Assembly: GCA_018608725.1 (NCBI GenBank)
Contig: JABAZA010000018.1
Span: 1-64,000, forward strand
Direction: 5' to 3'
Source: Flavobacteriaceae bacterium
GTDB taxonomy: Bacteria; Bacteroidota; Bacteroidia; Flavobacteriales; Flavobacteriaceae
Length of the DNA stretch: 64,000 bases
The notes beneath the pieces were generated by a model that saw nothing but the letters and a program-made list of their open reading frames with translations, searched no databases and was not told the DNA's origin. Positions within the stretch are counted from its first letter, which is position 1. The number at the start of each line of letters is the position of its first letter. This document shows positions 1-64,000 of the stretch, one piece after another. The position numbers and the translations under genes were made by a program.

Positions 1-65
1 GTATCGCCCATTTCATTCATAGCGTCAACACTTAAATTTGGGAATTTTTTTCCTACAATTGCCAT
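1..65 (-). CDS. Peroxiredoxin (AhpC/TSA type), N-terminal fragment
   Basis: The reverse strand reads from an ATG at position 65 through 21 codons to the window edge. The start includes GKKFPNLSVDAMNEMGD, which resembles the N-terminus of Bacteroidota 2-Cys peroxiredoxins of the AhpC family. These are cytosolic thiol peroxidases that reduce hydrogen peroxide and organic hydroperoxides. The peroxidatic cysteine lies about 30 residues further on, outside the window, so function cannot be confirmed from what is visible. The gene points out of the window. The 131 bp between it and the nhaC stop is very AT-rich and must hold its promoter. The call rests on the N-terminal resemblance alone. Confidence 0.7.
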   Translation of the reverse strand, partial: MAIVGKKFPNLSVDAMNEMGD

Positions 66-196
66 AGTATGATTTTATATAGTTATTAAATTAATGATTA
101 CAAATATAGCATATGATTTAACTAATTATAGTACAGAAAAATTTTAATTTCCTATACTGCTATAAGTATAACTGATTATTTATAATTTGTATTGAA

Positions 197-1681
197 TTAA
201 GATTTTTTAAGTTGTTTTATCTTAATCGAGAATGCCGCAAATAAAAGAGTCATAAACGGACTGATCCAGTTGAAAAAAGCGTAGATAAAATAATCGGCAA
301 CAGAAACACCGAGTACACCACTTTGGTAGGCTCCACAAGTATTCCAAGGAACTAATACGGATGTTACAGTACCAGAATCTTCTAGTGTACGGCTTAAGTT
401 TTCAGGTGCTAACCCTCGATCTTTATAGGCTTTTTTAAACATTTTTCCAGGAACTACTAATGCCAGATATTGATCTGATGCAGTGACATTCAGTGCCAAA
501 CAACTAGCAACAGTACTCGCAAACAATCCAAAAGTAGTGGTGGCTAAACTTAATAAAGCGTTACTAATCCGAGAGAGTGCTCCAATAGCATCCATCACCC
601 CTCCAAAAACCATGGCACAAACAATTAGCCAAATAGTTCCCAACATTCCATTCATTCCACCTGAAGTAAATAAATCATTCAGTTCTAGACTTGTAGTTTC
701 AACGGCTGTATCAACCGTAATTGCTTTCATAACTCCTTTGTAAGCCGCTTCAAAACTTAATGTATTTGTTTCAGAGATTGCCATGATAATTTGAGGTTGT
801 GCAATAATGGCTGCAATTGCACCCAACAAAGTTCCAATGAGCAACGCAATTAAGGGTGGTGTTTTCTTTACGATTAATATAATGACTAAAACAGGAACAC
901 TAAACAACCAAGGCGAAATATTAAAAGCGCCATCAATAGCTTGTAATTTATCTGATATATCGGGGGTTCCATTGGTATCTAAATTTAAACCAATAATTAA
1001 AAAAATAATCAGAGTTACTATTAGGGTCGGTACTGTAGTGAAAGCCATATATCTTATATGATCAAATAAGTTACTCCCAGCCATAGCAGGAGCTAAATTT
1101 GTGGTATCGCTAAGTGGCGACATTTTATCTCCAAAATAGGCTCCAGATAATACCGCTCCAGCAGTCATTCCTGCTGAAATCCCTAAAGTGTTTCCGATTC
1201 CAATTAAAGCAATTCCTACGGTGGCAGAGGTGGTCCAACTGCTTCCTGTTGCAATGGAGATAATCGCACAAATAATTACTGAGGCTACAAGAAAAAACGT
1301 GGGGTTTAGAATTTGTAATCCATAATAAATCATTGAAGGAATGACCCCACTAATGAGCCAAGTTCCTGCCAAAGCACCTACCATTAATAGAATTAAAAGT
1401 GCCCCTGTGGTTGATTTTACATTTTCTGCAACTTCTTCTAGCATTTGTTTGTAACTAACTTTGTTATAAAAACCAACAATGGCTGCTACGGCGGCTCCTA
1501 ATATCAATATAAATTGATTACTGCCACTAAGAGCGTCATCACCAAACACATAAAAAACATTGTAAAATAACATCGCTACAAGAGCTATTACAGGGATGAG
1601 TGCTTCCCATATGCTTAACTCTTTATTTTTAATAATTACGTTGTTATCGGAATTTTTTTGGGAGATGTCATTACTTTTCAT
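197..1681 (-). CDS. nhaC: Na+/H+ antiporter, NhaC family
   Basis: A 494-residue polytopic inner-membrane protein with about 11-12 hydrophobic segments after a polar cytosolic N-terminus of about 22 residues. The segment GAYFGDKMSPLSDTTNLAP at residues 180-198 is the hallmark of the NhaC branch of the ion transporter superfamily. Family members exchange cytoplasmic Na+ for external H+ (some are malate-lactate or arginine antiporters), so the substrate is inferred. The length is normal for NhaC and the ATG start precedes the first membrane segment sensibly. It follows the E1 gene on the same strand after a 97-bp gap, so it may have its own promoter. A sodium exporter fits a marine organism. Confidence 0.9.
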   Translation of the reverse strand: MKSNDISQKNSDNNVIIKNKELSIWEALIPVIALVAMLFYNVFYVFGDDALSGSNQFILILGAAVAAIVGFYNKVSYKQMLEEVAENVKSTTGALLILLMVGALAGTWLISGVIPSMIYYGLQILNPTFFLVASVIICAIISIATGSSWTTSATVGIALIGIGNTLGISAGMTAGAVLSGAYFGDKMSPLSDTTNLAPAMAGSNLFDHIRYMAFTTVPTLIVTLIIFLIIGLNLDTNGTPDISDKLQAIDGAFNISPWLFSVPVLVIILIVKKTPPLIALLIGTLLGAIAAIIAQPQIIMAISETNTLSFEAAYKGVMKAITVDTAVETTSLELNDLFTSGGMNGMLGTIWLIVCAMVFGGVMDAIGALSRISNALLSLATTTFGLFASTVASCLALNVTASDQYLALVVPGKMFKKAYKDRGLAPENLSRTLEDSGTVTSVLVPWNTCGAYQSGVLGVSVADYFIYAFFNWISPFMTLLFAAFSIKIKQLKKS

Positions 1682-1778
1682 AGCCTAGTACTTCAATAAT
1701 TGTGTAGTGTAATGTTACGATTTTAGTCTGTGCTTTGCAAATCAAAGCTACAATTCAAATTGAATGAATTCTACTCAG

Positions 1779-4190
1779 CTATCTTAATTTAGGAAAGGAG
1801 GAAGGATCCACTTCATGAAACATATTATAAACCGATTCAAATACATCATCTTCAGATGGTTTGCTAAAATAATCACCATCTGTACCGTATGCAGGTCGGT
1901 GTTCTTTTGCGGTGAGCATTTGTGGTTTGCTATCTAAGTTTTGATAGATGTCTTGATGTTCTAGGATTTCATTAAGAATATATGCCGATGCTCCCCCTGG
2001 AACATCTTCATCAACAATAAGAAGACGATTTGTTTTTTCAACACTTTTTGAAATATCTTTTTGAATGTCAAAGGGGATGAGTGATTGAATGTCAATAATT
2101 TCAACATCGATATCGACTTCCAAAAGTTCTTTTGCGGCTTGTTGAACAATGCGTAATGTGGAGCCATACGAAACAATAGTAAGATCTGCACCTTGTTTGA
2201 TTGTTTCCACAACTCCGATAGGGGTTCTAAATTCGCCTAAGTTTGAAGGTTCCTTTTCTTTTAATCGGTAGCCATTTAAACATTCCACTACCATTGCTGG
2301 TTGATCACTCTCTAAAAGTGTGTTGTAAAATCCGGCGGCTTTGGTCATGTTTCTTGGCACTAATATAAAAACACCTCTAATAAGGTTTAGAATTCCACCC
2401 AATTGAGATCCAGAATGCCAGATGCCTTCTAAGCGGTGTCCACGTGTTCGAATGATTAAGGGAGCTTTTTGTTTTCCAAATGTTCGGTAATGTAAGGTGG
2501 ACAAATCGTCACTTATAATTTGAAGTGCATAGATCATATAATCAAGATATTGGATTTCTGCGATAGGTCTAAGCCCACGAAGAGCCATTCCAATTCCTTG
2601 ACCTATAATAGTTGCTTCACGAATTCCAGTATCCGCAACTCGTATTTCACCATACTTTTCTTGTAAGCCCTCAAGTCCTTGATTCACATCTCCAATCATA
2701 CCCGTATCTTCTCCAAAAATTAAAACTTCTGAATGTTTACTTAAGATTTTATCAAAATTATCACGCAAAATCAAACGCCCATCGACTAGTTTCGACGTTT
2801 CGTCAAAAACAGGAAGTACTTCTTGAATATTGGTAGCTCTTAAGGAGGATTCACTATAAAGAAGTGAACTATATTTAGGTTGATTTTTTTCAAAAAAGGT
2901 GTTCACCCACTGAACAAATTGATCTTTTTCGGGAGTGTTTTCGTGAATTAAGTGTTTTAAAACACGGCGGGCGGAACTTATAATATCTTTTCGTAAGGGG
3001 TTGTGAATTAGTTCTAACTGAGAAATCGACTTGTGAATAAAGACTTTTTGGGAAGCCGTAACTGCAGCCGATTTCATAAGTTTTATGACTTCTTGTTTTT
3101 CATTTTCTAACGGTTTAGAAAATTCTTTCCATGCTTTGAGTTTTCCTTCTTTAACGTTCTTTTTTGCACTGCGATCGATTGCAGTAATTTCTTCCTCTGT
3201 TGCGATCTCATTAGAAATGATCCAATCACGAAATTTCAAATTACAATCAATTGATTTTTCCCAGGCTAAACGCTTGTTATTTTTATATCTTTCATGAGAT
3301 CCTGAAGTCGAATGTCCTTGAGGTTGAGAGAGTTCGTTAACGTGAATTAAAACAGGGATGTGTTTAGTTCTTGAGATTTGACTGGCTTTTTGGTAGGTAT
3401 TAATGAGTTCTACATAATCCCATCCTTTTACCCTTAAAATTTCGTAACCCTCCTGTTTGGAATCGCGTTGAAATCCTTTTAAAATTTCAGAAATATTCTC
3501 TTTTGTTGTTTGATGTTTTGCATGTACAGAGATGCCATAGTCATCGTCCCAAATACTAATTACCATTGGCACTTGAAGTACACCAGCAGCATTTATAGTT
3601 TCAAAAAACACACCTTCACTTGTACTCGCGTTTCCAATCGTTCCCCAAGCGACTTCATTTCCTGAGTTTGAAAATTTTTCAGAATCGAGATCTTTAAGGG
3701 TTCTATAGACTTTAGATGCTTGTGCCAATCCTAACAATCGTGGCATTTGAGCCCCAGTAGGAGAGATGTCAGAACTTGAGTTTTTCTGTATTGTTAGATT
3801 TTTCCAATCAAAATTTTCGTCTAAAGAATGGGTCGTGAAATGCCCTCCCATTTGCCTTCCAGCACTCATAGGGTCTTTAGTGATATCGGTAGTTCCGTAA
3901 AGCCCAGCAAAAAACTGTTCAATGCTGAGTTCTCCAATTGCCATCATAAAGGTTTGATCTCGATAATAACCAGATCTAAAATCTCCATTTTGAAACGCTT
4001 TTGCCCAAGCTAATTGTGGAAGTTCTTTACCGTCACCAAAAATCCCGAATTTTGCTTTTCCTGTTAAGACTTCGCGTCGTCCAAGAAGGCTGCATTCTCT
4101 ACTGGTGACCGCTATTGTATAATCATTCAACACTTCATTTTTGAAGTCCTCAAATGTTATGTTTTTTGTAAGGTCATTTTTGATTTGCAT
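1779..4190 (-). CDS. Fused alpha/beta E1 component of a 2-oxoacid dehydrogenase complex
   Basis: An 803-residue thiamine diphosphate enzyme with the E1-alpha domain (about 1-400) and E1-beta domain (about 460-800) in one chain. Most bacteria encode these as two proteins. The beta half shows the GEDTGMIGDVNQGL and ADTGIREATIIGQGIGMA regions and the C-terminal transketolase-like domain (SYGSTLRIVQQAAKELL). Bacteroidota fusions of this type are usually assigned to branched-chain 2-oxoacid dehydrogenase, which feeds Leu/Ile/Val degradation and branched fatty-acid primers. Substrate specificity is inferred. In the alpha half the cofactor motif GDG...NN appears as G186-N187-A188 with D215-D216, so the usual metal-binding Asp is Asn here. 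No E2 or E3 gene lies nearby. Confidence 0.85.
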   Translation of the reverse strand: MQIKNDLTKNITFEDFKNEVLNDYTIAVTSRECSLLGRREVLTGKAKFGIFGDGKELPQLAWAKAFQNGDFRSGYYRDQTFMMAIGELSIEQFFAGLYGTTDITKDPMSAGRQMGGHFTTHSLDENFDWKNLTIQKNSSSDISPTGAQMPRLLGLAQASKVYRTLKDLDSEKFSNSGNEVAWGTIGNASTSEGVFFETINAAGVLQVPMVISIWDDDYGISVHAKHQTTKENISEILKGFQRDSKQEGYEILRVKGWDYVELINTYQKASQISRTKHIPVLIHVNELSQPQGHSTSGSHERYKNNKRLAWEKSIDCNLKFRDWIISNEIATEEEITAIDRSAKKNVKEGKLKAWKEFSKPLENEKQEVIKLMKSAAVTASQKVFIHKSISQLELIHNPLRKDIISSARRVLKHLIHENTPEKDQFVQWVNTFFEKNQPKYSSLLYSESSLRATNIQEVLPVFDETSKLVDGRLILRDNFDKILSKHSEVLIFGEDTGMIGDVNQGLEGLQEKYGEIRVADTGIREATIIGQGIGMALRGLRPIAEIQYLDYMIYALQIISDDLSTLHYRTFGKQKAPLIIRTRGHRLEGIWHSGSQLGGILNLIRGVFILVPRNMTKAAGFYNTLLESDQPAMVVECLNGYRLKEKEPSNLGEFRTPIGVVETIKQGADLTIVSYGSTLRIVQQAAKELLEVDIDVEIIDIQSLIPFDIQKDISKSVEKTNRLLIVDEDVPGGASAYILNEILEHQDIYQNLDSKPQMLTAKEHRPAYGTDGDYFSKPSEDDVFESVYNMFHEVDPSSFPKLR

Positions 4191-4314
4191 TCTGAGCGAA
4201 TTCTAGTGAGCTGCAAATATAAAATATTTAGAGCCTATGTCCTATGCTTTGTAATGATAATTAACGGGCTGTAGCTGTTTTGAGAAAATAAAATTAGCTG
4301 TTATGTGGGTTTAA

Positions 4315-7161
4315 TTAAAACCATTCCCTTCTGAATAGTCCTAAAAGTGCTTTGGGTTCGGCGGTAAACACGAATCGTATTTTTTGACTGTACTGAGGTT
4401 GGTTAATTTCCCATCCTAGGTTTGAATAGAAAGGAAAAAATATTTCGAAGTAATCGGTTATTAGATTGAGTCGGATTCCGGCGTCATAAACAAATAAAGG
4501 TTTTTGACCTTTATTTTTTAGAAATCCAATATCGCCATAGGCTTGGATGTATTTCCATATTGAAGCACTCGCATTTATGGTGGTTAACCATTCATTTGCG
4601 AATGCGGTATCGAGTTTTGATTTGAACCCACCTTCGGCGATAATAAGTTGTTGACTGAAGATTCCTGAAGATTCAAATTGTCCCAAATAATTATAATCAA
4701 ATAAATAATCGGTTGGACGATCCAAAGCAAAATCAAAATTTTGTTCCCCTGTCGGAATTTTAGAATACAAGAACGTTCCAGCATATAGCCTTACATTATA
4801 AAATTGATTTTTATTGGAACGTCTTCTTATTTCGTAGTTTAAGGACAATTTACCAAACTGATCTGAAAATTGGGCATCCAAAAACCAATTGTGATATCTT
4901 TTGAACCCATTATAACCATCGATATACCGAATGTTAAAGACTTTATATGGAGGAGTATTTGCTTGATCATCTTCAAGTTCTACAAAATCTTTTTCGATGC
5001 TAACATATCTTAAATTCAGGCTTTTTAGTTGATTAGACCTCAAATCTGAAGCATCTCTAAAGTTAAAATTAATATAAGGAACTACCTTGGTTACAAATGC
5101 ATTTTTTGCAAAACTTGAGTGCGTTACTGATAGTCCAAAATTTATGTTGTACAGGTCTTGATCTTCAAAATAACTGTTATATATAACTTTTGCAAAACCT
5201 GTTAGCGCGTTTGAATTTATACTATATATTGGAGTAATACCATACAAAAATGGTTTGTTTAAGACGCCTTTGTTATTGATGTTTACTCCTAAATTGAGAC
5301 CGTCATATATATTTTTATATTCTACTATTGGTAAAAAATACAATTGATTATTTTGGGGTGATTCTACATCTTTAAAAAATCGTAATTGAAGCGGTTTATT
5401 AAATAAAGATTTCCCAGAGATGTTTTTCCAATTGTTTCTTAAATCAAACTCAGGAACTTTTTTATCATAATTAAGCACCAATTTGTCTGCTTGCAAGTTG
5501 CGAACGACAAATTGCTTTTTATCTCTAATTCCTGTAAGCCATTGTTTAGAAATAATTTTCCCATCTTTAAACATAAAAAGAGATATAGGCCTTTGCCCAC
5601 TCTTTTTGTTTTTGACCGTAAAATAGATTGAGTCTTTTGAAGATTTTACACGAGTGATTTTATAATCTATTTGTTTGGCGTTTGTTAAATAAGAATCAAA
5701 AAACCAATCGATGTCTTTTGTAGTTTTTGTCTTTAAATAAGATTTAAAACGTTCTGTCGTTAGAAGTTCTTTTTTAGGGGTAATTACAAGTTCTTTTATC
5801 CAATCTTCAAGCTTTGAATCCTCAATAAAATCTTCAAGATAAAGAAGCCCTAAAGCAGCCTTGTATTTGCTAGACAGGTTGGCATTAAATTTTAAAAGGG
5901 AATCTTTTGGTGTATTTAATGCTTGATCGCGCCCCGTTCTTTTCATGTGTAAATAGGTCAATGGGTATTGACTATTGTACTTTAATTTTGCTAAATTATA
6001 AGATTTGATCCCCCAAACCTTTGAAAACTTCCCGATTAATGATTCATCTTTATAAAAATGTTCGACATAGTTCATTAATATAAAATTCTCAAATCCTGCT
6101 TGTATCCAATAGTCTTCTCGTGGATTTATTTTTAAGTGTCGTTTTAAATATAGCCTTGTTAAGTTTTTTAAAAGGTTTAATTCATACTTGAATTGCTTAG
6201 AAAATGGGGCTAAATAATCTGGAATAATATTTAAGCCATAGACAGGGTAGTTACTTAGATCTAAATTTGTAACTAATAGATTATCATGTGGATAGGCTGT
6301 TAGTTTTGAATTTAAGAAACCAACAACTTTTTTTAACAGTTCAATTTGTTCTAAATCACTTATTTTATTTTCGTTGATATCTGTTATGATATTTAAATTT
6401 TCAACGTTAAAATTTACAAAGCGTTTTTTGGATATGTAAAGACGACTGTCTGTGCGCTTTTTCCCTGAAAAATTAAAGCTGTTATTTTGTTGATTTAATT
6501 GTGTAGATTCTAAATTTAATTCGGAAGTAACGTCATAAAGTTCAGGAACGTTAATACTCAGTTCAATGTTAGATTCTGGCGTGTAATAGTCATTAATGTT
6601 CTTATTGCTGTATAATTTCCATTCGGAATTTTCATAGACCGCTGGAGAAATATACCAATATTTTAAATTGTAATCTCCATCCTTAGTAACTCCGTACCCT
6701 GTAAATCGATCGTTTTGAATTTGAAGCGTATATTCAAAATGTAAGGAGATTGTGGCGTTAGGTATGACTTCATTTTCTAATGAGACTTTAAAAATATCTG
6801 GGTGGTTTTCTAGGTAGGAGTAATTTATACTTTTTCCAAGAGAGTCTTTAATTGTAGTTATTTTTGTATAACCACGATCCTTCGGTTTTAGTGAGAGTAG
6901 GTCATTGTTAAATTCTTCTACAAACCGATTTGAAAGTGGAGTTGTAGGACTGCTATAACTCGACGTCCAGTCATTAAAATACAGTTCATTTAAACTGTTG
7001 TCTGAAGTATTGTGATAGTCAATTCGATGCTTAATGGTTATTGTATTCAATTCGGCATCTAAGACACCTTCAATTTGCATGGCATGTTGTCCATGAGTGG
7101 TGAATACACTTATGTATAAAATAAGCGTTAACAGGGGCTTTAATAACGGTCTTAAAATCAA
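4315..7161 (-). CDS. Secreted M1-peptidase-like protein lacking the zinc motif, with C-terminal barrel-like region
   Basis: A 948-residue exported protein. Residues 1-25 form a signal peptide ending near HGQ. Residues 30-260 resemble the N-terminal beta-sandwich of M1 aminopeptidases. Residues 330-520 look like the helical peptidase domain, but HExxH is absent: the aligned region near 331-342 reads LLKNLTRLYLKRH, and the downstream zinc-Glu segment WxxEGxA appears as WIQAGFENF (352-360). The last 350 residues are rich in alternating aromatic strands and end in RREWF, typical of an outer-membrane beta-barrel. It is probably a non-catalytic surface protein. The start is TTG: an in-frame TAG lies six codons upstream, and the next ATG would cut off the signal peptide. 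It lies 18 bp after the LOG-family gene. Confidence 0.7.
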   Translation of the reverse strand: MILRPLLKPLLTLILYISVFTTHGQHAMQIEGVLDAELNTITIKHRIDYHNTSDNSLNELYFNDWTSSYSSPTTPLSNRFVEEFNNDLLSLKPKDRGYTKITTIKDSLGKSINYSYLENHPDIFKVSLENEVIPNATISLHFEYTLQIQNDRFTGYGVTKDGDYNLKYWYISPAVYENSEWKLYSNKNINDYYTPESNIELSINVPELYDVTSELNLESTQLNQQNNSFNFSGKKRTDSRLYISKKRFVNFNVENLNIITDINENKISDLEQIELLKKVVGFLNSKLTAYPHDNLLVTNLDLSNYPVYGLNIIPDYLAPFSKQFKYELNLLKNLTRLYLKRHLKINPREDYWIQAGFENFILMNYVEHFYKDESLIGKFSKVWGIKSYNLAKLKYNSQYPLTYLHMKRTGRDQALNTPKDSLLKFNANLSSKYKAALGLLYLEDFIEDSKLEDWIKELVITPKKELLTTERFKSYLKTKTTKDIDWFFDSYLTNAKQIDYKITRVKSSKDSIYFTVKNKKSGQRPISLFMFKDGKIISKQWLTGIRDKKQFVVRNLQADKLVLNYDKKVPEFDLRNNWKNISGKSLFNKPLQLRFFKDVESPQNNQLYFLPIVEYKNIYDGLNLGVNINNKGVLNKPFLYGITPIYSINSNALTGFAKVIYNSYFEDQDLYNINFGLSVTHSSFAKNAFVTKVVPYINFNFRDASDLRSNQLKSLNLRYVSIEKDFVELEDDQANTPPYKVFNIRYIDGYNGFKRYHNWFLDAQFSDQFGKLSLNYEIRRRSNKNQFYNVRLYAGTFLYSKIPTGEQNFDFALDRPTDYLFDYNYLGQFESSGIFSQQLIIAEGGFKSKLDTAFANEWLTTINASASIWKYIQAYGDIGFLKNKGQKPLFVYDAGIRLNLITDYFEIFFPFYSNLGWEINQPQYSQKIRFVFTAEPKALLGLFRREWF

Positions 7162-7179
7162 AAGTTTACTTTTAAACTA

Positions 7180-7869
7180 TTAAAAATTTGGGCTTAATTG
7201 ATATTCTGTATAGAAATTATTTAGAATTTCAATGACTTCATCAGAAGTATCAACCACGTGAATTAAGTCTAGATCTTTTGCGCTGATAGTTTCAAAGCGT
7301 TCTAATAAGGTTGCTTTAATCCAATCTAACAAACCAACCCAAAAGGAAGAACCGACTAGAATGACAGGAAATTTTTCAATTTTATGAGTTTGAATTAATG
7401 TAATGGCTTCAAACAATTCATCGAGTGTTCCAAATCCACCTGGCATGACTACAATTCCTTGAGAATATTTGACAAACATGACTTTTCTAACAAAAAAATA
7501 GTCAAAATCTAAACTCTTGTCAGGGTCAATATATGGGTTGTTATGTTGTTCAAAAGGGAGTTCAATATTAAGCCCCACAGAAGTACCGCCAGCCAAATGT
7601 GCTCCTTTATTTCCAGCTTCCATAATTCCGGGACCACCTCCAGTAATGACTCCATACCCAGCTTCAACAATAGCAGATGCTACTTCAGTTGATAGTTTGT
7701 AATAGGGATCTTCTTTTGGAGTTCGAGCAGACCCAAAAATTGATACACAGGGACCTATTTTACTCATCTTTTCAAATCCATTCACAAATTCTCCCATGAT
7801 TTTAAAAATTGCCCAGGAATCATTTGTTTTTATTGCATTCCATCCTTTGTGTTTGTGTTCTGGTGTCAT
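7180..7869 (-). CDS. LOG family protein (TIGR00730), nucleotide 5'-monophosphate phosphoribohydrolase-like
   Basis: A 229-residue Rossmann-fold protein of the lysine-decarboxylase-like/LOG family. The diagnostic PGGFGTLDE motif is at 143-151 and GGGPGIMEA at 77-85. Characterised relatives (plant LOG, bacterial PpnN and Cys-type LOGs) hydrolyse the N-glycosidic bond of nucleoside 5'-monophosphates or cytokinin ribotides to give the free base and ribose 5-phosphate. Despite many database names it is not a lysine decarboxylase. The natural substrate here is unknown; purine nucleotide salvage is the safest inference. It is co-directional with uvrA (21-bp gap) and with the M1-like gene (18 bp), so it probably shares a transcript. 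Confidence 0.85.
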   Translation of the reverse strand: MTPEHKHKGWNAIKTNDSWAIFKIMGEFVNGFEKMSKIGPCVSIFGSARTPKEDPYYKLSTEVASAIVEAGYGVITGGGPGIMEAGNKGAHLAGGTSVGLNIELPFEQHNNPYIDPDKSLDFDYFFVRKVMFVKYSQGIVVMPGGFGTLDELFEAITLIQTHKIEKFPVILVGSSFWVGLLDWIKATLLERFETISAKDLDLIHVVDTSDEVIEILNNFYTEYQLSPNF

Positions 7870-7890
7870 AATACTATTATATTAAGCTCA

Positions 7891-10722
7891 CTAATGTAAT
7901 TCTTTTTTTAAAAACTTAGCAGTATAGCTCAATTTGTTTTTTACAATAGCTTCTGGTGTCCCCTTTACTAGAACTTCACCACCGCCTTTACCTCCTTCAG
8001 GACCAATATCTATGATATAATCAACGGTTTTGATCACATCTAAATTATGTTCGATAATTAGCACTGTATTACCTTTATCTACTAATTTATTTAGAACACC
8101 CATCAAAACTCGAATGTCTTCAAAATGTAGCCCTGTAGTAGGTTCATCTAAAATATAAATAGTATTTCCGGTATCACGCTTACTCAATTCTGTCGCTAAT
8201 TTAATGCGTTGTGCCTCTCCACCAGACAGCGTAGTACTTTGTTGTCCCAACGTAATATAGCCTAAACCAACGTCCTTGATTGTTTTTAATTTTCTATATA
8301 TTTTTGGAATATGTTCAAAGAAATCAACACCTTCATTGATGGTCATATTTAAAACATCACTAATTGATTTCCCTTTATATCTAATTTCTAAAGTTTCCCT
8401 ATTAAATCGTTTTCCTTGACAGGATTCACATTCTACATATACATCTGGCAAAAAGTTCATTTCAATAACTCGTAATCCCCCTCCTTTACATGTTTCACAG
8501 CGTCCACCTGCAACATTAAAACTAAAACGACCCAATTTATAACCTCGAATCATTGCTTCTGGAATTTTAGCAAATAAGGCTCTAATTTCACCAAAAACCC
8601 CTGTGTATGTTGCAGGATTACTTCGTGGTGTTCGTCCAATAGGCGATTGATTGATGTCAATCACTTTATCTAAATGCTCCAAACCTTTTATAGATTTATA
8701 AGGCATTGGATCCATAACTCCGTTAAAATAATAATTATTTAAAATAGGGTAGAGGGTTTGATTAATTAAAGTCGATTTCCCACTTCCAGAAACACCTGTA
8801 ATTCCGATCATTTTACCCAATGGTAATTTTATCGATACGTTTTTTAGATTATTTCCTGTACAGCCTTTGAGTTCTAAGAATTTTCCATTTCCATCTCGGC
8901 GTTTTTTTGGAACTTCAATTTCTTTAACTCCACTCAAATAATCCGCTGTCATCGTACCGCTATTTAGGATGTCTTTTGGGGTTCCTTGACTGATAATTTC
9001 GCCGCCATGTTTCCCAGCTTTTGGACCAATATCGATCACATGATCTGCTTGTTCAATCATGTCTTTATCATGTTCTACTACAAGCACTGAATTTCCTACA
9101 TTTTTTAGAGCGATTAAAGATTTAATCAGTTTTTCATTATCACGCTGATGTAAACCAATGCTGGGTTCATCTAAAATATACAAAACCCCCACCAATTGCG
9201 ACCCTATTTGTGTCGCCAAACGAATCCGTTGAGCCTCACCACCCGAAAGTGATTTTGAGCTTCTATTGATTGATAAATAATCCAATCCAACATCAAGAAG
9301 AAATTGTAAACGTGTCGAAATTTCTTTCAGAATTTCTTTTGAAATTAGGGCTTGATTTTTAGAAAGATGTTTTGGCAATTCTTTGAACCATTCAGATAAT
9401 TCTACGACATCCATCTCTGAAAGTTCAGCTATATTTTTAGAGTTAATCTTGAAGTATAAGGATTCTTTTTTAAGTCGAGACCCTTCACAAGTCGGACATT
9501 TAATATTGTCCATATAGTTTTTTGCCCACCTTTGGATGGACCTAGAATCGGCATTCTTGTATTGACTTTCGATAAAATTAGCAATGCCTTCAAAATTAAT
9601 AGTATAGTTTCGTGAAACGCCTAAGGTTTTACTATCCACCGAAAAGTCATCTTTCCCACCATATAATATAATTTGTAAGGCTTCCTTTGGAATACTTGAG
9701 ATGGGATCTGAAAGCTTAAAATTGAAGCGTCGTCCTATGAGTTCTAACTGTCTAAATAGCCAAGAATCTTTTTGAACGCCTTGTGGTGCGAGTCCTCCAT
9801 TTTTTATAGAAAGGCTTTTGTCAGGTATGATTTTGGTCTCATTTACTTTGTATAATGTTCCTATTCCATTACATTCTTGGCAAGCTCCTTTAGGAGAATT
9901 AAAGGAAAAATTGTTTGGTTCTGGGTTTGGATAAGAAATCCCAGACGAGGGACACATCAAATCCCGACTAAAATAACGCACGTCTTTGGTATCTTCATCC
10001 ATAACCATGAGAACATTTTCTCCATGGTACATTGCTGTATTGATACTCTCAATCAGTCGGCTTGTGGATTGTGAGGTTGCATCAATTTTAAGACGGTCAA
10101 TCACAATTTCAATATCGTGCATTTTATAACGATCCAGCATCATTCCTTTAGTAATATCGACAATCACTCCATCAGTTCTTACTTTTACAAAGCCTTGTTT
10201 TGCAATCTGTTCAAACAAATCTCTGTAATGTCCTTTTCGAGAACGAATTACAGGAGATAAAATGGAAATACGTTTGCCGTTAAAGGAATCTATAATTAAG
10301 TCTTTTATTTGAGCATCGGTATAGCTTACCATTTTTTCATTGGTATTATAACTGTATGCATCTGCACCTCTTGCAAATAGTAACCTTAAAAAATCATAAA
10401 TTTCTGTAATGGTTCCGACCGTAGATCGCGGGGATTTACTGGTTGTTTTTTGTTCAATGGCAATGACTGGTGAAAGTCCATCAATTTTATCGACATCTGG
10501 ACGTTCTAAACTTCCTAAAAATTGACGAGCATAGGCTGAAAATGTTTCAATATAACGCCGTTGACCTTCTGCATAAATGGTATCAAATGCGAGTGAAGAT
10601 TTTCCACTTCCCGAAAGCCCCGTAATAACAACCAATTGATCGCGAGGAATTTTGACATCAATATTTTTCAAATTGTGTACTCTGGCACCTTTTACTTCAA
10701 TAAATTCATCAAACTTGCTCAT
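7891..10722 (-). CDS. uvrA: Excinuclease ABC subunit A
   Basis: A 943-residue UvrA, the damage-recognition ATPase of nucleotide excision repair. Two ABC modules are visible: Walker A GLSGSGKSS near 35-43 with signature LSGGEAQRIRLA, and a second GVSGSGKST with its own LSGGEAQRIKLA. The C-terminal zinc module is intact (CETCKGG ... CESCQGKR). The first zinc module, normally CPxC...CxxC, reads CPSS...CQEC, so one cysteine is replaced. Length is normal. It works with UvrB and UvrC, neither encoded here. It lies 33 bp downstream of the Sua5/YciO-like gene and the UvrD-type helicase gene. UvrD helicase releases the excised oligonucleotide in the same pathway, so the cluster makes functional sense. 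Confidence 0.97.
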   Translation of the reverse strand: MSKFDEFIEVKGARVHNLKNIDVKIPRDQLVVITGLSGSGKSSLAFDTIYAEGQRRYIETFSAYARQFLGSLERPDVDKIDGLSPVIAIEQKTTSKSPRSTVGTITEIYDFLRLLFARGADAYSYNTNEKMVSYTDAQIKDLIIDSFNGKRISILSPVIRSRKGHYRDLFEQIAKQGFVKVRTDGVIVDITKGMMLDRYKMHDIEIVIDRLKIDATSQSTSRLIESINTAMYHGENVLMVMDEDTKDVRYFSRDLMCPSSGISYPNPEPNNFSFNSPKGACQECNGIGTLYKVNETKIIPDKSLSIKNGGLAPQGVQKDSWLFRQLELIGRRFNFKLSDPISSIPKEALQIILYGGKDDFSVDSKTLGVSRNYTINFEGIANFIESQYKNADSRSIQRWAKNYMDNIKCPTCEGSRLKKESLYFKINSKNIAELSEMDVVELSEWFKELPKHLSKNQALISKEILKEISTRLQFLLDVGLDYLSINRSSKSLSGGEAQRIRLATQIGSQLVGVLYILDEPSIGLHQRDNEKLIKSLIALKNVGNSVLVVEHDKDMIEQADHVIDIGPKAGKHGGEIISQGTPKDILNSGTMTADYLSGVKEIEVPKKRRDGNGKFLELKGCTGNNLKNVSIKLPLGKMIGITGVSGSGKSTLINQTLYPILNNYYFNGVMDPMPYKSIKGLEHLDKVIDINQSPIGRTPRSNPATYTGVFGEIRALFAKIPEAMIRGYKLGRFSFNVAGGRCETCKGGGLRVIEMNFLPDVYVECESCQGKRFNRETLEIRYKGKSISDVLNMTINEGVDFFEHIPKIYRKLKTIKDVGLGYITLGQQSTTLSGGEAQRIKLATELSKRDTGNTIYILDEPTTGLHFEDIRVLMGVLNKLVDKGNTVLIIEHNLDVIKTVDYIIDIGPEGGKGGGEVLVKGTPEAIVKNKLSYTAKFLKKELH

Positions 10723-10755
10723 AAATTTTTTCTGTATGCGCTTAATTAGTTCTTT

Positions 10756-11376
10756 TTAAAATAGATCAATACTTCCTTTTCCTTCTCTAATAAGACTCAC
10801 TTCTGTCCCCTTTACTTCAATGACTGTTGACGGTTGATTGTCTCCATAACCCCCATCAATAACTAAGTCAACTTTTGAACTCCATTTTTCATAGATCAAT
10901 TCTGGATCTGTGGTATATTCCAGAATTTCATCCTCATCATGAATGGATGTTGACACAATTGGATTTCCCAAGGCTTCAACAATTCCCAATGCAATGGAGT
11001 TGTCTGGAATTCGAATTCCAACTGTTTTCTTTTTCTTAAAAGGGTGCGGCAATGTGTTTGCTCCAGGGAGAATAAAGGTGTAGGGGCCTGGGAGTGTTCG
11101 TTTTAAAAGTTTAAATATCGGAGTTTCTATTTGGGTTACATAATCACTTAAATTACTCAAGTCATAACAAATAAACGAAAAGTTTGAACGCTCCAATTTG
11201 ATTCCTTTTATTTTGGCAATGCGTTCCAATGCCTTAATGTTTGTAATATCACAGCCCAATCCATAAACCGTATCAGTTGGATAGATCACAACCCCACCTC
11301 TTTTAAGGACTTCAACCACTTTTTGAAGGGCTTTTGGGTTTGGGTTTTCAGGATATATTTTGAGAAGTTCTGCCAT
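10756..11376 (-). CDS. Sua5/YciO/YrdC-domain protein (threonylcarbamoyl-AMP synthase or YciO paralogue)
   Basis: A 206-residue single-domain protein of the YrdC/Sua5 superfamily. The nucleotide-binding region YPTDTVYGLGCD lies near 32-43. The proven role of TsaC/Sua5 is making threonylcarbamoyl-AMP from threonine, bicarbonate and ATP for the t6A37 modification of tRNA. The segment SFICYDLSNLSDY resembles the YciO subgroup, whose activity is weaker or different, and Bacteroidota often carry two paralogues. The assignment between TsaC and YciO is therefore open. TsaE, another t6A gene, is encoded at 56216-56647. It sits 14 bp after the UvrD-like gene and 33 bp before uvrA, so the three are probably co-transcribed. 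Confidence 0.8.
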   Translation of the reverse strand: MAELLKIYPENPNPKALQKVVEVLKRGGVVIYPTDTVYGLGCDITNIKALERIAKIKGIKLERSNFSFICYDLSNLSDYVTQIETPIFKLLKRTLPGPYTFILPGANTLPHPFKKKKTVGIRIPDNSIALGIVEALGNPIVSTSIHDEDEILEYTTDPELIYEKWSSKVDLVIDGGYGDNQPSTVIEVKGTEVSLIREGKGSIDLF

Positions 11377-11390
11377 GAAATTTTTTGCGT

Positions 11391-13712
11391 TTAGGAAATA
11401 ATTTCAAGTTTTGCGAATCGTAATAATAACTTTTTAACACCTCCAGTTTCAAATTTAATTTCAGCTTTCAAATCGGCTGCTTTGCCTTCAATACTCAAGA
11501 CATTTCCTTTTCCAAACCGTTGATGATTTACCACATCGCCAACAATTAATTTAGTGTCAAATACGTTTGAATTTGAGTTTGTTTCACTGACTTTCTTTAA
11601 ATTTTTGGGTGTAGAAATTTTAAATTTTTCAACTGTTTTTGTTTTTTTCTTCATGTAGGCAGGTTTCTTATAACGCACCGTATTGGTATCGACATCTCCA
11701 AAAATATCCGCACTTAACATTGGGTTGAAACGGCGTTCTTCCTTTGGAGTTACAATCTCCAGATACTGATCATCAATTTCTTCGATAAATCGACTCGGTT
11801 CAGAATCCACAAGTTTTCCCCAACGGTAACGTGAAAGGGCATAGGTTAGATAGGCTTGTTTTTCAGCACGTGTTAGGGCAACATAAAATAAACGACGTTC
11901 TTCTTCTAATTCTTCCCGAGTACTCATACTCATTGCACTCGGAAATAAATCTTCTTCCAAGCCAACAATATACACAAACGGAAATTCCAATCCTTTTGCT
12001 AAATGGATGGTCATAAGTGCAACTTTATCGCTGTCTTCTCCCTCTTCATTATCCAAATCCGTAGCCAAAGCAACATCTTCTAAAAACTCTGCAATGGATC
12101 CTGTAGAATCTGCTAACTCTTGTTGGCCTTCAACAAAATCTTTGATTCCATTGAGCAATTCCTCAATATTTTCCATTCGAGAAATGCCTTCAGGAGTACC
12201 ATCCTTTTTAAACTCTTGAATCAATCCACTGACTTTACACACATGTTCTGCCAAATCAAAGGCATTTGCCGTTTGACTCATCACTTTAAAACTTTCAATC
12301 ATTGTTCTAAAGTTTTGAAGTTTTGTTTTGGTTCCCGCGTTGATATTTATGGGAAGTTCATCAAGGTGTTTTAGAATTTCAAAAATGGTTTTATCATGTT
12401 CATTGGCAGACACAATTAAGCGGTCAATAGTGGTTTGTCCGATGCCACGTCCAGGAAAATTAATAATTCGTTTTAAAGCCTCTTCATCAGAAGGATTTAT
12501 AATAATGCGTAAATAGGAGAGGACATCTTTTATTTCTTTACGTTGGTAGAACGATAAACCTCCGTAAATCCGATATTCTAAGCCGCGTTTTCTTAGAGCA
12601 TCTTCAATGGATCTTGATTGTGCATTGGTTCGGTATAATACCGCAAAATCACCATTTTTAGCTTGGTTTTGCATTTTGTTATCAAAGATGGTACTTGCAA
12701 TATAACGGCCTTCATCCCCATCAGTTAACGATCGGTTGACAATTATTTTTGGACCTTCTTCATTGGCAGTCCAAACGACTTTTTCGAGCTTGGTTTGATT
12801 TTTTTCAATAATGGAATTTGCAGCATTTACAATGTTTTTGGTCGAACGGTAATTTTGCTCCAATCGGAATAGTTTGACATTGTCATAATCCTTTTGAAAG
12901 TTTAAAATATTATTGATGTTCGCCCCTCGAAAAGCATAAATACTTTGTGCATCATCTCCCACAACACAGATGTTTTGAAAACGGTCTGACAGTGCTCTTA
13001 CGATTAAATATTGAGAGTGGTTGGTATCTTGATACTCATCTACTAAAATATACCGAAATCGATCTTGGTATTTTGCCAATACTTCTGGAAAACGAGTAAT
13101 TAACTCATTAGTTTTGAGTAATAAATCATCAAAATCCATCGCACCTGCCTTAAAACAACGCGATACATATTCTTTATAAATTTCTCCCATTTCTGGACGT
13201 TTTGCCATCGCATCGGACTCTTTAAGTTCGGGGTTTTGAAAATACGCCTTTACGGTAATCAAACTGTTTTTATAGGAGGATATACGCGATTGGACTTGTT
13301 TGTATTTATAAATGTCTTTATCGAGTTTTTTCTCTTTAATAATTGAAGAAATTAAGCGTTGCGAGTCTTGAGTGTCATAGATTGTGAAATTGGAAGGGTA
13401 TCCCAATTTGTCTGCCTCAATTCGTAAAATTTTTGCAAATACGGAGTGAAATGTTCCCATCCATAAATTTTTGGCTTCGCTGTCTCCAACAATCGAAGCG
13501 ATTCGTGTTTTCATTTCACGCGCAGCCTTGTTGGTAAAGGTGAGGGATAAAATATTAAAGGGATCAACGCCTTCACTCATCAAATAGGCGATGCGATAGG
13601 TGAGGACTCTGGTTTTTCCAGAACCTGCACCTGCAATGATAATCATTGGCCCTTCTTTCTGAAGCGTAGGTGCTAATTGTGCCTCGTTAAGTTGATTTAA
13701 ATACTGTTTCAA
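11391..13712 (-). CDS. uvrD: UvrD/PcrA-type 3'-5' DNA helicase
   Basis: A 773-residue superfamily 1 helicase. Motifs in order: Walker A AGAGSGKTR (about 28-36), Ia, motif II DEYQDTN, motif III GDDAQSIYAFRGA, motif IV QNYRS, motif V TIHLAKGLEFP and motif VI VALTRAE. The C-terminal tail (GDVVNHQRFGKGNV) matches the small beta domain of PcrA that contacts RNA polymerase. Roles are unwinding in nucleotide excision and mismatch repair and removal of RecA or stalled polymerase. The start is TTG at 13710-13712: an in-frame TGA lies two codons upstream and the nearby ATG is in another frame. It heads the run uvrD, YciO-like, uvrA. Confidence 0.96.
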   Translation of the reverse strand: MKQYLNQLNEAQLAPTLQKEGPMIIIAGAGSGKTRVLTYRIAYLMSEGVDPFNILSLTFTNKAAREMKTRIASIVGDSEAKNLWMGTFHSVFAKILRIEADKLGYPSNFTIYDTQDSQRLISSIIKEKKLDKDIYKYKQVQSRISSYKNSLITVKAYFQNPELKESDAMAKRPEMGEIYKEYVSRCFKAGAMDFDDLLLKTNELITRFPEVLAKYQDRFRYILVDEYQDTNHSQYLIVRALSDRFQNICVVGDDAQSIYAFRGANINNILNFQKDYDNVKLFRLEQNYRSTKNIVNAANSIIEKNQTKLEKVVWTANEEGPKIIVNRSLTDGDEGRYIASTIFDNKMQNQAKNGDFAVLYRTNAQSRSIEDALRKRGLEYRIYGGLSFYQRKEIKDVLSYLRIIINPSDEEALKRIINFPGRGIGQTTIDRLIVSANEHDKTIFEILKHLDELPININAGTKTKLQNFRTMIESFKVMSQTANAFDLAEHVCKVSGLIQEFKKDGTPEGISRMENIEELLNGIKDFVEGQQELADSTGSIAEFLEDVALATDLDNEEGEDSDKVALMTIHLAKGLEFPFVYIVGLEEDLFPSAMSMSTREELEEERRLFYVALTRAEKQAYLTYALSRYRWGKLVDSEPSRFIEEIDDQYLEIVTPKEERRFNPMLSADIFGDVDTNTVRYKKPAYMKKKTKTVEKFKISTPKNLKKVSETNSNSNVFDTKLIVGDVVNHQRFGKGNVLSIEGKAADLKAEIKFETGGVKKLLLRFAKLEIIS

Positions 13713-13891
13713 ATTTCATTTTTTCTAAGATGTGAAATTAAGGAATGTTATTCGTATTTTAAAAGGAACTTCTATAAATTATAAACAATTCTAGAGAAGT
13801 TACTAAATCCGTTTGAACATATTAATTTTTGCCTTTATATTCAAGGAAATTATTAACTTGGCAGTTATTAATCAATACACAACCTATTTAA

Positions 13892-14416
13892 ATGGAAATT
13901 GAGTTTTATAGCCTTATCGAGTATTGCATTCCAGCGCTTATTACAGGAGGCATTGCGTATTTATTTTTTAAAGAATACACAAACAACGAAAACAAAAGAC
14001 GGCACTATATTCTACATAAGTCGCTTCAAAAAGAAGTACTTCCAGTAAAACTTCAGGCTTATGAACGATTGGCGTTGGTTTTGGAACGTATGGCACCCAA
14101 TAATTTATTGATCAGAATTCAACCCATTTCACAACGAAAACAAGATTACGAGCAGTTACTTATTCAAACTATCGAACAAGAATTTGAACATAATTTAGCA
14201 CAACAAATTTATTTGTCCGAAGAATGTTGGAACATCATTTTAACTGCTAAAAACACCACAATTCAGTTCATTAGAAACTGCGACCTTTCAAATGAATCCA
14301 CAACTGCTGATAAATTTCGTGAATTGGTACTGACCAAATCAATGGATAAATCCTCTCCAAGTACAGCTGCCTTAGCGTATTTGAAAAATGAAGTCAGCAA
14401 TTTACTAACCTATTAA
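13892..14416 (+). CDS. Membrane-anchored protein of unknown function
   Basis: A 174-residue protein with one N-terminal membrane segment (about 8-26, LIEYCIPALITGGIAYLFF), then a charged, mostly helical soluble part that should face the cytosol. I know similar proteins only as a conserved uncharacterised flavobacterial family (I think DUF7935, from memory). The soluble part has the pattern YERLALVLERMAPNNLLIRI, and nothing suggests catalysis. It precedes recG with only 9 bp between its stop and the recG ATG, so the two are probably co-transcribed. It opens the (+) run after a 179-bp divergent region with uvrD. Confidence 0.75.
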   Translation: MEIEFYSLIEYCIPALITGGIAYLFFKEYTNNENKRRHYILHKSLQKEVLPVKLQAYERLALVLERMAPNNLLIRIQPISQRKQDYEQLLIQTIEQEFEHNLAQQIYLSEECWNIILTAKNTTIQFIRNCDLSNESTTADKFRELVLTKSMDKSSPSTAALAYLKNEVSNLLTY

Positions 14417-14425
14417 AGTGGATTG

Positions 14426-16531
14426 ATGCAAAACTCAGTACTTCAAACTCCCATTGATTATCTAAAAGGTGTTGGGCCTGGGCGTGCCGAAGTTTTGAGA
14501 AAAGAATTAGGAATTCATACTTTTCAAGATCTGATTAATTTATTCCCGAATCGTTATATTGATCGCACACAATTTTATAAGGTCTCTGAACTTCAGCCTA
14601 CCAAGGCTGAAGTTCAAATTGTAGGTCAAATTACGGGCTTTAAAGAAATTGGTCAAAAGCGTGGAAAACGTCTTGTAGCGACATTCAAAGATGAGACGGG
14701 TTATTTGGAATTGGTTTGGTTTAGAGGGCATAAATGGATTCGTGAGCATCTGAAACTCCATTCAGATTATGTGATTTTTGGAAAGATCAATGTATTTAAT
14801 GGGGTATTTAGCATGCCACACCCAGATATTGAACTGAAAACGGACTATGACAAAAGCCTCTCAAAAGCCATTCAACCCATTTATCCTTCTACAGAAAAAT
14901 TATCAAACCGAGGGATTTCGAACCGTGTGATTTGTAAAATCATGGAACAGTTGTTTTTGCAATTGAATGGAAGTTTTGAGGAATCCTTATCAAAAGAAAT
15001 TTTAGAACACCAAAAATTGATCTCTAAAAGTGAAGCACTTTTAAATATCCATTTTCCAAAAACACAAAAGCTGCTTAGTTTGTCCCAATTTCGCTTAAAA
15101 TTCGAAGAACTGTTTTATATTCAACTTCAGCTCATTCTTAAAAACATCATTCACAAGTCCAAAATAAAAGGCTATCGTTTTGAAACCGTTGGGTCTTATT
15201 TTAACACCTTTTATAAGGAGCATTTACCGTTTGAATTGACCAACGCCCAAAAACGTGTATTGAAAGAAATTCGAATTGATATGGGTAGTAATGCCCAAAT
15301 GAACCGCTTATTACAGGGCGATGTAGGCTCAGGAAAAACCATTGTAGGGTTGATGTCTATGTTGATAGCCATTGATAATAAGTTTCAAGCAACTCTGATG
15401 GCACCTACCGAAATTTTATCGTTTCAACACTATAACGGACTAAAACCGTTTTGCGATAAGATTGGGGTAAAAATCGGATTGTTAACAGGATCGACTAAAA
15501 CTGCTGCTCGAAGAACTATTCACGAACAGTTAGAATCGGGCGAATTACAGATTATTATTGGTACCCACGCACTTTTGGAAGATAAAGTGAAATTCAAAAA
15601 TCTTGGATTGGCAATCATAGACGAACAACACCGCTTTGGGGTGGCACAACGTTCGAAGCTATGGAAAAAAAATACGTCACCTCCGCATATTTTAGTCATG
15701 ACCGCCACACCAATTCCTCGAACTCTTGCGATGTCCGTTTATGGCGATTTGGATATTTCTGTGATTGATGAGTTACCTGCTGGAAGAAAAGCGATTAAAA
15801 CGGTACATCGGTTTGATAGCAACCGACTGAAAGTCCTTGGCTTTATTAGAGAAGAAATAGCAAAAGGCCGTCAAATTTATATTGTATATCCATTGATAAA
15901 TGAAAGTGAATCTTTGGATTTTAAAGATTTAATGGATGGCTATGAAAGCATTGTACGTGATTTTCCAATGCCAAACTATCAAGTATCAATTGTGCATGGA
16001 CAGATGAAACCCGCCGATAAAGAATTTGAAATGCAACGTTTTGTCAAAGGCGAAACTCATATTATGGTAGCCACCACCGTTATTGAAGTCGGCGTTAATG
16101 TCCCCAATGCTTCTGTAATGATAATTGAAAGTGCCGAGCGTTTTGGATTGTCGCAACTCCATCAGTTAAGAGGACGTGTAGGCCGTGGTAGCGAACAGAG
16201 TTATTGTATTTTAATGACCAGCCACAAATTGGGCGATAACAGTAAAACGCGGATGAAAACCATGGTCAATTCAAGTGATGGATTTGAAATTGCGGAAGTT
16301 GATTTACGACTCCGAGGCCCCGGAGATATGATGGGTACTCAACAGAGTGGAGTCTTAGAAATGAAAATTGCCAATATTGTAAAAGATAAAGATATTTTGT
16401 CCTTGGCACGGCATTGGGCTAAAAAAGTGCTTGTTGCAGATCCAAAATTAATCGATCCAAAACACCAACCCATCGCACAAACCTATATGCAAATGGGGAA
16501 ATATAAGAATATTTGGAATTATATTAGTTAG
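14426..16531 (+). CDS. recG: ATP-dependent DNA helicase RecG
   Basis: A 701-residue RecG, which remodels stalled replication forks and Holliday junctions. The N-terminal OB-fold wedge domain occupies about 1-250 (TPIDYLKGVGPGRAEVLRKE, QIVGQITGF). The helicase core follows with Walker A GDVGSGKT, motif II DEQH, motif III TATPIPRT, and the C-terminal segment LRGRVGRG plus DLRLRGPGDMMGTQQSG. Length and domain order are standard. A TTG directly before the ATG could also be read as a start; I chose the ATG at 14426. The stop is 4 bp from the stop of the convergent ACP phosphodiesterase gene, leaving no room for a separate terminator. Confidence 0.97.
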   Translation: MQNSVLQTPIDYLKGVGPGRAEVLRKELGIHTFQDLINLFPNRYIDRTQFYKVSELQPTKAEVQIVGQITGFKEIGQKRGKRLVATFKDETGYLELVWFRGHKWIREHLKLHSDYVIFGKINVFNGVFSMPHPDIELKTDYDKSLSKAIQPIYPSTEKLSNRGISNRVICKIMEQLFLQLNGSFEESLSKEILEHQKLISKSEALLNIHFPKTQKLLSLSQFRLKFEELFYIQLQLILKNIIHKSKIKGYRFETVGSYFNTFYKEHLPFELTNAQKRVLKEIRIDMGSNAQMNRLLQGDVGSGKTIVGLMSMLIAIDNKFQATLMAPTEILSFQHYNGLKPFCDKIGVKIGLLTGSTKTAARRTIHEQLESGELQIIIGTHALLEDKVKFKNLGLAIIDEQHRFGVAQRSKLWKKNTSPPHILVMTATPIPRTLAMSVYGDLDISVIDELPAGRKAIKTVHRFDSNRLKVLGFIREEIAKGRQIYIVYPLINESESLDFKDLMDGYESIVRDFPMPNYQVSIVHGQMKPADKEFEMQRFVKGETHIMVATTVIEVGVNVPNASVMIIESAERFGLSQLHQLRGRVGRGSEQSYCILMTSHKLGDNSKTRMKTMVNSSDGFEIAEVDLRLRGPGDMMGTQQSGVLEMKIANIVKDKDILSLARHWAKKVLVADPKLIDPKHQPIAQTYMQMGKYKNIWNYIS

Positions 16532-16535
16532 GTTT

Positions 16536-17117
16536 TCAAGGAGCTAAAAAATCGTTACTTAGTTTTTGAAGGTCTTTCATAACCACTTTAAAGTCCGCTT
16601 CAAAAAGAGAGTAGAATTTCCTTAATTCGTGTCCTGCCTTGTCCATTCCTGATTTGTTTTTCGTGCGTCGATTCATTCCCCCCAAAACACGGTCAATTCC
16701 CTCAAGATCTGCATAGATTAAAAGCCAATTGCCTTCCATCATAATAGGCGCCATTTTTTGAATATTATGGGGAAGAAGTTCAGTATTGTCGCGTAATAAT
16801 TTATAAAACGATTCAATATAATCTGCTAAAGGAATATCGGAATAATCCGCCCAGTTTTTAGCTAAAAAATGATCGTAAAAAATATCCACAATAATCCCTG
16901 AATAATGACCGTAGTTTTTGTGAAGCCGCTTGGTGCTTTGCCTAAAAGCAGGATGGGCATCTGTTGTTGTATCAATTTGACGGTGTAACAAGATTCCTTT
17001 TTGGATTTCGGCAGGGTAGGCGTCGTGTCTAGAGCCTTTAATACTGTCTGCCATAAAGTTTCCAATCATCACATTGGGATTTTCTCCAGAAAGAAAAATA
17101 TGTGCCAAATAATTCAT
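16536..17117 (-). CDS. Acyl carrier protein phosphodiesterase family (AcpH-like)
   Basis: A 193-residue protein starting MNYLAHIFLSGENPNVMIGN and containing FMADSIKG, the pattern of the DUF479/AcpH family, in which conserved His and Asp residues bind Mn2+. E. coli AcpH removes the 4'-phosphopantetheine arm from holo-ACP. HD-like features are visible in HRQIDTTTDAHP and VDIFYDHFLAKNW. Bacteroidota members have been little studied, so ACP as substrate is inferred. It is a single-gene unit, convergent with recG and divergent from glmM, whose -7 box lies 46 bp from this start. Confidence 0.8.
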   Translation of the reverse strand: MNYLAHIFLSGENPNVMIGNFMADSIKGSRHDAYPAEIQKGILLHRQIDTTTDAHPAFRQSTKRLHKNYGHYSGIIVDIFYDHFLAKNWADYSDIPLADYIESFYKLLRDNTELLPHNIQKMAPIMMEGNWLLIYADLEGIDRVLGGMNRRTKNKSGMDKAGHELRKFYSLFEADFKVVMKDLQKLSNDFLAP

Positions 17118-17163
17118 AGGCGCAATAATATGAATAGATTTTAATATAATTGATTTGAAGTCT

Positions 17164-17171
17164 TATATTTG
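17164..17171 (+). promoter_or_regulatory. Candidate -7 box of glmM promoter
   Basis: TATATTTG matches the Bacteroidota -7 consensus TAnnTTTG exactly. It ends 15 bases before the ATG at 17187, so the predicted leader is only about 8-10 nt. No clear -33 TTTG lies at the expected spacing, so confidence is moderate. Confidence 0.5.
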
Positions 17172-17186
17172 TTAAAATTTTTTTAC

Positions 17187-18575
17187 ATGACTCTGATAAA
17201 ATCAATTTCAGGAATACGAGGAACCATTGGAGGTCCCGTTGGAAACAACTTAACGCCTTTAGATACTGTGAAATTTGCTGCGGCGTATGGAACGTGGATT
17301 AAACAACAACGGTCGAAAGAAAAGTACCGTGTAGTCGTTGGAAGAGATGCTCGAATTTCGGGAGCGATGGTTCAAAATTTAGTCATGAATACACTAATTG
17401 GTTTGGGTATTGATGTCATTGATTTAGATTTGTCAACGACGCCAACTGTCGAAATTGCCGTTCCATTAGAAAAAGCGGATGGTGGTATTATTTTGACAGC
17501 CAGTCACAACCCCAAACAATGGAATGCATTAAAGTTATTAGATGCTAATGGCGAATTTTTAAATGCGGAGCACAGTCAACGTGTTTTAGATATTGCTGAA
17601 GCAGATGCTATGGAATTCGCAGATGTTGATCAATTAGGTATCATTTCCAAAAATCAAGCGTATTTTGATATTCATATCGATGAAGTACTGGATTTAGAGT
17701 TTGTAAACGTAAAAGCAATTTCAGATTGTAAATTTAAAGTGGTAGTAGATGCGGTTAATTCTACGGGAGGTATTGCAATTCCTTTACTCTTGGAGCGTTT
17801 AGGCGTTGAAGCCGTCAAAATACACTGCGAACCAAACGGACAATTTCCACACAACCCAGAACCGCTAAAACAACATTTAACAGATTTATCTGAAACCGTA
17901 GTTTCTTCACATGCCGATTTCGGAATTGCAGTCGATCCCGATGTAGATCGTTTGGCTTTTATGGATGAACAAGGCATTATGTTTGGAGAAGAATATACGT
18001 TAGTTGCTTGTGCCGATTATATTTTAAGTCAACGCCCAGGAAATACGGTAAGTAATTTAAGTTCTACTCGAGCTTTGAAAGATGTAACCGAAAAATATGG
18101 TGGAACTTATACCGCTAGTGCTGTTGGGGAAGTGAATGTTGTCAACGCTATGAAAGCAACCAATGCTGTTATTGGAGGAGAAGGCAATGGTGGCATTATT
18201 TATCCTGAGTCCCATTATGGACGTGATGCTTTGGTAGGTGTGGCTTTATTTTTGAGCTTACTGGCAGAACGAAAAATGACAGTTAGTGCGTTGAGAGCGA
18301 GCTATCCTTCTTACTTTATGAGCAAGAAGAAAATCGACTTAAACTCTACGATTGATGTGGATGCTATTTTAAAAGCGATGGAAGCAAAATATACACACGA
18401 ACACATCTCTACGATTGATGGGGTTAAAATTGATTTCCCAACGGAATGGGTACATTTAAGAAAAAGTAATACCGAGCCAATTATTCGAATCTATACGGAA
18501 GCACCATCTCAAGAGGAAGCGGATGTTTTAGCAGATAGGATCATTGATGAAATAAAGACTATAGCAGGGCTTTAA
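17187..18575 (+). CDS. glmM: Phosphoglucosamine mutase / phosphohexomutase
   Basis: A 462-residue alpha-D-phosphohexomutase. The phosphoserine loop TASHNPKQWNALK places catalytic Ser at about 106. The Mg2+-binding DPDVDRLAF, the sugar-binding GEGNGGIIYP and the C-terminal phosphate-binding RKSNTEPIIRIY are all present. GlmM converts glucosamine-6-phosphate to glucosamine-1-phosphate for UDP-GlcNAc, the precursor of peptidoglycan and lipid A. Some Bacteroidota relatives may act on other hexose phosphates, so specificity is inferred from family and length. I used the ATG at 17187; the TTG at 17169 would lie within the promoter. Its TAA shares four bases (TTAA) with the stop of the convergent acyltransferase gene. 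Confidence 0.9.
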   Translation: MTLIKSISGIRGTIGGPVGNNLTPLDTVKFAAAYGTWIKQQRSKEKYRVVVGRDARISGAMVQNLVMNTLIGLGIDVIDLDLSTTPTVEIAVPLEKADGGIILTASHNPKQWNALKLLDANGEFLNAEHSQRVLDIAEADAMEFADVDQLGIISKNQAYFDIHIDEVLDLEFVNVKAISDCKFKVVVDAVNSTGGIAIPLLLERLGVEAVKIHCEPNGQFPHNPEPLKQHLTDLSETVVSSHADFGIAVDPDVDRLAFMDEQGIMFGEEYTLVACADYILSQRPGNTVSNLSSTRALKDVTEKYGGTYTASAVGEVNVVNAMKATNAVIGGEGNGGIIYPESHYGRDALVGVALFLSLLAERKMTVSALRASYPSYFMSKKKIDLNSTIDVDAILKAMEAKYTHEHISTIDGVKIDFPTEWVHLRKSNTEPIIRIYTEAPSQEEADVLADRIIDEIKTIAGL

Positions 18576-19444
18576 ACAGCGCGATGTTTCCAACGTTTGT
18601 GGGTCCAAAGGTAATATTCTGGAGCTTCGTGGATTTGTGCTTCTACAAGTTTTAGAAATTTATCTGTAATTTCATAATCCTTAAAATCGGTTGGCTTTTC
18701 TGCTAGTGTTTGAAAAGTTGCCTCGTAATAGCCTCTTTTTTTGCGTTCTACAGCAAAAAACACTACAGGCATGTCCAGTTTTTTGGCCAACATTTCAGCC
18801 CCCGTGTGAACTGGAACTTTAATGCCCATAAATTCATTCCAATGATGAGCTTTGTGTTTTTTTGGCGATTGGTCTGAAGCAAAACCATTCATAGACAAAA
18901 TGCCGTTTTTCTTTGCGTCTTCTAAAACGGAAAAGGTTTCTTTGGTTGTAATTAAATAACTGTTGTATCGGGCTCTAATAGACTTAATTAATCGATCAAA
19001 ATACTTATTTTGAAGACGTTTATATATGCCATAGCCACGGTGCGTCGTATAGGTTTGGAGTATAAAAATCCATTCCCAACTGCCATAATGGGCACACATG
19101 AGGACAATACTTTTATTTTGCTTTTCAAACTCCTTAATAATGTCCAAATTTTTAAAGGTGTAGCGTGCCTTCATGGATTCCAAAGAAATATTCATGGACT
19201 TGATCGATTCCAATATCATATCACAAAAATGATGAAAGAATTTTTTAGTGATTATTTTAATTTCATGATCGGATTTTTCAGGAAATACAAGTCTAAGGTT
19301 GTCTATAACCGTTTGTTTTCTGTATCTAAACACATAATACATCAAAATGTACAAAAAATCAGAAAGGGCATATAGCAATCGAAAGGGGAGTATGGAAATA
19401 AACCACAAAATAGGGTAAATTAAAATGTACGCTAGTAATTGCAT
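18572..19444 (-). CDS. Lipid A biosynthesis lauroyl/myristoyl acyltransferase family (LpxL/HtrB-like)
   Basis: A 290-residue inner-membrane acyltransferase. An N-terminal membrane segment (about 1-25) is followed by the HX4E catalytic motif in CAHYGSWEW. The SDQSPKKHKAHHW segment and the DMPVVFFAVERKKRGYY region are typical of the LpxL/LpxM family. Family members add secondary acyl chains from acyl-ACP to the Kdo2-lipid A precursor; some Bacteroidota homologues acylate other lipids such as ornithine or glycine lipids. It is a single gene, divergent from the rhomboid gene and overlapping glmM tail-to-tail by 4 bp. Two glucosamine/lipid A-related genes lying tail to tail fits envelope synthesis. 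Confidence 0.88.
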   Translation of the reverse strand: MQLLAYILIYPILWFISILPFRLLYALSDFLYILMYYVFRYRKQTVIDNLRLVFPEKSDHEIKIITKKFFHHFCDMILESIKSMNISLESMKARYTFKNLDIIKEFEKQNKSIVLMCAHYGSWEWIFILQTYTTHRGYGIYKRLQNKYFDRLIKSIRARYNSYLITTKETFSVLEDAKKNGILSMNGFASDQSPKKHKAHHWNEFMGIKVPVHTGAEMLAKKLDMPVVFFAVERKKRGYYEATFQTLAEKPTDFKDYEITDKFLKLVEAQIHEAPEYYLWTHKRWKHRAV

Positions 19445-19468
19445 TTAAAAAGATTAAATTTACAACCG

Positions 19469-19476
19469 CAAATATA
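19469..19476 (-). promoter_or_regulatory. Candidate -7 box of the LpxL-like gene
   Basis: The reverse strand reads TATATTTG, an exact TAnnTTTG match, 24 bases upstream of the ATG at 19444. It lies in the 53-bp divergent gap with the rhomboid gene. No -33 element is obvious. Confidence 0.45.
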
Positions 19477-19497
19477 TAGCTTATTTAATATATCTCT

Positions 19498-20145
19498 ATG
19501 AACATTAGTATTTATACTCTGATTATTATTGCATTAAACGCACTTTGCTCTTTTAAGGGCTTTAAAGAGCGTTCTTTTTTTGAATCGTACAAGTTTAATA
19601 TTGGAGGCATCAAACGAGGAGAAAAACTCCGTATGTTGGTGTCTGGGTTTCTGCATGTTGACTTGCAGCATCTGTTATTCAATATGATTACACTCTATTT
19701 TTTTGCCGATCATGTAATACATAGCGTAGGGCCGTTTTATTTCTTTTTGATTTATTTTGGAAGTTTGATGTTTGGAAATTTATTATCCTATTACTTTCAT
19801 AAAAATGAATCATACTATTCAGCAGTAGGGGCGAGTGGTGCTGTGACTGGCATTTTATATGCTGCTATTTTATTATACCCCGGAATGGAATTATACTTGT
19901 ATTTTATTCCCATTCCTATTCCTTCTTATGTGGTAGGAGTAGGGTATATGCTGTATTCTATTTATGGGATGAAATCAAGGGTTGGAAATATAGGACATGA
20001 TGCCCATTTTGGAGGTGCTATTGGAGGGTATGTACTTACATTGTTGATAGCACCACAAGTTTTAGAAACGCATTTATGGATGGTAATTCTTCTAGCAGTT
20101 CCAATTATCCTCTTGTTTTTAATGCATAAAAACAATAAGATTTAG
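19498..20145 (+). CDS. Rhomboid family intramembrane serine protease
   Basis: A 215-residue polytopic membrane protein with six hydrophobic segments. The serine-histidine dyad is visible: GASGAVTG with Ser113 and GHDAHFGGAIGG with His170. The upstream HxxxN of the oxyanion region (HLLFN, His58, Asn62) is also present, as is the L1 loop region between segments 1 and 2. Rhomboids cleave transmembrane helices within the inner membrane. The substrate is unknown; in other bacteria rhomboids act on orphan membrane proteins, quality-control targets or TatA. The ATG precedes the first helix directly. It is divergent from the acyltransferase gene and convergent with the TlpA-like gene (16-bp gap). Confidence 0.93.
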   Translation: MNISIYTLIIIALNALCSFKGFKERSFFESYKFNIGGIKRGEKLRMLVSGFLHVDLQHLLFNMITLYFFADHVIHSVGPFYFFLIYFGSLMFGNLLSYYFHKNESYYSAVGASGAVTGILYAAILLYPGMELYLYFIPIPIPSYVVGVGYMLYSIYGMKSRVGNIGHDAHFGGAIGGYVLTLLIAPQVLETHLWMVILLAVPIILLFLMHKNNKI

Positions 20146-20161
20146 AGGGTTCATTTTTTAT

Positions 20162-21304
20162 TTATTCTAGTAAGTTTTTAATTGTAGCTTCCAATTCAGC
20201 ACCTCTTAAACGTTCGGCAACGACTGTTCCATTTTCGTCTAAAATAAAGGTTGCAGGGATTGAATTTACACTGTAAGCTTGTGCAATTGGATCTTGCCAA
20301 AATTTCAAATTAGAAACGTTATACCAGTTTAATTGGTCTTTTTTAATGGCCTCAATCCAAAAGGCTTTCTGATTTCCACGTTCTAGAGAAACACTGATAA
20401 TTTCCAATCCTTTGGAGTGGTATTTATCATATAGCTTTACCAAGTTAGGGTTTTCGATACGACAAGGTTTACACCAAGAAGCCCAAAAATCTACAATGGT
20501 CACCTTTCCTTTAATTTCACTTAGAGTAATTTGTTTTCCTTGTGGGTCTGGCGCCGTAAAATCAGGTGCTTGCATCCCAATTTTAATTTTTGGTCTATTA
20601 GGATTACTTTCAATTTTTTGTCTGATACGATCAGTAATTAATTGATTGGATTCGTTTTTGGTTTTTATGGATGCTTCGATATTTTTAAAAGCGTTGGAGG
20701 CCAATTCTACATCAAATCCTTTTTGACTTGTTAATCCCTCTAGTACAAACAATGAAAAATCAGAATCGTTGTTTGTTTTGATAAATTCGTATCCAAAGTT
20801 TTTCAATTGTGCTCTCAAAGAATCTCCTTTTTTTTGTAGCGCTTTTAAGCCTTCAGTATCTTTATTAGAATTTAAAAATTGAGATCTCACAGCATCGATC
20901 GCTTCGATCTTTTCTTGATACTGATTTTTATAGTCATTAAAAACAGCATTGTTGTACGTCCCTTCTACTTTAGATTTATGAATACTGTCTTTGTAGAGTT
21001 CTACATGAATAATCCCAGGTTCTAAAAATACAGAGGTTTGTCCTCTCACCCCATCAATTGTTAAGGCACGCATTTCAGTTCCTTTTATTTCTCCTTTAAA
21101 AACAAAGGCACCATTAAAAACTACGGCTGTATCGGTGGCTATTCTGTTTCTGCCATTCTCAGTTTTCATCAAATAAGCTCTTAATCCATCATAAACGCCA
21201 TCTGCTTTGACGATTACTTCATAATTGTCACCATAATTAGTTGTTGAAGGTTTACAACTAAATAACAATGCGATACTAATTATAAAAATGATTTGAGTTT
21301 TCAT
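20162..21304 (-). CDS. TlpA-like thioredoxin-fold lipoprotein (DUF4369 + redoxin)
   Basis: A 380-residue lipoprotein. A signal peptide ends at the lipobox LLFSC (Cys17). Residues 25-240 hold a DUF4369-type domain and helical linker, then a redoxin domain with the active site WASWCKPC and cis-Pro segment SIPATF. Bacteroidota proteins of this architecture are periplasmic, membrane-anchored thiol-disulfide oxidoreductases linked to cytochrome c maturation, cysteine reduction in exported proteins or oxidative stress; the partner here is unknown. It is divergent from mnmE. The intergenic region holds a perfect inverted repeat between the two promoters (21345-21374), so expression may be controlled by a dedicated regulator. 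Confidence 0.9.
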   Translation of the reverse strand: MKTQIIFIISIALLFSCKPSTTNYGDNYEVIVKADGVYDGLRAYLMKTENGRNRIATDTAVVFNGAFVFKGEIKGTEMRALTIDGVRGQTSVFLEPGIIHVELYKDSIHKSKVEGTYNNAVFNDYKNQYQEKIEAIDAVRSQFLNSNKDTEGLKALQKKGDSLRAQLKNFGYEFIKTNNDSDFSLFVLEGLTSQKGFDVELASNAFKNIEASIKTKNESNQLITDRIRQKIESNPNRPKIKIGMQAPDFTAPDPQGKQITLSEIKGKVTIVDFWASWCKPCRIENPNLVKLYDKYHSKGLEIISVSLERGNQKAFWIEAIKKDQLNWYNVSNLKFWQDPIAQAYSVNSIPATFILDENGTVVAERLRGAELEATIKNLLE

Positions 21305-21329
21305 ACTATGTAGGAATTTAAAATTTGTA

Positions 21330-21337
21330 CAAAAATA
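21330..21337 (-). promoter_or_regulatory. Candidate -7 box of the TlpA-like gene
   Basis: The reverse strand reads TATTTTTG, an exact TAnnTTTG match, 25 bases upstream of the ATG at 21304. It lies 7 bp to one side of the inverted repeat at 21345-21374. Confidence 0.5.
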
Positions 21338-21344
21338 AATTAAA

Positions 21345-21374
21345 AATATTACTTCTTTCGTTTGAAGTAATATT
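21345..21374. repeat. Perfect 11-bp-arm inverted repeat between divergent promoters
   Basis: Arms AATATTACTTC (21345-21355) and GAAGTAATATT (21364-21374) are exact reverse complements around an 8-bp spacer. The repeat is flanked by the -7 box of the TlpA-like gene on one side (7-bp gap) and that of mnmE on the other (2-bp gap). That position fits an operator for a dimeric regulator covering the -33 region of both promoters. It is not a plausible terminator, since neither gene ends there. Confidence 0.75.
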
Positions 21375-21376
21375 AA

Positions 21377-21384
21377 TACTTTTG
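21377..21384 (+). promoter_or_regulatory. Candidate -7 box of mnmE promoter
   Basis: TACTTTTG matches TAnnTTTG exactly and lies 15 bases upstream of the TTG start at 21400. A transcript starting about 7 nt downstream would have a leader of about 9 nt. Confidence 0.5.
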
Positions 21385-21399
21385 TAAAAAATTAATCCT

Positions 21400-22788
21400 T
21401 TGTATCAAAACGACACTATTATTGCTTTAGCCACCCCATCAGGTGCCGGTGCGATTGCTGTTATAAGACTTTCAGGCTCCAAAGCGATTGCAATGGTGGA
21501 TGCCTCTTTTAAATCCATTTCCACCAAAAAGCTAGTTTCTCAAAAAACCCACACCATTCATTTAGGGCATGTCGTCGAAGATTCACGAGTTTTAGATGAA
21601 GTTTTAGTGTCTGTTTTTAAAAACCCTAAGTCCTATACTGGGGAGGATGTCGTTGAAATTTCATGCCATGGAAGTTCTTATATACAACAAGAAATTATAC
21701 AATTATTTGTACGCAATGGTGCGCGTATTGCAAACCCAGGGGAGTTCACGCTTCGTGCTTTCCTAAATGCTAAGCTCGATTTAAGTCAAGCAGAAGCAGT
21801 CGCAGATTTAATTGCCAGTGATAATAAAGCCTCCCACCAAATTGCAATGCAACAGATGCGAGGAGGGTTCAGTAATGAAATCAAAGTCTTACGTGATGAG
21901 TTATTGAATTTTGCTTCTTTGATTGAATTAGAACTCGATTTTTCGGAGGAGGACGTAGAATTTGCCAATCGGAAACAATTTGAGGAGTTATTAGAACGCA
22001 TTATTAAGGTTTTAAAACATTTGATTGATTCATTTTCAACAGGAAATGTGATTAAAAATGGAATTCCAATTTCTATAATCGGTGCGCCTAATGTGGGGAA
22101 ATCTACGCTTTTAAATGCACTTTTAAACGAAGATAAAGCCATTGTGAGCGATATTGCGGGAACAACTCGTGATGCTATCGAAGATGAAATTACTATTGAA
22201 GGGATTAAGTTTCGATTTATAGATACAGCGGGCATTCGAACCACCGAGGATACCATTGAAAGTATCGGTATCAAAAAAACATTTGAAAAAATCACCCAAT
22301 CCCAAGTGGTATTATATTTACTAGATTCTACTAAGGTCACAACAGAAACTATTCAGATTTTTAATTCAGAGATTCGAAAAATTCAAGAACAGTACCCAGA
22401 TAAACAACTGATCGTTGTAGCTAATAAAATGGATGAAGCGGATCAGGAATATATTGAAACCTCTTTTGTATATCCTCATACGCTTTTTACTTCTGCTAAA
22501 AGCGGGTTGGGTATCGATACTTTAAAAGCGAAGTTGTTAGAATTTGTAAATACAGGTGCTTTGAGAAATAATGATACCATCATTACAAACTCCAGACATT
22601 ACGATTCTCTTTTAAAAGCACTGGCTGAAGTTCAAAAAGTACAGCAGGGGATGGATGCTAACCTTTCTGGAGATTTATTAGCAATAGACATCCGTCAGGC
22701 ATTGTATCATTTTGGTGAGATTACCGGCGAAATTACTTCAGACGACCTGTTAGGGAATATCTTTGCAAACTTTTGTATTGGAAAGTAA
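21400..22788 (+). CDS. mnmE: tRNA-modifying GTPase MnmE
   Basis: A 462-residue MnmE (TrmE). With MnmG it installs the carboxymethylaminomethyl group at U34 of several tRNAs. The N-terminal formyl-THF-binding domain (about 1-120), helical domain, inserted G domain (GAPNVGKST at 228-236, DTAGIR, NKMDEAD) and C-terminal CIGK, whose Cys is conserved, are all present. The start must be TTG at 21400: an in-frame TAA lies five codons upstream, and the conserved NDTIIALATPSGAGAIAVIR begins at residue 4. It is divergent from the TlpA-like gene and convergent with the flavin reductase gene (21-bp gap). Confidence 0.97.
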   Translation: MYQNDTIIALATPSGAGAIAVIRLSGSKAIAMVDASFKSISTKKLVSQKTHTIHLGHVVEDSRVLDEVLVSVFKNPKSYTGEDVVEISCHGSSYIQQEIIQLFVRNGARIANPGEFTLRAFLNAKLDLSQAEAVADLIASDNKASHQIAMQQMRGGFSNEIKVLRDELLNFASLIELELDFSEEDVEFANRKQFEELLERIIKVLKHLIDSFSTGNVIKNGIPISIIGAPNVGKSTLLNALLNEDKAIVSDIAGTTRDAIEDEITIEGIKFRFIDTAGIRTTEDTIESIGIKKTFEKITQSQVVLYLLDSTKVTTETIQIFNSEIRKIQEQYPDKQLIVVANKMDEADQEYIETSFVYPHTLFTSAKSGLGIDTLKAKLLEFVNTGALRNNDTIITNSRHYDSLLKALAEVQKVQQGMDANLSGDLLAIDIRQALYHFGEITGEITSDDLLGNIFANFCIGK

Positions 22789-22809
22789 TTAGACACAATA
22801 AACACGAAA

Positions 22810-23442
22810 TCACCCTTCAGGTTTTTCAAGTTTAAACATGCTATCTTTTGTCACACGGGTGTACCAATCGCCTCCTAAGCGTGCGACAAGATCTAATTTT
22901 TCGGAATCAATTTGGTTGTTTTCATCTAAGAACTCCGATTTCACATGGATGTGTACTACTTTGGCGATGACCAATTGACCGGCACCTCCATGTTCTCCTA
23001 GAGAAACAATGTTTTCAACCACACATTCAAAGGAAACGGGGGATTCTAAAACTCTTGGAGGTTTGACTTTAACTGAAGGAACTTCAGTTAGTCCTGTTTC
23101 AATAAATTCATTCACGCCTTTGTCATATTCTTTACTAGTTTCTGACATTTGTTCTACAATCGAAAAATCGACAGTATTAATCACGACCTGTTTTGTTTCC
23201 ACTGCATTTTGAAGGGTATGTTTGGTAGTGTTGTCACGAACGCGTCTTGCTGGAGAGAAAATTAATATAGGGGGGTTGGAGCTAAAGACATTAAAAAAAC
23301 TAAACGGACTTAAATTGACATTTCCCTTGGCATCTATAGTACTTGCAAATGCGATGGGTCTTGGAGCAATAGAAGCGGAGAGCAGTCTATGAACGTCTCT
23401 AGTTTCTAATAATTCGGGATCAAATGATTTTACAGTTGACAT
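22810..23442 (-). CDS. Flavin reductase-like (DIM6/NTAB) FMN-binding protein
   Basis: A 210-residue split-barrel flavoprotein. The N-terminal pattern LLSASIAPRPIAFASTIDAKGNVNLSPFSFFN (residues about 19-50) is typical of the flavin reductase-like/DIM6-NTAB family. These bind FMN and act as NAD(P)H:flavin reductases or have unknown roles. It is the last gene of the Phe/Tyr catabolic operon, 10 bp after fahA. No known step of the homogentisate route needs a flavin reductase, so its role is open: it could supply reduced flavin to an oxygenase elsewhere or reduce a ring-cleavage product. Start ATG and length are normal. Confidence 0.85.
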   Translation of the reverse strand: MSTVKSFDPELLETRDVHRLLSASIAPRPIAFASTIDAKGNVNLSPFSFFNVFSSNPPILIFSPARRVRDNTTKHTLQNAVETKQVVINTVDFSIVEQMSETSKEYDKGVNEFIETGLTEVPSVKVKPPRVLESPVSFECVVENIVSLGEHGGAGQLVIAKVVHIHVKSEFLDENNQIDSEKLDLVARLGGDWYTRVTKDSMFKLEKPEG

Positions 23443-23452
23443 GCTAATTTTT

Positions 23453-24688
23453 TTAAATTGTTTTTAAAAGTGTTGATTTAACTTCTCCAAACCCCACTCG
23501 GATTGGACCTTTTTGACAATACCCTCTCATGATAACGGTATCATTATCTTGAATGAATTTTCGGGAACCACCTTCTTTTAGTTCAACAGGTTTTGAGCCT
23601 GCCCATGACAATTCGAGCATAGAACCATAAGAATCAGGACTTTTTCCACTGATGGTTCCAGATGCCATCAAATCCCCTACATTCAAATTACAACCATTAA
23701 CAGTATGATGAGCCAATTGTTGGTTCATGTTCCAATACATATATTTGAAATTGGAGTGACTTACCACGGTTTCTTTACAGTTTTCAGGTTGAATGGAAAC
23801 TTCTAATTTGATATCGTAATTTTTTGAGCCTTCAAAATTTAAATAGGGTAGAACAGAAGGGTCTTGTTTTGGCCCGTATATCTTAAAGGGTTCTAAGGCT
23901 TCTAAAGTGACCACCCATGGGGACATAGAAGAGGCGAAGCTTTTCGCTAAAAAGGGACCTAAAGGTACGTATTCCCATTTTTGAATGTCTCGTGCCGACC
24001 AATCGTTAAATAATACTTTTCCGAAAATATATTCGTCAGCAGCTGCGGTCGAAACAGTCTCCCCAAGTTGAGTTGATTTCCCAATGACAAACCCCATTTC
24101 CAATTCAAAATCGACCCGAACAGACGCTTGAAAAACAGGGGCAGTATTTGGAGCTAAAACAACTTGTCCTTTTGGTCTGTGTACATTTTCACCACTGACG
24201 ATAATCGAGGACGCACGTCCATGATACCCAACAGGTAAATGTTTCCAATTAGGGAGTAACGCATTGTCAGGATCCCTAAACATGGTTCCAATATTGGTAG
24301 CGTGTTCTATGCTTGAATAAAAATCGGTATAATCACCCACTTTTACTGGTAAATGCATCTGTACTGAGCTTTGTTTTATAAATATGGAGGGATGTGATTT
24401 TAATACTGAATTTTCATTGCAAAGTTCACTTTGAATACGTTCTCTTACTTTTACGGTGGTTGATTTTCCTAAGGCGATAAACTCATTTAAGGAGTCCGAT
24501 TCTAAAACCTTAATGTCAAAGTTTAAATCTTCAAACACGCCCAATTCATAAGCGGCATAAACATCTAATATACGGTCTCCAATAGCAACTCCGATTCTTT
24601 TGATATGATCGGATTCAGAAAAAATACCAAAAGGTAAGTTATAGATGCTAAAATCAGAATTTTCATTAATTTTAATCCAAGAGTTCAT
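23453..24688 (-). CDS. fahA: Fumarylacetoacetase
   Basis: A 411-residue FAH. The N-terminal SH3-like domain (about 1-120) precedes the catalytic FAH domain with DYTDFYSSIEHATNIGTMFR (catalytic His and metal Asp region), HLPVGYHGRASSI, FELEMGFVIGKSTQLGE and LFNDWSARDIQKWEYVPLGP. It hydrolyses fumarylacetoacetate to fumarate and acetoacetate, the last step of tyrosine catabolism through homogentisate. Length matches the eukaryotic-type enzyme of about 420 residues. It is 3 bp after the phenylalanine hydroxylase gene, so translation is probably coupled. Cytosolic. Confidence 0.97.
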   Translation of the reverse strand: MNSWIKINENSDFSIYNLPFGIFSESDHIKRIGVAIGDRILDVYAAYELGVFEDLNFDIKVLESDSLNEFIALGKSTTVKVRERIQSELCNENSVLKSHPSIFIKQSSVQMHLPVKVGDYTDFYSSIEHATNIGTMFRDPDNALLPNWKHLPVGYHGRASSIIVSGENVHRPKGQVVLAPNTAPVFQASVRVDFELEMGFVIGKSTQLGETVSTAAADEYIFGKVLFNDWSARDIQKWEYVPLGPFLAKSFASSMSPWVVTLEALEPFKIYGPKQDPSVLPYLNFEGSKNYDIKLEVSIQPENCKETVVSHSNFKYMYWNMNQQLAHHTVNGCNLNVGDLMASGTISGKSPDSYGSMLELSWAGSKPVELKEGGSRKFIQDNDTVIMRGYCQKGPIRVGFGEVKSTLLKTI

Positions 24689-24691
24689 ATC

Positions 24692-26425
24692 TTATTTTTT
24701 TATAATTAAATCTAAGCCATCTGTAATGAGCTTTGTGAATTGTTTGTTTTGTTTTAATTTGAGTAGCTCCTCATGAATCTCATTTTTTAAAGATAAATCT
24801 TTATCATAAACCAACTCGTATAATTCCAATAAAAGTAACCATTCAAAAGGGTAATTTGATTTAACTTCCTTGAATATTCTCATTAAGGAATCAATATTAG
24901 AATCACAATTCGTTCGATAATTTTTAACGGTTTCATACAACTGATGCAATTGTTGTTCTTCGGCAGAATAAATGATTTTAGCAGTTTTAGTATCCGATAT
25001 AGTATAGATGTCTTCAAACGAATTTGAATCTGCAGCTCCCGCAAATGCGGAGCAAATATGGTTTCCGATTGCCATGTCATAAACGCCCCAACTCGAATCA
25101 AATAAGAGGGTTTCAAAATGGGTTACTCTACAGTTTTTAAAGGTTATTAAAATAATTTTTCCCTGTAAATCTCTTTTACCTGTCACAATCGTTCCTTCAA
25201 CTTTTACACCTCCCTCAAAAATAAGGCAGGTATTTTTTCCTTCGATAATACCATAGACTTCTAGGTCTTTGGGTGACATATCTTCGATAGCAATATTAAT
25301 TCCTTCTAATTTTCCAATGGGACTTCCAAAACCACTAGGGTGGTGTTCGGTGCCGTGTCCTATCAATTCGGTTCCTTTGACAGAAAGGGCGGTTGGGCTA
25401 TTGGTTTGAAAGTAAATAGGTCTATTATTGGCATCTAGAACATTGTTAAATATTCCTGAAACTTGAATTCCTGTACTCAATTCGATTGTTCCTAGTTTTT
25501 TAGAAACAATGAGTTTTTTTAATCCCTCTAAACCACCTGTTCGTATTGCCATTGTATTTGCGAATTTTTCTAAAACAAAGCTAAGACTTGCAAAGTTAGG
25601 AATTACAAATAATTGGGGTTGTGTGTTAGTGATATCAAAATTGACATCCGCCGCTTCAATAGAATACGGTATTTTTTTAACCTCATTTTTTAAACATAAC
25701 TGACTTTCTTCAATGGAAGATAACAGCCCTGCACCATATAGTTTTGGATTTTCGAGTGTTCCAATAAGTCCATATTCAACGGTCCACCAATGGAGGTTTC
25801 TAATTTTAGCCATTTCAGAAAGTTCACCCATATTTTCTTGAAGCGTATTTACAGCTTTGGTAGCTTCTAAAATTTCTGTTTTTGTAGAATTTGGATTTTC
25901 TTTTAAAATAGATAAAAGCCGAATGGCCTCGTACATTTCATCGTCTTTGGGTGATGAAATGGCTTTAGATCCAATTTCTCCTAACCGTCTTAGGTATTCC
26001 GAGTATTCTGGATTTGCAATAATGGGTGCATGTCCTGCTGCTTCGTGAATAATGTCGGGAGCGGGTGTATAATTTATGTGCTCAATAGTTCTAATTTCCG
26101 ATGAAATGACAAGCACATTATAGGCTTGAAATTCCATAAAGGCATTCGGTGGAATAAATCCATCAACTGCAACTGCTGCCCATCCAATTTCCTTTAGAAT
26201 ACGATTCATGCCTTCCATTCTAGGAATCATTTCTTGGTCAATCCCTGTTTTTTTTAGACCTTTTATGTAGCTTTTATGTGCTATTTGTTTTAAGGCATTG
26301 ATATTTAATCGCATCACATACCGCCATACCGCTTGATTTTGGGCGGTATAATCATCATAAGGTTGTTGTACTATAAACTTATGAAGGTGAGTGGGTAACT
26401 TTTTTGTAACGCTGTTAAACTGCAT
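24692..26425 (-). CDS. Aromatic amino acid (phenylalanine 4-) hydroxylase with long C-terminal extension
   Basis: A 577-residue pterin-dependent hydroxylase. The iron site is clear: PDIIHEAAGH at 123-132 gives His127 and His132, with Glu217 in WWTVEYG. Typical bacterial PhhA enzymes have about 260-300 residues and end soon after the catalytic domain. Here about 270-300 more residues follow, including IELSTGIQVSGIFN, FEGGVKVEGTIVTGKRDLQGK and a helical tail; they resemble no ACT domain I recognise. It converts Phe to Tyr with O2 and tetrahydropterin, feeding hppD upstream in the operon. No pterin-4a-carbinolamine dehydratase gene lies nearby. It sits 35 bp after hppD. Confidence 0.92.
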   Translation of the reverse strand: MQFNSVTKKLPTHLHKFIVQQPYDDYTAQNQAVWRYVMRLNINALKQIAHKSYIKGLKKTGIDQEMIPRMEGMNRILKEIGWAAVAVDGFIPPNAFMEFQAYNVLVISSEIRTIEHINYTPAPDIIHEAAGHAPIIANPEYSEYLRRLGEIGSKAISSPKDDEMYEAIRLLSILKENPNSTKTEILEATKAVNTLQENMGELSEMAKIRNLHWWTVEYGLIGTLENPKLYGAGLLSSIEESQLCLKNEVKKIPYSIEAADVNFDITNTQPQLFVIPNFASLSFVLEKFANTMAIRTGGLEGLKKLIVSKKLGTIELSTGIQVSGIFNNVLDANNRPIYFQTNSPTALSVKGTELIGHGTEHHPSGFGSPIGKLEGINIAIEDMSPKDLEVYGIIEGKNTCLIFEGGVKVEGTIVTGKRDLQGKIILITFKNCRVTHFETLLFDSSWGVYDMAIGNHICSAFAGAADSNSFEDIYTISDTKTAKIIYSAEEQQLHQLYETVKNYRTNCDSNIDSLMRIFKEVKSNYPFEWLLLLELYELVYDKDLSLKNEIHEELLKLKQNKQFTKLITDGLDLIIKK

Positions 26426-26460
26426 TGTATATTCTTAAAAGCTTGTATTTAAACATCCGA

Positions 26461-27618
26461 TTATAGGGTTCCTCTGTTTTTTTGTTCTCTTTCGATAGCT
26501 TCAAACAGTGCTTTGAAATTTCCTGCACCAAACCCTCTAGCTCCCATTCTTTGGATAATTTCAAAAAATAGGGTGGGTCTGTCTTCTACAGGTTTGGTGA
26601 ATATTTGTAATAAATAGCCTTCTTCATCTGCGTCAATCATAATTCCAAGCGATTTTAATTTTTCAATATCTTCTGCCAATTCATGGTTGTGGTCAGAAAG
26701 TCTTTTTGGAACAGATTTGTAATATTCGTCTGGGGGTGTACTTAAAAACTCAACGCCTTTAGCTCTCATTTTTGCAACAGTATCAATTATATTGTTTGTT
26801 GCAACAGCAATATGCTGAACTCCTGGTCCATTGTAAAAGTCGATATATTCCTCAATTTGAGACTTCTTTTTTCCTTCTGCAGGTTCGTTAATTGGAAATT
26901 TAATTCTTCCATTTCCGTTGCTCATAACTTTACTCATTAATGCAGAGTATTCTGTTGTAATTTGCTTGTCATCAAAAGACAAGAAATTTACAAAGCCCAT
27001 AACATCTTCGTAATATTTAACCCAGACATCCATTTCATTCCAACCCACATTACCGACCATATGATCTACAAATTTAAGACCCATTGGTTCCGGGTTGTAT
27101 GCTGACTCCCATGCTTCGTAACCTGGTAAAAACACCCCTGTATAGTTTTTTCGTTCTACAAAAATGTGAACGGTTTCACCATAGGTGTAAATCCCAGCTC
27201 TAACAACTTCACCATATTGGTCTTTTTCAATCCTTGGCTCCATATAAGATTTTGCACCTCTTTTAGTTGTTTCTTCCCACGATTTTTTAGCATCATCAAC
27301 CCACAAAGCCACCACTTTTACACCATCACCATGCATAGATAAATGGTCATTCATCCATGAATCTTTGTGAAGTGGGGTGGTTAATACCAATTTTATTTTA
27401 TCTTGTTTTATAACATAGGATGCGTATTCGGTGCACCCGGTTTCTAATCCTTTATAGGCATGCGATTGAAATCCAAAAGCAGTTTTGTAAAAATGGGCAG
27501 CTTGTTTTGCATTCCCTACAATAAATTCGATATAATCAGTACCTAATAACGGAAGAAAATCTTGAGCTTCATCAAATATTTTTTCCAATCCGTATTCTAC
27601 GTTAACTATATTACTCAT
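26461..27618 (-). CDS. hppD: 4-hydroxyphenylpyruvate dioxygenase
   Basis: A 385-residue Fe(II) dioxygenase of the vicinal oxygen chelate fold with two tandem domains (about 20-155 and 180-365). The iron ligands are visible in the second: His186 (FVDHMVG), His269 (GVQHIAV) and Glu353 (FFEIIQR). The C-terminal GARGFGAGNFKALFEAIE segment that closes the active site is conserved. It converts 4-hydroxyphenylpyruvate to homogentisate with decarboxylation and side-chain migration. It lies 14 bp after hmgA in the catabolic operon. The tyrosine aminotransferase that supplies its substrate is not in the window. Confidence 0.97.
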   Translation of the reverse strand: MSNIVNVEYGLEKIFDEAQDFLPLLGTDYIEFIVGNAKQAAHFYKTAFGFQSHAYKGLETGCTEYASYVIKQDKIKLVLTTPLHKDSWMNDHLSMHGDGVKVVALWVDDAKKSWEETTKRGAKSYMEPRIEKDQYGEVVRAGIYTYGETVHIFVERKNYTGVFLPGYEAWESAYNPEPMGLKFVDHMVGNVGWNEMDVWVKYYEDVMGFVNFLSFDDKQITTEYSALMSKVMSNGNGRIKFPINEPAEGKKKSQIEEYIDFYNGPGVQHIAVATNNIIDTVAKMRAKGVEFLSTPPDEYYKSVPKRLSDHNHELAEDIEKLKSLGIMIDADEEGYLLQIFTKPVEDRPTLFFEIIQRMGARGFGAGNFKALFEAIEREQKNRGTL

Positions 27619-27632
27619 AACAGTTTTAAGTT

Positions 27633-28793
27633 TTATTTATTAATCCAAGATTTATAATAATCGTCCACTTGTAATTTTATGGCGTTTTCTGTTACCATTA
27701 ATGGACTAAAGGTATCCACCATCACGGCGAGTTCAAAGGTTTCTTTTTTACCGATGCTTTTTTCCATTGTTCCTGGGTGTGGTCCGTGTGGAATTCCAGC
27801 AGGGTGTAAGGAAATACTGCCCTTATTAATATCATTTCTACTCATAAAGTCGCCATCGACATAATAAAGAACTTCATCAGAATCAATGTTAGAATGGTTG
27901 TAGGGTGCTGGTACTGAATTTGGGTGGTAATCATACAACCGAGGTACAAACGAACAGATGACAAAGTTGTTTGTTTCAAATGTTTGATGAATTGGTGGGG
28001 GTTGATGAATCATCCCTGTAATGGGTTCAAAATCGTGAATAGAAAATTTATAAGGGAAGTTATACCCGTCCCATCCAACCACACTAAATGGATGTGAAGC
28101 ATACACATATTCGTGTATAGTATCTTGTTTTTTTACTTTGATTATAAAATCACCTGTTTCATTAAATGTTTCAAGTTCGGTAGGTGGATGGAGATCGCGT
28201 TCGCAATAGGGTGCTCCTTCTACATGCTGACCAAACCAGTTTCGGTAGCGTTTTGGGGTGTAAACAGGACTTTTTGACTCTACGATGAATAAACGATTGT
28301 TTGCATCCTTAAATTCAATTTGATAGATGATCCCCCTAGGAATCACAAGATAATCTCCATATTTGAATTCGATATTCCCTAGATTTGTTCTCAGCTTCCC
28401 TGAACCTTCATGGACAAATAGGACTTCATCGGAATCGGTGTTTTTATAAAAATAAGTCGTCAATGATTCTTTGGGAGCCGCCAAACTAATCTGACAATCG
28501 TTATTCATTAAAACACAAGTCCTACTTTCTAAATAATCATTTGTAGGAGCCACATTGAAGCCTTCTAGTTTCAAGGATTTCATGTTTTTAGATACTGCAA
28601 TTTTTGGAGCCACATCATAAGATTTTAAAATTTCCTTGACTTGAGTCGGACGTTGTGTATGATACATCAATGTTGACATCCCATCAAATCCAATGGTGCC
28701 AAACAATTCTTCGTAATAGAAGTTGTTGTTTGCGTCTTTAAAAACCGTGTGTCTCTTTTGGGGGATTTTTCCTAGCGTATGATATCTTGGCAT
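27633..28793 (-). CDS. hmgA: Homogentisate 1,2-dioxygenase
   Basis: A 386-residue cupin dioxygenase, shorter than the 430-445 residues of Pseudomonas or human HGD, with a compact N-terminal domain. Iron-binding features include SDEVLYYVDGDF and SLHPAGIPHGPHPG near the C-terminus; the earlier DEVLFVHEGSG and GDYLVIPRGIIYQ form the N-terminal cupin. It cleaves the homogentisate ring to maleylacetoacetate. It is the first gene of the five-gene operon and is divergent from an Lrp/AsnC regulator. Its -7 box overlaps an inverted repeat that is a good operator candidate. Confidence 0.94.
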   Translation of the reverse strand: MPRYHTLGKIPQKRHTVFKDANNNFYYEELFGTIGFDGMSTLMYHTQRPTQVKEILKSYDVAPKIAVSKNMKSLKLEGFNVAPTNDYLESRTCVLMNNDCQISLAAPKESLTTYFYKNTDSDEVLFVHEGSGKLRTNLGNIEFKYGDYLVIPRGIIYQIEFKDANNRLFIVESKSPVYTPKRYRNWFGQHVEGAPYCERDLHPPTELETFNETGDFIIKVKKQDTIHEYVYASHPFSVVGWDGYNFPYKFSIHDFEPITGMIHQPPPIHQTFETNNFVICSFVPRLYDYHPNSVPAPYNHSNIDSDEVLYYVDGDFMSRNDINKGSISLHPAGIPHGPHPGTMEKSIGKKETFELAVMVDTFSPLMVTENAIKLQVDDYYKSWINK

Positions 28794-28820
28794 ATTATGT
28801 AATTTAATAGTTAGCTATAA

Positions 28821-28874
28821 TACTGTTAAGAACAAATCTAAATATAATATGATTTAATTGTTCTTTTAACAGTA
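28821..28874. promoter_or_regulatory. Imperfect inverted repeat, candidate Lrp/AsnC operator of the hmgA operon
   Basis: Arm TACTGTTAAGAACAA (28821-28835) is the reverse complement of TTGTTCTT/AACAGTA, found at 28858-28874 with two extra T bases in its middle. Each arm is itself a small palindrome: TGTT-N3-AACA at 28824-28834 and TGTT-N5-AACA at 28859-28872. The first arm overlaps the hmgA -7 box (reverse strand TAGATTTG, 28833-28840). Position and symmetry suggest control by the adjacent Lrp-type protein; binding is inferred. Confidence 0.65.
28833..28840 (-). promoter_or_regulatory. Candidate -7 box of the hmgA operon
   Basis: The reverse strand reads TAGATTTG, matching TAnnTTTG, 39 bases upstream of the hmgA ATG at 28793. 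It overlaps one arm of the inverted repeat, so an occupied operator would block RNA polymerase. Confidence 0.5.
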
Positions 28875-28914
28875 AAACAGTTTCTAAATAAGAATATTTA
28901 TATGTATTTTTGAA

Positions 28915-28922
28915 TTAATAAA
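28915..28922 (+). promoter_or_regulatory. Candidate -7 box of the Lrp/AsnC gene at 28978
   Basis: TATTTTTG matches TAnnTTTG exactly, 55 bases upstream of the ATG. It lies 40 bp beyond the distal arm of the inverted repeat shared with hmgA. Confidence 0.4.
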
Positions 28923-28977
28923 GTATTTTATTCTTTTAAAGGATAATTTTAAAATCATTACGATAAATTTTTTCTAG

Positions 28978-29454
28978 ATGCTTGATAAACTCAACAAAAC
29001 CGATATTGAAATATTAAGACTGTTACAGCAAAATAGTAACCGCACCATAAAAAACATTGCTGACCTTTTAGGGATGACCACCACACCTGTATTCGATCGC
29101 ATTAAAAAACTGGAAAAGAAAGGTTATATCAGTAAATATGCTGCAATTTTGAATTCTAAAAAATTGGGTCTAAAATTGACTGTTTTTGCTGGAATTGCCC
29201 TTAAAAACCACACACGGAGTTATTTAGAAAAATTTGTAAAAACCATCAATGGATTTCCTGAAGTGGTTGAGTGTCACCGAGTGTCGGGTAATTTTGATTA
29301 TTTATTAAAATTGGTGTTGGTGGATATCGAAGACTACGAACAATTTATTTTAACAAAACTCGCACTTATAACAGATTTAAGCAACGTACAAAGTTATGTA
29401 GCACTGTCTGAAAGCAAATCCACTAATGAGGTGAATTTAGATCATTTGGTATAA
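28978..29454 (+). CDS. Lrp/AsnC family transcriptional regulator (probable regulator of Phe/Tyr catabolism)
   Basis: A 158-residue regulator with an N-terminal winged helix-turn-helix (about 1-60: DIEILRLLQQNSNRTIKNIA, then TTTPVFDRIKKLEKKGYISKY) and a C-terminal RAM effector-binding domain (about 65-150, PEVVECHRVSGNFDYLL). Family members form octamers and sense amino acids. It is transcribed away from the hmgA-hppD-hydroxylase-fahA operon, and local Lrp genes commonly control the adjacent amino acid pathway. Sensing of Phe, Tyr or a pathway intermediate is therefore likely but inferred. Its stop lies 2 bp from that of the convergent secreted-protein gene. Confidence 0.92.
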   Translation: MLDKLNKTDIEILRLLQQNSNRTIKNIADLLGMTTTPVFDRIKKLEKKGYISKYAAILNSKKLGLKLTVFAGIALKNHTRSYLEKFVKTINGFPEVVECHRVSGNFDYLLKLVLVDIEDYEQFILTKLALITDLSNVQSYVALSESKSTNEVNLDHLV

Positions 29455-29456
29455 AC

Positions 29457-30131
29457 TCAAAAACGCTCTCTTAACACAATCAAACTGGCTTTATGACCTG
29501 TGGTTAACAACCATTCTCCAGAACCGATTAGGTTGTCACTTTCATTATAAACCTTTAATTGAGCGGTATTGGGACTGGAACTTCCCTCGTTAAGGGCTAT
29601 AAACTGAATGGTATTTAAACCCTCTTTCAACTCGATATCAATAATATAGGCTGAGTTTCTGAGCGTAATATTCGGGTGAATAATTGCTTTATTAAGCATT
29701 AATTTAATGCGATCTCCGTCTTCATACTCATGATCTCTACATAAAATACGAATGTATTTAGATTTGGTTTTAATATCGCCTAAATAATAATCACGATCAT
29801 ACTTAGATGTGTTTTTCTGATTTTCATTAAACTGTTGTTTAATTTCCCATGTAGGATCTACCACATCGCGCGTTTTAGTAATGCCATATTTTTTCTTTGC
29901 AAATCCATCAATCGGCTTGATGCCCATAGTGATCTCAAATCCTTTATCTGTTAACCCTTTAATAGGAGAGAGGGTCAATGGAAATTGATCAGACAACGCA
30001 TTTCGTTCTAAAGCGAGTGCTTTCATTCGAAATGTTTCTTGATTAGAATCCAACTGGGCATACCCCGCATAGTGCATCCCAATTAATAATAGTAACAGCA
30101 TCAAACTCCGATTCATAAAACGTATTGGCAT
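29457..30131 (-). CDS. Secreted protein of unknown function
   Basis: A 224-residue exported protein. The signal peptide (about 1-25, LMLLLLLIGMHYAGYAQ) ends at a probable AYA-Q cleavage site. The mature part has two regions. Residues 26-110 contain the unusual segment MGIKPIDGFAKKKYGI. The C-terminal part (about 115-220) is a predicted beta-sandwich with YIRILCRDHEYEDGDRIKLM and GLNTIQFIALNEGSSSPNTA; similar C-terminal modules occur in other secreted flavobacterial proteins I cannot name. No catalytic motif or type IX sorting domain is visible. It is a single gene, divergent from the D-2-hydroxyacid dehydrogenase gene and convergent with the Lrp gene. Confidence 0.7.
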   Translation of the reverse strand: MPIRFMNRSLMLLLLLIGMHYAGYAQLDSNQETFRMKALALERNALSDQFPLTLSPIKGLTDKGFEITMGIKPIDGFAKKKYGITKTRDVVDPTWEIKQQFNENQKNTSKYDRDYYLGDIKTKSKYIRILCRDHEYEDGDRIKLMLNKAIIHPNITLRNSAYIIDIELKEGLNTIQFIALNEGSSSPNTAQLKVYNESDNLIGSGEWLLTTGHKASLIVLRERF

Positions 30132-30233
30132 TTCTTCGATTGTAAAGATATTGATTTGATTGGAAACTTTTCCTAGATGTATAAAATATAAAATTCTATT
30201 TTCATACCTTTAAACTTTCAATATTTTTTTTTA

Positions 30234-33131
30234 TTGCAAACACAACTCACATCTTTAAAACAGCAACTTTCTGGAGAACTTTACGACAGTACTCTTGTAA
30301 AATCCTTGTACGCTACGGATGCCTCTGTTTACAGAGAACTGCCTTATGCAGTGGCACTTCCTAAAACCACAGCAGATATTAAATGCCTGATTGAATTTGC
30401 ACAATCAAATGCATTGTCCATTATTCCTCGTGCTGCAGGAACGTCTTTAGCAGGTCAATGTGTGGGCGATGGAATTGTGGTAGATGTCTCTAAATATATG
30501 AACGCGATTTTGGAAATTAACACACAAGAGCAATGGGTTCGTGTACAACCTGGTGTAGTTCGCGATCATTTGAATACATTTCTAAAACCCTACGGGTTCT
30601 TTTTTGGTCCCAATACATCAACAGCCAACCGCTGTACGATGGGAGGAATGGTCGGAAATAACTCTTGCGGTTCAACCTCTATTGAATATGGATCGACACG
30701 TGATCATACCCTTGCAATTAAAGCCATTTTAAGTGATGGAAGTGCGGTTGAATTTACGACCCTAACCAGAGATGAATTCAATTCAAAAACAAAAGGAACT
30801 TCCTTAGAATCTAACTTATATAAACAGATTTATGCGGAGCTTGCTAATCCGATTATTCGAGAACAAATTATAGAAGGGTATCCAAAAGCATCCATTAGCC
30901 GACGGAATACAGGTTATGCTGTCGATACATTGATGCATTCAAATGTTTTTGAGGATACTCAAGAAATGTTTAATTTCTCAAAATTACTCTGTGGATCAGA
31001 AGGTACTTTGGCATTCACTACGGAACTAAAACTCCAAATTGTGCCTTTACCAAAACCGTTTCAGATAGTTTTAAACGCGCATTTCAATTCCATAACTGAA
31101 AGTCTTCAAGCCACATTAGTCGCCATGAAACTGGCGCCATCTGCATGTGAATTAATGGATAAAACAATTTTAGATTGTACCAAAGATAATATCACGCAAC
31201 AAAAAAATCGATTTTTTGTGGAAGGCGATCCAGAGGCGATCCTTATGGTTGAGTTTAGAGGAGCTACTATAGAAGAAGCCAGACAACAGGCTAAAATGTT
31301 AGAAACACAACTTAAAGCGTCTCAATTGGGTTATGCATACACTCTAGTGGAAGGCGATGATTGCAATAAAGTTTGGGACTTAAGAAAGGCAGGTTTAGGA
31401 CTGTTGGCAAATATTCCAGGAGCTGCAAAAGCCGTTGCCTGTATTGAAGACACCGCCGTTGATTTGGCAGACTTACCTCTTTATATTGAAGCATTTACGT
31501 CACTTATGAAATCCTATCATCAAAAAGCAGTGTATTACGCACATGCTGGGGCAGGGGAATTGCATCTAAGACCGATTTTAAATCTAAAATCATCTTCTGA
31601 TGTCACTTTGTTTCGATCCATAAGTGAAGCCTCTGCTAAATTGGTAAAATCGTATCAAGGAGCGCTTAGTGGCGAACATGGAGATGGCCGAGTTCGATCG
31701 GAATTTATTCCGTTGGTTTTGGGAGAAGATAATTATCAACTCTTAAAACGAATTAAATCGACTTGGGATTCTTCATCTCTTTTTAATTCAGGTAAGATTG
31801 TAGATGCGGTGCCTATGGATAAGGCCTTACGCTACGAAGCAGACCAGCCTATTTCGAAGCTTGAAACTCTCTATAATTTTGAATCTACAGGGGGTATTTT
31901 AAATACCGTTGAAAAATGTAATGGTTCTGGAGATTGTCGAAAATTAAGTTTTGCTGGAGGTACTATGTGCCCCAGTTATAGAGCGACTTTGGATGAAATA
32001 GATTCTACGCGGGGTCGTGCTAATGTATTACGTGAGTTTTTAACTCAAAATACTAAAGAAAATCCATTCGATCATCCAGAAATTAAAGAAGCTATGGATT
32101 TGTGTGTGTCTTGTAAAGCCTGTAAATCTGAATGCCCATCCAATGTGGATATGGCTAGTTTAAAAGCGGAGTTTTTGTACCAATATCAAAAAACAAATCC
32201 CATTTCACTTCGAAGCAAACTTATTGCTCACAATGCCAGAATTAATGCGGTCACCCATAAGTTTGCGGGAATTTATAATTTTATTGGAACTCGATCTTGG
32301 TTTAAATCCCTTATTGGAGTCCATTCAAAACGGTTGCTTCCAAACTTAAAGTCTAAAACGTTAAGACAGTGGTTTACGAGTATTCAACAGAAAAGTCATT
32401 CCAAAAGCATCTATTTGTTTTGTGATGAATACACCAATCATTTTGATGTGGAACTCGGTAAAAAAACAATCTTATTATTAAATAAGTTAGGATATAAGGT
32501 ATTTATGCCAGCCCATTCTGAAAGTGCACGCGCCTATATTTCAAAAGGATTTTTAGAAGAGGCAAAAACCATTGCTACAAATAATGTAAGCATTTTTAGT
32601 GCTTTGATTTCTAATGACAAACCGTTGATAGGGATTGAGCCTTCTGCTATTTTGGGGTTTAGAGATGAATACCCAAATCTTGTGGATGCGAACTTAAGAT
32701 CGACTGCAGAAAATTTAGCTGAAAATGTGTTCACGATTGAGGAGTTCTTAGCCAAGGAATTGAACGCCCATAAAATTGATATTTCAAAATTCACAACAAA
32801 ATCAGAGACTGTTTATTACCATGGGCATTGCCATCAAAAAGCATTGTCATCCAATACATATGCAGAAACGATTTTAAAAATGCCACCAAATTTTAAGGTT
32901 GAAACGATAGATTCGGGTTGTTGCGGAATGGCAGGGTCTTTTGGTTATGAAAAAGAACATTTTGATTTAAGTCAACAAATAGGAGAGGATCGTTTATTTC
33001 CATTTTTGAGGGAATTAAAAAAAGAAGTGATTGTATCCGCTTCTGGGACAAGTTGCAGACACCAAATTAGAGATGGAGTAAATAAAACTGCACTACATCC
33101 TATTGAAATTCTTTATAATGCACTAAATTAG
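30234..33131 (+). CDS. FAD-linked D-2-hydroxyacid dehydrogenase fused to Fe-S (GlcD-GlcF-like) domain
   Basis: A 965-residue fusion. Residues 1-540 are an FAD-binding (PCMH/VAO) oxidase: PRAAGTSLAGQCVG, NTSTANRCTMGGMVGNNSCG and GEHGDGRVR. A ferredoxin-like segment follows with CNGSGDCRK...CPSY and CVSCKACKSECPSNVDM (about 560-645). The C-terminal part holds one CCG-type cluster domain (YHGHCHQKAL, DSGCCGMAGSFG). This architecture is that of YdiJ/D-2-hydroxyglutarate or D-lactate dehydrogenases that pass electrons to quinone. The substrate is not fixed by the sequence. The start is TTG at 30234, the only likely initiation codon before the conserved N-terminus. A TauE/SafE permease gene follows 5 bp later. 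Confidence 0.9.
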   Translation: MQTQLTSLKQQLSGELYDSTLVKSLYATDASVYRELPYAVALPKTTADIKCLIEFAQSNALSIIPRAAGTSLAGQCVGDGIVVDVSKYMNAILEINTQEQWVRVQPGVVRDHLNTFLKPYGFFFGPNTSTANRCTMGGMVGNNSCGSTSIEYGSTRDHTLAIKAILSDGSAVEFTTLTRDEFNSKTKGTSLESNLYKQIYAELANPIIREQIIEGYPKASISRRNTGYAVDTLMHSNVFEDTQEMFNFSKLLCGSEGTLAFTTELKLQIVPLPKPFQIVLNAHFNSITESLQATLVAMKLAPSACELMDKTILDCTKDNITQQKNRFFVEGDPEAILMVEFRGATIEEARQQAKMLETQLKASQLGYAYTLVEGDDCNKVWDLRKAGLGLLANIPGAAKAVACIEDTAVDLADLPLYIEAFTSLMKSYHQKAVYYAHAGAGELHLRPILNLKSSSDVTLFRSISEASAKLVKSYQGALSGEHGDGRVRSEFIPLVLGEDNYQLLKRIKSTWDSSSLFNSGKIVDAVPMDKALRYEADQPISKLETLYNFESTGGILNTVEKCNGSGDCRKLSFAGGTMCPSYRATLDEIDSTRGRANVLREFLTQNTKENPFDHPEIKEAMDLCVSCKACKSECPSNVDMASLKAEFLYQYQKTNPISLRSKLIAHNARINAVTHKFAGIYNFIGTRSWFKSLIGVHSKRLLPNLKSKTLRQWFTSIQQKSHSKSIYLFCDEYTNHFDVELGKKTILLLNKLGYKVFMPAHSESARAYISKGFLEEAKTIATNNVSIFSALISNDKPLIGIEPSAILGFRDEYPNLVDANLRSTAENLAENVFTIEEFLAKELNAHKIDISKFTTKSETVYYHGHCHQKALSSNTYAETILKMPPNFKVETIDSGCCGMAGSFGYEKEHFDLSQQIGEDRLFPFLRELKKEVIVSASGTSCRHQIRDGVNKTALHPIEILYNALN

Positions 33132-33136
33132 CGCCA

Positions 33137-33937
33137 ATGAATTATTTAGATATTCTTGGTTTTTTTGGAGCCTTTTTAACGGGAGTTATTATTGGTCTTT
33201 TTGGAGGGGGTGGCTCTATTTTAGCAGTTCCAATATTTGTCTATTTATTCAAATTAAATCCTGTTATTGCCACAAGTTATTCCATGTTTGTCGTTGGAAC
33301 TTCAGCAGCTGTTGGAACCCTTATCAATATCAATAAGAAATTAATTGCCTATAAAACTGCTTTAGTATTTACCTTACCTGCACTGGTATCTGTCTATATG
33401 ACACGACGTTTTTTAATTCCAAACATTCCAGACATCCTTTTTTCTTTTGAGAATTTTGACATCACTAAAAAGATGGTTCTTATGTTGTTTTTTAGTTTTG
33501 TCATAATTTTATCATCGGTTCTTATGATGAAGAAACCGATTACAGAATCCATCACAAAAACAACCTCCCAAAAAAATTATGGGCTATTAATAGTTATCGG
33601 TTTAGCTGTTGGAGTTTTGACGGGGTTAATAGGAGCTGGAGGTGGGTTTATCATTGTACCTGCATTGGTTGTGTTTGCAAGAATAACCATCAAACAAGCC
33701 GTTGCAACTTCTCTAATTATTATCACATTTAATTCACTTATTGGGTTTAGTTCTGATTTATCCTTCTTAAAAATAGAGTGGGATTTCCTAATTTTATTTA
33801 CTATTCTGTCTATTTTAGGAATTTTTGTAGGTACTTATATTTCCAATTATGTTCGTGAATCTACCTTAAAAACTAATTTTGCACGCTTTATGATTGTTAT
33901 GGCAGTAGTCATCATATTTAAAGAGTTGACTGCTTAA
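33137..33937 (+). CDS. TauE/SafE family membrane permease
   Basis: A 266-residue protein with about eight hydrophobic segments. The duplicated family signature is clear: GLFGGGGSILAVP in the first half (about 20-32) and GLIGAGGGFIIVPALV in the second (about 160-175). TauE/SafE proteins are proposed exporters of sulfite, sulfoacetate or other small organic anions. It follows the D-2-hydroxyacid dehydrogenase fusion by 5 bp, so it may move a substrate or product of that enzyme; this is inference from context. A 15-bp palindrome (AAATTGT-A-ACAATTT, 33936-33950) begins at its stop codon, of unknown role. Confidence 0.88.
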   Translation: MNYLDILGFFGAFLTGVIIGLFGGGGSILAVPIFVYLFKLNPVIATSYSMFVVGTSAAVGTLININKKLIAYKTALVFTLPALVSVYMTRRFLIPNIPDILFSFENFDITKKMVLMLFFSFVIILSSVLMMKKPITESITKTTSQKNYGLLIVIGLAVGVLTGLIGAGGGFIIVPALVVFARITIKQAVATSLIIITFNSLIGFSSDLSFLKIEWDFLILFTILSILGIFVGTYISNYVRESTLKTNFARFMIVMAVVIIFKELTA

Positions 33938-33984
33938 ATTGTAACAATTTTAGTTGTTTAGCGTCAAACCAATAAACCCATATA

Positions 33985-34320
33985 ATGAAACAAGACAATC
34001 AAACTATTGTGCTTATGCACCTTTCTCAATTAGCAACATTTGTGATTGCTTTTGGTAGTATTTTAATCCCTCTAATCCTTTGGTTTACCCAAAAAGAAAA
34101 AATTATAGACTTAGATGCACATGGAAAACAGATTCTTAATTTTCAGTTTAGCTTATTGATTTACAGTTTTATATGTATCCCCTTGGTTTTTATAGGAGTT
34201 GGAATTCTAGGTTTAATTGTGATTTTAATTCTATCGATTGTTTATCCTATTAAAAATGCGATTAAAGCCAGCAATAAAGAAGTACCTTTTTATCCATATA
34301 GCATCCCTTTTCTTAAATAA
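33985..34320 (+). CDS. Small membrane protein, DUF4870/Tic20-like
   Basis: A 111-residue protein with an N-terminal polar stretch (MKQDNQTIVLMHLSQLATF) and three hydrophobic segments. The central DLDAHGKQILNFQFSLLIYSF motif is the hallmark of the DUF4870 (Tic20-like) family. The function of the bacterial family is unknown; topology suggests an inner-membrane protein with a short cytosolic tail. It lies 47 bp after the TauE gene, so it may be read through or carry its own promoter. A 98-bp gap separates it from pyrR. Confidence 0.88.
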   Translation: MKQDNQTIVLMHLSQLATFVIAFGSILIPLILWFTQKEKIIDLDAHGKQILNFQFSLLIYSFICIPLVFIGVGILGLIVILILSIVYPIKNAIKASNKEVPFYPYSIPFLK

Positions 34321-34387
34321 AATTGCATGCTATTAAGGCTTATGGTCATTAAATGTACAAGCAGCGGAGTAGTTTCAATTTTTTAAT

Positions 34388-34395
34388 TACCTTTG
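34388..34395 (+). promoter_or_regulatory. Candidate -7 box of the pyrR-pyrB operon
   Basis: TACCTTTG matches TAnnTTTG exactly, 23 bases upstream of the pyrR ATG. A transcript starting about 7 nt downstream would have a leader of only about 16-18 nt. Confidence 0.5.
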
Positions 34396-34418
34396 TGCCT
34401 CGAATACGTTGAACAACT

Positions 34419-34958
34419 ATGAGTCCAAAAGTTTTACTTAACAACAAAGAAGTAAACATCATTCTACATCGATTGGCTTGTCAACTCATTGAAAAACATA
34501 CCGATTTTTCCAACACTGTTTTAATTGGTTTACAACCTAGAGGCATCTTTTTAGCACAACGTATTAAGGCACTTCTAATCGAAAATTACAACCTTTCTGA
34601 AGTACACTTAGGATTGTTAGACATCACTTTTTATAGAGATGATTTCAGGCGTTCTGATAAAGTTCTCGAAGCAAACTCCACTGAAATTGATTTTTTGATT
34701 GAAAATAAACGCGTTGTTTTTATTGATGATGTGTTATATACAGGGCGTAGTATTCGTGCTGCTCTAACCGCAATTCAGTCTTTTGGGAGGCCGAGTGAGA
34801 TTGAATTACTAACCCTTATAGACAGACGTTTTAGCAGGCATTTACCAATTCAGCCCGATTATAGAGGCCGACAAGTAGATGCTATTAATGATGAAAAAGT
34901 ATTGGTAAATTGGAAAGAAAGTAGCGGGGAAGATGCCGTTTATTTGATAAAAAATTAA
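34419..34958 (+). CDS. pyrR: PyrR-like uracil phosphoribosyltransferase / regulator
   Basis: A 179-residue type I phosphoribosyltransferase. The PRPP loop VVFIDDVLYTGRSIRAAL (about 104-121) and the PyrR-specific C-terminal LLTLIDRRFSRHLPIQPDYRG are present. PyrR of Bacillus binds pyr mRNA and controls attenuation by UMP, with a side activity as uracil phosphoribosyltransferase. Here it is 3 bp upstream of pyrB and the predicted leader is too short to hold an attenuator, so RNA-mediated control as in Bacillus is doubtful. Salvage activity or another regulatory mode is more likely. It is the first gene of the run pyrR, pyrB, STAS-like, rnz. Confidence 0.92.
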   Translation: MSPKVLLNNKEVNIILHRLACQLIEKHTDFSNTVLIGLQPRGIFLAQRIKALLIENYNLSEVHLGLLDITFYRDDFRRSDKVLEANSTEIDFLIENKRVVFIDDVLYTGRSIRAALTAIQSFGRPSEIELLTLIDRRFSRHLPIQPDYRGRQVDAINDEKVLVNWKESSGEDAVYLIKN

Positions 34959-34961
34959 ACT

Positions 34962-35891
34962 ATGAGCGAACTAAGTGTAGATCATTTATTAGGAATAAAA
35001 TATCTGAAAAACTCCGATATTGACCTTATTTTTGAAACTGCCGATCATTTTAAGAAAGTGATCAATCGTCCCATAAAAAAAGTACCCTCTCTTAGAGATA
35101 TTACAATTGCTAATTTGTTTTTTGAAAATTCAACCCGTACAAAACTTTCTTTTGAACTGGCTCAAAAACGACTCTCTGCAGATGTAATTAACTTTTCATC
35201 TGGACAGTCCTCTGTGAGTAAAGGGGAAACTTTGGTAGATACTGTCAACAACATTCTTTCTATGAAGGTTGACATGGTTGTCATGCGTCACCCAAATCCG
35301 GGTGCAGCGTCATTTTTATCGAAACATATTGATGCTCAAATCATCAATGCGGGAGACGGCGCCCACGAACACCCTACACAAGCCCTTTTAGATACCTATT
35401 CAATTCGTGAAAAATATGGCGAAGTAAAAGGAAAAAAAGTAGTCATCGTAGGCGATATATTACACAGTAGAGTCGCCTTATCAAACATCTTTGCGTTACA
35501 ATTGCAAGGAGCTGAAGTCATGGTTTGTGGACCGAAAACACTCATGCCAAAGCATATAAATAAACTTGGAGTTAAGGTAGAAACCAACTTACTAAAAGCG
35601 CTTAACTGGTGTGATATAGCAAATATGTTACGCGTTCAAAATGAGCGAATGGAAATTAGTTATTTTCCTTCTACTAGAGAATATACCCAACAATACGGCG
35701 TCACAAAAGCAGTGTTAGAATCTTTAGATAAAGAAATTACCATTATGCATCCTGGCCCCATTAATAGAGGTGTTGAAATCACGAGCGAAGTGGCCGATTC
35801 AGGACAAGCAATTATATTAAACCAAGTAGAAAATGGGGTTGCCATCCGAATGGCTGTGATGTATCTTTTAGCTTCAAAAATAAAACAATAA
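34962..35891 (+). CDS. pyrB: Aspartate carbamoyltransferase catalytic subunit
   Basis: A 309-residue ATCase. The carbamoyl-phosphate loop FFENSTRTKLSFELA (about 47-61), HPTQALLD (about 134-141) and MHPGPINRGVEI are all conserved. It condenses carbamoyl phosphate and aspartate to carbamoyl-aspartate, the committed step of UMP synthesis. No pyrI regulatory subunit gene is adjacent, and the short form of about 310 residues matches the Bacillus-type trimer, which lacks it. It is 3 bp after pyrR and 1 bp before the STAS-like gene, so the genes are almost certainly translated from one mRNA. Confidence 0.97.
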   Translation: MSELSVDHLLGIKYLKNSDIDLIFETADHFKKVINRPIKKVPSLRDITIANLFFENSTRTKLSFELAQKRLSADVINFSSGQSSVSKGETLVDTVNNILSMKVDMVVMRHPNPGAASFLSKHIDAQIINAGDGAHEHPTQALLDTYSIREKYGEVKGKKVVIVGDILHSRVALSNIFALQLQGAEVMVCGPKTLMPKHINKLGVKVETNLLKALNWCDIANMLRVQNERMEISYFPSTREYTQQYGVTKAVLESLDKEITIMHPGPINRGVEITSEVADSGQAIILNQVENGVAIRMAVMYLLASKIKQ

Positions 35892-35892
35892 G

Positions 35893-36216
35893 ATGATCAT
35901 AAATCAGCACAATTCAACTGTAGTCATTACGCAAGATAAGACCAATAGTTCCGAGTTTTTAAAGAAACTTTCAGTTCTCCACGAACGTTATAAGAAAAAC
36001 GATCTTATTTTACAGCTTAAAGACACACCGATAGCGTCTATGGATGCCTTAGTGTCGTTATCAGAAATGCACCGCCAATTAAATTATTCTTTTATTGTGG
36101 TGAGTACACACTTAAATCAAGATGATTTTGAAGATCATTTGACCATAGTTCCAACTCTTCAGGAAGCACATGATTATATTGAGATGGAACTCATGCAACG
36201 CGATTTAGGATTTTAA
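35893..36216 (+). CDS. STAS-like small protein
   Basis: A 107-residue protein with no hit I can name with certainty. Its order of elements fits a STAS (anti-sigma factor antagonist) fold: strand TVVITQ, helix, strand DLILQLKD, the ASMDALVSLSEMHRQL helix at the usual phospho-Ser position (Ser near 49), strand YSFIVVS, and the C-terminal TLQEAHDYIE matching the TLEEAL ending of STAS domains. No matching anti-sigma kinase is encoded nearby. It lies between pyrB (1-bp gap) and rnz (11 bp). I think this gene order recurs in flavobacteria. It may be regulatory, but partner and role are unknown. Confidence 0.6.
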   Translation: MIINQHNSTVVITQDKTNSSEFLKKLSVLHERYKKNDLILQLKDTPIASMDALVSLSEMHRQLNYSFIVVSTHLNQDDFEDHLTIVPTLQEAHDYIEMELMQRDLGF

Positions 36217-36227
36217 AACCATAACTT

Positions 36228-37133
36228 TTGAAACTCTCCATCCTTGGTTGCTACAGTGCAACTCCACGTATAATAGCTCACACGACCTCTCAAGTTTTAG
36301 AAACAAGAGGGCATCTTTTTTTAATTGATTGTGGAGAAGGGACACAAGTTGAATTAAGACGCCATAAAATAAAATTTAATCAGATTAAACATATTTTTAT
36401 TTCTCATCTGCATGGCGATCACTATTTTGGGTTAGTAGGTTTGATTTCTACCTTTCGATTGTTGACACGTGAAACGGATTTACATATTTATGGCCCAAAA
36501 GGTTTAAAAGAAGTGATTACGCTCCAGATGAAATTAGCAAATTCATGGACCAATTTTAAATTAATTTTTCATGAATTATCATCAAAATCACCTGAACTGA
36601 TTTATGAAGATGAAAAAGTATCTGTCCATACCATTCCTTTAGATCATCGGGTTTATACGAACGGGTTTTTGTTTAAAGAAAAACCATTTGAACGCAAGTT
36701 AGACATCGACAAAGCCGAAGCTCTTAACATCGATAAAGCCTATTTTAGAAAACTCAAACAAGGAGATGATGTGGTCAATGAGCAGGGTAGGATCATTCCA
36801 AATGCAGAGGTGACTTTTGAAGGGCATCAACCTAAGAGTTATGCTTTTTGTAGCGATACGGCGTATAAAGAAGACATCATTCCCATTATTAAAGGTGTGG
36901 ATGTGTTGTATCACGAATCTACGTTTATGGATGCTCACGAGCATTTATGTGCTAAAACAAAACATTCAACAGCCAAACAAGCTGCTACAATAGCACTAAA
37001 AGCAAATGTGAAACAATTAATATTAGGGCATTACTCTACGCGTTACGGCAGTTTAGAAGGGTTTAAAGAAGAAGCAGAAACCGTTTTTAAAACTGTGCTA
37101 CTTGCGGAGGATGGGAAAGTGTTTAACTTTTAA
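36228..37133 (+). CDS. rnz: Ribonuclease Z
   Basis: A 301-residue metallo-beta-lactamase-fold tRNA 3'-endonuclease. The zinc motif SHLHGDHYFG (about 59-68), the N-terminal DCGEGTQVELRR, the later FCSDTAY with its metal Asp, and GHYSTRYG with HST (KHSTAKQ) are present. RNase Z cuts tRNA precursors after the discriminator base. The start is TTG at 36228, followed at once by the conserved KLSILGCYSATPR; no ATG fits. Its TAA shares the four bases TTAA with the stop of the convergent TIGR02757 gene. Confidence 0.96.
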   Translation: MKLSILGCYSATPRIIAHTTSQVLETRGHLFLIDCGEGTQVELRRHKIKFNQIKHIFISHLHGDHYFGLVGLISTFRLLTRETDLHIYGPKGLKEVITLQMKLANSWTNFKLIFHELSSKSPELIYEDEKVSVHTIPLDHRVYTNGFLFKEKPFERKLDIDKAEALNIDKAYFRKLKQGDDVVNEQGRIIPNAEVTFEGHQPKSYAFCSDTAYKEDIIPIIKGVDVLYHESTFMDAHEHLCAKTKHSTAKQAATIALKANVKQLILGHYSTRYGSLEGFKEEAETVFKTVLLAEDGKVFNF

Positions 37134-37903
37134 AATTTCTCAAACACACCCAATCCAAACAACGCAAAATCGTATTTAACAGGGTCATTAGGATCTAATC
37201 TTCTTAAAGATGTATCCAATTCTGCCAGTGCTTTCGCATCATTTTGTGAACGTTTAAGCAGTCCTAGTTTACGGGCTACATTTCCAGAATGCACATCCAA
37301 GGGACAGGACAATTGAGAAGGGGATAACTGTGTCCATAATCCGAAATCAACCTTAGTGTCATTTGGGCGAACCATCCATCTGAGAAACATATTAATTCGT
37401 TTTGCAGCCGATTTTTTTAAAGGGTCGCTAATGTGTTTTTGAGTGCGTGGGAGATGATCAATCTCAAAAAAACATTGTTTTAAATGGTGAATAGCAGTTT
37501 GCAAACTTGTAGCTTCTGCATGGGTGTTAAAAACACCCTCCAATCCGTTGTGATTTGTATAAATATGTTTTAAACTTTCTATAAACTGAATGCAATCAAG
37601 TCCATTAAAGGTGCGATGTACAAAAGAGTTTAAAGGTTCTAAATCTTTGGGTTGATGCTGCATCACAAACTGATAGGGAGTATCATCCATCATACGCATC
37701 AAGCGTTTGGCATTGTTGATAATGCTTTTACGATTCCCCCAAGCAATGGTCGCTGTGAGAAATCCTGAAATTTCAATATCCTCTTTTAATGAATAGCGAT
37801 GTGGAATTTGAAGCGGGTCTGATCCAATAAAATCAGGTGTATTGTACTGAACGACTTTAGCGTCCAAAAAATCTTTGAGCTCAGAAAAATTTAGTTTTGA
37901 CAC
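37130..37903 (-). CDS. TIGR02757 family protein
   Basis: A 257-residue cytosolic protein of the TIGR02757 family, common in Bacteroidota and of unknown function. Recognisable segments are TATIAWGNRKSIINNAKRLM (about 49-68), HRTFNGLDCIQF, and WMVRPNDTKVDFGLW followed by CPLDVHSGNVARKLGL. The helical pattern and the LDVHSGNVARKLGLL stretch recall helix-hairpin-helix DNA glycosylases, so nucleic acid binding is possible but unproven. The start appears to be GTG at 37901-37903, right after the LolD-like stop at 37905, so the two genes are probably translationally coupled. Confidence 0.85.
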   Translation of the reverse strand: MSKLNFSELKDFLDAKVVQYNTPDFIGSDPLQIPHRYSLKEDIEISGFLTATIAWGNRKSIINNAKRLMRMMDDTPYQFVMQHQPKDLEPLNSFVHRTFNGLDCIQFIESLKHIYTNHNGLEGVFNTHAEATSLQTAIHHLKQCFFEIDHLPRTQKHISDPLKKSAAKRINMFLRWMVRPNDTKVDFGLWTQLSPSQLSCPLDVHSGNVARKLGLLKRSQNDAKALAELDTSLRRLDPNDPVKYDFALFGLGVFEKF

Positions 37904-37904
37904 G

Positions 37905-38570
37905 CTAGATTGTTTTTACAAGCCCATCACTCATAGTGATTTTCCGATCTGCCATATCGGCTAATTCGTGGTTGTGTGTAACAATGACAAAGGTTTGTCC
38001 GAACTGATCTCTTAATTTAAAAAACAATTGATGTAATTGTTCAGCAGATTCACTGTCTAAATTTCCTGACGGTTCATCAGCAAAAATAACTGAAGGATTG
38101 TTGATTAAAGCGCGCGCCACTGCGACGCGTTGTTGTTCGCCTCCAGAAAGCTCATTTGGTTTGTGATTTTTCCGATCTTCTAAGCCTAAAAACTTGAGTA
38201 ATTCAAGCGCCTTTGCTTCGGCTTCCTTTTGTGAAGTTCCTTTAATAAAAGCAGGAATACAGATGTTTTCAATCGCAGTAAACTCCGGAAGTAACTGATG
38301 AAATTGAAAAATAAATCCCAACTGTTCGTTTCTAAACTTAGCCAAAGCAGTCTCTGAAAGCGATAGCACATCAACTCCATTAATGAGAAGTTGACTCTCT
38401 TGGTTTTTAGTAAAAAAATCCAAGGTTCCTAAAATCTGTAATAAAGTTGTTTTACCAGCTCCAGAGGCGCCTACAATTGAAACGATTTCACCTTTTTCAA
38501 TTTTCAAATTCACTCCTTTAAGAACATGAAGTTTATCGTAATATTTATGTATATGCTTTGCATTAATCAT
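37905..38570 (-). CDS. ABC transporter ATP-binding protein, LolD/MacB type
   Basis: A 221-residue ABC ATPase. Walker [10 protein letters not shown] (about 33-41), Q-loop [12 protein letters not shown], signature [15 protein letters not shown], Walker [14 protein letters not shown] and the switch His (VTHNHELA) are intact. The sequence is of the LolD/FtsE/MacB group, which energises lipoprotein release from the inner membrane or mechanotransmission. No LolC/E permease gene is adjacent, so the partner must be elsewhere. A shared CTTAATTTCAC sequence lies only 4 nt upstream of the start on the coding strand, which would leave almost no leader. Confidence 0.9.
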
Positions 38571-38636
38571 ACTGTGAAATTAAGTTTTATAGTTTTTATG
38601 TGCAATATTTCAAGCGAATTTTAATTAATTGTTTAC

Positions 38637-38644
38637 TAACTTTG
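38637..38644 (+). promoter_or_regulatory. Candidate -7 box of msrA
   Basis: TAACTTTG matches TAnnTTTG exactly, 18 bases upstream of the ATG at 38663. A second, weaker box-like TTAATTTG is at 38653-38660 but is too close to the start codon. Confidence 0.45.
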
Positions 38645-38662
38645 AATTCTAATTAATTTGAT

Positions 38663-39190
38663 ATGAAGCGAGCTGTTTTTGCGGGAGGGTGTTTTTGGTG
38701 TACTGAAGCCGTATTTATACGTCTTAAGGGCGTTCATAATGTAAAGTCAGGATTCACAGGTGGTTTTATTAAAAACCCAGCCTATCGGGAAGTCTGTCAA
38801 GGACGCACTGGGCATGCAGAAGGGATTCGGTTGGATTATGATGAATCCTTAATTTCTTATGCCGATTTATTAGAAGTATTTTTTGCAACGCATGACCCTA
38901 CCACGCTTAACCGTCAAGCAAATGATGTTGGAACACACTACCGTTCTGCTATATTTTATACAGATGAGGAGCAGTTTGAAACAGCGAAGCAGTATATGAG
39001 AGCTTTGGATGCTTCAACTATTTTTGAAGACCCGATTGTCACAGAACTGACTGCTTTGGAAGCGTTTTATGATGCAGAGGAGGATCATGATAATTACTAC
39101 GATCTTAACCGTGAACAGCCGTATTGTACTTATTTAATCGATCCGAAAATTAAAAAACTTAGGACTCATTTTAAAGCTATTTTAAAATAA
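38663..39190 (+). CDS. msrA: Peptide-methionine (S)-S-oxide reductase
   Basis: A 175-residue MsrA. The active-site GGCFWCTEAVF (catalytic Cys10, second Cys13) is at the N-terminus, with GTHYRSAIFY and the C-terminal Tyr/Glu residues that bind the sulfoxide. It reduces the S-diastereomer of methionine sulfoxide in proteins, using thioredoxin. The very early catalytic cysteine and the lack of a signal peptide indicate a cytosolic enzyme. It is a single gene; the next gene is convergent after an 82-bp gap in which I see no strong hairpin. Confidence 0.97.
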   Translation: MKRAVFAGGCFWCTEAVFIRLKGVHNVKSGFTGGFIKNPAYREVCQGRTGHAEGIRLDYDESLISYADLLEVFFATHDPTTLNRQANDVGTHYRSAIFYTDEEQFETAKQYMRALDASTIFEDPIVTELTALEAFYDAEEDHDNYYDLNREQPYCTYLIDPKIKKLRTHFKAILK

Positions 39191-39272
39191 CCTTATCAGA
39201 TGTGATTCCTACATTTACTATAATGTGGATTTACACCTATTATTTTGTTAAGATGCCTTCTGAAAATAGAAA

Positions 39273-39767
39273 TTAATCCTTTAAAAACCGTCCCAATCCA
39301 AAGCGGCGAATCATTTTCTTTTCAAAAGTCCAAAAAAACTGAAATTGACCAAAAATCCACCCGATAAACACTAATAAAACTTGATAAAAAAACAAGCTAA
39401 TTATGATGAATAAGATCCAATACAATACAGGATGTAAATTACCTTGAGTAATCCCCATCCATTGAATAATTGGACGCCCAACAATCACAGAAGAAGATCC
39501 TGTAATAGCAAACACAATAAAGATTCGAATAAGTTCCCATCGCATGTCAACAATCCATTTAGATTCTAATTTTGAGATGGAAAATAGTACTAGTTTTAGT
39601 AACATATAAAACACCCCTATAGAAATAGGGATAGTGGTGTAAAGTTCAGAAAATGGAAGCAGTGAAGTGAGTTTGAAAGCACTATACCCTAAGGAACAGA
39701 GTCCAATAAATGGAAATATGAGCTGCCAATTTTGATTGATTTCCCATGCTTCTTTAAATTTTTTCAT
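39273..39767 (-). CDS. Integral membrane protein of unknown function (DUF6787-like)
   Basis: A 164-residue protein with four hydrophobic segments and a basic C-terminal tail (FFWTFEKKMIRRFGLGRF). The C-terminal 95 residues, from RWELIRIFIVFAITGSSS onward, resemble a small uncharacterised flavobacterial family (I think DUF6787, from memory). The family normally starts with a WxxxxNWQL-type segment. Here that segment seems to occur twice: WEINQNWQLIFPFIG at about 8-22 and DMRWELIRIFIVF at about 74-86. This suggests an N-terminal duplication or extension. It follows the serC-serA operon across a strong hairpin, so it is probably transcribed independently. Confidence 0.65.
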   Translation of the reverse strand: MKKFKEAWEINQNWQLIFPFIGLCSLGYSAFKLTSLLPFSELYTTIPISIGVFYMLLKLVLFSISKLESKWIVDMRWELIRIFIVFAITGSSSVIVGRPIIQWMGITQGNLHPVLYWILFIIISLFFYQVLLVFIGWIFGQFQFFWTFEKKMIRRFGLGRFLKD

Positions 39768-39797
39768 GCTTCAAATTTTAAAATCAAATATACTATA

Positions 39798-39833
39798 ACT
39801 AAAAACCTTAACGCAGATGCTAAGGTTTTTAGT
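39798..39833. terminator. Hairpin terminator downstream of serA
   Basis: A 13-bp perfect stem (ACTAAAAACCTTA / TAAGGTTTTTAGT) with a 10-base loop lies 22 bp after the serA stop. The loop-proximal part is GC-containing, and each arm has an A- or T-run, so on the reverse strand the transcript ends in a T-rich tail. It separates serC-serA from the membrane protein gene. Confidence 0.75.
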
Positions 39834-39855
39834 AAAATATATATAATTTAATTAT

Positions 39856-40806
39856 TTACTTCAAAATGGAAATAATTTGAGAGGCTAATTCAGAACCTAT
39901 ACGATCTTGTGCCTGATTGGTTGCAGCACCAATGTGTGGCGTCAAAGAAATCTTAGGGTTCATTAGCAATTTAACTGCTGGAGTTGGTTCGTTTTCAAAA
40001 GTATCCAATCCGGCAAATGCTAATTTATTGGCATCTAAAGCTTTAACTAAAGCAACTTCATCAACGACTCCGCCACGGGCAGCATTAACCAGCCCAGCAC
40101 CGTCTTTCATGAGTTCCAATTCAGCTTCGCCAATCACAAATTCTTTCTGTGCAGGGACATGTAAAGTGATAAAATCAGATTCTTTCAAAACCGTTTCTTT
40201 AGATGCAGTTTTGATTTCAAAATCAATTGTTTGACCATCAAAAAACGATAAAGAAAGGGTTGTTTTTTCTAAGAACGGGTCAAAAGCAATTACTTTCATA
40301 CCAAGACCTAAAGCCATTTTTGCTGTGGCCTGACCAATTCTTCCAAATCCAATTACTCCTAAAGTTTTGCCACGTAATTCGGTGCCTTTGGCATACGCCT
40401 TTTTAAGGGCTTTGAATTTTGAATCTCCATCCAATGGCATCGCTCTGTTTGAGTCGTATAAGAAACGCACCCCTGAAAATAAATGTGCAAATACCAATTC
40501 GGCAACTGATTCTGAAGAGGCTGCTGGTGTATTAATAACACTTAGTCCTTTTCCACGTGCATATTCAACATCAATATTGTCCATACCAACGCCACCTCTA
40601 CCAATAATTTTTAGGTTAGGGCAGGCGTCAATAAGATCTTGTCTTACTGTAGTTGCACTTCGTACAAGAAGTGCTACAATATTTTCAGAATTGATAAAAG
40701 TTTCTAATTGTTCTTGAGCAACAGTGGTTGTAAGGACTTCAAATCCTGCTGCAGTTAAATCGTCGATTCCACTTTGTGAAATCCCGTCGTTTGCTAATAT
40801 TTTCAT
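39856..40806 (-). CDS. serA: D-3-phosphoglycerate dehydrogenase, short form
   Basis: A 316-residue D-2-hydroxyacid dehydrogenase. The NAD-binding GFGRIGQATAKMAL (about 153-166), ARGGVVDE with catalytic Arg region, ENEPTP and TPHIGAATNQAQ with catalytic His are present. It is the minimal form with no ACT or ASB regulatory domain (E. coli SerA has about 410 residues). The neighbouring serC, 4 bp upstream on the same strand, supports a role in serine synthesis: oxidation of 3-phosphoglycerate to 3-phosphohydroxypyruvate. Serine feedback through an ACT domain is not possible here. serB is not in the window. Confidence 0.92.
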   Translation of the reverse strand: MKILANDGISQSGIDDLTAAGFEVLTTTVAQEQLETFINSENIVALLVRSATTVRQDLIDACPNLKIIGRGGVGMDNIDVEYARGKGLSVINTPAASSESVAELVFAHLFSGVRFLYDSNRAMPLDGDSKFKALKKAYAKGTELRGKTLGVIGFGRIGQATAKMALGLGMKVIAFDPFLEKTTLSLSFFDGQTIDFEIKTASKETVLKESDFITLHVPAQKEFVIGEAELELMKDGAGLVNAARGGVVDEVALVKALDANKLAFAGLDTFENEPTPAVKLLMNPKISLTPHIGAATNQAQDRIGSELASQIISILK

Positions 40807-40810
40807 TTTT

Positions 40811-41872
40811 TTATGCTTTTCGTTCTAATTCACTCATTACTTCTACTAAGGTTGCAACACTTTCTAAGGTCAATGCATTGTACATAGAGGCTCTATAACC
40901 ACCAACACTTCTGTGTCCATTTAATCCATTAATTCCTGCTTCTTTCCACATAGAATCAAAAGTATCTTTTAGATTATCATCAGTAAGAGAAAAAGTGGCA
41001 TTCATTGAAGAACGGTCTTCAGTGGCTGCAAAACCTTTAAACAAAGGATTCAAATCAATCTCAGAATACATCAATCGTGCTTTTTTGAAGTTTTCCTTTT
41101 CGATAGCTTCAATTCCACCAAGACTTTTAAGCCATTCAAGAGTGAGCATAGAAGTATATACCGCAAAAACAGGAGGTGTGTTAAACATACTATCTTTATC
41201 AACGTGAACTTTGTAATTCATCATTGATGGGATTTTTCTTGTTACTTTTCCAAGGATATCTTCTTTAACAACAACTAGGGTGGTTCCTGCAGGTCCCATA
41301 TTTTTTTGAGCCCCAGCATAAATCAAACCAAACTTCGAAAAGTCAAGGGAACGAGAAAATATATCGCTACTCATATCACATACTAAAGGAACATCAATGT
41401 TTGGAAATTCTTTTAGTTGTGTACCAAAAATCGTATTGTTAGAGGTACAGTGAAAGTAATCAACATCCGTAGGTATTTTGTACCCTTTTGGAATGTAATT
41501 AAAATTAGCATCTTTAGAAGATCCTACTTCGAGTATTTCACCATAAATTTTTGCTTCTTTGATGGCTTTATCACTCCAAGTGCCAGTGTTAAGATATGCC
41601 GCACGATTTTCTAATAAATTAAGCGCAACTGCTAAAAACTGAGAACTAGCACCTCCTTGAAGAAACAAAGCTTTGTAGCCTTTACCCTCTAAACCTAATA
41701 ACTCAAGTGCTAATGCACTCGCATGTTCCATCACATCAATAAATGCTTTACTGCGGTGAGATATTTCGATTAATGAGAGACCATCATCAAAATTTAAGAC
41801 TGCTTGTGCCGATTTTTCTAAAACTTCTTGTGGGAGGACACAGGGTCCAGCGCTAAAATTGTGTTTTTTCAT
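40811..41872 (-). CDS. serC: Phosphoserine aminotransferase
   Basis: A 353-residue class V aminotransferase starting KKHNFSAGPCVLP, the signature of SerC. The PLP lysine is Lys190 in YAGAQKNMGPAG. The C-terminal HRSVGGYRASMYNAL stretch that binds substrate is conserved. It transaminates 3-phosphohydroxypyruvate with glutamate to phosphoserine and may also act in pyridoxal phosphate synthesis. It is the first gene of the serC-serA operon, 105 bp downstream of the acyl-CoA reductase gene. A TTAATTTG box-like sequence, one mismatch from TAnnTTTG, lies upstream on the reverse strand near 41911. Confidence 0.96.
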   Translation of the reverse strand: MKKHNFSAGPCVLPQEVLEKSAQAVLNFDDGLSLIEISHRSKAFIDVMEHASALALELLGLEGKGYKALFLQGGASSQFLAVALNLLENRAAYLNTGTWSDKAIKEAKIYGEILEVGSSKDANFNYIPKGYKIPTDVDYFHCTSNNTIFGTQLKEFPNIDVPLVCDMSSDIFSRSLDFSKFGLIYAGAQKNMGPAGTTLVVVKEDILGKVTRKIPSMMNYKVHVDKDSMFNTPPVFAVYTSMLTLEWLKSLGGIEAIEKENFKKARLMYSEIDLNPLFKGFAATEDRSSMNATFSLTDDNLKDTFDSMWKEAGINGLNGHRSVGGYRASMYNALTLESVATLVEVMSELERKA

Positions 41873-41977
41873 TTGAATTATATTGAGTAATCGTGTTTCA
41901 AATTAATGTTAATTTTTTCAAGCTGTAAAGGTCTGAATTATTAAAAGATAATTATATATGAAAATGCTAATATTATG

Positions 41978-43039
41978 TTATATTTTTAATAAAAAATCAA
42001 CAGTATCAACGCCATCCGCATAATCTTCTAATTTTGGGGTTTGTGTGCTTCCGAAAGGAAGGTGCTCATCAGACAACTGATTTGATACAATGCATTGTAT
42101 TTTAGAGCTATCCTGGTTTAGTTTTTCCGATAGGGATTCAAGACTGTCGTAATGCTCGTAAAAGAGTGTTGCAATAGGGGATGCGTAGCTTTCATCTTCT
42201 TTGATCATTAGAAATCCATTTTCAAGCATTTTAAATTCACTCATTAAATAGACTGCTTTATTATAATCGTAATTGTTGGCATATTTAGCGCCATTTATGA
42301 TAGGATTCCAGTGGTACATTGCTTCAAAAAAGGCGTCAAAGTTATAGTCATTCGGCACAAATAGCTTTGACACACTACGGCATCCCAATCCATAATATTG
42401 AAAAATATCATTGGAAAGTTTTAATAGATCTTCTTTCGTTTCATCGCCCGTTAAGATGGCTAAAGAATTCCTATTTTTTCTAATAATAGAAGGTTTGTCT
42501 TTAAAATAATATTCAAAATAACGTGCAGTATTGTCACTTCCTGTGGCAATAACGGCATCAAACCCTTCCAGTTTTTGTTCTAAAAACAAAACTCTGCCTT
42601 TAAGTTCTGGAGCTACTTTAGTTAAGTAGAGAGTTAAAAAGGGTAGAAGGTGTTTGTCATTGGAAGATTGTTTGACGATAATTTCATGATTACAAATCAA
42701 CGCACATAAAAAATCATGAAACCCAACCATAGGAATATTCCCTGCCATGATTATGGCAATCTTTTTTTGAGAAACGGTTTCAATCGGGTAGTTAGTAATC
42801 CAATTGGTTAGTTTTTCGGTAGTCAGTAGTTTTGCCCAACTTTCCAGAGCAAATAAAATATTTTTTTCAGAAAACCACCCATTGTGTTCTTCGGATAGCT
42901 TTATTTGATGCTTAAATCCATCAAAAAATAAATCATTAAAAAGAACAGATTCATCTTTTTCTATTGATTTTGTAGTGAATTGACTTAAAAAATGCCCTAA
43001 TTCACTTATTGCTTTAATTGTATTTGTTTTGTGATCCAT
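41978..43039 (-). CDS. LuxC-like acyl-CoA reductase
   Basis: A 353-residue protein of the LuxC acyl-CoA reductase family, related to aldehyde dehydrogenases. Visible features are AIIMAGNIPMVGFHDFLCALI (about 98-118), VIATGSDNTARYFEYYF and GLGCRSVSKLFVP, which contains the nucleophilic Cys region. In bioluminescent bacteria LuxC reduces fatty acyl groups to aldehydes. No luxA, luxB, luxD or luxE is present, and flavobacteria widely carry this gene, so it probably acts in another lipid or aldehyde pathway. It is divergent from the ferredoxin gene (71 bp), a possible electron donor or simply a synteny partner. Confidence 0.85.
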   Translation of the reverse strand: MDHKTNTIKAISELGHFLSQFTTKSIEKDESVLFNDLFFDGFKHQIKLSEEHNGWFSEKNILFALESWAKLLTTEKLTNWITNYPIETVSQKKIAIIMAGNIPMVGFHDFLCALICNHEIIVKQSSNDKHLLPFLTLYLTKVAPELKGRVLFLEQKLEGFDAVIATGSDNTARYFEYYFKDKPSIIRKNRNSLAILTGDETKEDLLKLSNDIFQYYGLGCRSVSKLFVPNDYNFDAFFEAMYHWNPIINGAKYANNYDYNKAVYLMSEFKMLENGFLMIKEDESYASPIATLFYEHYDSLESLSEKLNQDSSKIQCIVSNQLSDEHLPFGSTQTPKLEDYADGVDTVDFLLKI

Positions 43040-43041
43040 TA

Positions 43042-43073
43042 TTTGTTTAACCGCATTTTTGGAGTTATTTTTG
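43042..43073 (+). promoter_or_regulatory. Promoter of the ferredoxin gene
   Basis: TTTG at 43042-43045 and TATTTTTG at 43066-43073 match both parts of the Bacteroidota promoter consensus (TTTG, then about 19-20 bp, then TAnnTTTG) with a 20-bp spacer. The predicted start is about 30 nt upstream of the ATG at 43111. It is the best two-part match I found in the window. Confidence 0.7.
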
Positions 43074-43110
43074 CATGCAAATTTAAGTAATATATACTCA
43101 AAATACAGCT

Positions 43111-43461
43111 ATGGCGATTATTATAACTGACGAATGTATCAATTGTGGGGCTTGCGAGCCCGAATGCCCTAATACAGCGATTTATGAAGGTGCTGACGAT
43201 TGGCGATATAAAGATGGAACCAGTCTTGAAGGGGATTTGGTTTTAACAGACGGAAAAAAAGTGAATGCAGATGCCGCTCAAACTCCTATAAGCGACGAAC
43301 TTTATTATATTGTACCCGATAAGTGCACCGAGTGTGTTGGTTTTCATGAAGAGCCTCAGTGTGCGGCTGTATGTCCTGTGGACTGTTGTGTTCCTGATGA
43401 AAATAATGTAGAAAGTGAAGAAGTGTTGTTGGGAAAACAACGCTTTATGCATCCTGAATAA
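43111..43461 (+). CDS. 2x[4Fe-4S] ferredoxin (dicluster, extended loop)
   Basis: A 116-residue ferredoxin. The first cluster motif CINCGACEPEC gives Cys9, 12, 15 and 19. After a long insert the second motif CTECVGFHEEPQCAAVCPVDC supplies Cys72, 75, 84 and 88, with an 8-residue stretch between the second and third Cys, as in the Alvin type of ferredoxin. These carry low-potential electrons in the cytosol. The partner is unknown. It has a strong predicted promoter and is divergent from the acyl-CoA reductase gene. It ends 153 bp before ychF. Confidence 0.95.
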   Translation: MAIIITDECINCGACEPECPNTAIYEGADDWRYKDGTSLEGDLVLTDGKKVNADAAQTPISDELYYIVPDKCTECVGFHEEPQCAAVCPVDCCVPDENNVESEEVLLGKQRFMHPE

Positions 43462-43521
43462 TTAGAATTATTTTATATAAAATGTCTTCCTGAGCGCAAT
43501 TTAATTGTTGAATTAAATAAT

Positions 43522-43529
43522 TACATTTG
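43522..43529 (+). promoter_or_regulatory. Candidate -7 box of ychF with upstream AT hairpin
   Basis: TACATTTG matches TAnnTTTG exactly, 85 bases upstream of the ychF ATG, implying an unusually long leader of about 80 nt. An 8-bp inverted repeat (ATTTAATT-N4-AATTAAAT, 43499-43518) ends 3 bp before it. Confidence 0.4.
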
Positions 43530-43614
43530 CAGTCAAATTTTTAGACATGAAACGCCCATGCTGAAATTAGTATCACTCAAGAAAATGACTTTTTAAAATA
43601 ATATATTCATACAC

Positions 43615-44709
43615 ATGAAAGCAGGTATTGTTGGATTGCCAAACGTCGGAAAATCGACCCTTTTTAATTGTTTATCAAACGCCAAAGCACAAAGTGCTAA
43701 TTTCCCATTCTGTACTATTGAACCAAACATTGGTGTGGTTAATGTGCCAGACCCACGTTTGTCTAAACTTGAGGAGTTGGTAGGTCCAGAAAAAGTGATT
43801 CCTGCAACGGTAGAAATTGTAGATATAGCGGGTCTTGTAAAAGGTGCTAGTAAAGGAGAGGGATTAGGAAATCAATTCCTTGGAAATATTCGCGAAACAG
43901 ATGCCATTCTTCATGTACTGCGTTGTTTTGACGACACGAATATTATTCATGTTGACGGAACAGTCGATCCAATTAGAGATAAAGAAACCATTGATATGGA
44001 GCTTCAATTGAAAGATTTGGAAACCACAGAGAAAAAGCTCGAAAAAGTAAAACGTGCTTCTCGAACAGGTAATAAAGAGGCGCAAAAAGAAGAAGTAATC
44101 TTAACAAAAATTAAAGAAAGTTTAGAGGCTGGAATTTCTGTTAGAGCTCTTGAGTTCTCTGAAGATGATTATTTGGAATTTGTAAAACCACTTCAATTTA
44201 TTTCAGACAAGCCAGTTTTGTATGTATGTAATGTTGATGAAGCATCGGCAGTCACTGGGAATGCCTATGTCGATTTGGTCAAAGCAAATGTAGCTAATGA
44301 AAATGCAGAAGTATTGGTACTTGCGGTTGGAACAGAAGCAGATATTAATGAATTGGACGATTATGAAGAACGCCAACTATTTCTTCAGGATATTGGACTG
44401 GAAGAACCAGGTTCAGCAAAACTGATTCGTTCGGCCTATAAATTGTTAACATTGCAAACGTATTTTACGGCGGGTGTTAAGGAAGTTCGTGCATGGACCA
44501 TCACTATAGGTAGCTCTGCACCACAAGCTGCAGGAGTGATTCATACCGATTTTGAAAAAGGATTTATACGTGCAGAAGTGATTGCATATGAAGATTTTGA
44601 AAATTACGGCTCCGAAGCAAAAGTAAAAGAAGCAGGAAAAATGCGTGTGGAAGGTAAAAACTACACTGTAAAAGACGGGGATGTCATGCATTTTCTCTTT
44701 AATGTATAA
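43615..44709 (+). CDS. ychF: Redox-regulated ATPase YchF (OLA1 family)
   Basis: A 364-residue member of the universal YchF/OLA1 Obg-like family. P-loop GLPNVGKST is at 7-15, DIAGLVKGASKGEGLGN is the G3/switch region, and the base-specificity motif is CNVDEAS (NVDE) rather than NKxD, the change that makes YchF prefer ATP. The C-terminal TGS domain is present (about 280-364, LQTYFTAGVKEVRAWTI, DVMHFLFNV). It binds ribosomes and acts in stress responses, with a regulatory role rather than a known essential reaction. A clear hairpin terminator follows. Confidence 0.97.
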   Translation: MKAGIVGLPNVGKSTLFNCLSNAKAQSANFPFCTIEPNIGVVNVPDPRLSKLEELVGPEKVIPATVEIVDIAGLVKGASKGEGLGNQFLGNIRETDAILHVLRCFDDTNIIHVDGTVDPIRDKETIDMELQLKDLETTEKKLEKVKRASRTGNKEAQKEEVILTKIKESLEAGISVRALEFSEDDYLEFVKPLQFISDKPVLYVCNVDEASAVTGNAYVDLVKANVANENAEVLVLAVGTEADINELDDYEERQLFLQDIGLEEPGSAKLIRSAYKLLTLQTYFTAGVKEVRAWTITIGSSAPQAAGVIHTDFEKGFIRAEVIAYEDFENYGSEAKVKEAGKMRVEGKNYTVKDGDVMHFLFNV

Positions 44710-44732
44710 GAAAACAAATTACTAATAAATTG

Positions 44733-44767
44733 AAAGCCAATGTTCTCAACAGCATTGGCTTTTTTTT
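44733..44767 (+). terminator. Rho-independent terminator after ychF
   Basis: A 10-bp perfect stem (AAAGCCAATG / CATTGGCTTT) with a 10-base loop runs directly into an uninterrupted run of eight T bases. It lies 24 bp after the ychF stop. This is the clearest intrinsic terminator in the window. Confidence 0.92.
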
Positions 44768-44791
44768 GTTAATTAATTTGTGTTTTAAAGG

Positions 44792-44822
44792 TTTCATTTT
44801 TTATACTGATGTACTATATTAG
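44792..44822 (+). promoter_or_regulatory. Candidate promoter of parE-parC
   Basis: TTTC (44792-44795) and TATATTAG (44815-44822) are separated by 19 bp. The -7 part has one mismatch to TAnnTTTG. It ends 21 bases before the ATG and lies just after the ychF terminator, where a promoter is needed. Confidence 0.4.
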
Positions 44823-44843
44823 CGTCCTGTCAGGAAACACCTT

Positions 44844-46703
44844 ATGACTCAGAAATCAGACTACACAGAAGATAATATTAGATCCCTTGATTGGAAGGAG
44901 CATATTCGTATGCGTCCTGGAATGTATATTGGAAAGCTTGGAGATGGCTCTTCAGCCGATGATGGTATTTATATTTTATTGAAAGAGGTTTTAGACAACT
45001 CCATTGACGAATTTGTCATGGGAGCTGGTAAAACTATTGAGATTTCTATTCAAGGTAATAAAGTCATTGTTCGTGATTTTGGTCGAGGGATTCCTTTAGG
45101 TAAAGTTGTCGATGTTGTTTCTAAAATGAACACGGGTGGTAAATACGATTCTCGTGCTTTCAAAAAGTCTGTTGGACTTAATGGAGTTGGAACAAAAGCC
45201 GTGAATGCATTGTCCTCTTTTTTTAGAGTAGAATCGACCCGTGACGGGAAATCGGCTTCCGCTGAATTTGCTTCTGGAGTTTTAAATAATCAAGATTTAT
45301 TAGAAGACACTTCTAGACGTAAAGGAACAAAAGTATCCTTTGTGCCTGATGAAATCATATTTAAAAATTACAAGTACCGAAATGAATATGTGGCACGTAT
45401 GCTTAAAAACTACGTGTATCTAAACCCGGGATTGACCATATTATTTAATGGTGAAAAATTTTTCAGTGAAAATGGATTAAAAGATTTATTAGAAGATAAT
45501 ACCAATGCTTCCGATATGACTTATCCAATTATTCACCTGAAATCCCAAGACATTGAAGTTGCTATTACACACAGTAAAACACAATACAGTGAGGAGTACC
45601 ACTCCTTTGTAAACGGTCAAAACACAACTCAAGGAGGAACACATTTAGCAGCATTTAGAGAAGCATTTGTAAGAACGATCAGAGAGTTTTATGGTAAAAA
45701 CTACGAAGCTTCTGATATTAGAAAATCGATTATATCCGCCATTGCTATTAAAGTAATGGAACCTGTTTTTGAGAGTCAAACAAAAACTAAATTAGGATCG
45801 ACGGACATGGGTGGTGGTTTGCCAACAGTTCGAACCTTTATCAATGATTTTTTAAAAACACAGTTAGATAACTTTCTACATAAAAATCCGGATACCGCTG
45901 AAGCTATTCAGCGTAAGATTTTACAAGCGGAACGCGAGCGTAAAGAATTGTCTGGAATCCGTAAAATTGCAAGAGATCGTGCTAAAAAATCGAGTTTACA
46001 CAATAAGAAACTAAGAGATTGTCGGGTGCATTTTGGGGACATTAAGAATGGACGTAATTTAGAATCTACGTTATTTATTACCGAGGGAGATTCAGCATCT
46101 GGTAGCATCACCAAATCAAGAGATGTCAATACTCAAGCCGTATTTAGTCTAAAAGGTAAACCCTTAAATTGTTATGGGCTTACAAAGAAAATTGTGTATG
46201 AAAATGAAGAATTTAATCTGTTACAAGCCGCATTAAACATTGAAGAATCGATTGAAGATTTACGTTACAATAATATTGTCATTGCAACAGATGCCGATGT
46301 CGATGGGATGCACATTCGATTATTATTGATCACATTTTTCCTTCAATTTTTCCCAGAAATTATTAAAGAAGGTCACTTATATATATTACAAACACCCTTG
46401 TTTAGAGTGCGTAATAAAAAAGAAACGGTTTATTGTTATTCTGAGCAAGAGCGAAAAGATGCGATATTAAAATTAAAACCAAAACCTGAAATCACTCGAT
46501 TTAAGGGATTAGGGGAGATTTCTCCGAATGAATTTAAATATTTTATAGGGGAAGACATCCGATTGGATCCTGTGATGTTAGATTCCGATATGACAATTGA
46601 TTCCTTACTTCAATTTTATATGGGTAAAAATACACCAGACCGTCAAAAATTCATTATTGAAAATCTAAAAGTTGAACTTGATATTATCGAAGAAGAGATA
46701 TGA
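44844..46703 (+). CDS. parE: DNA topoisomerase IV subunit B
   Basis: A 619-residue type IIA topoisomerase ATPase subunit. The GHKL ATPase domain has [18 protein letters not shown]-type [21 protein letters not shown] and [15 protein letters not shown]. The TOPRIM domain shows [14 protein letters not shown] and [12 protein letters not shown], with [13 protein letters not shown] at the end. The QAGK-type region of ParE/GyrB is shortened. Assignment to ParE rather than GyrB rests on adjacency to parC and the absence of the GyrB insert. It decatenates daughter chromosomes with ParC. Its stop overlaps the parC start by 4 bp (ATGA). Confidence 0.95.
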
Positions 46704-49393
46704 TAGAAGAAAACGACGATATCACAAATGATAACATAGAAAATCAGGAAACAATTACCCGAGTTACGGGGATGTTTAAAGATTGGTTTTTAGATTATGC
46801 GTCCTACGTTATTTTGGAACGTGCTGTTCCTGCTATTGAAGATGGGTTTAAACCTGTTCAGCGTCGTATTTTACATTCAATGAAAGATTTGGATGATGGA
46901 CGTTATAACAAAGTAGCTAATATTGTGGGGCACACCATGCAGTACCATCCACACGGAGATGCAAGTATTGCTGATGCAATGGTACAAATTGGTCAAAAAG
47001 ATTTACTCATTGACACGCAAGGTAACTGGGGAAATGTACTTACAGGCGATAGGGCAGCAGCTTCAAGATATATTGAGGCACGCCTCTCTAAATTTGCTTT
47101 AGACGTCGTTTTTAATCCCAAAATTACAGAATGGCAAGCATCCTATGATGGGCGTCGCAAAGAGCCTATCAACCTTCCTGTAATGTTTCCATTATTATTA
47201 GCACAAGGAGCAGAAGGAATTGCTGTTGGACTGTCCACAAAAGTATTACCTCATAATTTCATTGAACTTATTGAGGGGTCTATAAAACATCTTCAAGGAA
47301 AACGATTCACTATCCTTCCAGATTTTGCAACAGGTGGTGTTGCAGATTTTAGTAATTATAACGATGGATTGCGAGGCGGTAAAGTGCGTTGTAGAGCAAA
47401 AATCTCACAACTCAATAAAAACACCTTAGTCATTTCTGAAGTGCCTTATGGGACTACAACCTCTTCATTGATTGATTCTATTCTAAAAGCTAATGAGAAA
47501 AGTAAAATTAGAATCAAAAAAATTGAAGACAATACCGCTGCAGAAGTTGAAATTTTAGTGCACTTACCTGCAGGAATTTCACCCGATAAGACCATTGACG
47601 CATTGTTTGCGTTTACTTCTTGTGAAACCTCTATTTCTCCATTAGGATGTGTTATTGAGGATAACAAACCCCTGTTTATTGGTGTGACCGAAATGTTGAA
47701 ACGTTCTACAGATCATACGGTAGAATTATTAAAACAAGAATTAGAAATTAAATTAGGGGAGTTTGAAGAGCAATGGCATTTTGCATCTTTGGAACGCATT
47801 TTTATAGAAAACAGAATATACCGTGACATTGAAGAAGAAGAAACCTGGCCAGGAGTTATCAATGCAATTGACAAAGGGCTTCAGCCACACATCAAACATT
47901 TAAAACGTTCGATTACAGAAGAAGATATCACTCGATTGACAGAAATTCGAATTAAAAGAATATCTAAGTTTGATATTGATAAAGCCCAGCAAAAAATTGA
48001 TGCTTTAGAAGATCAAATTGCAGAAACAAAAGGATTTTTAGCAAATCTAATTACTTATGCGATTGATTATTTTAAACGCTTAAAATCAGATTACGGCATA
48101 GGGAAAGAACGTAAAACAGAAATAAAAATCTTTGGAGATGTAGATGCAACCAAAGTCATTATTAGAAACACAAAACTCTATGTCAATCGAGAAGAAGGAT
48201 TTGTAGGTACAGGTCTCAAACGTGACGAATACGTTTGTGATTGTAGTGATATTGATGATGTGATCGTATTTACTAAAGATGGTAAATTGATGATTACAAA
48301 AGTAGATAGCAAAACTTTTATTGGAAAGGGGATTATTCATGTTGCTGTTTTCAAGAAAAAAGACAAACGTACCATCTATAATATGATTTATAAAGATGGT
48401 AAAGGAGGGGCATCCTACATCAAACGTTTTGCAGTCTCAGGAGTAACTCGAGATAAAGAATATGATTTAACCAATGGAAAACCGAATTCTAATGTCTTGT
48501 ATTTTTCTGCCAACCCAAATGGTGAAGGTGAAGTTGTAACTGTTTTATTACGACAAGTTGGAAGTATTAAAAAATTAAAATGGGATATCGATTTTGCTGA
48601 TATCATTATAAAAGGACGGGTTTCTAAAGGAAATATAGTAACCAAACATGCTATTAAACGCATTGAGCTAAAGGAAAAAGGGGTTAGTACATTAAAGCCT
48701 AGAAAAATTTGGTTTGATGACACTATTCAACGTTTGAATGTTGATGGTCGTGGAGAATTAATAGGTGAGTTTAGGGGTGAGGATCGTATTTTAGTCGTTA
48801 CACAGTCTGGAATTGCTAAGACGATTATACCCGAAATCACAGCCCATTTTGAGGAAGATATGATCGTTTTAGAAAAATGGGTTCCAAGCAAACCAATATC
48901 TGCTATTTACTTCGATGGTCAGAAGGGAAAACATTATGTAAAGCGATTTTTAATAGAAAATGAAAACAGAGAAGATATGTTTATTTCCGAGCATCCTTCA
49001 AGTTTATTAGAAATTGTTTCTACTGATTGGCGTCCCGTCGCAAAAATAGCATTTGCCAAAGAAAGAGGTAAAGAACGTCGTGAAGATCAAATCATAGATT
49101 TTGAGCAATTTATTAGTGTCAAAGGAATTTCTGCTTTAGGAAACCAATTAACGAGGTTTAAAGTCAATCAAATTGACTTGATGGAGTCGTTACCATATAC
49201 ACAACCCGAAGAAACTCCTGCTGATGAAATAGATGTAGTTGCTGAAGAAATTGTAGGCGAAACAAGTGAGACTTCACAAGAAAATTTGAAAGCAATTTCA
49301 GAATCTTCACCGACTGAAAACAACGCTAATAATACTCCAAAAGATACAGAGTCAGAAAGCACAAATGACGAAGGTCAAACAACCTTATTCTAG
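46700..49393 (+). CDS. parC: DNA topoisomerase IV subunit A
   Basis: An 897-residue subunit. The N-terminal breakage-reunion domain contains [20 protein letters not shown], the DNA-gripping [13 protein letters not shown] and the catalytic Tyr region [11 protein letters not shown] (Tyr near 124). A coiled coil (about 430-470) and a variant C-terminal beta-pinwheel follow, then an acidic, low-complexity tail of about 60 residues ([10 protein letters not shown]...) ending in GQTTLF. The canonical GyrA-box is not evident, in keeping with ParC. It is translationally coupled to parE (4-bp overlap). Its last nine bases overlap the stop of the convergent lipoprotein gene. Confidence 0.95.
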
Positions 49394-49762
49394 TTTAACT
49401 CGTTTAGCATCTCCTTTTTGTTTGTTGGTATCACCAACGTAACCATATTCAAACGTATAGCTATCTTTTGTTGTGCTTAGAATCTTAAGATGAATATCTT
49501 TTAGTTCTGCACGATTTTTAGGGTTAATTGTTTTGAAAACCATTTCACAATCGTTGATCCAACGTACTTTTGTTGAGTCTATTACTCCGTTAAAAGTTTC
49601 CACTTGTAGATCAGAAGTTCTAGAGAATGTTGACTTATATTCTTTCCCATCAATAGTGATTCTACTCTCGTAAGTTCCTGTTTTAAAGTTATTACAATTG
49701 CGTTCGACTTCATAACAACTGAATAAGGATAAGAAAACAGTGAACACTATTAAATATTTCAT
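49385..49762 (-). CDS. Small lipoprotein of unknown function
   Basis: A 125-residue exported protein. The signal peptide ends at the lipobox LSLFSC (Cys16), and a short CYEVERNCNNFKTG region follows. The rest is a predicted beta-rich domain (GTYESRITIDGKEYKSTFSR, DSTKVRWINDCEMVF), similar to small lipocalin-like proteins of Bacteroidota. No function can be assigned. I recall similar proteins being labelled topoisomerase IV in databases, which would be a neighbour-derived error: nothing here resembles a topoisomerase. It overlaps the 3' end of parC by 9 bp, convergently. Confidence 0.75.
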   Translation of the reverse strand: MKYLIVFTVFLSLFSCYEVERNCNNFKTGTYESRITIDGKEYKSTFSRTSDLQVETFNGVIDSTKVRWINDCEMVFKTINPKNRAELKDIHLKILSTTKDSYTFEYGYVGDTNKQKGDAKRVKLE

Positions 49763-49876
49763 TTTTTATATTTTAAAAGACCCATACAACATTCATTTAA
49801 ATCGTTTGTTTGGGATCAAGATTTACTAATGAATGTTTTGTTGTACAAACATACAAAAGGGATTTAGCAATATAAA

Positions 49877-50251
49877 TTATTTTGCTGTATTCGTCGAATA
49901 ATTTTTAAAACTCCCATCTCGGTAAAAGATCACGATGCGCTCAATAGAAGCGTCGTCAGTAGAAATGGCTGAAATAGGGTTTGAAACGTTTTGTGTAGGT
50001 TCAACCTTTGGGAGTGGGGCAGTGCTTTTAGGAAATTCACCAACTCCACTTAAAAGCCATAAAAGATCAATATCCGGAAAAGCGTTCACTACTTTGGTGA
50101 TAAACTCTAAGCTTGGTTTATTACGTCCACTGAGGATATGTGAAATACTGGAACGTTGAACTGTAATAACTTCAGCAAAAGCAGAAGCTGATAAACCATA
50201 ATAATCAAGGATTTTTTTGAGTCGAGTATTAAATTCTGTTGTGTCAATCAT
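49877..50251 (-). CDS. Xre-family helix-turn-helix transcriptional regulator
   Basis: A 124-residue protein. Residues 8-65 are a Cro/C1-type helix-turn-helix (LKKILDYYGLSASAFAEVI, VQRSSISHILSGRNKPSLEF, LLWLLSGVGEFP). A linker with Pro and Asn follows, then a short conserved-looking tail (SIERIVIFYRDGSFKNYS) that may bind a ligand or mediate dimerisation. Its promoter region carries two copies of a TTTACA-N2-TGTAAA-type palindrome, and the divergent M14 carboxypeptidase promoter carries three more. Autoregulation and control of the peptidase gene are therefore the natural inference. The regulator family is known; the signal it senses is not. Confidence 0.88.
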   Translation of the reverse strand: MIDTTEFNTRLKKILDYYGLSASAFAEVITVQRSSISHILSGRNKPSLEFITKVVNAFPDIDLLWLLSGVGEFPKSTAPLPKVEPTQNVSNPISAISTDDASIERIVIFYRDGSFKNYSTNTAK

Positions 50252-50253
50252 AG

Positions 50254-50292
50254 TTTACATTTGTAGCATTTAAGGGTGTTTACAAATGTAAT
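50254..50292. promoter_or_regulatory. Two operator-like palindromes upstream of the Xre gene
   Basis: Copies TTTACA-TT-TGTAGC (50254-50267) and TTTACA-AA-TGTAAT (50279-50292) are spaced 25 bp start to start. The reverse strand of the second contains TACATTTG, an exact TAnnTTTG -7 box 31 bases upstream of the Xre ATG. Operator and promoter elements therefore coincide. Confidence 0.7.
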
Positions 50293-50456
50293 ATATTGTT
50301 GTAAAATATACAAATAACAACGTATTATAACTAAATAATTTATAAACTAAAACTTTAATAAAACCCTTTAATATACTGATATATAGTATTTTATATATTA
50401 TTTAGTAAATTAATTAATTTAGCTTATTGAAAACAACGAATTGGAGTCTAAAATTG

Positions 50457-50528
50457 TACACATTTGTAAATTAAAACAACCTTTATTTTGTTTACAAATG
50501 TAAAAAGTATAATGTTTACATTTGTAAT
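50457..50528. promoter_or_regulatory. Three operator-like palindromes upstream of the M14 carboxypeptidase gene
   Basis: Copies TACACA-TT-TGTAAA (50457-50470), TTTACA-AA-TGTAAA (50491-50504, perfect 6-2-6) and TTTACA-TT-TGTAAT (50515-50528). The last contains TACATTTG (50517-50524), an exact -7 box 18 bases upstream of the ATG at 50543. The rest of this 282-bp divergent region is plain AT-rich sequence. Confidence 0.75.
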
Positions 50529-50542
50529 CTTAATTGTTATTT

Positions 50543-51709
50543 ATGTTAGACGCACCTTACTTTTTATCCCAATACAATTCTCTAAAAGCAACTGATTTAA
50601 AGAATCGCTATATCACAAATGCACATATTGAACCCTTATTAGCTTCCTTAACAAATCGATTTAGTCAAAGCATATTAGGCACTTCAGTAGGCGGACTGCC
50701 AATTCACGCCCTTCAAATAGGTACTGGAGCAAAACGAATTTTAATATGGTCACAAATGCATGGTAATGAAAGTACGACCACAAAAGCAATTTTTGATTTG
50801 TTTAATTATTTTGAGTTAGCAGACTCTAAAGCCCTTCTTGAAGCCTGTACACTCCTTATAATACCAATTCTTAATCCAGATGGTGCAGAGGCTTATACAC
50901 GCTTTAATAAGAATCAGGTTGATTTAAATAGAGATGCGCAGGCGTTAACTCAGTCTGAAAGCAAAATTTTAAGGACTTCTTTTGAATCCTTTAAGCCACA
51001 TTTTTGTTTCAATATGCATGGTCAGCGTACAATTTTTAGTGCAGGAAACACATCAAACTCTGCAGTTCTTAGTTTTTTGTCGCCTTCTGAAAATATAGAA
51101 CGATCTTTAACAATCACGCGTCAGAAATCAATGGAAATTATTCAGCATATGAATACGACATTACAACCGTACCTCAAAGATCAAATAGGGCGTTACGACG
51201 ATGCATTTAATGACAACTGTGTAGGAGATTATTTTCAGAGTATTGGAACTCCAACCGTTTTATTTGAAGCGGGACATTTTCCTAAAGATTACACTAGGGA
51301 GGTAACTCGAAAGTATATGGCCTTAGCTCTAATCAGCGCAATAGACTTTGTTGCTAACAACCCCATCTCAGGGGTTGCGTACAAACCTTACTTTGATATT
51401 CCTGAGAATGATAAGAAATTTTATGATGTAATTGTTAGAAATGCACTTCTAAATCCATCAAACCCAGGAGTATTTAATGACATAGGAATACAACATACTG
51501 AAGTATTAGTGTCTGGCATGGTGACATTTAAACCTAAAGTTGTTTTTGTTGGAGATTTAACCCAAAAACATGGACATATGGAGATAGATGCTAATTTTAA
51601 AGCGGTAGCGCATCCTAATTTTGAAACACTTTCTATCGGGAACGAAATCGATTTCATAATGAAGAAATTTACTAAAATACCACTATTTACTAATAATAAT
51701 TTAACGTAA
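50543..51709 (+). CDS. M14 family zinc carboxypeptidase
   Basis: A 388-residue peptidase. The zinc ligands are clear: His73 and Glu76 in SQMHGNES and His159 in CFNMHGQR. Substrate-binding NPDG (111-114) and VDLNRDA (128-132 region) and catalytic Glu242 in LFEAGHFP are present. There is no signal peptide, so a cytosolic enzyme is likely, as with some murein-peptide or amidated-peptide M14 members. Family substrates are C-terminal residues of peptides or cell-wall peptides. The ATG at 50543 is preferred over a TTG three codons earlier. It has three operator-like repeats upstream and the Xre regulator gene diverges from it. An Lrp regulator gene follows after 59 bp. Confidence 0.9.
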   Translation: MLDAPYFLSQYNSLKATDLKNRYITNAHIEPLLASLTNRFSQSILGTSVGGLPIHALQIGTGAKRILIWSQMHGNESTTTKAIFDLFNYFELADSKALLEACTLLIIPILNPDGAEAYTRFNKNQVDLNRDAQALTQSESKILRTSFESFKPHFCFNMHGQRTIFSAGNTSNSAVLSFLSPSENIERSLTITRQKSMEIIQHMNTTLQPYLKDQIGRYDDAFNDNCVGDYFQSIGTPTVLFEAGHFPKDYTREVTRKYMALALISAIDFVANNPISGVAYKPYFDIPENDKKFYDVIVRNALLNPSNPGVFNDIGIQHTEVLVSGMVTFKPKVVFVGDLTQKHGHMEIDANFKAVAHPNFETLSIGNEIDFIMKKFTKIPLFTNNNLT

Positions 51710-51736
51710 GTCTTATTTTTATTATATTATTTTTAT

Positions 51737-51744
51737 TAAATTTG
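51737..51744 (+). promoter_or_regulatory. Candidate -7 box of the Lrp/AsnC gene at 51769
   Basis: TAAATTTG matches TAnnTTTG exactly, 24 bases upstream of the ATG, so this gene probably has its own promoter rather than depending on the M14 gene. Confidence 0.45.
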
Positions 51745-51768
51745 CACTTATTCTGAATATTAATTATA

Positions 51769-52269
51769 ATGAAAACTAACAAAGTGGCCAAAGTAAAATT
51801 AGACGAAATAGATCACCAAATCCTAGATATGTTGATTGATAATACACGAGTACCGTTCACTGACATCGCAAAAAAATTATTGATTTCTGCTGGTACGGTT
51901 CATGTAAGAGTAAAAAAGATGGAAGATGCTAAAATTATTAAAGGCTCTTCTTTAACGTTAGATTATCAAAAATTAGGGTATTCTTTTATTGCTTATGTAG
52001 GAGTTTTTCTACAAAATACATCTCAGACAAAATTTGTTTTAGAACGGGTTTATGAAATTCCACATGTAACGGTTGCACATATTACAACTGGGAAATTTAA
52101 TATTTTCTGTAAAATCCGTGCTAAAAGTACAACACATGCCAAGGAAATTATTTTTAAATTAGATGCAATAGAGGGTGTTTACAGAACAGAAACCATGATT
52201 TCGTTAGAAGAAAGTATCAACGACAAAAAGCGTTTAATGCATTCTATATTTAATGATATGAATGGTTGA
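51769..52269 (+). CDS. Lrp/AsnC family transcriptional regulator
   Basis: A 166-residue regulator with an N-terminal winged helix-turn-helix (about 10-70: DEIDHQILDMLIDNTRVPFT, ISAGTVHVRVKKMEDAKIIKG) and a RAM domain (about 75-155: VAHITTGKFNIFCKI). It differs from the Lrp at 28978 and may be a global regulator or control amino acid or peptide use. Neighbours offer two clues: the M14 carboxypeptidase just upstream, and proline and alanine dehydrogenase genes a few kb downstream. No target can be fixed from the sequence. It is convergent with aroB, with 6 bp between stops. Confidence 0.92.
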   Translation: MKTNKVAKVKLDEIDHQILDMLIDNTRVPFTDIAKKLLISAGTVHVRVKKMEDAKIIKGSSLTLDYQKLGYSFIAYVGVFLQNTSQTKFVLERVYEIPHVTVAHITTGKFNIFCKIRAKSTTHAKEIIFKLDAIEGVYRTETMISLEESINDKKRLMHSIFNDMNG

Positions 52270-52275
52270 TTTTGT

Positions 52276-53343
52276 TTATTGAGCGTAAAATGAAAATGCT
52301 TCATGAATTAATTCATCATCGACAAGTATATCAACTTTACACGATCCAATAGATTCTAAGAGCGCATATTTAACCTGTCCATGAGAATTCTTTTTATCAT
52401 ACTTCAAAAGCTCAATTATTGAGCTTTTGTCATTTTCGGTGAAATCTACTGAACCATAAATCGATTTAAATGTATTCTTTATTTCATTGAGCTCTCTCTC
52501 TGACAACCCACAGGTTTTTACCGACAAATACCCTTCCATAATCATTCCTGCAGCGATGGCTTCACCATGTAGTAGTGTTTGCATGGCTTCATTGTCCAAA
52601 CAATACGATTCAATAGCATGACCTAAAGTGTGACCAAAATTTAATTGTTTTCGTTCACCTTGTTCGTTTGGATCCCTTTTAACAACTTCATTTTTTATAA
52701 CAATAGATTCGTGAATTAGACCTCCTAAATCCGAAGAATTAAGCGTCTTTAGCTTACACAAACGACTCCAGTAATTTGCATCTTTAATCAAACCATGTTT
52801 TAGCATTTCAGCGAGTCCTGAGCGCATCTCTTCAGCTGGAAGTGTTTCTAAAAAGGACACATCAACAAGAACCATGTCACTGAAATTAATAACGCCAATT
52901 TGATTTTTAATTGTACCTAAATCCACACCTGTTTTCCCTCCAACAGAAGCATCTACCATGGATAGGAGCGAAGTAGGAACGTTTATAAAACGGACTCCAC
53001 GTTTAAATGTTGATGCAACAAATCCACCTAAATCGGTGACAACGCCACCCCCTAAATTAATAATAAGTGATTTTCGATCGCCATCTAAATCAGATAGGCT
53101 CTGCCAAATTTGATGACACGTTTCTAGTGTTTTATGAACCTCACCCGCTTCCATTTCAATGATTTCTAAAGCCAAATCACTGTCTATGTTTGACAAAAAC
53201 TTTGGCAAACAATGGGTATGTGTATTCTCATCCACTAAGATGAATATTTTAGAAAAATTAGAAGCTTCTAAATAAGCGTTTAACTCTTTATAACAGTGTT
53301 CATTAAAATGAACAGAATAGGATGTGGACGGTATGGATTTCAT
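52276..53343 (-). CDS. aroB: 3-dehydroquinate synthase
   Basis: A 355-residue enzyme of the shikimate pathway. It converts DAHP to 3-dehydroquinate with NAD+ and a divalent metal. Conserved blocks are GGGVVTDLGGFVASTFKRG (about 100-118), NVPTSLLSMVDASVGGKTGV, LNFGHTLGHAIE with metal His residues, and HGEAIAAGM. An upstream in-frame start would add 41 hydrophobic residues and overlap the proline dehydrogenase gene, so I used the inner ATG (MKSIPSTSYSVHF). A CTTAATTTCAC sequence 27 nt upstream resembles those before uvrD and the LolD-like gene. Confidence 0.95.
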   Translation of the reverse strand: MKSIPSTSYSVHFNEHCYKELNAYLEASNFSKIFILVDENTHTHCLPKFLSNIDSDLALEIIEMEAGEVHKTLETCHQIWQSLSDLDGDRKSLIINLGGGVVTDLGGFVASTFKRGVRFINVPTSLLSMVDASVGGKTGVDLGTIKNQIGVINFSDMVLVDVSFLETLPAEEMRSGLAEMLKHGLIKDANYWSRLCKLKTLNSSDLGGLIHESIVIKNEVVKRDPNEQGERKQLNFGHTLGHAIESYCLDNEAMQTLLHGEAIAAGMIMEGYLSVKTCGLSERELNEIKNTFKSIYGSVDFTENDKSSIIELLKYDKKNSHGQVKYALLESIGSCKVDILVDDELIHEAFSFYAQ

Positions 53344-53413
53344 GGAATAGGAAGTCAATATTTTAAAACGTGAAATTAAGTAGAAATTTATAAATAATAT
53401 AACTACTATTAAA

Positions 53414-53421
53414 TATATTTG
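53414..53421 (+). promoter_or_regulatory. Candidate -7 box of the proline dehydrogenase gene
   Basis: TATATTTG matches TAnnTTTG exactly, 22 bases upstream of the ATG at 53444, in the 100-bp gap divergent with aroB. Confidence 0.45.
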
Positions 53422-53443
53422 TGAGAAACTATAAGTTATTATT

Positions 53444-54610
53444 ATGGCTGTAAACTTTAATAACACTAAAATAGCCTTTCACTTGAAATCGGATTCCGAA
53501 TTGGAACGTGCCTATTTTTTATTTAAAATGATTTCAATTGAACCTCTGATTCGTATTGGGACAGCCGCTACTAATTTTGCACTGAAAGCTCATCTTCCTG
53601 TTGAAGGCTTAATTCGTTCCACTGTATTTGATCATTTTTGTGGGGGTGTCAATGAGGTGGATTGCTTGCCAATAATTGATAAAATGTACGCCAGTAAAGT
53701 GTACAGTGTTTTGGATTACTCAGTTGAAGGAAAAGCAGTGGAGGATCAATTTGATTTTGCCCTTAAAACCATTTTAAATCTTATAGAATTTTCAAAAGAT
53801 AAAGAAGCTTTGCCAATAGCCGTTTTTAAACCGACTGCTTTTGGTAGATTTGATTTATATCAAAAAATAAGTGAAAAGAAATCCCTAACTGCTTCTGAAA
53901 ATGAACAGTGGGAACGCATTAAAACTCGTTTTAAAACTGTTTGTGCTGCAGGTAAACTTCATAATGTTAAAATCCTTATCGATGCAGAAGAAAGCTGGAT
54001 TCAAGATGCGGTAGATGATTTGGTTTTGGATTTGATGCAAACGTTCAATACCGATGCATTAATTGTGTACAGTACGCTACAAACGTATCGATGGGACCGT
54101 TTAGACTATCTTAAAAAAATTCATATCAAAGCCAAGCAAACTAATTTTAAGTTGGGTTTTAAGGTCGTACGTGGTGCTTATATGGAGAAGGAACGACAAC
54201 GTGCTAAAGACTTGGGTTATAAATCACCTATTTGCGACACGAAAGCCCTTACAGATGCCCTTTTCAACGAAACAATAAAATATTCACTGTCAAACCTAGA
54301 GACCATTCATCTTTTTATTGGAACTCATAATGAAGAAAGTACTCATTTAGCTCTTGAACTTATGAAAGCGTGTCATATATCCAACAATGACAGCCGTGTT
54401 TGGTTTGGTCAATTGTATGGCATGAGTGATCATATCAGTTTTAATTTGGCAGAACATGGATACAATGTTGCTAAATACCTGCCATTTGGTCCCGTAAAAG
54501 ATGTCATGCCATACCTTATTAGAAGGGCGGAAGAAAACACTTCAGTTGCCGGACAAACAAATCGCGAACTCAATTTAATAAAAATGGAAAAACAACGACG
54601 TGGCATTTAA
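53444..54610 (+). CDS. Proline dehydrogenase
   Basis: A 388-residue FAD-dependent PRODH, a single-domain enzyme unlike the PutA fusion. Recognised blocks are STVFDHFCGG near the N-terminus, VFKPTAFGR, ILIDAEESWIQ, STLQTYRWDRL, KVVRGAYMEKERQRA, FIGTHNEEST, FGQLYGMSDH and YLPFGPVKDVMPYLIRRAEEN. It oxidises L-proline to pyrroline-5-carboxylate and passes electrons to quinone at the inner membrane. The P5C dehydrogenase gene is not in the window. Its TAA overlaps the stop of the convergent DUF4258-like gene through the same TTAA arrangement seen at glmM and rnz. Confidence 0.96.
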   Translation: MAVNFNNTKIAFHLKSDSELERAYFLFKMISIEPLIRIGTAATNFALKAHLPVEGLIRSTVFDHFCGGVNEVDCLPIIDKMYASKVYSVLDYSVEGKAVEDQFDFALKTILNLIEFSKDKEALPIAVFKPTAFGRFDLYQKISEKKSLTASENEQWERIKTRFKTVCAAGKLHNVKILIDAEESWIQDAVDDLVLDLMQTFNTDALIVYSTLQTYRWDRLDYLKKIHIKAKQTNFKLGFKVVRGAYMEKERQRAKDLGYKSPICDTKALTDALFNETIKYSLSNLETIHLFIGTHNEESTHLALELMKACHISNNDSRVWFGQLYGMSDHISFNLAEHGYNVAKYLPFGPVKDVMPYLIRRAEENTSVAGQTNRELNLIKMEKQRRGI

Positions 54611-54966
54611 CGAAGACGGAGTGTTTTAATCGTTGCAACACGCTCACAATTTTCAACGTCCATTTCATAGATTTCTCCAACAACACGATACGTTTTACAA
54701 GGAACGGATTTAGTATCGCTTTTCCCGAAATTAATATCAGCCCCTTTGAAGATAGAATTTAAGGTTAAAGTGTCAATTTTATTAGAGTTAAGTTGCTCTT
54801 GAACGGATTCAGAATATCGAATGCTTTTGATTTGAATATTTTTCAATACGCGTGCATCAGGTCCATAAGCACAACTTGTTTTTTTTCCACTTAAAAAAAA
54901 CATTAAAAATACCAATCCTATGGAAAAACCTCCAAAGAAAAAGCCAAAGCGGTAAACAAGTTTCAT
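54607..54966 (-). CDS. Membrane-anchored protein, DUF4258-like
   Basis: A 119-residue protein with one N-terminal hydrophobic segment (about 4-24, YRFGFFFGGFSIGLVFLMFF) and a soluble domain containing SCAYGPDARVLKNIQIKSIRYS, INFGKSDTKSVPCKTY and a VENCERVATI ending. The pattern matches DUF4258-containing flavobacterial proteins I recall next to alanine dehydrogenase. Three conserved cysteines (in SCAYG, PCK and NCE) may bind metal or form disulfides. I used the ATG at 54966; a longer reading would add 18 residues overlapping the end of the alanine dehydrogenase gene. It is 8 bp after that gene and probably co-transcribed. Confidence 0.75.
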   Translation of the reverse strand: MKLVYRFGFFFGGFSIGLVFLMFFLSGKKTSCAYGPDARVLKNIQIKSIRYSESVQEQLNSNKIDTLTLNSIFKGADINFGKSDTKSVPCKTYRVVGEIYEMDVENCERVATIKTLRLR

Positions 54967-54974
54967 TTGTGTGT

Positions 54975-56174
54975 TTAAAAGATTAAAAGATTGACATCGC
55001 TGTATTCTAAATCGAACCATTCGGCTACAGATTTATTTGTTAAAATGCCGTGGTAAAAGTACAATCCATTTTTTAAACCAGGGTCAAATCTTAGTGAATT
55101 TTCTATACCACCATCGTCTGCTATTTTTAAAAGATAGGGTGTAAATATATTACTAATTGACACTGAGGAAGTTCGTGCGTAACGTGCTGAAATATTAGGA
55201 ACACAATAATGAATAACCTCATGTTTTATGAACGTTGGATTGTCATGAGTGGTGACTTCACTGGTCTCAAAACAGCCCCCCATATCAATACTGACATCAA
55301 CTATAACAGCCCCAGACTTCATTTGTTCTACCAATGCTTCATTTACCAAAATAGGTGCTCTGTTATTTCCTTTAGCGGCTCCAATAGCAACATCACAACG
55401 CATCAAGGCTTTTTGGAGATTTTTAGGCTGCATTGTAGAAGTATAAACAGTCTGTCTAATATTTGCTTGTAAAGCTCGAAGTTTTGTAATTGAATGATCA
55501 AATACACGCACATTAGCTCCGAGTCCAATGGCAGCACGTGCTGCAAATTCCCCTACAGTTCCAGCACCAATAATAACCACTTCTGTTGGAGGAACTCCAC
55601 TAACGTTGCCAAACATTAATCCATTACCTTCATTAGTAATTGACATAATTTCAGAGGCAATTAAAATAGAAGCAGAACCCGCAATTTCACTTATTTGCCG
55701 AACCGCATTAATCGCACCTTCTTGGTCTTTTATAAATTCAAAACCAAGTGCTGAGATTTGTTTTTCGGCTAGTTTTTTAAAATAGTCTTTATTCTGCATT
55801 TTTAATTGCAGTGCAGAAATCAAAAGTGCTTTTGGTTTTAAAAGTGCAATTTCTTCTAGAGTAGGGGGTTCAACCTTAAGAATAACGGGGCATGAAAATA
55901 CTTTTGCTCTGTCCGTTGAAATTTCTGCTCCTGCCTCGCTGTACTCATGATCCTCAAAAAAGGCATTTTCTCCAGCGCCAGATTCAATTAGCAATCGATG
56001 GCCATTACTGGTCAATGCAGATACGGCATCAGGCGTTAGGCATACTCTTTTTTCTTGAAAAGAGGTCTCTTTAGGAATCCCAATAAACAAGGTGCCTTTT
56101 TCTTTTGTAAGTTCTAAAGTTTCTTCTTTTGGAAGCAATTGTTCTCTTGTAAAAGGGGAAGTTGGTTTATGCAT
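54975..56174 (-). CDS. ald: Alanine dehydrogenase
   Basis: A 399-residue NAD-dependent alanine dehydrogenase/PNT N-terminal family protein. The substrate domain has GIPKETSFQEKRVCLTPDAV and EVIHYCVPNISARYARTSSV, and the Rossmann nucleotide site is VIIGAGTVGEFAARAAIGLG with the acidic residue in VRVFDHS. It oxidatively deaminates L-alanine to pyruvate and ammonia. Bacteroidota members carry an N-terminal extension of about 30 residues (FTREQLLPKEETLEL), present here. It is 41 bp after tsaE, within the run porX, tsaE, ald, DUF4258-like. Confidence 0.94.
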   Translation of the reverse strand: MHKPTSPFTREQLLPKEETLELTKEKGTLFIGIPKETSFQEKRVCLTPDAVSALTSNGHRLLIESGAGENAFFEDHEYSEAGAEISTDRAKVFSCPVILKVEPPTLEEIALLKPKALLISALQLKMQNKDYFKKLAEKQISALGFEFIKDQEGAINAVRQISEIAGSASILIASEIMSITNEGNGLMFGNVSGVPPTEVVIIGAGTVGEFAARAAIGLGANVRVFDHSITKLRALQANIRQTVYTSTMQPKNLQKALMRCDVAIGAAKGNNRAPILVNEALVEQMKSGAVIVDVSIDMGGCFETSEVTTHDNPTFIKHEVIHYCVPNISARYARTSSVSISNIFTPYLLKIADDGGIENSLRFDPGLKNGLYFYHGILTNKSVAEWFDLEYSDVNLLIF

Positions 56175-56215
56175 AGCCTTCAGTATAAAGTAACTAATTT
56201 ACAATTATTTTTTGA

Positions 56216-56647
56216 CTAATCGTCAGAATACTGTTTTTCTGAGAGGTTTAGAACCCTACTGCCATCTTCTGCAAGAGTTAACTCTAAAACCGTTACCTTT
56301 TCAGGAAGTAAGTTCACAATTTTTTCTGGCCACTCGATAAAATTCCATGAACCAGAATATAAATAATCTTCAATACCCATATCCAATGCCTCATTTTGAT
56401 TTTTGAGTCTGTATAGGTCAAAATGATATACGGTATCATTCGTAACGTCATACTCATTCACAATAGAAAATGTTGGACTGGAAGCAAAATCAGTTCCTCC
56501 CATTTCTTTGACAATCGCGCTAATTAATGTTGTTTTACCTGTACCCATTTCTCCATAAAACAATACCGTTTTTGATTGCACATTTTCAAGAATTGTTTGA
56601 GCAGTTTTGGAGAGTTCTTCCAGAGTGAAATGTAGTTTTATAGGCAT
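56216..56647 (-). CDS. tsaE: tRNA threonylcarbamoyladenosine biosynthesis ATPase TsaE
   Basis: A 143-residue P-loop ATPase. Walker A GEMGTGKTT is at 32-40, the SPTFSIVNEY (switch) and FDLYRL (Walker B-like) segments follow, and the C-terminal NFIEWPEKIV is conserved. TsaE stimulates TsaB-TsaD, which transfers the threonylcarbamoyl group to A37 of tRNAs decoding ANN codons. It is 1 bp downstream of porX, so it should be co-translated with it. The YciO/Sua5-like gene at 10756 is the other possible t6A gene in the window. Confidence 0.95.
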   Translation of the reverse strand: MPIKLHFTLEELSKTAQTILENVQSKTVLFYGEMGTGKTTLISAIVKEMGGTDFASSPTFSIVNEYDVTNDTVYHFDLYRLKNQNEALDMGIEDYLYSGSWNFIEWPEKIVNLLPEKVTVLELTLAEDGSRVLNLSEKQYSDD

Positions 56648-56648
56648 A

Positions 56649-58199
56649 TTATCTAGGATTTAAAACCACAAAAGGAATGATGACTTCTTCTAATGAAATT
56701 CCACCATGCTGATAGGTATTTCTAAAATAATTCACATAATAATTGTAGTTATTTGGATACGCAAAAAAGAGATTGTCTTTAGCAAAAATAAAAGTACTAT
56801 TCATCGCAGCAGATGGGAGGTGAATCGATTTAGGATCCTTGACTGCTAAAACATCCTTTTCTTCATAAGAAAGGCTTCTTCCTGTTTTGTAACGCAAATT
56901 AAGACTGGCATCTTTATTACCTATGACTTTAGAAGGATTTTTCACATTGATAGTTCCGTGATCTGTAGTAATGATGAGTTTAAAATTAAGCTCTTTTGCT
57001 TGTTTGACAATTTCCAATAAGGGTGAATTTTGAAACCAACTTTTTGTAAGTGATCGATACCCTTTATCGTTGAAGGCAAGTTCTTTAAGAACCTCCATTT
57101 CGGTTTTTGCATGAGACAGCATATCTACGAAATTATAGACCAAAACGGTTAAATCATTCTTTGCTTTTGTTATAAAGGTTTCAGATAGTTTTTTTCCAGC
57201 TTTTAAATTGGTGATTTTTATATATTCATGCTTTAAATGGGAAAGCCCTAAACGTTTTAATTGTGCTTCTAAAAATTCGGCTTCATATAAATTTTTACCT
57301 CCTTCGTCAGTGTCATTTTTCCAATACTGCGGATATAATTTTTCCATTTGACTAGGCATTAGACCCGAAAACAAGGCATTTCTAGCGTATTGAGTTGCTG
57401 TTGGAAGTATGCTATAATACAAACTTTCTTCTTGAGTTTTGTAATGAGTATTTACTGTTGGTTCCAATATTTTCCATTGGTCATATCTTAAGTTGTCAAT
57501 CACAATAAGTAAAGTAGGCTGGGAGGAGGAAAGCTCCTCTGCAATCTTATTTTTAAATAAAGTATGAGACATCACTGGTGCTTGATGGTCTTCAAACCAA
57601 TCGGGATAAAACTTCTCAATAAAACGTCCAAATTGTTGATTTGCTTCATTTTTTTGAGCATCTAATATTTCACTCATAGTCGCATCGTTAGAAGATTCTA
57701 ACTCCAATTCCCAAAAGACTAATTTTTTATAAAGCTGCTCCCATTCTTCAAACGAATTGATCTCATTTAAATTCATGGATATTTTACGAAATTCTTGTAA
57801 GTAGTTAGAAGATGTTTTTTCTGAAACCAATCGATCGTGATCTAAATTTTTCTTGAGTGATAAAAGAATTTGATTTGGGTTGACAGGTTTAATGAGGTAA
57901 TCTGCGATTTTATTCCCAATCGCATCTTCCATAATATATTCTTCTTCACTTTTAGTAATCATCACAACAGGGAGTGTTGCTTTAATTTCCTTGAGTTCCG
58001 ATAAGGTTTCTAAACCAGATAAACCAGGCATATTTTCATCTAAAAATACAATATCAAAATCGTTTTCTTTGATGAGAATTAGGGCTTCTGTACCACTTTT
58101 ACATGGAGTAACCTTGTAATTTTTTTGTTCTAAAAATATGATATGAGGTTTTAAAAACTCAATTTCATCATCAACCCATAAAATATTAATAGTACTCAT
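56649..58199 (-). CDS. porX: PorX: response regulator with PglZ domain (type IX secretion)
   Basis: A 516-residue protein with an N-terminal receiver domain (1-125; phospho-acceptor Asp54 in FLDENMPG, acidic pair DDE at 10-12, Lys in DYLIKPVNP) and a C-terminal alkaline phosphatase-like PglZ domain (about 200-516; IDNLRYDQW, STFIFAK, ITTDHGTINV with metal His/Asp). PorX with the histidine kinase PorY controls type IX secretion genes in Porphyromonas and Flavobacterium, and its PglZ domain has phosphodiesterase activity on oligonucleotides. porY and secretion core genes are not in the window. It is transcribed away from the HD hydrolase gene and leads the run with tsaE and ald. Confidence 0.96.
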   Translation of the reverse strand: MSTINILWVDDEIEFLKPHIIFLEQKNYKVTPCKSGTEALILIKENDFDIVFLDENMPGLSGLETLSELKEIKATLPVVMITKSEEEYIMEDAIGNKIADYLIKPVNPNQILLSLKKNLDHDRLVSEKTSSNYLQEFRKISMNLNEINSFEEWEQLYKKLVFWELELESSNDATMSEILDAQKNEANQQFGRFIEKFYPDWFEDHQAPVMSHTLFKNKIAEELSSSQPTLLIVIDNLRYDQWKILEPTVNTHYKTQEESLYYSILPTATQYARNALFSGLMPSQMEKLYPQYWKNDTDEGGKNLYEAEFLEAQLKRLGLSHLKHEYIKITNLKAGKKLSETFITKAKNDLTVLVYNFVDMLSHAKTEMEVLKELAFNDKGYRSLTKSWFQNSPLLEIVKQAKELNFKLIITTDHGTINVKNPSKVIGNKDASLNLRYKTGRSLSYEEKDVLAVKDPKSIHLPSAAMNSTFIFAKDNLFFAYPNNYNYYVNYFRNTYQHGGISLEEVIIPFVVLNPR

Positions 58200-58302
58200 A
58201 TGATATTTTTTTATTTAAGAAAAGAAGTCCTTTCGTTTTAGTATTTTTACAATGTGAAATTTTAATAGAAAGTTTCAGAATGTAAATTTAACACTATAAA
58301 GT

Positions 58303-59532
58303 TTGAATACGAACAACAAGCTTAAAATATTTAACGATCCAATTTACGGATTTATTACAATCCCGAATACATTAATTTTTGATTTAATTGCTCATAAATA
58401 TTTTCAACGGTTGCGTCGAATATCTCAGATGGGGTTATCCTATCTTGTATATCCTGGTGCACACCACACCCGATTTCATCATGCGTTGGGATGTTTACAT
58501 CTCATGCAAAATGCAGTTCGTATTTTAAGATTTAAAAACGTTCAAATTTCTGAAGCAGAAGAAAACGGGTTATATATAGCCATTTTATTGCATGATATTG
58601 GTCATGGTCCATTCAGTCATGCGATGGAGCATAGTATTGTAGAAGATATCAGTCATGAAGCAATCTCTTTAAAATTCATGGAATCCCTCAACATAGAGTT
58701 TAATGGCGCACTTGATATGGCCATATCAATGTTTAAAGGGGTCTATCATCGATCTTTCTTTGGACAGCTCATTTCTGGGCAGCTAGACATTGATCGCTCA
58801 GACTATCTTAAAAGAGATAGTTTTTACACAGGAGTTTCTGAAGGAAATATCAATAGTGAGCGTCTTATTTCAATGATGAACGTTGTAAATGATGAGTTAG
58901 TTATTGAAGAAAAAGGGATTTATTCTATTGAGAAATTTTTAACGGCACGCCGCTTGATGTATTGGCAAGTCTATCTTCATAAAACAAGTTTAGTTGCAGA
59001 ACAAATGATTATGCGTGTTTTAAAACGTGCCAAGGAATTAACACAAAAAGGAGTGAAGCTAGAAGCAAGTTCGGCTCTAAGGTTCTTTTTGTGTAACAAC
59101 ATCAATTCAAGTAATTTTGACAAATCAACTCTAAATCAGTTTTCGTTATTAGATGACTATGATGTCATGTCGGCTTTGAAATCGTGGCAATTCCATGACG
59201 ATTTTGTTTTGAGACATCTTTCTGAAATGATCTTAAATAGAACGTTGTTAAAAATAAAATTTAAAAACAATCCTATTCCTGATTCCAAAGTAGAATCCAT
59301 CAAACAGAATCTTATATCAAAATATGCGTTAGATGCTTATGAGGCTTCTTATTTTGTATTTAATGGACATGTTGAAAACCTAGCCTACAACCCAAAACAG
59401 GAAGGTCTTAAGATTTTATACAAAAATGGGAAAACATTAGATATACTTAAAGCATCCGATCATCTGTCCTCAAAAGTGCTCACTAAAACCGTCTCGAAGC
59501 ATTATATATGCTTTCCAAAGGATATTCTTTGA
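58303..59532 (+). CDS. HD-domain hydrolase, dNTPase/SAMHD1-like
   Basis: A 409-residue HD-superfamily hydrolase. The metal-binding histidines are visible: HHTRFHHALGCLHL (about 54-67), LLHDIGHGPFSHAMEH (HD pair, about 98-113) and the later DIDRSDYLKRD (about 165-175), which completes the HD site. The overall pattern, including QRLRRISQMGLSYLVYPGA, matches the YwfO/SAMHD1-like deoxynucleoside triphosphate triphosphohydrolases. Substrate dNTP is inferred. The start is TTG at 58303; an in-frame TAA lies one codon upstream, so no earlier start is possible. It lies 24 bp before the lpxD ATG; any functional link is unclear. Confidence 0.88.
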   Translation: MNTNNKLKIFNDPIYGFITIPNTLIFDLIAHKYFQRLRRISQMGLSYLVYPGAHHTRFHHALGCLHLMQNAVRILRFKNVQISEAEENGLYIAILLHDIGHGPFSHAMEHSIVEDISHEAISLKFMESLNIEFNGALDMAISMFKGVYHRSFFGQLISGQLDIDRSDYLKRDSFYTGVSEGNINSERLISMMNVVNDELVIEEKGIYSIEKFLTARRLMYWQVYLHKTSLVAEQMIMRVLKRAKELTQKGVKLEASSALRFFLCNNINSSNFDKSTLNQFSLLDDYDVMSALKSWQFHDDFVLRHLSEMILNRTLLKIKFKNNPIPDSKVESIKQNLISKYALDAYEASYFVFNGHVENLAYNPKQEGLKILYKNGKTLDILKASDHLSSKVLTKTVSKHYICFPKDIL

Positions 59533-59542
59533 TAATTTTTTT

Positions 59543-59550
59543 TACTTTTG
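59543..59550 (+). promoter_or_regulatory. Candidate -7 box of the lpx operon
   Basis: TACTTTTG matches TAnnTTTG exactly and ends only 6 bases before the lpxD ATG at 59557. A normal start about 7 nt downstream would begin the transcript at or beside the A of the ATG, giving a leaderless mRNA. Confidence 0.5.
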
Positions 59551-59556
59551 CAAGTG

Positions 59557-60579
59557 ATGAAATTTACAGCCAAACAAATAGCAGAGATATTAAATGGAGA
59601 AATTGTTGGAAACCCGGATGTTGAAGTCCACACACTTTCCAAAATTGAAGAAGCTGCTGAAGGCTCTCTTACATTCTTAGCGAATCCAAAATACACGCCT
59701 TACATATACACAACTAAGGCCTCTATAACCATCATCGGACAGGACTTTATTTCTGATCAGAAAATAGAAACCACACTCATCAAAGTTGAAAATGCATACA
59801 GTTCATTTTCCAAACTATTAGAGTATTACAACCATATAAAAAACAACAAATTAGGTGTTGAATCTCCAATATTTATATCGGAATCAGCTACTTATGGCGA
59901 AGGTGTTTATATAGGTGCGTTTTCTCACATTGGCGAAAATGTAGTGATTGGGGATCACGTAAAAATTTATCCAAATACCTTTATTGGTGACAATGTAACT
60001 ATTGGATCACATACAACCTTATTTTCTGGAGTTAAAATTTATTCTGATTGTGTGATTGGTTCCCATTGTTTTATCAATTCTGCTGCGGTTATTGGTGCAG
60101 ATGGATTTGGATTTTCACCAGATGATACTGGTGCTTATCAAAAAGTACCCCAAATTGGAAATGTTATTATTGAAGATTATGTTGATATAGGTGCTGCTAC
60201 CACTATTGATCGTGCAACGCTTGGATCTACACTCATAAAAAAGGGTGTAAAACTTGACAATCAAATTCAAGTAGCCCATAATGTGGTTATTGGCGAAAAC
60301 ACAGTAATTGCTGCTCAAACTGGTATTGCAGGATCAGCTAAAATTGGAACCAACTGCCAAATTGGTGGACAAGTAGGGATAGCCGGACATATTGAGATTG
60401 GGAATAATGTAAAAATTCAAGCACAATCAGGTATTGGACACACGATTAAAGACAACGAAGTTTTACAAGGAACCCCAGCATTTTCATTTAGAGATTATTA
60501 TAAATCCTATATTCATTTCAAAAACCTCCCAAATATTGTAAAGACTGTTGATACACTAGAAAAAACCCTTAAATCATGA
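59557..60579 (+). CDS. lpxD: UDP-3-O-acylglucosamine N-acyltransferase
   Basis: A 340-residue LpxD. It has an N-terminal uridine-binding domain (about 1-100; MKFTAKQIAEILNGEIVGN, SLTFLANPKY) and a left-handed beta-helix of repeated [LIV]GxxxX hexapeptides (about 105-300; e.g. VVIGDHVKIYPNTFIG, CVIGSHCFI). The catalytic His region NQIQVAHNVVIG is present. It transfers a 3-hydroxyacyl chain to UDP-3-O-acylglucosamine, the third step of lipid A synthesis. I used the ATG at 59557 rather than an upstream TTG. It overlaps lpxC/fabZ by 4 bp (ATGA). Confidence 0.95.
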   Translation: MKFTAKQIAEILNGEIVGNPDVEVHTLSKIEEAAEGSLTFLANPKYTPYIYTTKASITIIGQDFISDQKIETTLIKVENAYSSFSKLLEYYNHIKNNKLGVESPIFISESATYGEGVYIGAFSHIGENVVIGDHVKIYPNTFIGDNVTIGSHTTLFSGVKIYSDCVIGSHCFINSAAVIGADGFGFSPDDTGAYQKVPQIGNVIIEDYVDIGAATTIDRATLGSTLIKKGVKLDNQIQVAHNVVIGENTVIAAQTGIAGSAKIGTNCQIGGQVGIAGHIEIGNNVKIQAQSGIGHTIKDNEVLQGTPAFSFRDYYKSYIHFKNLPNIVKTVDTLEKTLKS

Positions 60580-61979
60580 TAATTAAATCTGAATCGAAAC
60601 AAACAACGATTTCCAAAAAAGTTTCTTTAAAAGGCGTAGGACTTCATACCGGGCTAGAGGTTGAAATAAATTTTCTTCCTGCTGATATTAATAATGGATA
60701 TACTTTTAGAAGAATTGACTTAGAAGGAATGCCTATTATTAAAGCGGATGCAAATCTTGTAACAAACACCCAACGTGGCACTTGCTTAGAAAAAAATGGT
60801 GTCTCTATTCAAACCTGTGAACATGTACTTGCAGCACTTGTTGGACTAGAGATCGATAATGTCATCATTGAATTAAGCACTTCAGAACCTCCAATAATGG
60901 ATGGATCCTCTAAGTATTTTGTTGAAGCCTTAGAAAGTGTGGGAACTAAAGAACAGGAAGCTTTTAGAGAAGTATTTGTAGTTAAAGATGTCATTTCTTA
61001 TTCCGATGAAGAAACAGGCAGTGAAATTACAATAATACCATCGGATGAATATCAGATTACGACTATGGTTGATTTTGGAACCAAAGTATTAGGAACTCAA
61101 AATGCTACCTTACAACATTTGTCAGACTTCAAGGAGGAGATTTCCGATTCACGTACCTTTAGTTTTTTACATGAACTTGAAACTCTTTTGGAACATGGAC
61201 TGATTAAAGGTGGCGATTTAAACAATGCAATTGTTTATGTGGACAAACCCATTTCAAAAGAAACCATGGAGCGTTTAAAAGTAGCTTTCAATAAAGATTC
61301 CATTTCAGTGAAGGCAAACGGGATTTTAGACAACCTTACCTTACATACGCCCAATGAAGCTGCTCGCCACAAGCTTTTGGATGTTATAGGAGATTTATCT
61401 CTAATTGGAACTAGAATTCAGGGAAAAGTAATCGCAAATAAACCTGGCCATTTTGTGAATACCCAATTTGCAAAAAAAATCGCAAAAATCATTAAAATGG
61501 AACGTAGAAACAATGTGCCCAATGTTGATTTAAATCAGCAACCCCTCATGGATATTAATGCCATTATGGATATGTTGCCACACCGTCCTCCATTTTTACT
61601 CTTGGATAAAGTCTATGAATTATCACAAAACCATGTGATCGGTTGTAAAAATGTAACCATGAATGAATCATTTTTTGTTGGACACTTTCCTGGAGCACCG
61701 GTAATGCCTGGCGTACTCATTATTGAAGCCATGGCACAAACGGGTGGGGTATTGGTATTAAATACTGTTCCAGATCCAGAAAACTACCTTACTTTTTTCA
61801 TGAAAATGGACAATGTAAAATTCAAGCAAAAAGTTGTTCCGGGTGACACACTTATATTCAAATGCTCATTAATTACACCTATTAGAAGAGGAATTTGTCA
61901 CATGCAAGGGTATGCTTATGCGAATGGAAAATTATGTGCTGAAGCCGAGTTAATGGCTCAAATATCAAAAGTTAAATAA
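60576..61979 (+). CDS. lpxC/fabZ: Fused UDP-3-O-acyl-GlcNAc deacetylase / 3-hydroxyacyl-ACP dehydratase
   Basis: A 467-residue bifunctional protein. LpxC occupies about 1-305: GVGLHTG, the zinc site TCEHVLAALVG (His near 82), NEAARHKLLDVIGDL with two further metal/catalytic residues, and a GHF-type ending. FabZ occupies about 320-467: MLPHRPPFLLLDKV, GHFPGAPVMPGVLIIEAMAQ with the catalytic His and Glu. LpxC removes the acetyl group and commits to lipid A; FabZ dehydrates 3-hydroxyacyl-ACP for fatty acid elongation. Both compete for the 3-hydroxyacyl-ACP pool, so one chain fixes their ratio. This fusion is typical of Bacteroidota. Confidence 0.97.
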   Translation: MIIKSESKQTTISKKVSLKGVGLHTGLEVEINFLPADINNGYTFRRIDLEGMPIIKADANLVTNTQRGTCLEKNGVSIQTCEHVLAALVGLEIDNVIIELSTSEPPIMDGSSKYFVEALESVGTKEQEAFREVFVVKDVISYSDEETGSEITIIPSDEYQITTMVDFGTKVLGTQNATLQHLSDFKEEISDSRTFSFLHELETLLEHGLIKGGDLNNAIVYVDKPISKETMERLKVAFNKDSISVKANGILDNLTLHTPNEAARHKLLDVIGDLSLIGTRIQGKVIANKPGHFVNTQFAKKIAKIIKMERRNNVPNVDLNQQPLMDINAIMDMLPHRPPFLLLDKVYELSQNHVIGCKNVTMNESFFVGHFPGAPVMPGVLIIEAMAQTGGVLVLNTVPDPENYLTFFMKMDNVKFKQKVVPGDTLIFKCSLITPIRRGICHMQGYAYANGKLCAEAELMAQISKVK

Positions 61980-62007
61980 ATCCGTTTTATATCAAAAAAC
62001 AAACATC

Positions 62008-62793
62008 ATGAATCAACCTTTAGCCTATGTTCATCCTGGAGCCAAAATTGCCAAAAACGTGGTCATAGAACCTTTTACTACGATCAATAACAATGTTGTC
62101 ATAGGAGAAGGAACGTGGATTGGATCAAACGTTACAATAATGGAAGGTGCACGCATCGGTAAAAATTGTAATATTTTTCCAGGAGCCGTTATTTCTGCAA
62201 TGCCTCAAGATCTTAAATATGATGACGAAGACACAACGGTTGTGATTGGTAATAACGTTACTATAAGAGAATGTGTCACGATTAATCGTGGAACTACAGA
62301 TAAAATGAAAACAGTCATTGGAGATAATTGTCTGATTATGGCATATTGCCATATTGCACATGACTGTACCGTTGGAAATAATTGTATTTTTTCTAATAAC
62401 AGTACCTTAGCAGGTCATACCATGGTAGGGAACCATGTTGTATTGGCAGGAATGACCGCTGTACATCAATTTTGTTCTATTGGAAATCATGCTTTTGTAA
62501 CCGGAGGGTCTTTAGTTCGTAAAGACGTGCCTCCTTATGTAAAAGCAGCACGAGAACCGTTATCTTATGTAGGAATCAATTCTGTCGGATTAAGACGTCG
62601 TGGATTTACTTCAGATAAGATCAAAGAAATACAAAATATATACCGATTACTGTATCAAAAAAACTACAACAACTCTCAAGCAGCAGAAATTATTGAAGCT
62701 GAAATGGAAGCCACTCCAGAGCGTGATGAAATTTTACAATTCATCAAAAATTCTCATCGTGGAATTATGAAAGGATATTTTAAATCTAATTAA
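62008..62793 (+). CDS. lpxA: UDP-N-acetylglucosamine acyltransferase
   Basis: A 261-residue LpxA with an N-terminal beta-helix of hexapeptide repeats (e.g. NVVIGEGTWIGSNVTIMEG) and a C-terminal helical domain from about 190. The catalytic His lies in MAYCHIAHDCTVG, and HQFCSIGNHAFVTGG is the usual substrate-binding strand. It transfers 3-hydroxyacyl from ACP to O-3 of UDP-GlcNAc, the first lipid A step. Gene order lpxD, lpxC/fabZ, lpxA matches the classical operon. It follows lpxC/fabZ by 28 bp and efp by 8 bp after it, so all are probably on one mRNA. Confidence 0.97.
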   Translation: MNQPLAYVHPGAKIAKNVVIEPFTTINNNVVIGEGTWIGSNVTIMEGARIGKNCNIFPGAVISAMPQDLKYDDEDTTVVIGNNVTIRECVTINRGTTDKMKTVIGDNCLIMAYCHIAHDCTVGNNCIFSNNSTLAGHTMVGNHVVLAGMTAVHQFCSIGNHAFVTGGSLVRKDVPPYVKAAREPLSYVGINSVGLRRRGFTSDKIKEIQNIYRLLYQKNYNNSQAAEIIEAEMEATPERDEILQFIKNSHRGIMKGYFKSN

Positions 62794-62801
62794 ACACATT
62801 T

Positions 62802-63368
62802 ATGGCAAGTACATCAGATATTAGAAATGGGTTATGTATTAAATACAACCACGATATTTTTAAAATAATTGAATTTCTTCACGTAAAACCAGGGAAGGGT
62901 CCAGCATTTGTAAGAACAAAAATGAAAAGTGTTACAAACGGAAAAGTAATTGATAATACGTTTTCAGCAGGGCATAAAATTGACGAAGTTCGTGTAGAAA
63001 CACATAAATTTCAATTTTTATATAATGACGGCGATACCTTTCATTTTATGAATACTGTCGATTATTCTCAAATAGAACTCCAAAGAACAGTTTTAGACAG
63101 TCCTGACTTAATGAAAGAAGGAGAAATTGTCACAGTACTCATCAACACAGAAGATAGTTCGCCACTTTCTGTGGATTTACCAGCAAGTGTGATTCTAGAA
63201 GTCACCGCAACAGAACCTGGAATTAAAGGCAATACTGCAACCAATGCTACCAAACCAGCAACTGTTGAGACAGGAGCAACGGTTATGGTGCCTTTGTTTA
63301 TCAATGAAGGAGATAAAATCAAAGTAGAGACAGCAAAAGGTTCGTATAAAGAACGGATCAAAGAATAA
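62802..63368 (+). CDS. efp: Elongation factor P
   Basis: A 188-residue EF-P with three beta-barrel domains. The loop tip GKGPAFVR places the modifiable Lys at residue 32, and the C-terminal signature GDKIKVETAKGSYKERI is clear. EF-P relieves ribosomes stalled at polyproline. No epmA-type or other lysine-modifying gene is nearby. The central domain carries a Thr/Ala-rich run (ATEPGIKGNTATNATKPATV), as is normal for the family. It sits between lpxA and a second lpxD-like gene (1 bp), so it is probably translated together with them. Confidence 0.96.
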   Translation: MASTSDIRNGLCIKYNHDIFKIIEFLHVKPGKGPAFVRTKMKSVTNGKVIDNTFSAGHKIDEVRVETHKFQFLYNDGDTFHFMNTVDYSQIELQRTVLDSPDLMKEGEIVTVLINTEDSSPLSVDLPASVILEVTATEPGIKGNTATNATKPATVETGATVMVPLFINEGDKIKVETAKGSYKERIKE

Positions 63369-63369
63369 C

Positions 63370-64000
63370 ATGAAATTTATTCAGTCGCACACCTTAAAAG
63401 AAATAGCATCGCTGATTGATTGCGACTTTGTAGGGGATCCAAAATTTGAAGTATTGGGTATGAATGAAATTCATGTTGTCACTCCTGGTGACATCGTTTT
63501 TGTGGACCACCCTAAATATTACGACAAAGCCCTTACTTCCAAAGCATCTGTAATCCTTATCAACAAAGAAGTGGAATGTCCTGAAGGAAAAGCATTGTTA
63601 ATCTCTGACGACCCTTTTAGAGATTTCAATAAACTGACTCTGCATTTTAAACCATTTCAAGCGGCTCATAAAGCAATTTCTGACTCCGCCAAAATAGGAG
63701 CCGGAACAATTATTCAACCCAATTGTTTTATAGGAAACAATGTGGTCATAGGTAAAAACTCTATAATTCATGCCAATGTGAGTCTTTTTGACGATACGAT
63801 CATTGGCGATAATGTAGTCATACAATCAGGTTCTGTTTTAGGAGGGAATGCGTTTTATTATAAAAAACGTCCTGAAGGGTATGATCAATTGCTTTCTAGT
63901 GGGCGAGTGGTGATTAAAAATGATGTTCATATTGGATCCTCATGTACGATTGATCGCGGCGTTACTGGCGATACCACCATTGGTAAAGGCACTAAATTGG
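63370..64000 (+). CDS. LpxD-like acyltransferase, second copy, 3' end beyond the window
   Basis: Reading from the ATG at 63370 gives 210 codons open to the window edge. The N-terminal domain (FIQSHTLKEIASLIDCDFVG, PGDIVFVDHPKYY) and then hexapeptide repeats (AKIGAGTIIQPNCFIGNNVV, IIGDNVVIQSG) identify an LpxD-type acyltransferase. Its N-terminal domain diverges from that of the lpxD at 59557, so it is a paralogue rather than a recent duplicate. An insert-like stretch (YYKKRPEGYDQLLSSGRV) interrupts the repeats near 158-175. The catalytic His lies outside or near the edge. It could act on another nucleotide sugar. It starts 1 bp after the efp stop. Confidence 0.85.
   Translation, partial: MKFIQSHTLKEIASLIDCDFVGDPKFEVLGMNEIHVVTPGDIVFVDHPKYYDKALTSKASVILINKEVECPEGKALLISDDPFRDFNKLTLHFKPFQAAHKAISDSAKIGAGTIIQPNCFIGNNVVIGKNSIIHANVSLFDDTIIGDNVVIQSGSVLGGNAFYYKKRPEGYDQLLSSGRVVIKNDVHIGSSCTIDRGVTGDTTIGKGTKL

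Follow-up and report, generated by a model that had tools for sequence, protein, structure and literature searches.

A split-barrel flavoprotein encoded downstream of fahA as the leading candidate for the maleylacetoacetate step of the homogentisate pathway in Bacteroidia

Maleylacetoacetate (MAA) isomerization in the homogentisate pathway is the step of MaiA, a glutathione-dependent enzyme. A precedent for a non-GST enzyme in bacteria without glutathione is the mycothiol-dependent maleylpyruvate isomerase. Bacillithiol transferases of the DinB/STL superfamily are likewise non-GST enzymes from bacteria that lack glutathione (PMC10950700). A gene cluster comparable to the one described here was presented in 2021 for Bacteroidales 4484-276 bin11, in which hmgA, hppD, fahA, and a flavin reductase-like gene lie side by side (PMC8674449). 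In its sections on this cluster, that paper reports finding no maiA in the metagenome, records the isomerase gap, highlights an adjacent isomerase/cyclase-like gene, and gives the flavin reductase no step. Judged by titles and the openings of abstracts in the open-access literature searched, it was the only publication directly relevant to the assignment of this step; the main text of PMC9007349 contains neither the word maleylacetoacetate nor maiA.

The window analyzed in this study is a stretch of 64,000 nucleotides from a Flavobacteriaceae bacterium. Its minus strand carries at 22810 to 28793 a five-gene operon of hmgA, hppD, an aromatic amino acid hydroxylase gene, fahA, and a gene for a flavoprotein, FLV (Table 1). 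The sequence-only reading had described this operon with gaps of 3 to 35 bp, which was borne out by family profiles and by intergenic distances of 14, 35, 3, and 10 bp in gene order. HppD, HmgA, and FahA are encoded together, as in a homogentisate pathway operon, with HmgA scoring 63.6 bits and thus below the NCBIfam equivalog cutoff of 510.75. All three PDB matches of HmgA are homogentisate dioxygenases, and judging by its sequence, the hmgA of the window is of a divergent type. Besides FLV, the operon encodes only two dioxygenases, the biopterin-type hydroxylase, and FahA, and no partner flavin-dependent monooxygenase. Promoter and terminator scans stayed near chance, with 31 and 6 matches versus 25.8 and 4.9 expected from shuffled sequence, respectively, and carry no weight here. 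An Lrp/AsnC-type gene adjoins the operon in several related loci as well.

Table 1. Features of the homogentisate operon and the adjoining regulator gene in the window
Feature	Coordinates	Strand	Basis
hmgA, short and divergent homogentisate 1,2-dioxygenase, 386 aa, operon gene 1	27633..28793	-	Profiles and PDB matches
hppD, 4-hydroxyphenylpyruvate dioxygenase, 385 aa	26461..27618	-	TIGR01263, 438.1 bits (cutoff 277)
Aromatic amino acid hydroxylase, 577 aa	24692..26425	-	NF010657, 800.4 bits (cutoff 346)
fahA, fumarylacetoacetase, 411 aa	23453..24688	-	TIGR01266, 558.9 bits (cutoff 375.3); PDB 5ti1, E 4.8e-144
FLV, split-barrel flavoprotein of family PF01613, 210 aa; candidate enzyme of the MAA step	22810..23442	-	PF01613, 68 bits (cutoff 27)
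Lrp/AsnC-type regulator gene, divergent, facing the operon	28978..29454	+	

The same reading had seen no maiA in the operon and called for a genome search. Neither maiA (TIGR01262) nor a GST_N_3 domain was detected in the genome of the window. As the completeness of this assembly is only 82.5%, more weight rests on the class-wide search: no glutathione-dependent MaiA scored above the cutoff in any of 197 Bacteroidia genomes or in any of the 198 genomes of a phylum sample, while the positive controls Escherichia coli, Caulobacter, and Synechococcus were matched. MaiA was missing throughout the class and phylum samples, and its absence is not a gap of the draft genome. One Bacteroidia genome (G139) gave weak GST-like matches.

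Homologues of hmgA were present in 178 of the 197 Bacteroidia genomes and fahA in 128, yet no gene has been assigned to the isomerization. FLV, found in 180 of the 197, tracks the homogentisate pathway in this class. It was detected in 174 of 178 genomes with hmgA, leaving four without it, versus 6 of 19 genomes lacking hmgA (Fisher P = 8e-13, with relatedness ignored). Elsewhere in the phylum, the corresponding values were 42 of 56 and 11 of 93. Of the 11 genomes in the latter group, 10 were inspected at the locus level (G264 was left out), and in 8 of these the match extended into the long C terminus. Of the 56 hmgA-bearing genomes from outside the class, 14 had no FLV at an E value of 1e-20, and maiA was also absent from this sample; this main counter-example points to further routes or to a reaction that proceeds spontaneously.

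Gene order ties FLV to fahA more closely than to the remaining pathway genes. Among 80 named loci, 44 have FLV as the gene immediately following fahA, and 13 of these 44 contain no other pathway gene. In a second set (L081 to L160), assembled largely from the highest-ranking FLV matches with L142 and L143 picked by fahA, adjacency was seen in only 11 of 77 loci, L094, L125, and L132 being excluded because the open reading frame caller returned no FLV. Loci of both sets were picked by FLV or fahA and are not a random draw. In every adjacent pair fahA is the upstream gene, and 18 pairs across both sets stand without another pathway gene. Throughout the 157 FLV loci (L001 to L160), FLV never adjoins hmgA, hppD, or the hydroxylase gene unless it also adjoins fahA. 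The order hmgA-fahA-FLV was present in all nine further loci chosen for the proximity of hmgA to FLV, eight of them from outside the class; one outside-class genome with such proximity, G269, was left out. A second, short FAH type also pairs with FLV. On the FLV tree, the fahA adjacency label requires at least 16 changes, 5 of them forced by starred branches, with gain and loss undistinguished and loci omitted where FLV is the first or last gene with no fahA beside it.

In the inspected loci, whose other neighbors were named partly by eye, FLV alone was recognized as a recurrent fahA partner with no assigned step. A set of 60 fahA loci, with fahA recognizable in 59 (none in L174), included one locus, L215, with FLV next to fahA; the other recurrent neighbors, named by eye as GlyA, RelA/SpoT, Fur, and PurA, appear to be housekeeping genes. 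Initially unassigned genes of some related clusters turned out to encode products such as CoA-transferase subunits, a metallo-beta-lactamase-fold protein, and an aminotransferase and were rejected as candidates. A 124-aa protein recurs beside FLV in 33 loci and offers no functional clue, and some genes within related clusters have no Pfam match.

FLV matches PF01613 and no other family, with neither GST domains nor a match to the maiA model. Its predicted split-barrel FMN-binding fold is supported by an AlphaFold2 model of a relative, L017, which superposes on PDB 3bpk over 169 residues (rmsd 2.0); the FLV of the window was modeled separately (pLDDT 84.4) and does not contain the approximately 90-residue C-terminal extension seen in most relatives. 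Residue R66 is arginine in all 58 fahA-adjacent FLVs and in all nine loci L282 to L290 and is rare off the pathway, occurring in 1 of 10 relatives from genomes without hmgA and in 1 of 4 plasmid relatives, for a motif that was selected after the alignment had been viewed. As far as the alignment goes, arginine R66 marks pathway-linked FLVs. Cys140 is invariant in 45 FLVs, yet it also occurs in remote relatives, which rules it out as a specific catalytic residue; no such residue was therefore identified.

These observations make FLV the best candidate for the MAA step, which it might carry out by isomerization or by reduction. Counting against it are the 14 FLV-free genomes outside the class, the four in the Bacteroidia, FLV relatives in genomes lacking hmgA, and the many loci of the second set in which FLV does not adjoin fahA. 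The reading we favor, with a probability of roughly 45%, is that the operon encodes a homogentisate pathway without a glutathione-dependent isomerase, in which FLV isomerizes MAA with reduced flavin. We infer that FLV binds FMN and that MAA is its substrate. HmgA would produce MAA, whose cis double bond is the obstacle that FLV, as a member of the split-barrel flavin reductase superfamily, would take away. Reduced flavin may add reversibly to the enedione, followed by rotation and elimination, so that cis-trans isomerization would yield fumarylacetoacetate for cleavage by FahA. The suggestion of the sequence-only reading that the flavin protein supplies the isomerization or a related detoxification gains from the lack of MaiA in the samples and from the recurrent partnership of this protein with fahA, and it stops short of proof. 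If correct, the assignment would supply a missing step in the annotation of the pathway across much of the phylum, add a glutathione-free MAA isomerase or reductase, and give a catalytic role to a very common protein family, the usual annotation of which is just flavin reductase.

MAA is able to isomerize without an enzyme if thiols are present, and an enzyme may therefore not be essential. The isomerization could be spontaneous or proceed via another thiol (bacillithiol, cysteine, or CoA), perhaps aided by a DinB-type transferase encoded elsewhere, with FLV as an accessory redox protein. Bacillithiol has been reported in some Bacteroidetes (PMC10950700), and the 14 genomes with hmgA and without maiA and FLV are consistent with such a route. 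However, it leaves the close arrangement of FLV after fahA unexplained, and no DinB-type gene was recognized beside fahA among the partly annotated neighbor genes; we regard it as unlikely.

FLV could instead be an NAD(P)H-dependent MAA reductase whose saturation of the double bond yields succinylacetoacetate, from which FahA would release succinate and acetoacetate, making an isomerase unnecessary. Succinylacetoacetate is accepted by FAH, and maleylacetate reductase provides an analogy for the reduction of MAA. The solved relative NbaA (PDB 4z85; E 4.8e-23; Z 20.7 with the L017 model) carries the name of a nitroreductase acting on an aromatic acid, flavin reductase is a frequent name among the fold relatives, and the linkage of FLV to hmgA and fahA fits equally well. 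Such a route would, however, spend one NAD(P)H per turn for no known gain, and we judge it to be a rather unlikely variant.

Less probable still is a role in reducing benzoquinone acetate, which arises when homogentisate auto-oxidizes, back to homogentisate, or in detoxifying quinones in another way. Ligands bound by the structural relatives 3zod and 3zoc are benzene-1,4-diol and p-hydroxybenzaldehyde, homogentisate itself is a hydroquinone, and FLV relatives directly adjoin hmgA in L257 to L259 and L261. Against this, the constant partner is fahA, as the 157 loci show, seven maiA-bearing loci have no FLV although the same quinone is expected there, and the second arginine of the R66 motif is missing in L257 to L259.

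That the isomerase is the cyclase-like protein highlighted in PMC8674449, assumed here to be a PF04199 member, is very doubtful. According to the sections of that paper on the cluster, one Bacteroidales bin has its gene beside the flavin gene and three metagenomic contigs carry clusters of a similar kind, and one PF04199 gene lies elsewhere in the genome of the window (G000:C24). Counted as a whole family with all subtypes, however, PF04199 occurs in 128 of 197 Bacteroidia genomes, including G088, G144, G168, and G178 without hmgA, and is missing from genomes with hmgA, such as G002, G003, G005, and G012; it does not track hmgA and is unlikely as a general answer. Recycling of the hydroxylase's pterin cofactor, which would fit the shared operon and the presence of FLV in all 51 hydroxylase-bearing genomes, can be dismissed as a general role since hydroxylase homologues (E 1e-10) occur in 51 versus 180 of 197 genomes for FLV, 129 of the latter having none.

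Outside the Bacteroidota, 17 plasmid fahA loci, 4 of them picked by a match to an unnamed family termed HYP, comprised 7 with maiA, 8 with HYP, and 2 with neither; none contained both, and none contained FLV. High-GC loci that lose genes in the open reading frame caller (e.g., L243 and L255) were rechecked by tblastn. HYP is a neighbor of fahA or hppD-hmgA in the Bacillota and Actinomycetota, in a cyanobacterium, and in one or more genomes of the phylum to which the window belongs. No homologue was found in the 197 Bacteroidia genomes, in a search run without a positive control, and HYP was set aside as a family that might undercut FLV in this class; used as a local profile, the same alignment matches L235, L236, and L277, which are outside it, and L255. 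We tentatively suggest that three unrelated, mutually exclusive solutions serve the MAA step: MaiA in Pseudomonadota, FLV as a flavin-dependent isomerase or reductase in Bacteroidota, and HYP. They would have replaced one another with changes in the cellular thiol of the lineage. If the HYP lead holds, Actinomycetota and Bacillota would see the same gain in annotation.

Compared with known systems, the operon differs from the bin11 cassette, as presented in the cluster sections of PMC8674449, in having no isomerase/cyclase-like gene. MaiA, a zeta-class glutathione transferase whose gene is close to fahA in the seven plasmid loci, shares the proposed step, whereas FLV has a predicted PF01613 split-barrel flavoprotein fold. 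The DinB/STL proteins, characterized in the relevant part of PMC10950700 as four-helix metalloproteins without flavin, are unrelated to this fold. NbaA, the 2-nitrobenzoate nitroreductase, belongs to the superfamily of FLV and serves another pathway with another substrate. By sequence, the closest solved relatives are 3bpk, resembling nitrilotriacetate monooxygenase component B (E 2.7e-28; Z 22.1 with the L017 model), and the FMN-binding protein 1eje (E 4.8e-23; Z 21.3 with the same model). Unlike both, FLV is linked to fahA in place of a partner monooxygenase in the operon, and most of its relatives carry the C-terminal extension.

The five minus-strand genes listed below form one apparent operon with intergenic gaps of 14, 35, 3, and 10 bp in gene order, and an Lrp/AsnC-type gene lies divergent from it. 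The gene order proposed by the sequence-only reading was confirmed, and family models back the gene names. The window's HmgA is of a short divergent type (63.6 bits with TIGR01015, against a cutoff of 510.75). All three of its PDB matches are homogentisate dioxygenases, and the H, E, and H positions, which we take to be the iron ligands, are kept in the alignment with them. The last gene encodes a PF01613 split-barrel flavoprotein, here termed FLV.

Coordinates of the window operon genes and of HYP, an unnamed protein family found beside fahA outside Bacteroidota and, in L255, beside hppD-hmgA
Feature	Location	Strand	Basis or context
hmgA	28793-27633	-	family models; PDB matches
hppD	27618-26461	-	family models
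aromatic amino acid hydroxylase	26425-24692	-	family models
fahA, ordinary fumarylacetoacetase	24688-23453	-	family models
FLV, 210-aa flavoprotein	23442-22810	-	family models
HYP	L225:1186-2202		upstream of fahA, no maiA in locus
HYP	L226:4985-6001		upstream of fahA, no maiA in locus
HYP	L227:5087-5932		upstream of fahA, no maiA in locus
HYP	L233:5001-5879		upstream of fahA, no maiA in locus
HYP	L234:5013-5864		upstream of fahA, no maiA in locus
HYP	L235:4965-5882		upstream of fahA, no maiA in locus
HYP	L236, frame ending 5753		upstream of fahA, no maiA in locus
HYP	L277:4042-4887		upstream of fahA, no maiA in locus
HYP	L255:8797-9888	-	upstream of hppD-hmgA, no maiA in locus

Neither maiA (TIGR01262), encoding the glutathione-dependent maleylacetoacetate isomerase, nor GST_N_3 was found in the window's genome, which alone proves little because the genome is a 1.69-Mb draft, 82.5% complete. 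Among 197 Bacteroidia genomes (at least 90% complete except the window's own), fahA exceeded the cutoff in 128 and maiA in none, with weak GST-like matches in a single genome (G139); no maiA match was obtained among 198 genomes sampled from the phylum. The gap at the isomerase step, noticed in the operon from sequence, therefore extends far past the window's genome and is broader than could be seen from it.

FLV was matched in 180 of the 197 Bacteroidia genomes (E 1e-12) and hmgA in 178 (E 1e-20). Both were present in 174, hmgA only in 4 (G005, G022, G037, and G153), FLV only in 6 (G047, G058, G082, G092, G117, and G178), and neither in 13 (Fisher P of 8e-13, with relatedness ignored). Three of the six FLV-only genomes (G047, G082, and G178) have fahA over the cutoff. 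Within one family of genomes (f13), hmgA, fahA, and FLV are all present in G053 and G190 and all absent from G011, G088, G144, and G168, while G117 lacks hmgA and fahA and has only a weak FLV match. Neither the hydroxylase (51/197) nor the cyclase-like family PF04199 (128/197) tracks hmgA as FLV does. In the phylum outside Bacteroidia, with FLV at E 1e-20, the corresponding numbers were 42 with both, 14 with hmgA only, 11 with FLV only, and 82 with neither.

Gene order ties FLV to fahA in particular. Among 80 loci selected by FLV similarity, 44 have FLV adjoining fahA, in every case with fahA as the upstream gene and both genes on one strand; 13 of these contain no further pathway gene. The same adjacency was seen in 11 of 77 further Bacteroidia loci, which were not a random draw, 5 of them without another pathway gene. 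In none of the 157 loci did FLV adjoin hmgA, hppD, or the hydroxylase without also adjoining fahA. Nine additional loci, picked for closeness of hmgA and FLV and eight of them outside Bacteroidia, all showed the order hmgA-fahA-FLV. In the distant loci L257 to L259 and L261, FLV relatives adjoin hmgA instead of fahA. A short FAH-family protein replaces the long FahA as FLV partner in, e.g., L085 and L098, and shares an operon with the FLV relative in L261. On a 168-row FLV tree (FastTree), adjacency to fahA requires at least 16 changes, and starred branches force 5 of these. The linkage has thus changed repeatedly; 58 of 165 branches are open, and gain and loss are not told apart. Inspection by eye of 59 fahA loci, chosen mostly where FLV is nonadjacent, revealed no further recurrent catabolic gene lacking an assignment. 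Away from fahA, FLV is often accompanied by a conserved protein of ~124 aa (L019, L031, L082, L091, and 29 other loci), in some loci together with a membrane transporter-like gene.

The solved relatives nearest to FLV by sequence are 3bpk, 1eje, 4z85 (NbaA, a nitroreductase), and 3fge; the model of a full-length relative (L017; pLDDT of 88.2) matched 3bpk with a Z score of 22.1 and an rmsd of 2.0 over 169 residues. Most relatives are ~270 to 310 residues long by open frame, and the window's FLV and its near kin (L001 to L005 and L008 to L010) end at 208 to 210. A C-terminal extension of ~90 residues (GIGVD..LP...GNN.GRLGN), present in most Bacteroidota copies read, is missing from the window's Flavobacteriaceae clade; either it is dispensable in the setting of the operon or its loss accompanied a functional change. 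In the window's FLV model, loop 67-73 has a pLDDT below 50. R66, just before this loop, is Arg in 58/58 fahA-adjacent FLVs, in 97/101 nonadjacent FLVs of the same set (including L257 to L259 and L261), and in 9/9 of loci L282 to L290. It is Arg in 1 of 4 plasmid relatives (L224) and in 1 of 10 relatives from the eleven genomes without hmgA (L299, in a gapped alignment); in another of these (L291), the position is possibly shifted by one column. R66 may bind the substrate carboxylate. As the motif was chosen after the alignment had been seen and the rows are related, this signature is a lead only.

The best reading is that FLV is a candidate for acting on maleylacetoacetate, the HmgA product, just before FahA. 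FLV might isomerize maleylacetoacetate through its reduced flavin, or it might reduce it at the expense of NAD(P)H to succinylacetoacetate, which is said to be accepted by FahA; in either case FahA would follow. Flavin-dependent isomerases without net redox exist in other families. Isomerization is favored because it costs nothing, and the evidence at hand fits both chemistries alike.

Several observations count against a role of FLV at this step. In the phylum outside Bacteroidia, 14 hmgA-containing genomes lack both maiA and FLV, and 11 genomes have an FLV relative without hmgA. The hmgA loci of the former (L237 to L250) all contain hppD as well, and none of these 14 loci gave a fahA match at E 1e-4. 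Thiols can also isomerize maleylacetoacetate nonenzymatically. Bacillithiol is reported from some Bacteroidetes (PMC10950700).

In one family (f77; L237 to L241, L244, L246 to L248, L252, and L253), hppD-hmgA lies divergently beside phenylacetyl-CoA epoxidase-like genes, named by eye, and neither fahA nor FLV was recognized in these loci; homogentisate may have another fate there.

Outside the phylum, 17 plasmid loci around fahA were read, 13 hand-picked from fahA matches and 4 picked by HYP match. Seven of the hand-picked loci carry maiA (all Pseudomonadota), four carry HYP (L225 and L226, both Priestia; L227 and L277, both Streptomyces), and two from Pseudomonadota have neither nearby. The HYP-matched loci L233 to L236 (Pseudonocardia, Rhodococcus, the cyanobacterium Kovacikia, and Nonomuraea) were selected by that match and therefore show its placement, not its frequency. 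The eight HYP loci all have HYP immediately upstream of fahA. Of the 17 loci, none contains both maiA and HYP, and none contains FLV. HYP proteins have 280 to 340 aa and the motifs R[TC]GG, TAGLH, and [YF]G[ST]CS; they matched nothing in Pfam at E 1 or in NCBIfam, sequence comparison with the PDB yielded no credible relative, and they were not found in the 197 Bacteroidia genomes. In G350, from the phylum outside Bacteroidia, HYP is the first gene of a HYP-hppD-hmgA operon, and the FLV match is only 36% identical. Besides FLV, HYP is another candidate for acting on maleylacetoacetate. Bacillota and Actinomycetota are not known to contain glutathione. Cyanobacteria have it, and the cyanobacterial HYP locus is harder to reconcile with a simple thiol rule. 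The window-type HmgA shares 40 to 53% identity with those of L225 and L233 to L236 (Bacillota, Actinomycetota, and a cyanobacterium), and HmgA of the Pseudomonadota loci is much more distant (21 to 25% where matched); which type of HmgA a locus encodes seems to correlate with which isomerase candidate it carries. Plasmid FLV relatives, 36 to 41% identical among 60 listed of 300 records, occur, where examined, in other settings. Rhizobial L222 and L224 and several other plasmid matches adjoin Asp/Glu racemase-family genes, a superfamily that includes maleate cis-trans isomerase.

The literature searched gave no earlier account of the phylum-wide association of FLV with the pathway, of its pairing with fahA, of the residue signature, or of HYP as an alternative. 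The isomerase gap and the flavin gene neighborhood are already in print for one uncultured Bacteroidales bin, in which a flavin reductase gene adjoins the pathway genes (PMC8674449). That report pointed to an isomerase/cyclase-like neighbor and did not assign the flavin gene to a step. The flavin gene of the window operon, first guessed at in the sequence-only reading, is now the leading candidate for the maleylacetoacetate step.
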